The notes under the pieces are model-generated. The model saw nothing but the letters and a program-made list of their open reading frames with translations, did not search any database and was not told where the DNA came from. This document shows positions 1 to 33,209 of a DNA stretch of 33,209 nt, one piece after another. Position 1 is the first letter of the stretch. Each line of letters starts with the position of its first letter. The position numbers and the translations under genes are program-made. The stretch comes from Sphingobacteriia bacterium (GTDB lineage Bacteria > Bacteroidota > Bacteroidia > Chitinophagales > Chitinophagaceae), in NCBI GenBank assembly GCA_947460365.1, contig CANHJH010000009.1, positions 1 through 33,209 on the forward strand, read 5' to 3'.

Positions 1-1
1 C

Positions 2-70
2 AAAACTATTCTGGACGAAGAAGATCGTAAGAAAGCTTCTCGTACAATGAAGACAGATGCTGTTGGATAA
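2..70 (+). CDS. 3' end of a truncated upstream CDS (unknown product; ...KTILDEEDRKKASRTMKTDAVG*)
   Basis: Open frame from window start to TAA at 68-70, followed at once by a strong terminator hairpin. Confidence 0.6.
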   Translation, partial: KTILDEEDRKKASRTMKTDAVG

Positions 71-90
71 ATAATAATGATATTTAATTT

Positions 91-128
91 AAAAAGCTAT
101 CGCGATTAACTTACGATAGCTTTTTTTT
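91..128 (+). terminator. Rho-independent terminator
   Basis: AAAAAGCTATCG...CGATAGCTTTTTTTT inverted repeat followed by a T-run. Confidence 0.85.
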
Positions 129-216
129 GCACTATTCACTACGTAAATTCAAATAATTACATAATATTTTGCGTTAAAGTAATTATATACTTTAGGTATA
201 ATATATCTAAAATAAC

Positions 217-224
217 TATTTTTG
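217..224 (+). promoter_or_regulatory. possible Bacteroidota -7 element (TATTTTTG) upstream of the MBOAT gene
   Basis: Matches TAnnTTTG; no clean TTG -33 box at the expected spacing. Confidence 0.3.
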
Positions 225-266
225 CAGCCCCAAACGCATTATTTATTATTTAAAACCAATTTCTAA

Positions 267-1703
267 GTGCTATTCAATTCGTTTGAATTTATTGTATTTC
301 TGCCAATTGTTTTTATTGTATATTGGTTTGTATTTAATAAATCTCTTGGATGGCAGAATCTTTTAGTGCTAACTGCTAGTTACTTTTTCTATGGGTGGTG
401 GAGTTTTAAATTCCTGGGATTATTAGTCATCTCTACACTTTTAGATTACTGCTACGGATTTTTGGTAGCTTCTCCCAACAAACTAAAGTCAAAAATATTT
501 TTATGGGCTAGTATTATCAATAACTTAGGAATACTGGCAGTATTTAAATATTATAATTTCTTTGCATTACAATTTCAGCAAGCATTTGAACTAATAGGAA
601 TTAGAACCAACCCCCTCCTCTTAGATATAGCATTACCCATTGGTATTTCTTTTTATACATTTCATGGAATGTCGTACGTTTTTGATATTTATAGGGGCAA
701 ACAAAAACCGGTGAAGAATTATATTGATTATGCTGTGTTTGTGTCGTTTTTCCCATTATTAGTAGCAGGGCCAATTGAAAGAGCCAATCACTTATTGCCG
801 CAAGTTCAGCAAAAGCGGCTGTTTAACTATACGCAAGCGGTTGAAGGTGGTAGATTGATATTATGGGGAATGACTAAAAAGGTAATTTTTGCAGACTATT
901 TAGCCGGAATAGCAGACAATGCATTTAATAATTATGCGCAATATGATGGCCTCTCCCTAATTATTGGTGCCATAGCATTCTCTTTTCAAATTTATGGCGA
1001 CTTTAGCGGCTATTCAGATATCGCAATAGGTACCGCCAAATTATTTGGATTCGAATTATTGAGCAATTTTAAGTTCCCTTATTTTTCCAGAGATATCGCT
1101 GAATTTTGGCGCAGATGGCACATTTCGCTTTCTAGCTGGTTTAAAGATTATTTATATATACCAATAGGTGGATCTCGAGAAGGAACTTTGAAAGCAGTTA
1201 GAAATACATTTATTATATTTTTAATTAGTGGATTTTGGCATGGCGCCAGCTGGAACTTTATTATATGGGGTGGAATACACGCCTGTGCATTTTTACCTTT
1301 GCTTTTATTAAAACGTAACAGAACTTTTGTAACAGAGATTGTTGCTCAAGAAAGGTTGCTGCCGAATTATAAAGAATTATGGCAGATGACAAGTACTTTT
1401 ATGTTTGTTACAATAGCATGGATTTTTTTTAGAGCACAGAGTGTAGAACATGCTATCGGTTATATCAAACAAATTCCAATAAGCATTTTGCAACAACCAA
1501 CTTCTATACTCAAACCGAAAGGATTAACTACATTTATATATATAACACCGCTTATTTTAGTAGACTGGTGGCAAAGAAGAGATGAAAGAAGCTTAAAGGT
1601 TCCTGATAATAAATTGATCCGAATTGTTATTTACTATATTTTATTTTATACCTGTATTACATTGTTGGGCGGTCAATCAACATTTATTTATTTCCAATTT
1701 TAA
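267..1703 (+). CDS. MBOAT family O-acyltransferase (AlgI/DltB-like), GTG start
   Basis: Multi-pass membrane protein with typical MBOAT N-terminus (MLFNSFEFIVFLPIVFIVYW), DFSGYSDIAIG and FWRRWHISLSSWFKDYLYIPIGG and SGFWHGASWNFIIWG motifs. Confidence 0.95.
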   Translation: MLFNSFEFIVFLPIVFIVYWFVFNKSLGWQNLLVLTASYFFYGWWSFKFLGLLVISTLLDYCYGFLVASPNKLKSKIFLWASIINNLGILAVFKYYNFFALQFQQAFELIGIRTNPLLLDIALPIGISFYTFHGMSYVFDIYRGKQKPVKNYIDYAVFVSFFPLLVAGPIERANHLLPQVQQKRLFNYTQAVEGGRLILWGMTKKVIFADYLAGIADNAFNNYAQYDGLSLIIGAIAFSFQIYGDFSGYSDIAIGTAKLFGFELLSNFKFPYFSRDIAEFWRRWHISLSSWFKDYLYIPIGGSREGTLKAVRNTFIIFLISGFWHGASWNFIIWGGIHACAFLPLLLLKRNRTFVTEIVAQERLLPNYKELWQMTSTFMFVTIAWIFFRAQSVEHAIGYIKQIPISILQQPTSILKPKGLTTFIYITPLILVDWWQRRDERSLKVPDNKLIRIVIYYILFYTCITLLGGQSTFIYFQF

Positions 1704-1794
1704 TCATTCAATGAGCCATTCAAAAACTTTCCATACTAACCAAATTATATTTAGGCGAATACCATGTGACCATTAAAAAAATAGACCAAAACAC

Positions 1795-2817
1795 ATGAAA
1801 CCATTTATAAAGAAAAGTTTAATAATATTTTCCCCATTTATATTACTGATTTTGTTCATCGTATATTGGGATCCCTTTAAAATATATTGGGATTACAATG
1901 ACTATTATCACAACAACAGAATAGCAACTAATCGTGAAAACATTTGTTTGCAATTGTTCAAAAAAAATATAAAAACAACCAATCTTAATAGTTTTATTAT
2001 AGGCAGTTCCAGGAGTCAGGTATATAATGCTGCCCTCTGGAAAAATTTATTAGCCGGCAACAAAGACGAAATAAATCCTTTTCATTTTGATGGAGGAAGT
2101 TTGGGCCTTTATAGAGCTTACAATATCATAAAATATCTTGATCGAAAAGTTAAAAAAATTGACCATGTTTTATTAATAGTAGATAATGAATATTTTAGTG
2201 AATTGAATAATCCGGGAGGTCATTTATACAGCGAACCACCTGAAATTTCAGGTCAATCTTCTTTTTATTATCATCTAACTTTTCTTAAGGCCAGTTTAGA
2301 TTTACAATTTTTATATAGCAACCTAATTTATAAATATACCAATCGGTACTATGAATTTATGGGGAAACATCTAGACCGAAACAACTATTATCATTTATCG
2401 AATAATGAAACAGCAGACCTCTATTATAATGTAAATACTGTAATAAAAAATGATTCAATAGGTTATTACAAAAAGCTATTTGATGCGCATGTATTTTATG
2501 AAAGAAGTCCTACAGAAATCATATCAGATGAAATTATTAAAGTTGATCAACGTAAAATCATTAATGAAATAGCCGCTATTTTTAAAAAGCACCAAACTAA
2601 AGTTAAAGTAGTTATTTCCCCGTTATATACTCAAATCAAAATCAATCCAACTGATTTGAAATTTTTGGCTGATACTTTTGGTAAAGAAAATGTTTCAGAT
2701 TTTTCTGGCATCAATGAATTTACCAAGGACATTGCAAATTATTACGAAACGAGTCACTATAAAATCAATATAGCTACTGAAATTTTGCACCGAGTATATC
2801 AACCGCTACAACGTTAA
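1795..2817 (+). CDS. SGNH-hydrolase-like/hypothetical partner of the MBOAT acyltransferase, N-terminal membrane anchor
   Basis: N-terminal hydrophobic segment, FIIGSSRSQVY (GxSR/SGNH block I-like), same strand directly after the MBOAT gene. Confidence 0.6.
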   Translation: MKPFIKKSLIIFSPFILLILFIVYWDPFKIYWDYNDYYHNNRIATNRENICLQLFKKNIKTTNLNSFIIGSSRSQVYNAALWKNLLAGNKDEINPFHFDGGSLGLYRAYNIIKYLDRKVKKIDHVLLIVDNEYFSELNNPGGHLYSEPPEISGQSSFYYHLTFLKASLDLQFLYSNLIYKYTNRYYEFMGKHLDRNNYYHLSNNETADLYYNVNTVIKNDSIGYYKKLFDAHVFYERSPTEIISDEIIKVDQRKIINEIAAIFKKHQTKVKVVISPLYTQIKINPTDLKFLADTFGKENVSDFSGINEFTKDIANYYETSHYKINIATEILHRVYQPLQR

Positions 2818-4427
2818 TAAACGATAACTTTATAAAACGTAGTGTCTAAATTTTTTATAAAATCTTTTGATGCGAAAATGGTAAGTGCATTTGAGTCGCC
2901 TTTTTTCATGATTTTACAGTTAACATATTGATCTCTAAATTCAGTATCATGCTGAATTCCTTTATAAACCATGTTTGAAAAATCACTTACTACAACGGAA
3001 TCTGATTGATTGTTCGACGCAAAACCACCGCCTAGCCAAAACAAGTCGGGTTTTTGTTTATAAAACACTTGTTTATTAAAGGCAGAATGATTTTTAAAGC
3101 CTATTGCTTTTAATTTATCTGCATGTGCCATTTCAGTGTTATTTAGTCCCATTAAATCGTTGGTGAACCCTTTATATGAATAGGCACTTCCACCGGCAGC
3201 ATACACCCCTTGTGTAGGATAAGTTTTTAAATTACTAAAAAAGTCATTTAATTTTTCTGAAGTTTTGCGGTCTTTTATTGGCAATCTAAAATCATATTCC
3301 ATAGGCCTGTTGAGGTTCAGTAATTCATCTGCTCTTTTAGGAATTAAAAATATACTTATAATCAAAACAAATACAGGATTAATCGAAATCTTAAAATCAT
3401 CTAATACCAGTATAAAGGCCAATAAAAATATGGGCACCGATGGTTGAATAAATCTGTAGTAGAAAAAGTGGTCACCACCGGAATATAATGGAATGAATAA
3501 AGTAATATAAAGCATGCCTATTAAAACCAATTTTGAAAAATTCGACTTAACATATTTATGCTTCCATCCAATAACAAGAAACAGTATACTTAACGAAACT
3601 AAGACCAGTGACAATGGGTTGTCAAAAAAATAGTGAGTAATATATTTAAAGCCCATTTTAAGATTATGCAATTTATTAGCCGAAACTTTTGCATAAAATG
3701 TATTCGGTAGGGGATAGCCAAAATATTTAATTCTCCATAAAGTTAACAAACCAATGGTGGTTAAAAATGTAGCAAATGGCAACCACATTTGATACAAAGC
3801 ACTTTTTATGTTTTTTAAATCAAGATAAAATCGAACAAATCTTACTGCTATAAAAAAGGGTACCCATAGTAGCGATTCGGGTCTGCATATTGTCAACAGC
3901 AGCATCAGTATTGAAAATGATATTGACTGATTTTTTGCATCGGTGTTGTTGTACGCTAATACATTTAACGTAGTGAGTATTAATAGTGAACTCCATAATC
4001 CAGTTTCTAATAAAGAAAGTACAGTCCACTCAAAATACCCCGGCATTAGTGCCAAACATATTAATAGCAATATCGACTGAATAGCAATCGTTTTTTTGTC
4101 GAAATAGTTATCTATAAAACAAATGAGTTTGTACAATGTATAGGATACTATTAATACATTTAAAATCAGTAAAAATATTTCAGGATGATTGGTAATACTA
4201 AAAATCAGTCCGCCAATCAAAGTCCAAAGCAACGAGGTAAATCCTTCCACATGTTCTCCTCCCAAATTGTAAACAAAACCATGTCCCTGCGCAAGATGCT
4301 TCATGTAAACCATGTATATATGCGCATCGTCAATGCCATTAAATGATTGTGCATTGATATACCAGCAGTATAGCGTTAAGATGGTAGTATAGGCTAGGCT
4401 GGCAATTAGTTTTAGTTTATGACTCAT
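2814..4427 (-). CDS. multi-pass membrane protein, GT-C/ArnT-PMT-like glycosyltransferase
   Basis: Many TM segments, N-terminal IDDAHIYMVYMKHLAQGHGFVYNLGGEHVEGFTSLLW typical of GT-C-like proteins; convergent 4-bp overlap with the previous CDS. Confidence 0.65.
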   Translation of the reverse strand: MSHKLKLIASLAYTTILTLYCWYINAQSFNGIDDAHIYMVYMKHLAQGHGFVYNLGGEHVEGFTSLLWTLIGGLIFSITNHPEIFLLILNVLIVSYTLYKLICFIDNYFDKKTIAIQSILLLICLALMPGYFEWTVLSLLETGLWSSLLILTTLNVLAYNNTDAKNQSISFSILMLLLTICRPESLLWVPFFIAVRFVRFYLDLKNIKSALYQMWLPFATFLTTIGLLTLWRIKYFGYPLPNTFYAKVSANKLHNLKMGFKYITHYFFDNPLSLVLVSLSILFLVIGWKHKYVKSNFSKLVLIGMLYITLFIPLYSGGDHFFYYRFIQPSVPIFLLAFILVLDDFKISINPVFVLIISIFLIPKRADELLNLNRPMEYDFRLPIKDRKTSEKLNDFFSNLKTYPTQGVYAAGGSAYSYKGFTNDLMGLNNTEMAHADKLKAIGFKNHSAFNKQVFYKQKPDLFWLGGGFASNNQSDSVVVSDFSNMVYKGIQHDTEFRDQYVNCKIMKKGDSNALTIFASKDFIKNLDTTFYKVIVY

Positions 4428-4623
4428 CTCTTTAATTTAAATTGCTGTTTTGCTTATTTTCTGGATGTAAGTAAACATCGATGTTCAAGCTATTTAATAG
4501 AATAAATAATGGATTAAAATCTTTTCAAAAGTAGCAAATATGCTTAAACATGCCCAAAACAAATCTACCATCTCCAATAAGCAGGCAGATGGTCTAAACC
4601 AACCGATAGGCTGGTAAATAAGT

Positions 4624-5628
4624 TTAGCTAATTGGCTTGTTTAGGGTATCCCAAAGCAAATCTTTGAGTTCAGTTAACCCTTTATTGGTTACCGATGATA
4701 TGAAAACATGTGGAATTTCGGATGGCAACTCTGCACTTATGGCTTCTTTTAATTCATTGTCGAGCATATCACTTTTACTGATGGCAATAATGAAATCTTT
4801 CTGGAGCATTTCCTCATTGTAAGATTTAAGTTCCTGACGCAGGACATTAAATTCCTTTTTATGATCCGAACTATCTGCCGGTATTAAAAATAATAAAACA
4901 GAGTTTCGTTCAATATGTCTTAAAAAGCGATGACCTAATCCTTTACCTTCTGCGGCACCTTCAATAATGCCGGGTAAGTCAGCTATACAGAACGATTTAG
5001 CATCCCGATACTCCACCATCCCTAATTGAGGAATTAGGGTAGTAAAAGCATAATTAGCAATCTTGGGTTTGGCTGCGGTAATTACTGATAAAAGGGTTGA
5101 TTTACCCGCATTAGGAAAACCCACTAAACCAACATCTGCCAATACTTTTAGCTCGATGTTTTTCCAGCCTTCTATTCCCGGTTCACCGGGTTGGGCATGT
5201 TCAGGAACTTGATTGGTAGGGGTTGCAAAATGACTATTGCCTAAGCCGCCTCTACCTCCACGCATCCAAATGTATTCCTGACCATCTGCTAATATTTCAG
5301 CTTCTTGCGCACCGGTTTCTTCATCACGCGCAATGGTTCCCAGTGGCACATCAATAATTATATCCTTACCATCTCTACCAGTACAATTATTTTTACTGCC
5401 ATTTTCACCATGTTCGGCCAGCACATTTTTAAAATAGCGCAAATGCAATAGCGTCCATAAATTACTGTTACCCCGTAAAATAATATGACCACCGCGGCCG
5501 CCATCTCCACCATCAGGACCGCCCATTGCGGTTAATTTGTTGCGCATAAAATGCTTAACACCGGCTCCACCGTGGCCACTACGGGCAAATATTCTAATAT
5601 AATCTATAAAATTGTTACGTTCAGACAC
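4624..5628 (-). CDS. obgE: GTPase ObgE/CgtA
   Basis: Glycine-rich Obg fold ([14 protein letters not shown]), G1 [34 protein letters not shown]. Confidence 0.97.
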
Positions 5629-5671
5629 GCTGCAAATATACGGTTAAGAAAAATGAGAAAGGATAAAGCTT

Positions 5672-6274
5672 TTAAACCTTAACATTCACGGCAATTCCAC
5701 CTACTAAAATGGTGATCATATTTGCGGTTAATGCTTCGGCACTGATTTTTTGCCTCGAGCGATGCCAGCTTTCTATACCGCCAATTGCGTGAAGGATAAT
5801 CAATACAGCAGTAGTGGCATCAATCGGCTTAATGTTTTTTTGTAGAATACCATTTTCAATAATCGCTGCAAAGCGCTTTCGGTACATTCTGCGTTGGTTT
5901 TGAAAGTTCAACAGATAGGGGTCAGATAAGTGTTTCCATTCTCTGTCACTCACATATACTTCCTCATAATGGTGTATCATTTCATCTATATGAAATCGAA
6001 TGAGCGCTTCAACTTTTTCAATGGCCAATATTTTTTCGCCCTCTATCTCCTCTATCTTATGCATAAATCGGTTGGCTACACCAAAACAAATTTCATGCAG
6101 GAGTTCGGTTTTAGACTTAATATGATTATAAAGACTTGCCGCTTCTACCCCCACCGATTCGGCTAAATCGCGCATACTAGCCGCTTTATAGCCTTTCTCT
6201 CTAAATAATGAGGCAGCTTTTGCAATAATTACCTCTTTCCGAGAGCTGTTTTTATCTATGATTATACGTGCCAT
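5672..6274 (-). CDS. TetR/AcrR family transcriptional regulator
   Basis: N-terminal HTH: KEVIIAKAASLFREKGYKAASMRDLAESVGVEAASLYNHIKSKTELL. Confidence 0.93.
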   Translation of the reverse strand: MARIIIDKNSSRKEVIIAKAASLFREKGYKAASMRDLAESVGVEAASLYNHIKSKTELLHEICFGVANRFMHKIEEIEGEKILAIEKVEALIRFHIDEMIHHYEEVYVSDREWKHLSDPYLLNFQNQRRMYRKRFAAIIENGILQKNIKPIDATTAVLIILHAIGGIESWHRSRQKISAEALTANMITILVGGIAVNVKV

Positions 6275-6417
6275 ACTGCGAAGATAAATGGCTAACGTGT
6301 GTTAGCGAGCAGATGAGTCCAAAAAAATCAATTTGTTAGTTTGTTTTTATAGGTGCCTTAATTCGTTAATCCGCCTATAATGCCCTAATTTCGCATCCCG
6401 ATAACAAAAATTAATTT

Positions 6418-7338
6418 ATGTCTTTAGTAGTTGTCGGGTCTATGGCTTTTGATGCCATTGAAACCCCCTTTGGTAAAAGTGATAAAATTATTGGTGGTGC
6501 AGGAACTTATATAGCCTGGTGCGCTTCTAATTATACCCCTGTCAAGCAAATTTCAGTAGTTGGGGGCGATTTTCCTCAATCTGAATTAGATGATTTAGCC
6601 GCCCGCAATGTGAATTTAGAAGGCGTTCAGATAAAAAAAGATGAAAAAACTTTCTTCTGGAGTGGTCGCTATCATATGGATATGAATAGTCGCGATACTT
6701 TAGATACGCAATTAAATGTGTTAGAAAACTTTCAACCTGTTGTGCCGGAAAGCTATCAAGACTGCGAGTTTTTAATGTTGGGCAACTTAGTACCCGCTGT
6801 ACAACGCAGCGTAATTGAGCAACTCCGCACCCGCCCGAAGTTAATTGTAATGGATACCATGAACTTCTGGATGGAGATTGCTATGGATGAATTAAAGAAA
6901 ACATTAGCCATGGTAGATGTGCTAATGGTTAATGATAGCGAAGCACGCCAATTGAGTGGAGATTATTCATTGGTAAGAGCAGCCGCTACTATTATGAAGA
7001 TGGGCCCTAAATATGTGATTATTAAGAAAGGCGAACATGGTGCTTTATTATTTCATGCCGATAAAGTGTTTTTTGCACCTGCTTTACCATTAGAAGAAGT
7101 ATTTGACCCAACTGGTGCAGGCGATACTTTTGCAGGGGGCTTTATTGGGCATTTGGCAAAAACAAAGGATATTTCTTTTGAAAATATGAAGACTGCTATT
7201 ATTATTGGTAGTGCAATGGCCTCATTTTGTGTAGAGAAATTCGGAACACAACGCTTAAAAGAAGTTACTAAACAAGAAGTAGATCAAAGATTGAGTGAAT
7301 TTGTACAATTAGTAAATTTTGATATTACTTTAAATTAA
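6418..7338 (+). CDS. PfkB family carbohydrate/nucleoside kinase
   Basis: C-terminal PfkB signature DPTGAGDTFAGGFIG; GGAGTYIAWCAS near the N-terminus. Confidence 0.93.
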   Translation: MSLVVVGSMAFDAIETPFGKSDKIIGGAGTYIAWCASNYTPVKQISVVGGDFPQSELDDLAARNVNLEGVQIKKDEKTFFWSGRYHMDMNSRDTLDTQLNVLENFQPVVPESYQDCEFLMLGNLVPAVQRSVIEQLRTRPKLIVMDTMNFWMEIAMDELKKTLAMVDVLMVNDSEARQLSGDYSLVRAAATIMKMGPKYVIIKKGEHGALLFHADKVFFAPALPLEEVFDPTGAGDTFAGGFIGHLAKTKDISFENMKTAIIIGSAMASFCVEKFGTQRLKEVTKQEVDQRLSEFVQLVNFDITLN

Positions 7339-7453
7339 TTCAATTATTTAGTATATTCGCATAGCAATGTTGAACAATAAACATACAAAACGTATTAAAA
7401 AACCACGCTGAGCGGAAGGTATCTCTACGTTTTTGTATCAACAATAATATATT

Positions 7454-7487
7454 AAGAGGCCTTCCCAAAAGAAGGCCTCTTTTTTTA
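7454..7487 (+). terminator. Rho-independent terminator
   Basis: AGAGGCCTTC-CCAAAA-GAAGGCCTCTTTTTTT. Confidence 0.85.
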
Positions 7488-7529
7488 TGGTTAATCGACG
7501 TTGAAATTATATTTATAACACTTAAAAGA

Positions 7530-7542
7530 CTCCCTTTGGGAG
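7530..7542 (+). repeat. short palindromic element CTCCCTTTGGGAG in the asd leader
   Basis: CTCCC-TTT-GGGAG immediately upstream of GTGGAGGCAAAAC-ATG. Confidence 0.5.
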
Positions 7543-7555
7543 GTGGAGGCAAAAC

Positions 7556-8545
7556 ATGAAAGTAGCAGTAGTAGGTGCAACCGGTTTAGTTGGAACTAAA
7601 ATGTTGCAGGTTTTAGCAGAACGTAATTTTCCGGTAACAGAAATTGTTCCGGTAGCTTCAGAAAGATCTGTTGGTAAAGAAGTAAGCTTTAAAGGAAAAA
7701 CCTACAAAGTGGTAAGCATGCAAGATGGTATCGCTGCTAAACCTGCTGTGGCCATTTTTTCTGCGGGCGGAAGCACTTCTTTAGAGTGGGCACCTAAATT
7801 TGCAGCAGCAGGTATAAAAGTAATCGACAACTCCTCTGCCTGGAGAATGGACCCGTCTAAAAAATTAATAGTACCAGAAGTAAATGCATCCGCAATTACT
7901 AAAGATGATTTTATTATTGCTAACCCAAACTGCTCTACCATTCAAATGGTGGTTGCTTTACAACCACTGCACCTTAAATATAAAATCAAAAGAGTAGTTG
8001 TGAGTACCTACCAAAGTGTTACCGGCACCGGTAAAAAAGCGGTAGACCAATTGTTTAATGAGCGCAAAGGTGTGGAAGGTGAAATGGCCTATAAATATCC
8101 AATTGATTTAAATGTGATTCCTCAAATAGATGTATTTCTGGATAATGGGTACACCAAAGAAGAAATGAAAATGGTGAAAGAAACCAATAAAATTATGCAA
8201 GATGAGTCTATTCGTGTAACCGCCACCACCGTTCGTATTCCAGTAGTTGGAGGTCATAGCGAAAGCGTAAATATTGAATTTGAAAACGATTTTGATGTGC
8301 AAGCGGTTAAAGATTTATTAGCAAAAGCTCCGGGTGTAATTGTACAGGACGACTTAGCTAATCAAATTTATCCGATGCCTTTATGGGCGCACGAAAAAGA
8401 TGAAGTTTTTGTGGGCAGAATTAGAAGAGATGAAACACAAGCGAATACCTTGAATATGTGGATTGTAAGCGATAACTTACGCAAAGGCGCAGCAACCAAT
8501 GCAGTTCAAATTGCTGAGTATATGTCTGCAAATGGATTGTTGTAG
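7556..8545 (+). CDS. asd: aspartate-semialdehyde dehydrogenase
   Basis: MKVAVVGATGLVGTKMLQVL, IIANPNCSTIQMV active-site Cys motif, VGRIRRDE C-terminus. Confidence 0.97.
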   Translation: MKVAVVGATGLVGTKMLQVLAERNFPVTEIVPVASERSVGKEVSFKGKTYKVVSMQDGIAAKPAVAIFSAGGSTSLEWAPKFAAAGIKVIDNSSAWRMDPSKKLIVPEVNASAITKDDFIIANPNCSTIQMVVALQPLHLKYKIKRVVVSTYQSVTGTGKKAVDQLFNERKGVEGEMAYKYPIDLNVIPQIDVFLDNGYTKEEMKMVKETNKIMQDESIRVTATTVRIPVVGGHSESVNIEFENDFDVQAVKDLLAKAPGVIVQDDLANQIYPMPLWAHEKDEVFVGRIRRDETQANTLNMWIVSDNLRKGAATNAVQIAEYMSANGLL

Positions 8546-8617
8546 ATAATTGATAATGGATAATTGACAATTGATAATGGACAATTGACAATTGATAATG
8601 GATAATTGATAATGGAT
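8545..8617 (+). repeat. imperfect tandem repeat of GATAATTGATAATG / GACAATTGATAATG units
   Basis: gataattgataatggataattgacaattgataatggacaattgacaattgataatggataattgataatggataa; fills the whole intergenic gap. Confidence 0.9.
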
Positions 8618-9538
8618 AAACTTTCTTTAAAACAGTTGCAAGCATGGGACGCATTCAAACAAATGGATGAGCCTGTTCCTTCAACTGTTTTATTGGAAGA
8701 GATTGTACAATCACTCCATATTAATTACACCATTATCACTCAAGAACTAATAGCAAACATTTATAAAGTTCGTAAACCCTTTTCTCATAAGGGCAACTTT
8801 GGCCATGCACTTATTATGGCCGGAAGTAAAGGCAAAATGGGCGCCGCATTATTATGTGCCAAAGCCTGCTTAAGATCAGGTGCCGGCTTGGTAACCATTG
8901 CGGTTCCCGAAAATACTGCTGCTCTTATTCATACCGCTTTACCAGAAGCTATGGTGATAGAAAGAACCTATCCTTTTGATGCATGGAATCCATACAATGC
9001 ATTTGCATTGGGGCCAGGGTGGGGAATTCATCAAGACAATGCAAATACATTGTTTGAAATCATACAAAACAATCAACGGCCACTTGTTTTAGATGCAGAT
9101 GCAATTACTATTTTAGCCGAACACTCCGATTGGTTAAATATGCTTGCTGCAAATACTATTTTAACCCCGCATCCTAAAGAATTTGATCGCTTATTTGGCA
9201 GCTGTAACAACGATTTTGAAAGATGGATGAAAGCGCTGGACGCCTCCATTAAATACCATTGTATCATTATCGTAAAAGGACATTTTACTTTTATTGCTGC
9301 TGACGGAAAAGCATGGATTAATATAACCGGCAATGCCGGTTTGGCTAAAGGCGGAAGTGGAGATGTATTAACGGGTATTATTACAGGATTGTTAGCCCAA
9401 CACTATACGGTTGAGCAAGCATCAATCATAGGCGTTTATATACATGGGCTCGCTGCTGATATAGCATTAACGAACCAAACTATGGAGAGCATGTTGGCTT
9501 CAGATGTTATTGAAGCGTTGAAAAAAATAACCCGTTAG
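8612..9538 (+). CDS. nnrD: ADP/ATP-dependent NAD(P)H-hydrate dehydratase (NnrD domain) with a short NnrE-like N-terminal stub
   Basis: KPFSHKGNFGHALIMAGSKGKMGAALLCAKACLRSGAGLVT, LTPHPKEFDRLF, NAGLAKGGSGDVLTGIITGLLAQ; ATG at 8612 preferred over TTG at 8606. Confidence 0.92.
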   Translation: MDKLSLKQLQAWDAFKQMDEPVPSTVLLEEIVQSLHINYTIITQELIANIYKVRKPFSHKGNFGHALIMAGSKGKMGAALLCAKACLRSGAGLVTIAVPENTAALIHTALPEAMVIERTYPFDAWNPYNAFALGPGWGIHQDNANTLFEIIQNNQRPLVLDADAITILAEHSDWLNMLAANTILTPHPKEFDRLFGSCNNDFERWMKALDASIKYHCIIIVKGHFTFIAADGKAWINITGNAGLAKGGSGDVLTGIITGLLAQHYTVEQASIIGVYIHGLAADIALTNQTMESMLASDVIEALKKITR

Positions 9539-9565
9539 TGAATATCGCTAACGGGTTATTTTTTT
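9526..9565. terminator. probable bidirectional terminator overlapping the nnrD stop codon
   Basis: AATAACCCGTTAG...CTAACGGGTTATTTTTTT, with an A-run on the left flank giving a U-run on the minus strand; sits between convergent genes. Confidence 0.8.
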
Positions 9566-9593
9566 AATTTATTTGAAAGCCAAAACCAATAAA

Positions 9594-10193
9594 TTATTCT
9601 TTTGGAGCAACTGTTAATGCTTGCAGTTTTACAATCATTTCTCTAATTTCTTTGATGCTGTAAAAACGGTAAATCTCCGGCTCTTTCCCATCAATCATTT
9701 CAGCAGAGCGCATTTGATGATAGGGGCCAACCACTTGTGCATCTGCGTTGTTGGTAATTTTAGTTGCCTGATTGGGTAAAATAAAAAAATTGCGATTTTC
9801 TACTGAAACATTTTTTCCTTCTGACAATAAAATCAATGAATCTATTTTTTGCTTAAGCACTTCTTGCGTTAAAACGGTTTGTGCTTTATCTGCCTTACTA
9901 TACTTTTGATAACTACCAATGATGGTATCGTTTTTAACATTCACTACATATAATCCGTTGTCTAACATTTCTACCGTTGCCTCACCAACTGGTGTATTAA
10001 GCTTAAAGCTCACTTTTTTACTGTTGACATTCAATGTCTTTTCTTCATGTCCGGAGCCATCTTTAGATTGTATGGTACCTGCATTTACATCAATATCTGC
10101 AGCACCTTTACTCATTACCACAATGGTTTTAGGATCATTAGCACAAGAAAGCATTAAAAGAGATAAACTAAATCCAAATAATAATTTTCGCAT
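9594..10193 (-). CDS. hypothetical lipoprotein
   Basis: MRKLLFGFSLSLLMLSCAND: signal peptide with lipobox Cys; no recognised domain. Confidence 0.75.
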   Translation of the reverse strand: MRKLLFGFSLSLLMLSCANDPKTIVVMSKGAADIDVNAGTIQSKDGSGHEEKTLNVNSKKVSFKLNTPVGEATVEMLDNGLYVVNVKNDTIIGSYQKYSKADKAQTVLTQEVLKQKIDSLILLSEGKNVSVENRNFFILPNQATKITNNADAQVVGPYHQMRSAEMIDGKEPEIYRFYSIKEIREMIVKLQALTVAPKE

Positions 10194-10278
10194 GAGGTTG
10201 TTTTTTTAGATTGTATGTTAAGGATGAATTTACATTTATTTATGGATTGCTGCTATTTTACATTTGCAAAAGCCAATC

Positions 10279-10309
10279 AAAAAAAAGAGTCTCACCTAAG
10301 GGAGACTCT
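10279..10309 (-). terminator. Rho-independent terminator of the superoxide dismutase gene
   Basis: AGAGTCTC...GAGACTCT stem with A-run upstream on + (U-run on the minus strand), downstream of the minus-strand SOD gene. Confidence 0.75.
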
Positions 10310-10331
10310 AAGATACATATTTAGTATAATA

Positions 10332-10937
10332 TTATTTTGCAGCACTAAAACGTTCTGCTATTTTATTCCAGCTAATCACATTCCAAAATGCAGCTAAATA
10401 ATCTGCACGTCTATTTTGGTATTTCAAATAATAAGCGTGTTCCCAAACATCTACCCCTAAAATGGGCGTACCCTTTACTTCAGCAACATCCATTAAAGGA
10501 TTGTCTTGGTTAGGAGTAGAAGACACTTCTAATTTACCGTCTTTTACTAAAAGCCAAGCCCAACCGCTTCCAAAGCGTGTCATGCCAGCTGTTGCAAACT
10601 TTTCTTTGAAAGCATCAAAACTTCCAAAAGCTGCATCAATTGCGGCAGCTAAATCGCCCGATGGGGTACCACCTGCGTTTGGAGCTAAACTTTCCCAGAA
10701 AAAAGTATGGTTCCAATGACCACCACCATTATTACGAACTGCAGGACTAATTGTTCCGGCTACTTTTACCAGCTCTTCTAAAGATTTTCCTTCATTAGGA
10801 GTGCCGGCAACAGCTTTATTTAGGTTATCTACATAAGCCTGATGGTGTTTACCATGGTGAATTTGCATGGTAGTAGTATCGATATGTGGTTCTAAAGCAT
10901 CATGTGCATAAGGTAGCGGTGCAAGTGTAAATGACAT
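10332..10937 (-). CDS. superoxide dismutase (Fe/Mn)
   Basis: [74 protein letters not shown]. Confidence 0.97.
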
Positions 10938-10972
10938 ATGAAATGTTTAAGTTTTTAAAGAATAACAATATG

Positions 10973-11001
10973 CAAATTTAATGCTGTAAGCATTCACACA
11001 A
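10973..11001 (-). promoter_or_regulatory. Bacteroidota-type promoter for the superoxide dismutase gene
   Basis: Minus strand: TTG (10999-11001), 18-nt spacer, TAAATTTG (10973-10980), matching TTG-N~19-TAnnTTTG. Confidence 0.55.
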
Positions 11002-11093
11002 GTGTTAATGTCTTATTTTGTTTCTTAATTCGTAAAATTTAGGAGATAGCCAAGACTTCTATCAGACTTTGATATGATAGGCATCAATTATTT

Positions 11094-11540
11094 TTATCTT
11101 TTAGACCTGAAAAACGACTTCATTAAAAATGCGCATTCGGCTTCCATGATGCCGCTAACTAATGCTGTTTTAGGATGAAAGGGCCAATTTTCTTTGGTGA
11201 GATGGCGATAGCCATTTTTTTCATCGGAAGCACCATAAACTACTTTGCCTAGTTTGCCCCAATATAATGCGCCGCAACACATAATACAAGGTTCTACAGT
11301 AACATATAAGCTGGCTTCGGGTAAATATTTTGCGCCTAAAGCGGCGTAAGCGGAGGTAAGAGCAAGAATTTCTGCATGTGCGGTTGAATCGTTTAAAAGT
11401 TCAACCTGATTATGAGCCCGCGCAATAATGGTATTGTTTAATACCACTATTGCGCCAACGGGAACCTCATCTGCCTCATAGGCCAATTGTGCTTCTTTCA
11501 ATGCCTGCTGCATGTAATATTCATCGCTATGCAGTTGCAT
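11094..11540 (-). CDS. tadA: tRNA-specific adenosine deaminase (TadA-like nucleoside deaminase)
   Basis: VPVGAIVVLNN, HAEILAL, PCIMCCGALYWGKLGKVVYGASDEKNG. Confidence 0.88.
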   Translation of the reverse strand: MQLHSDEYYMQQALKEAQLAYEADEVPVGAIVVLNNTIIARAHNQVELLNDSTAHAEILALTSAYAALGAKYLPEASLYVTVEPCIMCCGALYWGKLGKVVYGASDEKNGYRHLTKENWPFHPKTALVSGIMEAECAFLMKSFFRSKR

Positions 11541-11543
11541 TGG

Positions 11544-12245
11544 TTATAATTTTTTGATGACAATATTTCTATACCATACATCATCTCCATGATCTTGTAG
11601 GGCAATATGACCAGTAAAGACTTTACCAAAATCCGGCATGTTTTTAAATTTACTTCCTGCAATCATCGCTTTCCAACTGTCATCGCCATAGGTGGTTGAA
11701 ACAACATTTACTCCATTTAAATAAAAATTGAGTTTGCCATGATCTACCACTATTTCAGCTAAATTCCATTCGCCTACCGGTTTTGTAGCCAGGCTGGTAG
11801 AAGCAATTAAATCATACAAATCACCCGCTTTGTGTTTATAGATTTTACCATCACTATGGCCATCTGTATCTAACACTTGCATTTCAGGTCCGGTAAACCA
11901 AACATAATCATATTTAGTGGGCTCATCTTGCACAAAAAAGATGATGCCACTATTGCCATTGCGAGCAATCTTCCACTCAAGTTTCAAGTGAAAATTTTCA
12001 AATGCAGCATCCGAAACTAAATCACCGCCTTTTAAAGCAGGGTTTGCCTTTTTTGCAGTAGCATCTAAATGCAATGCCCCTTCTTCTACTTTCCATGCAT
12101 CACCTGCAGTGGTTTGTTTGAAGGAATGCCATCCTTTGGTAGTTTTTCCATCAAATAAAGAAACCCATTTTTCGGGCTTAGGTTTTGCCGGAGAAAATAA
12201 CAAAGCATTGACAAATAGAACTGTTGCGGTAATAATAGGATACAT
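11544..12245 (-). CDS. DUF1080 / 3-keto-disaccharide hydrolase family protein, signal peptide
   Basis: WVSLFDGKTTKGWHSF, WKVEEGALHLD, FENFHLKLEWKIARNGNSGIIF, LQDHGDDVWYRNIVIKKL are DUF1080 hallmarks. Confidence 0.93.
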   Translation of the reverse strand: MYPIITATVLFVNALLFSPAKPKPEKWVSLFDGKTTKGWHSFKQTTAGDAWKVEEGALHLDATAKKANPALKGGDLVSDAAFENFHLKLEWKIARNGNSGIIFFVQDEPTKYDYVWFTGPEMQVLDTDGHSDGKIYKHKAGDLYDLIASTSLATKPVGEWNLAEIVVDHGKLNFYLNGVNVVSTTYGDDSWKAMIAGSKFKNMPDFGKVFTGHIALQDHGDDVWYRNIVIKKL

Positions 12246-12250
12246 GTAGT

Positions 12251-12643
12251 TTATTTTTTTAGTAAAAGAACGTATTTAACCATTTGTTTGGCATCATCTT
12301 CTGAAATCTGTGGATGAGGTGTCATAGGTATAGCTCCCCAAACGCCACTTCCGCCTTTAATAATTTTTGACGCAAGTAATGCGATGTTTTCGTCATTGTT
12401 TTCATACTTATTAGCAACATCCTGGTAGGCCGGTCCAATGTTTTTTTCCTTCACTTTATGACAGGTTAGGCAGTCTGATTTGCCAATAAGTTCCAGCCCT
12501 TTTTGATAGTCGGGGTTACTACTTAAACTATTTGATGTGGTGGTACTTGTTGCTGGTGTAGCTTTTTCTTCCGTTTTTGGAGCGTCATTTCCACATGCGG
12601 CTGCAATAGCAGCCATTCCGAATACAATAATATATTTTTTCAA
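12251..12643 (-). CDS. c-type cytochrome lipoprotein
   Basis: Lipobox MKKYIIVFGMAAIAAACGN; haem motif CLTCH; IPMTPHPQISEDDAKQMVKYVLLL. Confidence 0.93.
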   Translation of the reverse strand: MKKYIIVFGMAAIAAACGNDAPKTEEKATPATSTTTSNSLSSNPDYQKGLELIGKSDCLTCHKVKEKNIGPAYQDVANKYENNDENIALLASKIIKGGSGVWGAIPMTPHPQISEDDAKQMVKYVLLLKK

Positions 12644-12689
12644 AGCGTATGTTTTAGGATTCTAAGTTAGGCATTTAATAGCCTTGATT

Positions 12690-13742
12690 TTATATTCCGA
12701 GTAGTTTTTTATTAAAAGCTTCATCGCTTCCTGTTCCGGCAAAATCATCAAATGTTTTATCGGTAACGCGTATGATGTGTTCTTTAATAAATGGAGCACC
12801 TTCCGCTGCGCCTGTTTCCGGATGTTTAATAGCACATTCCCATTCCATAACAGCCCATCCTGTATAGTTGTATTGAGCCAGCTTGCTAAAAATAGCTTTA
12901 AAGTCTACCTGCCCGTCTCCTAAAGAACGGAAACGACCAGCACGCTCCATCCAACTCTGATAGCCTCCATACACACCCTGCTTACCCGTAGGGTTAAATT
13001 CTGCATCTTTTACATGAAACATTTTTATGCGCTCATGATAGTGGTCTATATAAGCTTTATAATCGAGGCATTGCAATACAAAATGCGATGGGTCGTATAA
13101 CAGGCAAGCCCTTTTATGGTGATTAACTTTATCTAAAAACATTTCATAGGTAACGCCATCATGTAAGTCTTCACCGGGATGAATTTCATAGCAAAGGTCT
13201 ACACCATTTTCATCGAACACATTTAATATCGGCAACCATCTGTTGGCTAATTCTGTAAAACCTGTTTCCACCAATCCGGCAGGACGTTGTGGCCATGGAT
13301 ATACTGTTTGCCATAGTAATGCGCCACTAAAAGTTGCATGTGCATTTAAGCCGAGGTTGGAAGATGCTTTTGCTGCATACTTCAATTGTTGTATGGCCCA
13401 TTCGGTTCTGGCTTTTGCGTTGCCACGTAGGTTTTCCGGTGCAAAACCATCAAATAAAGCATCATAAGCCGGATTTACGGCAACCAGCTGACCTTGTAAG
13501 TGCGTAGATAGTTCGGTAATTTTTAATCCGGCTGATTCCACTATCCCTCTAATTTCATCTGCATAAGTTTTACTCTCCGCAGCTTTTTGTAAATCAATGC
13601 ATCTTGCATCCCAAGAAGGAATTTGCACACCGGTAAAACCCAATGAGGCTGCCCATTTGCAGATGGTGTCCAATGAATTAAAAGGGGCAGTATTGCCCAT
13701 AAATTGAGCTAAAAAAATACCCGGTCCTTGTATGTTTGTCAT
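12690..13742 (-). CDS. sugar phosphate isomerase/epimerase family (TIM barrel)
   Basis: CYEIHPGEDLHDG, LLYDPSHFVLQ, IKMFHVKDAEF: xylose-isomerase-like TIM barrel. Confidence 0.9.
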   Translation of the reverse strand: MTNIQGPGIFLAQFMGNTAPFNSLDTICKWAASLGFTGVQIPSWDARCIDLQKAAESKTYADEIRGIVESAGLKITELSTHLQGQLVAVNPAYDALFDGFAPENLRGNAKARTEWAIQQLKYAAKASSNLGLNAHATFSGALLWQTVYPWPQRPAGLVETGFTELANRWLPILNVFDENGVDLCYEIHPGEDLHDGVTYEMFLDKVNHHKRACLLYDPSHFVLQCLDYKAYIDHYHERIKMFHVKDAEFNPTGKQGVYGGYQSWMERAGRFRSLGDGQVDFKAIFSKLAQYNYTGWAVMEWECAIKHPETGAAEGAPFIKEHIIRVTDKTFDDFAGTGSDEAFNKKLLGI

Positions 13743-13778
13743 AATATTGATTCAAATTTTATTGGATACATGCTTTAG

Positions 13779-14945
13779 TTAAATAGTGTAGGTAGTCCAC
13801 TTAACATCTGATTGCGAAGAAGCCACTACATTATCAATAAACGCCATTCCACGAATACCGTCTTCCACTGTAGGAAAATCTAATGCTTCTTTAGAAGGAG
13901 TTTCTCCATTCATTTTAGCAGTAAGTGTAGTCGCAAAGTTTTTATAGATATTCGCAAATGCCTCTAAATAACCTTCCGGATGTCCACCCGGAGTGCGGCA
14001 GTTACCGGTTGCATAAGTAGAAAGTCTGTCGGTATAATTACCGCCGGCTCTTAATATTTGTGTAGGTTGATCTAACCATTTTACCAATAATGTATTAGGT
14101 TCCATCTGCGCCCACTCTATTCCACCTTTTTCACCGTAAACTCTTATTTTCAAAGCATTTTCTTCACCTGCTGCTACTTGTGAAGCCATTAATACGCCGG
14201 CTGCACCATTATCGAAACGAAGTAACACACTACCATCATCATCTAACATCCTTCCTTCTACCATGGTATTAAGGTCGGCACAAAGTTGCGTAATTTTAGA
14301 TCCGGTAATATACTCCGCCAAGTGCGCTGCGTGCGTACCTATATCACCCATACAGCCGCTTTTGCCCGATTTTTTTGGATCAGTTCTCCAGGCGGCTTGT
14401 GCATTACCTTCTCTTTCACTCAACTTACTTAACCAGCCTTGCGGATACTCAACCCATACCTTTCTGATTTTACCCAAAACATTATCTGCTACCATTGCTT
14501 TTGCCTGCTTAACCATTGGGTAGCCGGAGTAAGTATGCGTTAAACAAAGTATTAATCCGGTTTCCTGCAATTTGGCTTTCAACTGTTTAGCTTCATCTAA
14601 AGTAAAAGTGATGGGCTTTTCAATCACTACATTAAAACCATTTTCCAATGCCATCATGGCGGGTGCAAAGTGTGCAAAGTTGGGCGTAACAATCGTAACA
14701 AAATCCATCCTTTGGTCAGCTGGCAAAGCAGCTTCTTTAGTAATCATTTCATCAAAAGTGAGGTAGATTCTGTCTTTGGGTAAAAAAAGTAGTTCACCCG
14801 ATTCTTGTGCAATAGTGGGATTAATGCTTAGCGCACCACAAACTAATTCAATCATTCCATCCATATTAGCAGCAAAACGGTGAATAGCGCCAATAAATGC
14901 GTCTTTTCCTCCACCTACCATGCCCATTCGTAATTTTCTTCCCAT
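13779..14945 (-). CDS. Gfo/Idh/MocA family oxidoreductase
   Basis: MGMVGGGKDAFIGAIHR, FNVVIEKPITFTLDEAKQL, GDIGTHAAHLAEYITG. Confidence 0.95.
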   Translation of the reverse strand: MGRKLRMGMVGGGKDAFIGAIHRFAANMDGMIELVCGALSINPTIAQESGELLFLPKDRIYLTFDEMITKEAALPADQRMDFVTIVTPNFAHFAPAMMALENGFNVVIEKPITFTLDEAKQLKAKLQETGLILCLTHTYSGYPMVKQAKAMVADNVLGKIRKVWVEYPQGWLSKLSEREGNAQAAWRTDPKKSGKSGCMGDIGTHAAHLAEYITGSKITQLCADLNTMVEGRMLDDDGSVLLRFDNGAAGVLMASQVAAGEENALKIRVYGEKGGIEWAQMEPNTLLVKWLDQPTQILRAGGNYTDRLSTYATGNCRTPGGHPEGYLEAFANIYKNFATTLTAKMNGETPSKEALDFPTVEDGIRGMAFIDNVVASSQSDVKWTTYTI

Positions 14946-15092
14946 TGTATTGAGTTTTTAATATTTGTATGATTGCTTTAAAAGTAAAAAATAATTGTGG
15001 ATTCTACTGCTCTTTTTTAAAAAGTTGTGTATTTTATACGCAACAAATATTATATTTAATGTTCAAATTGAACCATAATAATCAGCCGGTTT

Positions 15093-15122
15093 AAACGTAG
15101 AGAAGCCATGCTGGCGTCTTAA
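15093..15122 (+). repeat. dispersed palindromic element copy 1 (AAACGTAGAGAAGCCATGCTGGCGTCTTAA)
   Basis: Shares AAACGTAGAGACGcCATgCTGGCGTCTTAA core with copies at 15141, 16081 and 24421. Confidence 0.85.
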
Positions 15123-15140
15123 AAAAAAAATAAAAAAATA

Positions 15141-15170
15141 AAACGTAGAGACGACATACTGGCGTCTTAA
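15141..15170 (+). repeat. dispersed palindromic element copy 2 (AAACGTAGAGACGACATACTGGCGTCTTAA)
   Basis: Same 30-nt family. Confidence 0.85.
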
Positions 15171-15192
15171 AAATTAAAATTAAATTATACAA

Positions 15193-16077
15193 ATGAAGCA
15201 GCCATCTAACAGAAGAAAAATAATTAAGCAAATACTCGCGGGTTCTGCTGTAGTTGCGGCTACACCATTCATTCCCAGCGTTGCATCCTCTACTATGGAA
15301 ATCAATAAAAAATTAAAAGGCAACATCAATCACAGCGTGTGCAAATGGTGTTTTGATGGATTAAGTTTAGAAGAACTATGTATTGCTGCTAAAAAAATGG
15401 GTATTACTGCCATTGATTTAGTAGGCCCTGCCGGATGGGATACTTTGAAAAAATATGGTCTGGATTCCAGCATGTGTAATGGTGCTGAAATCAGTTTGGT
15501 TAAAGGATGGAACGATCCGCAATACCATGCAACACTCATTGAAAATTATACTAAGCACATTGATTTAGTTGCTGATGCCGGGTACAAGAACTTAATTTGT
15601 TTCAGCGGAAACAGAAATGGAATGGATGATATGGTTGGTTTAAAAAACTGCGTTACCGGACTACAAAAAATTATGGCACATGCAGAAAAACGTGGCGTGG
15701 TAATTATCATGGAATTGTTTAACAGCAGAATTGATCATAAAGATTATATGTGCGATAAATCGGCATGGGGGATAGAACTATGCAAACAATTGGGTTCTCC
15801 TAATTTTAAATTATTGTACGATATCTATCACATGCAAATTAATGAGGGAGACGTAATACGATCTATACAACAGCACCATCAATATTTTGGACATTACCAC
15901 ACTGCCGGTGTACCTGGCCGCCATGAAATAGATGAAACACAGGAGTTGTATTATCCGGCAATTATGCGTGCGATTGTTGCTACCGGCTATAAAGGGTATG
16001 TTGCTCAAGAGTTTATTCCAGTTGCAGAAGACAAATTAAGTTCGTTGAAAAAAGCAATTCAGATCTGCGATGTGTAA
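15193..16077 (+). CDS. hydroxypyruvate isomerase-like TIM-barrel protein with Tat-like signal
   Basis: MKQPSNRRKIIKQILAGSAVVAATPF; VVIIMELFNSRIDHKDYMCD, LLYDIYHMQINEGDVI, HYHTAGVPGRHEID. Confidence 0.9.
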   Translation: MKQPSNRRKIIKQILAGSAVVAATPFIPSVASSTMEINKKLKGNINHSVCKWCFDGLSLEELCIAAKKMGITAIDLVGPAGWDTLKKYGLDSSMCNGAEISLVKGWNDPQYHATLIENYTKHIDLVADAGYKNLICFSGNRNGMDDMVGLKNCVTGLQKIMAHAEKRGVVIIMELFNSRIDHKDYMCDKSAWGIELCKQLGSPNFKLLYDIYHMQINEGDVIRSIQQHHQYFGHYHTAGVPGRHEIDETQELYYPAIMRAIVATGYKGYVAQEFIPVAEDKLSSLKKAIQICDV

Positions 16078-16080
16078 TTA

Positions 16081-16110
16081 AACCGTAGCGACGCCATACC
16101 GGCGTCTTAA
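16081..16110 (+). repeat. dispersed palindromic element copy 3 (AACCGTAGCGACGCCATACCGGCGTCTTAA)
   Basis: Same family; followed by a partial CATACCGGCATCT copy at ~16121-16133. Confidence 0.8.
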
Positions 16111-16167
16111 AAAATAACAACATACCGGCATCTATAAAATTCTTTAAATTCATAACATAAAATAATC

Positions 16168-17847
16168 ATGGCAGAGCAAAATTTTGATGCAATTGTTATT
16201 GGCTCAGGAATAAGCGGTGGTTGGGCTGCAAAAGAGCTTACAGAAAAAGGTCTGAAAGTGTTGATGCTCGAAAGAGGTAGAAATATTGAACACATTAAAG
16301 ACTACGTTAACGCAAATAAAGAAGATTGGGACTATCCGCATCACGATAGAAAAACACAGGAGATGATTGCCAATAATCCTGTTCGTAATAGAGATTATCC
16401 GTTAAACGAAAAGACCTACGATATGTGGGTAGAAGAAAAAGAAAGTCCTTATGTTGAAGTAAAAAGATACGATTGGTTTAGAGGATACCATGTAGGTGGC
16501 CGCTCGTTGATGTGGGGCAGACAAAGTTACCGGTGGAGTGATTTAGATTTTGAAGCCAATGCTAAAGATGGTATTGCTGTTGATTGGCCGGTAAGATATA
16601 AAGACATAGCACCCTGGTATGATTATGTAGAAAAATTTGCGGGTATTAGTGGTAACAGAGATGGCATACCGGTTTTACCGGACGGACAGTTTATGCCACC
16701 CATGGAAATGAATTGTGTAGAAAAGGATGTATCAAAAAGATTAAAAGAATATTATGAGAATCAGCGTGCCATGATTATTGGTCGTGTAGCCAATATTACT
16801 CAACCATTAGAAGGCAGAACCAACTGTCAGTATAGAAATAAGTGTTGGCTGGGTTGTCCGTTTGGCGCATACTTCAGCACACAATCCTCTACCTTACCCG
16901 CAGCAATGAAAACGGGTAATTTAACATTACGCCCATGGAGTATCGTATCTAAAATTTTATACGATAAAGATAAAAAGAAAGCAACCGGAGTAGAAGTGCT
17001 GGATGCAGAAACCAATAAAACGTATGTGTACAATGCCAAGATCATTTTCTTAAATGCATCTACACTTAACTCGTCTTGGATTTTAATGAACTCCGCAACA
17101 GATGTGTGGGAGGGTGGTTTAGGAAGCAGCAGTGGTGAGTTGGGCCATAATATTATGGATCATCATTTAGGAGTTGGAGCGCGCGGAAAAGTGGAAGGGT
17201 ATGAAGATAAATATGTATTTGGAAGAAGAGCCAACGGTATTTATGTGCCGCGTTACAGAAATGTAGGAAATGATAAAAGAGACTACTTGCGTGGTTTCGG
17301 TTATCAAGGTGGTGCAGGAAGAGAAGGCTGGGGTAGAGAATTAGCAGAATTAAGTATTGGTGGTGATTTTAAAGATGCGTTGTTAGAACCGGGTGGTTGG
17401 ACAATGGGCATGATGGGCTTTGGTGAAGTATTACCTGATCATGCAAATTTTGCTACCATCGATAAAACTGTGAAAGACAAGTGGGGACTGAATGTATTGA
17501 AGATAGATGCAGAGCTAAAAGACAACGAAAAGAAAATGCGTATTGATATGCAGGCCGATGCCATTGAAATGCTTACCAATGCCGGTGTTAAAGAAGTGAA
17601 GGGATATGAGGGCAATGGTGTGTTAGGTAGAGGTATTCATGAAATGGGCACTGCACGTATGGGTGCTGATCCAAAAACATCGGTGGTAAATAAACACAAT
17701 CAAATTTGGGATGCTCCGAATGTATTTGTAACCGATGGTTCATTTATGACCTCCTCCGCTTGTGTAAATCCATCATTAACCTATATGGCATTTACCGCGC
17801 GAGCTGCAGATTATGCAGTAAGTGAGTTGAAGAAAGGAAATTTATAA
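16168..17847 (+). CDS. GMC family oxidoreductase (glucoside/gluconate dehydrogenase large-subunit-like)
   Basis: FDAIVIGSGISGGWAAKELTEKGLKVLMLERG, HEMGTARMG, FVTDGSFMTSSACVNPSLTYMAFTARAADYAV. Confidence 0.95.
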   Translation: MAEQNFDAIVIGSGISGGWAAKELTEKGLKVLMLERGRNIEHIKDYVNANKEDWDYPHHDRKTQEMIANNPVRNRDYPLNEKTYDMWVEEKESPYVEVKRYDWFRGYHVGGRSLMWGRQSYRWSDLDFEANAKDGIAVDWPVRYKDIAPWYDYVEKFAGISGNRDGIPVLPDGQFMPPMEMNCVEKDVSKRLKEYYENQRAMIIGRVANITQPLEGRTNCQYRNKCWLGCPFGAYFSTQSSTLPAAMKTGNLTLRPWSIVSKILYDKDKKKATGVEVLDAETNKTYVYNAKIIFLNASTLNSSWILMNSATDVWEGGLGSSSGELGHNIMDHHLGVGARGKVEGYEDKYVFGRRANGIYVPRYRNVGNDKRDYLRGFGYQGGAGREGWGRELAELSIGGDFKDALLEPGGWTMGMMGFGEVLPDHANFATIDKTVKDKWGLNVLKIDAELKDNEKKMRIDMQADAIEMLTNAGVKEVKGYEGNGVLGRGIHEMGTARMGADPKTSVVNKHNQIWDAPNVFVTDGSFMTSSACVNPSLTYMAFTARAADYAVSELKKGNL

Positions 17848-17881
17848 TTGGTAACAAGTCGATAAAATAAAAATATTTACA

Positions 17882-18448
17882 ATGAATAGAAGAGAAGCAT
17901 TATCTAGTGTAGCCCTTTTGTTAGGTGGTACCATACTAGGCGCAGAAGCTTTTTTATCGGGATGTAAAACTGCCTCAAAAGATGCGATTGCATTTACACC
18001 AACAGATATTGAACTACTAAGTGAAATTGCCGAAACCATTTTACCGGCAACTACCACACCCGGTGCCAAAGATGCAAAAGTGGGCGAATTTATGGCAGTA
18101 ATTGTAAAAGACTGTTATACACCGGAAGAAAGCAAAGCATTTACCGAAGGAATGAAAAAAATAGAGGAAGCAGCAAAAACAAAGCATGGAACAAGTTTTG
18201 TAGCATCAACTAAAGAACAACGTCATGATTTGTTAGTTACGCTTGATAGTGAAGCAAAGGCAGTTCAAAAAAACCTAAAGGAAAAAGAAATGCCCCATTA
18301 TTTTGCTATGATGAAACAGCTTACTCTTTGGGGATTCTTTACTTCTGAAGTAGGTGCTACTAAGGCATTGCGTTATGTAGCAGTGCCCGGCAAATACGAT
18401 GGTAATTTTCCCTACAAAAAAGGCGACAGAGCTTGGGCTACCTCATAA
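17882..18448 (+). CDS. gluconate 2-dehydrogenase subunit 3 family protein, Tat-like signal
   Basis: MNRREALSSVALLLGGTILGAEAFLSGC; LLSEIAETILPATTTPGAKDAKVGEFM; GFFTSEVGATKALRYVAVPGKYDG. Confidence 0.93.
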   Translation: MNRREALSSVALLLGGTILGAEAFLSGCKTASKDAIAFTPTDIELLSEIAETILPATTTPGAKDAKVGEFMAVIVKDCYTPEESKAFTEGMKKIEEAAKTKHGTSFVASTKEQRHDLLVTLDSEAKAVQKNLKEKEMPHYFAMMKQLTLWGFFTSEVGATKALRYVAVPGKYDGNFPYKKGDRAWATS

Positions 18449-18521
18449 TTCACATACTAAAAACAATTACCAACAAATGAAATTGTGCAATTAATTGCAA
18501 TTAATTTAAAATAAACAAACA

Positions 18522-19391
18522 ATGAACAACAATAGAAGAAACTTTATTAAAACAACGGGCTTAGCAGCTGCAGGATTGAGTTTGCCATTCTTAGGCAAAT
18601 CAAATTTATTGAATTCTTTTGGAGATGGAAAGAAGGAAGGACGTTTTGGAATACAACTATGGACAGTAAAAGAAGATCTGGCAGCAGACGTTAAAGGAAC
18701 GCTTAAAAAATTAGCAGGATTTGGATATAATCAAATCGAAAGTTTTGAAGGTGCTAATGGAATATTCTGGGGCATGAAAAATACGGAGTTTAAAAAGTAC
18801 ATGGATGATTTAAACATGAAGATTATTTCGGCGCATTGCAACAATACGGTAGACTTTGAACGTAAAGCTGCTGAAGCTGCAGAAATAGGCATGAAGTATT
18901 TAATTTGTCCTTGGAAAGGAGCTCAAAAATCTATTGATGATTTTAAAAGGTTCAATGACGAGTTTAATAAGAGCGGAGAAATTTGTAAAAAGAACGGAAT
19001 AAAATTTGCGTACCACAACCACGATTATTCGTTTAAACCAGTTGATGGTCAAATCCCACAAACCGTAATGATGGAAGGTACCGATGCATCATTGGTAGAT
19101 TTTGAAATGGATATCTACTGGGTAGTTGCCGCAAAAGAAAATCCGATTGATTGGTTCAAAAAATATCCGGGAAGATTTACCATTTGCCATGTTAAAGATC
19201 AAACAACAGCTGCAACAGGTATTGAGTCATGTATATTAGGAAAGGGATCCATTAACTTTTCAAACATATTACACGAAGCAAGAAAATATGGCATGAAGCA
19301 TCATATTGTAGAGCAAGAAGCATTTACTGGTTCAAATCCATTGGCGAGTGCAGCAGCAGATGCGGCTTACATGAAAGCCTTGAAGTTTTAG
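18522..19391 (+). CDS. sugar phosphate isomerase/epimerase with Tat signal
   Basis: MNNNRRNFIKTTGLAAAGLSLPF; FGIQLWTVKEDLAADVKGTLKKLAGFGYNQIE; KFAYHNHDYSF; HVKDQ. Confidence 0.92.
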   Translation: MNNNRRNFIKTTGLAAAGLSLPFLGKSNLLNSFGDGKKEGRFGIQLWTVKEDLAADVKGTLKKLAGFGYNQIESFEGANGIFWGMKNTEFKKYMDDLNMKIISAHCNNTVDFERKAAEAAEIGMKYLICPWKGAQKSIDDFKRFNDEFNKSGEICKKNGIKFAYHNHDYSFKPVDGQIPQTVMMEGTDASLVDFEMDIYWVVAAKENPIDWFKKYPGRFTICHVKDQTTAATGIESCILGKGSINFSNILHEARKYGMKHHIVEQEAFTGSNPLASAAADAAYMKALKF

Positions 19392-19411
19392 TAATTACTG
19401 GAAAGTAAGTT

Positions 19412-19456
19412 AAAAAGGCAAAGCCCATCTAATTGAATAGATGGGCTTTGCCTTTT
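19412..19456. terminator. terminator hairpin, contains core AAAGCCCATCTAATT-GAA-TAGATGGGCTTT
   Basis: Long inverted repeat AAAAAGGCAAAGCCCATCTA...TAGATGGGCTTTGCCTTTT just after the 18522 CDS. Confidence 0.85.
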
Positions 19457-19491
19457 AATGGAATAGTGTAATCAATTAATAAAATAGTTTA

Positions 19492-19499
19492 TAAATTTG
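19492..19499 (+). promoter_or_regulatory. possible -7 element TAAATTTG just upstream of the zeta-like gene
   Basis: Exact TAnnTTTG ending 5 nt before the ATG; no clear -33 box. Confidence 0.35.
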
Positions 19500-19504
19500 C
19501 AAAT

Positions 19505-20080
19505 ATGACTAACAAAGATCTTTATATAATTGCTGGTTGTAATGGAGCTGGAAAAACGACAGCTTCTTTTACTATTTTACCAGAAATTATTGACTGTAAA
19601 GAATTTGTAAATGCAGATGAAATAGCAAAGGGCTTATCACCCTTTCAACCAGAAAAAGTATCCTTTGAAGCTGGTAGAATAATGTTGAATAGAATAAATG
19701 AATTATTGAAACTAAAAGAAAGTTTTGCATTTGAAACAACTTTATCTACGAAAAGTTATAGACAAAAAATCATAAATGCTAAACAAAATGGATATACAAT
19801 AACTTTACTTTTCTTTTGGCTTCAAAGTATAGAATTAGCGAAAGAACGAGTAAAAACAAGAGTATTGGAAGGTGGGCACAATATTGACCCGGAAATAATA
19901 GAAAGGCGTTATTATAAAGGAATTAAAAATCTATTTGAAATTTATTTACCAATTGTTGATGGCGCATTAATTTTTGATAACTCAATTGGAAAACACATGC
20001 TTTTAGCACAAAAAACAATTGATGGGAAATTAAATATTATAGACACAATAAAGTTTAACGAGTTAAAAAATAAACAATGA
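19505..20080 (+). CDS. zeta toxin-like P-loop kinase/AAA family protein
   Basis: LYIIAGCNGAGKTTASFTILPE (Walker A), FVNADEIAKGLSPF, FETTLSTKSY, LFFWLQSIELAKERVKTRVLEGGHNI. Confidence 0.88.
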   Translation: MTNKDLYIIAGCNGAGKTTASFTILPEIIDCKEFVNADEIAKGLSPFQPEKVSFEAGRIMLNRINELLKLKESFAFETTLSTKSYRQKIINAKQNGYTITLLFFWLQSIELAKERVKTRVLEGGHNIDPEIIERRYYKGIKNLFEIYLPIVDGALIFDNSIGKHMLLAQKTIDGKLNIIDTIKFNELKNKQ

Positions 20081-20226
20081 CAACTGTTGAAAAACAAATT
20101 GAACAGAAAAATAAAATTCTCCTAGGACTTGAAAAGGTGTATGAAAAACTTATTGAGTTTAAAAAATCAAAAAAAACAGATCTTGTTGTTATGAAAGACA
20201 ATAAAATTGTTAAAATAAAACCTTGA
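20077..20226 (+). CDS. 49-aa ORF overlapping the zeta-like gene (ATGA); candidate antitoxin/partner
   Basis: ATG at 20077 overlaps the zeta-like TGA at 20078-20080; translates as MTTVEKQIEQKNKILLGLEKVYEKLIEFKKSKKTDLVVMKDNKIVKIKP. Below the cutoff of the supplied ORF list. Confidence 0.65.
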   Translation: MTTVEKQIEQKNKILLGLEKVYEKLIEFKKSKKTDLVVMKDNKIVKIKP

Positions 20227-20315
20227 TGCGATCACATCTCTATAACTTCAATATAAATTGGTTGTTTAGTGTCTGTTAATATTTTATATTCTTTTTATTA
20301 TCACTCGTAAAACAT

Positions 20316-20639
20316 CTAGTCTACAAATGTTTCCTGTATAACAGACTTGACTTTGTAAATTTCTTTATTGTGTAAGAAATCAAATAATTTTACTATTCGT
20401 ACTCTATCAATTGTTCGAATTTGATCCAATACAATCCAACTTTTGATGTTGTTATGTTTTACCTCTACTCTGGTTGGATAAGATTTGGAACTACTTGTAA
20501 TGGGAGCTATTACAATAGTTTGTAAATACTTATTCATTTCATCAGGAGAAATAACCACACAGGGGCGAGTCTTTTTCATTTCACTGCCGATAGTTGGGTC
20601 GAGGTTTACTAAAACAATTTGGTATTGTTTTATTTCCAT
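20316..20639 (-). CDS. MazF/PemK-like endoribonuclease toxin
   Basis: IKQYQIVLVNLDPTIGSEMKKTRPCVVISPDEMNKYLQTIVIAPITSS. Confidence 0.95.
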   Translation of the reverse strand: MEIKQYQIVLVNLDPTIGSEMKKTRPCVVISPDEMNKYLQTIVIAPITSSSKSYPTRVEVKHNNIKSWIVLDQIRTIDRVRIVKLFDFLHNKEIYKVKSVIQETFVD

Positions 20640-20875
20640 TCTTCAAAGTTTTCATCTTCAAAAATATCAGACATTAGTAATTTGTCATCACCATTCTCGT
20701 GCATTTTCTTAAAAGCTTTTTCCCAACCATTTCTTGAAGAGGTCTTTGGTTTTAGAATAATGCAGTCTTTTTCGAGGATAAGTTCTATTGAATCCTGAAT
20801 GTTGTATTTTTCAATGAGGGTTTTTGATAATCTTATTCCTCTGGAGTTTCCGATTGATATAATTGGTATGTTCAT
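20630..20875 (-). CDS. MazE/AbrB-like antitoxin
   Basis: MNIPIISIGNSRGIRLSKTLIEKYNIQDSIELILEKDCIILKP; overlaps the mazF-like start by 10 nt. Confidence 0.93.
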   Translation of the reverse strand: MNIPIISIGNSRGIRLSKTLIEKYNIQDSIELILEKDCIILKPKTSSRNGWEKAFKKMHENGDDKLLMSDIFEDENFEEWK

Positions 20876-20893
20876 TTGATTATAATGTAATTA

Positions 20894-20924
20894 CAAAGTT
20901 ATTACACAAATATCATGTTACCAA
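20894..20924 (-). promoter_or_regulatory. Bacteroidota-type promoter for the MazEF-like operon
   Basis: Minus strand TTG (20922-20924), 20-nt spacer, TAACTTTG (20894-20901). Confidence 0.55.
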
Positions 20925-21275
20925 ATTAGTAGTATAACTTCCTATTTTAGAATTGAGATCTGTATTTCCCTTTTAGATTGATTTAATGACATATTTTTTA
21001 TGCTCTTATTACTAATGGTTTTATTTACTTACAAATTTCGAATATTAAAACTTCTGATTAATAGGTATTTACCGCAATATTTAAGGTGTTTTAACCCGGT
21101 TCGGTTTGATACCTACAAACAATATTGTGTCTTTTAATGACACATCATTGGTCGGCTCATTTTGAATTTACTGTATATAATAGAGGGTAGTAAAACAAAG
21201 CTGCAATTCAATGATGAAATTGTGACAAATTTCACTAAACATACAAGTTAGCGTGGCGCATCGCCAATGAAAGAG

Positions 21276-21302
21276 AAAGCCCATCTAATTTAGATGGGCT
21301 TT
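21276..21302. terminator. terminator-like hairpin AAAGCCCATCTAATTTAGATGGGCTTT
   Basis: Near-identical core to the hairpin at 19420-19449; lies after the minus-strand 21329 CDS. Confidence 0.75.
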
Positions 21303-21328
21303 AGTATATATAGCTTAAACAAATCAAT

Positions 21329-22822
21329 TTAGAACTGTCTGTACTTTCTTCTTACGAACTGATTAGCATCATCAAAGTTGGTAATCTTCATATTTGGACC
21401 GTCCCACATTAGTTTAATGTTTCTTCCAGGATAATAAATATTACCTTTTTCGTTTTTAGCTTGAATATCATAGCTTCTGATGGCTAAATTGCCCATTAAA
21501 ACGCTCTCGGTTAATGGTCCGGAGATATCAAAATGAGAACTTAGGTTCTTAGCTTTTTCTGATCCGTACCCAGCAATAGCAGCATCTACCCATGTTGTGT
21601 AGTGACCCGCTTCGCCATTTGGTACACGAGCAATTGTTTTAGGAACGTTTGTTTCTTTGGTTTTGCTGATTGGCAATAAGTTGGGTCTTGCTCCGTAGGT
21701 ACCGCACATCATATTGCCTTTAGTTCCAACAAAAATCACTCCATTGCTACCATCCGGATCTCCCATCATTTCATTAGGGCCTAATTCTTCAGGACGCTCT
21801 GGTTGAATTCCTCCATCCATCCAATGTAATTTAACATCGGGCTTGCCGTTCATTCCTTTAAAGGTTAACGTGATGTGAGAAGAAGTAGGGCAACTTTCTG
21901 GATAATATGCTTTGTTCCAAGGTTTTAAGTATCTGGTAGCAACGCTACATTCTGCCGAAACAGGATATCCTAATCCTAAAACACTGAAAGCAGGCGCCAT
22001 AATATGACAAGCCATATCACCCAATGCACCGGTACCATAATCCCACCAACCACGCCAGTTAAATGGCAATAATCCATCTACGTAATCTTTTAAAGGCGCA
22101 TTTCCTAACCAAAGATTAAAATCTAATCCGGCAGGAACAGGACTTGAACTAGTAGGCCAACCCACACCCTGCGGCCAAACTGGTCTATCAGTATAACAAT
22201 AAATCGTATGAATATCGCCAACAAGGCCGGCATTGTACCACTCCATTAATTGACGAACACCATCTCCAGAAGTACCCTGATTACCCATTTGCGTTACCAC
22301 TTTATAGTCGTGCGCCGCTTTGGTCATCATACGTGCTTCGTAAATATCATGTGATAGTGGCTTTTGTACATACACGTGCTTATTTAACTGCATAGCAGCT
22401 AAAGCAATTTGAGCATGCATGTGGTCTGGTGTAGATACAGAAACCGCATCTATATTTTTATGTTCTTTATCTAGTAATTCACGGAAGTCCTTATAAATTT
22501 TAGCCTTTGGAAAGCGTGATTTACTGGTAACCATCTGGCGCTCATCTACATCACATAAATAAGCTATATCGGCTTTTCCACCCTGGAAAAAATTCCAAAT
22601 ATCGCTTTCACCTTTACCTCCCACACCAATACCTGCAATTTGTAGCTTATCGCTTGGCGCAGTAAAACCTTTACCCATTACGTGGCGTGGAATAATGTAA
22701 AATCCGGCAGCAGCAAGTGCACTGTTGCGTATAAAAGAACGGCGTGATGGTTGAGCAGATGTGTCGTTGGCCGAAGACGACATATCTTTTTTGGATTTGT
22801 CTTTTTGGTTCATATCTAGCAA
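21329..22822 (-). CDS. Gfo/Idh/MocA family oxidoreductase with Tat signal
   Basis: SRRSFIRNSALAAAGFYIIPRHVMG; IAGIGVGGKGESDIWNF; LNKHVYVQKPLSHDIYEARMM. Confidence 0.94.
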   Translation of the reverse strand: MLDMNQKDKSKKDMSSSANDTSAQPSRRSFIRNSALAAAGFYIIPRHVMGKGFTAPSDKLQIAGIGVGGKGESDIWNFFQGGKADIAYLCDVDERQMVTSKSRFPKAKIYKDFRELLDKEHKNIDAVSVSTPDHMHAQIALAAMQLNKHVYVQKPLSHDIYEARMMTKAAHDYKVVTQMGNQGTSGDGVRQLMEWYNAGLVGDIHTIYCYTDRPVWPQGVGWPTSSSPVPAGLDFNLWLGNAPLKDYVDGLLPFNWRGWWDYGTGALGDMACHIMAPAFSVLGLGYPVSAECSVATRYLKPWNKAYYPESCPTSSHITLTFKGMNGKPDVKLHWMDGGIQPERPEELGPNEMMGDPDGSNGVIFVGTKGNMMCGTYGARPNLLPISKTKETNVPKTIARVPNGEAGHYTTWVDAAIAGYGSEKAKNLSSHFDISGPLTESVLMGNLAIRSYDIQAKNEKGNIYYPGRNIKLMWDGPNMKITNFDDANQFVRRKYRQF

Positions 22823-23007
22823 TTAATAGGGTATGAATATAATTAATTTTTTAGAATCAAATGAGGAAATTTGATGGAGGGAACTTGCTTTTTCAAAAAA
22901 TAATCGATGGATGCTTTATATGGGGATTGTGTTTGATGTAAATCCGTACAATTGTTGTGTTTTGGTTTCCTCCCTAATAGTTTTTCCTTAACTTGTACAC
23001 CTAAATT

Positions 23008-24390
23008 ATGGATATGTCTAATTTGACTGAACAGTTATTCAATATGCGCCGATTTTTTGAAACAGGTGCAACTAAACCTTTTGCGTTTCGAAAGCAGCAG
23101 CTAAAGCAATTAAAACAAGCAGTAATAGACCATGAAGATGGTATTTACGCGGCGTTGCATGCCGATTTACACAAGAGTAAAGAGGATTGCTGGATTACAG
23201 AAAATGGATTTTTTTTAGCTGAATTAAAAGATACGTTGCATAATTTAGAAAATTGGATGGAGCCGGAAGCGGTACCTACTAATTTATTAAACCTTCCATC
23301 TAGCAGTAAAATAGCTAGAGAACCATTGGGGGTAGTATTAATTATTGCTCCCTGGAACTACCCCTTTCAATTATTGTTTACGCCATTAATGGGTGCCCTT
23401 GCAGCAGGAAATTGTGTAGTATTAAAACCCAGTGAATTTGCACCGGCAACTGCTGCTATTATGAACAAAATTATAGCTGCCTGCTTCCCACCTGAACAAG
23501 TATTGTATGTAGAGGGAGATGGTGCAACAGTTATTCCGGAGTTGATGAATAACTTTGCTTTTGATCATGTGTTTTATACTGGTAGTACTACGGTAGGAAA
23601 AATTATATACAAAATGGCAGCTGAACATTTAGTACCTGTTACTTTAGAGTTAGGAGGGAAGAGCCCGTGCATAGTAGAAAGCGATGCGAATATTAACGTG
23701 GCTGCAAAAAGAATTGTATTTCCAAAATTCTCTAACGTAGGTCAAATGTGTGTGGCGCCCGATTATGTTTTGGTGCACGAAAGTAAAAAAGAAGAATTGG
23801 TGCAAGCCATGCAAAAAGCCATTGTTAAATTATATGGCGCAGAACCCGCAAATACAGTGGGTTATGGCCGGATGATTAATGAAAAACAATTCAACCGGGT
23901 AGTTAGTTATTTAAAAGATGGCAATATTATTACCGGAGGCAAACATGATGCTGCTACATTATTTATAGCGCCAACTTTAATAGACCATGTTTCGTTGGAT
24001 GCTCCCATTATGCGCGATGAAATATTTGGACCAGTATTACCAATACTTACCTACAGCACCATGGAAGAAGCAAAAGCCATCATCGCTAAAAATCCAAATC
24101 CATTAGCGTTTTATGTATTTACTTCCTCCAACAAAAAAGCACAGGCCTGGTTAGATGCAGTTCCTTCGGGAGGCGCATGTGTTAACACTTGCAGCTTACA
24201 TTTAACGAATCCTCATTTGCCATTTGGTGGTAGAGGATTTAGCGGAACAGGCGCCTATCATGGCAAAGCAAGCTTTGATACATTCAGCCATAAAAAATCG
24301 GTAATGAAAACGCCAACCTGGTTTGATCCATCTTTAAAGTATCCACCATTTAAAGGGAAATTGGGATTGTTGAAGAAGATGATTGGGTAA
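23008..24390 (+). CDS. aldehyde dehydrogenase family protein
   Basis: IIAPWNYPFQLLFTPLMGALAAGNCVVLKPSE, FYTGSTTVGKIIY, VTLELGGKSPCIV, NVGQMCVAPDYV, RDEIFGPVLPIL. Confidence 0.97.
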   Translation: MDMSNLTEQLFNMRRFFETGATKPFAFRKQQLKQLKQAVIDHEDGIYAALHADLHKSKEDCWITENGFFLAELKDTLHNLENWMEPEAVPTNLLNLPSSSKIAREPLGVVLIIAPWNYPFQLLFTPLMGALAAGNCVVLKPSEFAPATAAIMNKIIAACFPPEQVLYVEGDGATVIPELMNNFAFDHVFYTGSTTVGKIIYKMAAEHLVPVTLELGGKSPCIVESDANINVAAKRIVFPKFSNVGQMCVAPDYVLVHESKKEELVQAMQKAIVKLYGAEPANTVGYGRMINEKQFNRVVSYLKDGNIITGGKHDAATLFIAPTLIDHVSLDAPIMRDEIFGPVLPILTYSTMEEAKAIIAKNPNPLAFYVFTSSNKKAQAWLDAVPSGGACVNTCSLHLTNPHLPFGGRGFSGTGAYHGKASFDTFSHKKSVMKTPTWFDPSLKYPPFKGKLGLLKKMIG

Positions 24391-24420
24391 CATTACAAAG
24401 TCAAAAGTTAAAAGTCAAAA

Positions 24421-24446
24421 GTAGAGACGACATGCTGGCGTCTTAA
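24421..24446 (+). repeat. dispersed palindromic element copy 4 (GTAGAGACGACATGCTGGCGTCTTAA)
   Basis: Same family as the copies at 15093, 15141 and 16081. Confidence 0.85.
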
Positions 24447-24471
24447 AAAGTCAAACTTAAAAAATCTAATA

Positions 24472-25113
24472 GTGAAAAAAACACTAATCGCAATTGTAAT
24501 TTTACTGGTTGCTGCATTATTGGTTAAAAGAAAAAACATGACTTGGCGTCAGTCTATACTCAAGACATTATATCCCATTATTATGCTGAAAGGCAAATTG
24601 ATGGGCAACAAAAACGATATTTTACTGAATACCAGCAAGGTAATGCCACCACTATCATTCTATGATTTAACAGCAATACAATCTAATGGCGATACCATTC
24701 TTTTCTCTTCTTTTAAAGGGAAGAAAGTTTTGATTGTAAATACGGCAAGTGATTGCGGCTTTACCGGCCAGTATGATGAGTTAGAAGCTTTGCATCAACA
24801 ATATGGCAATCAATTGGTGATACTTGGTTTTCCTTCCAACGATTTTAAAGAGCAGGAGAAAAAGTCGGATGATGAAATAGCTGCTTTTTGTAAAATCAAT
24901 TACGGAGTAAGTTTTCCTTTAATGAAAAAATCGGGTGTAGGTAAGCAATCCAATCAACATAAAGTATTTGAATGGCTGAGTAACAGTTCAATTAACGGAT
25001 GGTGTAATCAATCACCGGCATGGAACTTTTGCAAATACCTGATAGACGAAAACGGTGTACTAACAGGTTATTACAATAACATGGTGAGTCCGTTAACAAT
25101 TCCCATTAATTAA
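24472..25113 (+). CDS. glutathione peroxidase family protein with N-terminal TM segment (GTG start)
   Basis: VLIVNTASDCGFTGQYDELEALHQQYGNQLVILGFPSNDFKEQE; WNFCKYLIDENG. Confidence 0.93.
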   Translation: MKKTLIAIVILLVAALLVKRKNMTWRQSILKTLYPIIMLKGKLMGNKNDILLNTSKVMPPLSFYDLTAIQSNGDTILFSSFKGKKVLIVNTASDCGFTGQYDELEALHQQYGNQLVILGFPSNDFKEQEKKSDDEIAAFCKINYGVSFPLMKKSGVGKQSNQHKVFEWLSNSSINGWCNQSPAWNFCKYLIDENGVLTGYYNNMVSPLTIPIN

Positions 25114-26146
25114 TCGGACAATTCTGGTGATAGTCGATTAGTTCAATGGGGGTTCGTTCAATACTGTATCCGGTATAAGCTGCTGCAACTTCATCTAACA
25201 CTGCATCAATTTCTTCTTGTAGCATCAAGGTAACTAAACGGGCTCTGTAGTCTTTTATACCCGGCAAGCCTTTTAAATAGTTGGCGTAATGGCGGCGCAT
25301 TTCAAAGATGCCTACTTTAGGTCCTTTCCATTCTAAAGATTTGTGCAAATGTTTTTTACAAACTGCCACACGCTCTTCTACCGTTGGGAAAGGCGGCATT
25401 TCACCGGTAGCAATAAAATGTTTAATCTCTCTAAAAATCCATGGGTAGCCAATAGCAGCGCGTCCAATCATAATACCATCTACCCCATAGCGTTCTTTGT
25501 ATTGAACGGCTTTCTGCGGACTATCTATATCACCATTGCCAAAAATGGGAATGTGTATGCGCGGGTTATTTTTTACTTTGGCAATCAAGCTCCAGTCGGC
25601 TTCGCCTTTATACATTTGTGCCCTGGTTCTTCCATGAATGGCCAGTGCTTTAATGCCCACATCTTGCAAGCGTTCTGCCACTTCTTCAATGTTTTTAGTG
25701 CCATCGTCCCAGCCTAAGCGGGTTTTAACTGTTACAGGCAATTTAGTGCTTTTAACCACCGCATCGGTTAATCGAACCATCAAATCAACGTCTTTCAACA
25801 CACCGGCACCGGCACCTTTCAGCGCAACTTTTTTAACCGGACAACCAAAATTAATGTCCAATAAATCGGGGTTAACTGTTTCTACAATTTTAGCACTCAG
25901 GGAAAGCGCTTCTTCATCCCCTCCAAAAATCTGAATCCCAACGGGGCGTTCATAATCAAAAATATCGAGTTTTTGTCGGCTTTTAATGGCATCTCTAATC
26001 AACCCTTCACTACTGATAAACTCAGTATACATAAGGTCTGCGCCGTTTTCTTTACATACTGCGCGAAATGGCGGATCGCTTACATCTTCCATGGGAGCTA
26101 ATAATAGCGGAAAATCGGGGAGGGTTATTTGATCAATTTTTACCAT
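25106..26146 (-). CDS. dusB: tRNA-dihydrouridine synthase B
   Basis: LLAPMEDVSDPPFRAVCKENGADLMYTEFIS, DINFGCPVKKV, VTVKTRLGWDD, GIMIGRAAIGYPWIF. Confidence 0.95.
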   Translation of the reverse strand: MVKIDQITLPDFPLLLAPMEDVSDPPFRAVCKENGADLMYTEFISSEGLIRDAIKSRQKLDIFDYERPVGIQIFGGDEEALSLSAKIVETVNPDLLDINFGCPVKKVALKGAGAGVLKDVDLMVRLTDAVVKSTKLPVTVKTRLGWDDGTKNIEEVAERLQDVGIKALAIHGRTRAQMYKGEADWSLIAKVKNNPRIHIPIFGNGDIDSPQKAVQYKERYGVDGIMIGRAAIGYPWIFREIKHFIATGEMPPFPTVEERVAVCKKHLHKSLEWKGPKVGIFEMRRHYANYLKGLPGIKDYRARLVTLMLQEEIDAVLDEVAAAYTGYSIERTPIELIDYHQNCPIN

Positions 26147-26317
26147 ATTGCGAATGAATTCCTTTTATTCTTTATTCAATTGTAAAGAATTTGCGAAATT
26201 ACAACCTTATTCATCAAAACAATGAAAAGTGCCCAATACAAAATTTGTACACTAACTGCGAATAAAATTAAGGCTAATACCATCAACCAAATAAATCAAT
26301 AAAAATTTAATCGACAT

Positions 26318-27232
26318 ATGAATCAACAATCAAGTATAGGCTATGGCACCCAATTTGCCATTTTATTGGGACTATTAGGGGTGGCTTTAATTTTAAGTGG
26401 CGTTTTAATGGGCGTTGCTGCATCAGTTTTATTACATCAACCCATATTAAAAGTTGGCCCAGAATTATTGAAGCCAGAAAACGCTAATATTGCGCGGATA
26501 TTCAATACGGTTACTGCATTTATCTCCTTCTTTGTACCCGCTTGGGTAGTTGCCAGAATTGTTGGCGGCCAACCTATGCAGCAACTGGGTTTTAATACAA
26601 CCATTTCTAATAAACAAATTGGTTTAGTTGCTCTTATTGCCACAGCAGCATTGTTTGTGAGTGGTTCATTAGGTGCGGTGAATGAATTGATTCCTATGCC
26701 GGCTTCGTTTTTAAAATTGGCCCGATCAATTGAAGAATCATATAAAACAGCTATGTTATCAATGGCAACCATGCACTCGGTTACTGATTATATATTGAGT
26801 TTAATGGTGATTGCTTTAGCCCCCGCAATAATTGAAGAAGTATTATTTAGAGGAAGCATGCAAAATATATTAGTAGGGTGGACAAAAAATGCTTGGATAG
26901 GCATAATAGTCACTTCGATTATTTTTAGTGCAATACATGGTTCTTATTTTGGTTTTTTGCCACGGTTGGCTCTAGGAATTATTTTGGGATTAATTTATTA
27001 TAAGAGTAAAAATTTGTGGTTAAGTATATTCATGCATTTTATTAATAATGGCGTGGTAGTTACACAAATGTATATTTTAACCAAAATGGGTAAACCTATT
27101 GAACAGGCAATAGATGAAAAATCTCCGATATGGACTGGTGCCATTGCGCTGATTGGGATTTATTTTTTGTTCAGATTTTTTAATAAAGAATCGGATCGGG
27201 TTGTAGCGTCCTCAAACATCAACGCGCTTTGA
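26318..27232 (+). CDS. CPBP family intramembrane metalloprotease
   Basis: IIEEVLFRGSMQNILVG (EExxxR), FSAIHGSYFGFLPRLALGIILG (HxxxF/H), FMHFINNG. Confidence 0.94.
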   Translation: MNQQSSIGYGTQFAILLGLLGVALILSGVLMGVAASVLLHQPILKVGPELLKPENANIARIFNTVTAFISFFVPAWVVARIVGGQPMQQLGFNTTISNKQIGLVALIATAALFVSGSLGAVNELIPMPASFLKLARSIEESYKTAMLSMATMHSVTDYILSLMVIALAPAIIEEVLFRGSMQNILVGWTKNAWIGIIVTSIIFSAIHGSYFGFLPRLALGIILGLIYYKSKNLWLSIFMHFINNGVVVTQMYILTKMGKPIEQAIDEKSPIWTGAIALIGIYFLFRFFNKESDRVVASSNINAL

Positions 27233-27291
27233 TGCGTAAAGCGTTTTTGCTGAACTCGATTTTTCACTTTATTGGTTAGGTTATTAATCCA

Positions 27292-27327
27292 CAAATACCG
27301 TGAAAAAATAGTAAAAACAGGTATTTG
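27292..27327. promoter_or_regulatory. inverted repeat CAAATACC-N20-GGTATTTG upstream of the toxin-like gene; candidate operator
   Basis: Perfect 8-bp inverted repeat in the 27233-27396 intergenic region. Confidence 0.5.
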
Positions 27328-27366
27328 CCGTATAGGTAGGCTGTTGGACGAATAGTTATTTCGTGT

Positions 27367-27388
27367 CATTCATTCAAAAGAGTGAATG
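27367..27388 (+). promoter_or_regulatory. hairpin immediately upstream of the 27397 start codon
   Basis: CATTCATTC-AAAA-GAGTGAATG, 9-bp stem with one G-T wobble, ending 8 nt before the ATG. Confidence 0.45.
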
Positions 27389-27396
27389 CGCCATAA

Positions 27397-30300
27397 ATGA
27401 TCAGTACCAACACTTCCTTTAGTTTCATTCATCATTCAACTAAAGTTCGCTTAATATGCGTAATAGTTGGTTGGCTGATTCAATGTGTTGTTTTTGGTCA
27501 GGGTATTGCTCCCTTGCAACTTACTACGCAGTTTCAGCCACCGTATAGCAGCAACATCAACGATTATATCACCGCTGGGTCGGAAAAGCTGCGCCTGATA
27601 GTTTTACAGCGCGATTTAACCCAGGCCAACTACCGGTTTTATTTGCGGATGGAGTTGAGCGTAAATGGCAATGTGTTGTTTAGAACACCCGCCGGCTGGG
27701 TGCCAAACGAGTTGATTAATATTTTACCGGGCACGCCTACCATTTTAGATGGCACGCAGTTGCAAACCTATTTTGATGCCAACAATTTGGAGTTTGTAGG
27801 ATATAGCAGAGAGCAATACATCCGCACGGGTAATTTGCCGGAAGGCTTTACTACTATCTGTTTTACGGCGTATGATGCGGGTAGACCAGAAGTAAGTGTG
27901 AGTCACCCGGCATGTGGCATGTATTACCTCACTTTATCGGATCCACCGATGTTGGCAATGCCCACTTGTGGTAGTGATGTATTGGCACGCACTCCGCAGC
28001 AAGTTGTATTTAATTGGATAGCCATGGGGATGGGTAAAATAAGTGCCACGCCTACCCAATACGAGTTCAGTTTGTATGAGAACAGAGATGGCCGCAACCC
28101 CAATGAGGTGGTAGAAAGTTTGCGCCCCATCTACACGCAACAAACTTCTGCTACGATGATGGTGTACGGTATGACCGAACCCATGCTTACGGAGGGGATG
28201 CAATACGTGTGGCGGGTGCAGGCCATAGATGATTTAGGAAAAGCAGCATTTAAAAACAATGGGTTCAGTACCCCATGTACGTTTACGTACAAAAGTGCGG
28301 ATCAATACAATTGGCAAGAAGCACCTGCAATAAAGCTGCGTGCCGATGTGTTGAACCACGAGCGGGTAAAGCTGGTGTACAACTGGGATAAGGCCCTGCC
28401 GTACGACGAATATTTTGTAGAGTTCCACAAGCCCGGAAAGGAAAACGCCTGGTTTTCTGTAACGAGATCTGATACGGTGTACCATTTGGTGAACTTAGAA
28501 GAAGACATGCAGTACGAGGCGCGGGTAACGGGTATAAAAGGCGTCAACAAAGGCAAGACCAGTGAAACGGTGCGATTTAGGACTACTAAAAAGAAGGTAG
28601 CCAACTGCAAAGAAACACCGAGTGTGCTGGCCACTTACAATGGCAGACCGTACACTAGGGCAATGAAGAACGACCTGATAAAGTTTGGTGATTTTGAGTT
28701 GACGATCAACCAGCTGCAAAAGTTGCCGGAGCCGGGCTGGTACCGAGGCACAGGTAATGTGAAGGTAGATTTTATGGCGGGGATGCTGTTTAAAGTAAAG
28801 TTCGAGAATTTGCAGATAGACGATCGGTTGGAGGGCACCGCCGGTGAGTTGGTATTCATGAGAGAGGGGATGGAAGCGTGGAAGGAGCAGGTGAAAAGCG
28901 TGGAGGAGGTGGTGAAAGAATTGGTTAAAAATGTGCAACAATTATTAAAGCATTATACGGGAACGGAAAGTGATAAAAAAGAGATTGCCGCAGCACAAAA
29001 ACAGGTAAATGAACAATACGAGCTGTTGTTTAATAGTCCGTATTTAGCCCAACCAACAAAAGATAGTTTAAAGCAAATGCAAACAAAAGCCAGGGAGAGT
29101 TGGGATGCACTGGCGAAAGGAAGAAAATGTACTGAAACAGAAAAAGTTGTAGAGAATAAAAGTAAAGGTCCGTATATTTATAATGATTATTTGGGAGACG
29201 AATATAGTTGTTATACCAATCAGGTTGAACAAGAATTGGAAGAAATCGAGTCAGGAGTTAATACAATAGCTTCCGAGAAAGCAGAAGGGTTGGATTGTTA
29301 TTGCAATCAAAGCCCAACGATAGCAGATTACCTATTAAAATTAAATCCATTTTCTGGTGAATCACCCTGCGTGTTTGTGCAAAAGGCATTAAAGCGAATA
29401 AAGGAGTCTGTGGGAGATCAGGAATTTAGTTTTATTACATCAAGGGAAACGGAGGCAAATCAATTGATTAGTGAAACGGAGTGTTTAAGTATAATGGGAG
29501 AGGAGATTAAAAAAACGAGGATCATATATTTTACGGAACAATTGCAGCAAATGGGAAAGAGTAGTTATTCCTTTCCTTTTAATAAAAACGACTTGCAAGA
29601 TTATGCATACAAAGGTGATGCAAAAAATCAAAGAGGCTTGATACATTATAACAAAAAAGGTATTTCAGACTTTATGATTTTGATAGATGAAGAAGATGAT
29701 GCGAAGTTTGAAAAACAGCGTGAAGTGTTGAAAAAGTATTTGGGAATTGGGGGAGGGGGATATATAGTTAAACCAAAATATTCTGTAGCAATTGGCAGTG
29801 TTCCAATAGGGGGTTTACAAATTACACAACAAGGAATTGATTTCATAACTTATCACGAGGAAGGAAAAAATCCAACCTTGCATGTATATAATGACTTTAA
29901 ATCATCTAAAAGTAAGTATTGTAATGAACATTATGAATACGATATGAATAATAATCTAATTGGTATTAAATCTGGTCATAACACCCATGCAAAGTGGTCC
30001 AGTCGAAAATGTATTGATGATAGTCATGTAGGAATTATTAAAGATAAAAGAGGATATGGTAATCCTACAATTGGATGGGGGCATTTAATTACAACTGAAG
30101 CTGAGTTGAAAAGGTTTTGTATAACAAAGGATGCAAAAATTACTTTAGAAACAGCGAATATTCAATTGCAAGATGAATTTAATGAAGTTACCCGTCAATT
30201 GAAAAATGCATTACCTAATATTTCTTTATCACAGTGCCAATTTGATGCTTTAATGAGTATTGTGTTTAATAGAGGTATTGGTTGTGAAAGGTGCCCTAAA

Positions 30301-30474
30301 CATCCAAATGGTTCAGCATTTAAAGGGTCTAAGCTGTATAACAAATTAAATAATGGAGTAAATTTAGATAATTCAGAATATGCTACACTAATTATAAATG
30401 ATGGTTCAAAACTTGCAGGAACTGCAAGGAGAAAGGACGAGGCTGATTTATTTAATAATTGTAAATATAGATAG
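27397..30474 (+). CDS. secreted multidomain protein: signal peptide, FN3-like domains, helical stem, pre-toxin region, C-terminal GH24 (T4-type) lysozyme domain; candidate polymorphic toxin
   Basis: N-terminal hydrophobic signal; FN3-like DEYFVEFHKPGKENAWFSV...YEARVTGI...SETVRFRTTKK; C-terminus GIDFITYHEEG...GYGNPTIGWGHLI...LSQCQFDALMSIVFNRG...ARRKDEADLF. Confidence 0.85.
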   Translation: MISTNTSFSFIHHSTKVRLICVIVGWLIQCVVFGQGIAPLQLTTQFQPPYSSNINDYITAGSEKLRLIVLQRDLTQANYRFYLRMELSVNGNVLFRTPAGWVPNELINILPGTPTILDGTQLQTYFDANNLEFVGYSREQYIRTGNLPEGFTTICFTAYDAGRPEVSVSHPACGMYYLTLSDPPMLAMPTCGSDVLARTPQQVVFNWIAMGMGKISATPTQYEFSLYENRDGRNPNEVVESLRPIYTQQTSATMMVYGMTEPMLTEGMQYVWRVQAIDDLGKAAFKNNGFSTPCTFTYKSADQYNWQEAPAIKLRADVLNHERVKLVYNWDKALPYDEYFVEFHKPGKENAWFSVTRSDTVYHLVNLEEDMQYEARVTGIKGVNKGKTSETVRFRTTKKKVANCKETPSVLATYNGRPYTRAMKNDLIKFGDFELTINQLQKLPEPGWYRGTGNVKVDFMAGMLFKVKFENLQIDDRLEGTAGELVFMREGMEAWKEQVKSVEEVVKELVKNVQQLLKHYTGTESDKKEIAAAQKQVNEQYELLFNSPYLAQPTKDSLKQMQTKARESWDALAKGRKCTETEKVVENKSKGPYIYNDYLGDEYSCYTNQVEQELEEIESGVNTIASEKAEGLDCYCNQSPTIADYLLKLNPFSGESPCVFVQKALKRIKESVGDQEFSFITSRETEANQLISETECLSIMGEEIKKTRIIYFTEQLQQMGKSSYSFPFNKNDLQDYAYKGDAKNQRGLIHYNKKGISDFMILIDEEDDAKFEKQREVLKKYLGIGGGGYIVKPKYSVAIGSVPIGGLQITQQGIDFITYHEEGKNPTLHVYNDFKSSKSKYCNEHYEYDMNNNLIGIKSGHNTHAKWSSRKCIDDSHVGIIKDKRGYGNPTIGWGHLITTEAELKRFCITKDAKITLETANIQLQDEFNEVTRQLKNALPNISLSQCQFDALMSIVFNRGIGCERCPKHPNGSAFKGSKLYNKLNNGVNLDNSEYATLIINDGSKLAGTARRKDEADLFNNCKYR
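29340..29760 (+). repeat. 421-bp direct repeat, copy A (pre-toxin region of the 1025-aa protein)
   Basis: Aligns without gaps to 31549-31969 (offset 2209), about 9 mismatches counted by eye. Confidence 0.97.
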
Positions 30475-30476
30475 GA

Positions 30477-31553
30477 ATGGAAATCAAATATTTATTTATC
30501 TTCTTTTTTTTTATTTCTACTCAAACATTTTCCCAAAAAGAAATTTTGGTAGGAGGGAAAAAAATACAAATGGAATTAGTAGACAGCAATAAATTTGATA
30601 TAAAAGGAGTATGGAAAATAGTTGATCAAAAATATTTTTATGATGATGGTGAAATTAGTGACAATAAATGGGATAGTTTAGATAAAGGAAATCCCGTTTT
30701 TATTTCTGATAGCATGATCTATGCATGTACACATACATTATTTTCAAATTTTGCCGCAAATCCTTTTTTTAAATATGATTACTTTTATTCGTTTTCTGAA
30801 GGAGGGGATTTTTTTAATCAGTTTAGCGATAGTGTATTACATATTGCCATTTGGGCAAAAGGCGATTGGGAAAAATTTGGTAAGAATATCGATCCAGTAT
30901 CTACATACGATGCATATGTACTAAATAATAATTATATTGTTATTTCTAGTAATAATTCTTTTAGATATTTAGAAAGAATTACAAAGCCTACAGGGGATGA
31001 AGGGTGGAAAAAAATTAATGATTATACAGCAATATATTTAAATGATTTTATCGATGACATTCGCTTACTAGTGCCTAATTTAAAAATGAATCGAGATAAA
31101 TTTATAGAATATATTTTTTTTCCAAAATTTAAGTGTAACGATCCCAAATTAGTATTAAAAAATTTATCTTATGATGAGCTGAAAAAAAATAGTGAACCAA
31201 GAAGTGTATTATATAAGAATTTAAATTTGACTAATAAAACCCTGAAGGGTTATTTATCTATAGATAAACTTCAATCTGATGTTTTTACCATTAATCAGGG
31301 ATCTGAATTTTGTAAAGGATCTTATGCAAAATTCTTATGGCGAATAGTTTCTGATACCACTACTTTAAGTAAAACAATTCAAATCGAAAAAAGCACCATT
31401 TATACCTCCCCCAACATTCCCACCAAAATGTATTTAGTAAAATTTGATGAAGTAGAAGTAATCGCTGAAAAAGACAATTGGCTGCATATTAAATATTATG
31501 GTAAAAAAATAGTGGAAGGCTGGATTCGGAAAAAGGATACGGAGTTTCATTAA
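30477..31553 (+). CDS. secreted hypothetical protein with C-terminal SH3-like domain; candidate immunity protein for the GH24 toxin
   Basis: Signal peptide MEIKYLFIFFFFISTQTFSQ; starts 2 nt after the toxin stop; C-terminal SH3b-like STIYTSPNIPTKMYLVKFDEVEVIAEKDNWLHIKYYGKKIVEGWIRKKD. Confidence 0.7.
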   Translation: MEIKYLFIFFFFISTQTFSQKEILVGGKKIQMELVDSNKFDIKGVWKIVDQKYFYDDGEISDNKWDSLDKGNPVFISDSMIYACTHTLFSNFAANPFFKYDYFYSFSEGGDFFNQFSDSVLHIAIWAKGDWEKFGKNIDPVSTYDAYVLNNNYIVISSNNSFRYLERITKPTGDEGWKKINDYTAIYLNDFIDDIRLLVPNLKMNRDKFIEYIFFPKFKCNDPKLVLKNLSYDELKKNSEPRSVLYKNLNLTNKTLKGYLSIDKLQSDVFTINQGSEFCKGSYAKFLWRIVSDTTTLSKTIQIEKSTIYTSPNIPTKMYLVKFDEVEVIAEKDNWLHIKYYGKKIVEGWIRKKDTEFH

Positions 31554-31969
31554 ATCCATTTTCCGGTGAATCACCCTGCGTATTTGTGCAAAAGGCATTA
31601 AAGCGAATAAAGGAGTCTGTGGGATATCAGGAATTTAGTTTTATTACATCAAGGGAAACGGAGGCAAATCAATTGATTAGTGAAACGGAGTGTTTAAGTA
31701 TAATGGGAGAGGAGATTAAAAAAACGAGGATCGTATATTTTACGGAACAATTGCAGCAAATGGGAAAGAGTAGTTATTCCTTTCATTTTAATAAAAACGA
31801 CTTGCAAGATTATGCATATAAAGGTGATGCAAAAAAGCAAAGAGGCTTGATACATTATAACAAAAAAGGTATTTCAGACTTTATGATTTTGATAGATGAA
31901 GAAGATGATTTGAAGTTTGAAAAACAGCGTGAAGTGTTGAAAAAGTATTTGGGAATTGGGGGAGGGGGA
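31549..31969 (+). repeat. 421-bp direct repeat, copy B (start of orphan toxin cassette)
   Basis: Near-identical to 29340-29760; begins at the TAA stop of the upstream candidate immunity gene. Confidence 0.97.
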
Positions 31970-32821
31970 AATGTCGATAAAGTTATAAACAAAAAAAACA
32001 AAAACTCTTTTACTATAACATTAGAACAAATGAAACAAATTTTTACTAATGCAAAAGAGGAAAATTTACGAAGAATGTTGATTTATATAAATAAATATTG
32101 TGGAGATGTAAATATAAATACTCCATTACGCATGGCTCATTTTTTAGCTCAAGTGGGTCATGAGTCAGGTCAATTTTCATCATTTATAGGAACAAATGGG
32201 GAGAGTGGGTGTTATACGAAATCAAATAAAAATTGGTCAATATTTTTTTCATTAACATGGAAAGAGCCCCCATTTAGTAGTAATTGTATAAGTAATAATA
32301 ATTTAAGAGCCCCAACAGATAGGTCTGAAACAAGATATGGAAGGGTTAAAAAATTGAAATGGCATAATATAAATGAGGTACCTGATGAATATATTTATAA
32401 TGGGAAGAACAGTAGTGAAATGACTAAAAGAATGTTAAGTTTAATGTATTGTTGTGAAGGCGGGAATGGCTGTGTAAATACTGAAGATGGGTATAAATAT
32501 AGAGGTCACGGAATTATGCAATTAACTTGGAAAAATACATACATTAAATTTGATAAATGGTTAAAATCAAACTATCCTGAAACTTATCAAGATGTTGTTA
32601 CAACTCCCGATTTAGTGGCTACAAATGAAGAAATAAGTGTTTTGTCTGCATTGTGGGAATGGGATGATAAAAATCTAAATAAGTTTGCTGATAAAGTGTT
32701 AATAGAGTCGAAAGACGATGATGAAAATTTTAATTCCTTAACTAAGAAAATTAATACAGGTACAGTTGATATTGATAAAAGATTCAGTTTGTTTAAGCGG
32801 GCAATAAATATATTATTATGA
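31586..32821 (+). CDS. orphan toxin C-terminal module: pre-toxin region plus GH19 chitinase/endolysin-like domain (no signal peptide; likely a silent cassette)
   Basis: RMAHFLAQVGHESGQFSSF, YRGHGIMQLTWKNTYIKFDKWL are GH19-like; N-terminus is a GTG inside the repeat and no ATG lies upstream in the open frame. Confidence 0.8.
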   Translation: MQKALKRIKESVGYQEFSFITSRETEANQLISETECLSIMGEEIKKTRIVYFTEQLQQMGKSSYSFHFNKNDLQDYAYKGDAKKQRGLIHYNKKGISDFMILIDEEDDLKFEKQREVLKKYLGIGGGGNVDKVINKKNKNSFTITLEQMKQIFTNAKEENLRRMLIYINKYCGDVNINTPLRMAHFLAQVGHESGQFSSFIGTNGESGCYTKSNKNWSIFFSLTWKEPPFSSNCISNNNLRAPTDRSETRYGRVKKLKWHNINEVPDEYIYNGKNSSEMTKRMLSLMYCCEGGNGCVNTEDGYKYRGHGIMQLTWKNTYIKFDKWLKSNYPETYQDVVTTPDLVATNEEISVLSALWEWDDKNLNKFADKVLIESKDDDENFNSLTKKINTGTVDIDKRFSLFKRAINILL

Positions 32822-33209
32822 TTAAAAAATATTTTTTACTATTTTATTTTTTATTACTTAGTTATGCACTTATTGGTCAACAACCAAGCAATAAAAAATA
32901 TTTGCAAGGCGTTTGGAAAGTAACTAACCCAATTCCAAATGATTATACTTTTTTGGTTGTAATAAGTAATATTCGATTTTATCTTTATAAAAATAGTAAA
33001 TACAAAAATTTCTTTGATGACAATGACTCATTATACTTTAAAGGAAAGTATTTTGGTTTCCCGAAAAAAAACTGGGTAAAAGAAGCAGGTGGAGCAGATC
33101 TAAGTAGTATTGACAATTACCGTTTTAATAATAGTTTTTATTTGTCGGATTTGAATTTTGATACTCCGTTTAATAATGAGTTTGTATATTTTACTTTGGA
33201 AAAACAAAC
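32818..33209 (+). CDS. secreted hypothetical protein, truncated by the window end; candidate immunity protein for the GH19 module
   Basis: ATGA overlap with the preceding TGA (ATG at 32818); translates as MIKKYFLLFYFLLLSYALIGQQPSNKKYLQGVWKVTNPIPNDYTFLVV... and stays open to the end. Confidence 0.7.
   Translation, partial: MIKKYFLLFYFLLLSYALIGQQPSNKKYLQGVWKVTNPIPNDYTFLVVISNIRFYLYKNSKYKNFFDDNDSLYFKGKYFGFPKKNWVKEAGGADLSSIDNYRFNNSFYLSDLNFDTPFNNEFVYFTLEKQ

What the first reader, a model, noticed from the sequence alone, without database searches (positions are those of the whole stretch)
19505..20226. Zeta-like kinase followed by an unlisted 49-aa overlapping ORF
The ATG of a 49-aa lysine-rich ORF (20077-20226) overlaps the zeta-like stop as ATGA. 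It was too short for the supplied ORF track. In canonical epsilon-zeta systems the antitoxin comes first; here the only candidate partner is downstream and does not resemble classical epsilon.
Basis: partly seen in the sequence, partly recalled or inferred. Interest (0 to 1): 0.6.

Follow-up and report, generated by a model that had tools for sequence, protein, structure and literature searches.

The report
Zeta-like kinase with downstream antitoxin-like partner
A small toxin-like kinase gene is followed, overlapping by four bases, by a tiny gene whose conserved partnership with the kinase in dozens of bacteria, including three natural gene fusions, suggests a toxin-first toxin-antitoxin pair with an uncatalogued antitoxin family.

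Summary
A 191-aa Zeta_toxin-family kinase (19505-20080) overlaps a 49-aa ORF (20077-20226) by ATGA. The small ORF is a real gene: homologs sit in the same position in 88 de-duplicated Bacteroidota loci with an intact kinase, and on cyanobacterial plasmids, under purifying selection in close pairs (dN/dS 0.02-0.28). Across 395 genomes it co-occurs with the kinase (48 of 56; Fisher 1e-38). Three loci fuse the two in one ORF, kinase first. AlphaFold2 gives one long helix plus a beta-hairpin. No Pfam, NCBIfam, PHROG, PADLOC or PDB match was found. Divergent zeta-like kinases carry a related helix-hairpin partner upstream, so gene order changed rarely. In 38 of 91 kinases, the window's included, the -7 promoter box abuts the start codon, predicting a leaderless toxin mRNA. 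Most likely this is a type II toxin-antitoxin module in toxin-antitoxin order whose downstream protein binds and blocks the kinase. Toxicity, binding and substrate are untested; the UDP-GlcNAc motif of classical zeta is absent, and the nearest solved fold is AvrRxo1, which works with a downstream antitoxin. Verdict: new variant of a known kind.

The parts
19492..19499 (+). TAAATTTG, match to the Bacteroidota sigma-A -7 box TAnnTTTG; the 8-mer starts 13 nt before the kinase ATG, so the predicted transcript starts about 1 nt before it (leaderless)
   Evidence: sequence; same offset in many homologs, 38/91 kinases against 4/137 other genes; box at -12 to -5 of the start site per PMC9723704. Transcript start itself not measured.
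19505..20080 (+). zeta-like P-loop kinase, 191 aa, candidate toxin; Walker A 11-GCNGAGKT-18, D38, E77, R115, R119 and H125 conserved
   Evidence: Pfam Zeta_toxin E 4e-10; alignments A2/A5; AlphaFold2 pLDDT 88.7; Foldseek to AvrRxo1-ORF1, zeta, PezT
20077..20080 (+). ATGA stop/start overlap of the two genes
   Evidence: sequence; overlaps of 4 to about 17 nt in most homologs
20077..20226 (+). 49-aa partner, candidate antitoxin: helix 3-32, strands 36-40 and 43-47
   Evidence: conserved family A1/A4; purifying selection; AlphaFold2 pLDDT 91.7; natural fusions to the kinase

Best explanation
This is a two-gene type II toxin-antitoxin module in toxin-antitoxin order. The zeta-family kinase is the toxin and phosphorylates a small nucleotide-type molecule that is probably not UDP-GlcNAc. 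The 49-aa helix plus beta-hairpin protein is the antitoxin: it is translated from the overlapping ATGA, binds the kinase as it is made and blocks its active site. The kinase mRNA probably starts at its own start codon (leaderless), which may keep toxin translation modest. Shown here: the gene pair, its conservation, selection, linkage, three natural fusions and the promoter position. Inferred: toxicity, binding, neutralisation, substrate and any effect on translation.
For: Zeta_toxin domain with conserved kinase residues. Best solved folds include toxin-antitoxin kinases: AvrRxo1-ORF1 TM 0.77, zeta 0.69, PezT 0.64; bacterial polynucleotide kinase is at 0.65. 88 de-duplicated intact pairs in fixed order and close overlap, against five intact kinases not scored with a small ORF, of which one is a fusion and one ends at a contig edge. 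Genome co-occurrence p = 1e-38. Low dN/dS in close pairs and correlated divergence (Mantel r 0.76). Three in-frame fusions, kinase then partner: L082 E 5e-11, L086 E 2e-7, L186 E 7e-7. 27 broken kinases keep an intact partner and 17 partners persist with no kinase nearby, the direction expected if the partner is harmless and the kinase is not. A related helix-hairpin partner lies upstream of divergent zeta-like kinases (hhalign score 34.4; best of 100 column shuffles 13.3). AvrRxo1-Arc1 is a tested zeta-like pair with a downstream antitoxin (PMC4938570).
Against: No toxicity or binding data. The decay asymmetry is weak once gene length is allowed for: 27 to 3 gives p = 0.11, and 44 to 3 with orphans gives p = 0.008; the loci are not all independent. 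Intact kinases without a recognised partner: L139 is clean; L184 and L192 have overlapping ORFs the profile does not recognise. The partner has no recognised DNA-binding domain, so autoregulation is not evident. The Mantel correlation also reflects shared inheritance.
Confidence: 0.78

Rival explanations
1. The pair is a two-subunit metabolic or repair kinase: the small protein is an activating or substrate-binding subunit rather than an inhibitor.
For: The fold is also close to bacterial polynucleotide kinase (TM 0.65); strict linkage and fusions fit an obligate subunit equally well; the substrate is unknown.
Against: The partner outlives the kinase in 27 broken and 17 kinase-less loci, odd for a subunit with no other role; patchy distribution (56 of 395 genomes) and plasmid carriage suit an accessory system.
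Confidence: 0.12
2. The pair is a specialised defence module (abortive infection): the kinase is triggered by a phage and the partner is a sensor or gate, not a plain addiction antitoxin.
For: In the window a MazF-like toxin with a MazE-like partner lies just downstream on the other strand. On Synechocystis pSYSG the kinase lies next to restriction-modification and DUF4433/macro genes, on a plasmid described as carrying a defence island.
Against: PADLOC has no model that hits either protein; flanking genes in the window are ordinary metabolism. It differs from the leading view mainly in trigger, not mechanism.
Confidence: 0.07
3. Chance or relic: the small ORF is non-coding and the kinase is ordinary.
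For: None beyond its short length.
Against: Homologs, selection, synteny and fusions.
Confidence: 0.01

Closest known systems
epsilon/zeta and PezAT (PF06414 zeta toxins with epsilon or PezA)
   Same: Zeta_toxin-family P-loop kinase; Walker A lysine, catalytic Asp (D38) and active-site Arg conserved; adjacent small partner; fold match 1gvn TM 0.69, 2p5t TM 0.64
   Different: The antitoxin is downstream; it is a helix plus hairpin of 49 aa with no match to epsilon or PezA; kinase much shorter, without the GTXR UDP-GlcNAc motif (E77-T-T-L instead)
AvrRxo1-Arc1 of Xanthomonas and environmental homologs
   Same: Best fold match of the kinase (TM 0.77); toxin gene first, small antitoxin second (PMC4938570); not a UDP-GlcNAc kinase
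   Different: AvrRxo1 is about 420 aa and Arc1 98 aa; only 16-17% identity in the kinase fold; the 49-aa model finds no credible structural match in the PDB, Arc1 included
Rv0366c-Rv0367c, non-canonical PezAT of Mycobacterium tuberculosis
   Same: Short zeta-family kinase of about 197 aa with the same active-site pattern (GPNGAGKS, Asp36, Glu75, Arg116, His122) and no GTXR motif (PMC6362051)
   Different: Antitoxin is upstream, 129 aa, with a predicted ribbon-helix-helix DNA-binding part
EzeT of Escherichia coli
   Same: Zeta kinase and inhibitory part joined in one polypeptide, as in the three fusions found here
   Different: In EzeT the inhibitory part is N-terminal (as described in PMC4963859); here the partner is C-terminal and of another family

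Membership tests
Zeta_toxin (PF06414) | profile match above the curated cut-off | tested here: met
   39.9 bits against 22.3, E 4e-10; all 14 diverse homologs match
Zeta_toxin (PF06414) | conserved Walker A and catalytic Asp/Arg | tested here: met
   Walker A G11, G14, G16, K17, T18 and D38, E77, R115, R119, H125 invariant in the 23 rows of A2
epsilon/zeta toxin-antitoxin system | UDP-GlcNAc-binding GTXR motif | tested here: not met
   The position reads ETTLS in the clade; motif defined in PMC6362051
epsilon/zeta toxin-antitoxin system | antitoxin of the epsilon/PezA family, upstream | tested here: not met
   Partner downstream and no family or fold match
AvrRxo1-Arc1 | zeta-like kinase followed by its antitoxin gene | tested here: met
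   Gene order; fold TM 0.77; that the second gene is an antitoxin is inferred
AvrRxo1-Arc1 | antitoxin homologous to Arc1 | tested here: inconclusive
   No sequence or Foldseek match to the deposited complex, but a 49-aa query is insensitive
type II toxin-antitoxin system | two adjacent co-oriented genes with a small partner protein | tested here: met
type II toxin-antitoxin system | toxin inhibits growth and partner neutralises it by binding | not testable with these tools
   needs expression and pull-down; fusions are indirect support

The most novel reading that the evidence does not exclude
A previously unnamed antitoxin family (long helix plus beta-hairpin, 45-90 aa) neutralises a large branch of short zeta-like kinases that do not target UDP-GlcNAc. 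The same antitoxin fold sits downstream in one set of kinase lineages and upstream in others, and toxin output in the downstream order is limited by a leaderless mRNA.
Probability: 0.45. Interest if true: 0.68.

Novelty: new variant of a known kind. Interest (0 to 1): 0.55.

Why it matters
Databases label these kinases 'zeta toxin family protein' and leave the partner as 'hypothetical protein' or unannotated, so a widespread toxin-antitoxin module in Bacteroidota and cyanobacteria would be half invisible. The pair gives a concrete, cheap test of whether short zeta-like kinases are toxins at all, what they phosphorylate if not UDP-GlcNAc, and how a toxin-first operon avoids poisoning its host; the natural fusions are ready-made material for structure work.

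Tried and rejected
Pfam, NCBIfam, PADLOC and PHROGs gave nothing for the 49-aa protein; scattered weak hits of single family members (Phd/YefM, CbiG_N, DNA gyrase C) are not shared and were rejected. PDB sequence and fold searches with the small protein gave no credible match. Plasmid tblastn with the small protein itself found nothing. The idea that decay asymmetry alone proves toxicity was dropped after length weighting. A search for a conserved upstream small ORF in the window's clade found none. No paper in the library holds the term COG4185, and no held paper was found describing this pair.

Full report
Observation. The kinase runs 19505-20080 (191 aa) and the small ORF 20077-20226 (49 aa), sharing ATGA. 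The kinase is a genuine Zeta_toxin-family protein (PF06414, E 4e-10, above the curated cut-off) and also matches AAA_33. The 49-aa protein matches nothing in Pfam, NCBIfam, PADLOC or PHROGs. The genome holds one copy of the kinase.

The small ORF is a gene. In 200 genomes of the same family 65 have a kinase homolog. Of the 29 closest loci besides the window, 27 show a homologous 43-65 aa ORF overlapping or directly following the kinase stop; L012, whose kinase is interrupted, also has it, and L030 ends at a contig edge. The same arrangement is annotated as 'zeta toxin family protein' plus 'hypothetical protein' on plasmids of Parabacteroides, Geminocystis, Nostoc and Synechocystis. After widening the survey to class and phylum and removing duplicates, 88 loci have an intact kinase and an intact small ORF. 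In the same 395 class-level genomes, 56 have the kinase, 65 the small protein and 48 both (Fisher p 1e-38). Of the eight kinase genomes missed by that profile search, five do carry a diverged small ORF when the locus is read (G646, G654, G669, G753, G789); G382, G711 and G798 remain. dN/dS of the small ORF in the ten most similar pairs for which it could be computed runs from 0.02 to 0.28, and 99% of 394 pairs have pN below pS.

What the partner looks like. AlphaFold2 with 36 homologs predicts helix 3-32 and a beta-hairpin 36-40/43-47, mean pLDDT 91.7. The family pattern is a helix with a nearly invariant Gly (G17 here), then LVV..(D/N)GKI..(I/V)(K/P)(A/P). No PDB sequence or fold relative was found.

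Physical partnership. Three loci encode kinase and small protein as one ORF in the order kinase-partner: L082 (tail E 5e-11 to a free-standing partner), L086 (E 2e-7) and L186 (E 7e-7). L082 comes from a fragmented assembly, where a single-base error could join the frames; L086 and L186 come from better assemblies. 27 loci have a broken kinase with an intact partner and 17 have an intact partner without a detectable kinase. This is the direction expected for a toxin and its antitoxin, but the kinase is four times longer, and after length weighting 27 to 3 gives p = 0.11, or p = 0.008 with the orphans. I treat it as supporting, not decisive. Intact kinases with no recognised partner are L139, where another gene starts directly after the kinase, and L184 and L192, which have overlapping ORFs the profile does not recognise.

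Relation to zeta kinases with an upstream partner. More divergent zeta-like kinases in the same family and in other phyla have a small gene upstream instead. Twelve partners of such kinases (eleven upstream ones, plus the downstream partner of Persephonella) align to a helix-hairpin pattern (A6). A profile comparison with the window's partner family gives probability 90, score 34.4, against a maximum of 13.3 in 100 column shuffles and 9.9 reversed; without two intermediate rows it is 28.5, and without the Persephonella row as well 28.4. On the kinase tree gene order needs only 2 changes against 16.7 for shuffled labels, though deep branches are poorly resolved and several are long. So one partner family probably serves both orders, with rare swaps.

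The kinase. AlphaFold2 gives pLDDT 88.7. Foldseek ranks AvrRxo1-ORF1 first (TM 0.77), with bacterial polynucleotide kinase (0.65), zeta (0.69) and PezT (0.64) following. Walker A, D38, E77, R115, R119 and H125 are conserved, matching the pattern described for Rv0366c (PMC6362051). The GTXR UDP-GlcNAc motif is absent, so the target is probably another small molecule (inference).

Promoter. The Bacteroidota -7 box TAnnTTTG lies 13 nt before the kinase ATG in the window (19492-19499) and within 17 nt of the start in 38 of 91 homologs, against 4 of 137 other genes in the fetched loci (p 6e-14). In Flavobacterium the box lies at -12 to -5 of the transcript start and leaderless mRNAs are 5.5% of the total (PMC9723704); in Bacteroides thetaiotaomicron about 3.7% of 5' UTRs are under 10 nt (PMC7366714). 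The kinase mRNA is therefore predicted to be leaderless in the window and in a large share of homologs. What this does to toxin output is not known.

Comparison and novelty. Classical epsilon/zeta membership fails on gene order, antitoxin family and the UDP-GlcNAc motif; membership in the Zeta_toxin protein family holds. AvrRxo1-Arc1 is the closest working precedent for toxin-first order (PMC4938570). On Synechocystis pSYSG a published survey lists five neighbouring genes (sll8001 to ssl8005) as toxin-antitoxin-related but failing its criteria (PMC4963859); by position these probably include the kinase and partner seen in L035 (my inference). I found no held paper that tests the pair. Verdict: new variant of a known kind, with an uncatalogued partner family; function inferred at about 78%.

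Noticed in passing
window 20316-20875, - strand: A PemK/MazF-like toxin (107 aa, E 1e-29) with a weak MazE-like 81-aa partner lies immediately downstream, convergent with the kinase pair: a second toxin-antitoxin module next to the first.
   Followed up: partly
window 19413-19456: A long inverted repeat (aaaaggcaaagcccatct...agatgggctttgcctttt) ends the upstream gene, so the kinase pair is most likely its own transcription unit.
   Followed up: no
L069 1366-3083, L072 1-1713: A relative of the small partner sits directly before a type I restriction HsdM-like gene without a kinase, and in L072 is joined in frame to it.
   Followed up: partly
L035: On Synechocystis pSYSG the kinase pair lies between a nucleotidyltransferase gene and DUF4433/macro-domain genes, beside a type I restriction S subunit.
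   Followed up: no
L199 1500-2525: Two tandem small-partner genes with no kinase nearby.
   Followed up: no
window 28400-32500: The protein at 31586-32821 repeats a stretch of the 1025-aa protein at 27397-30474 (QKALKRIKESVG...YLGIGGGG) almost unchanged, a partial duplication seen in the ORF list.
   Followed up: no
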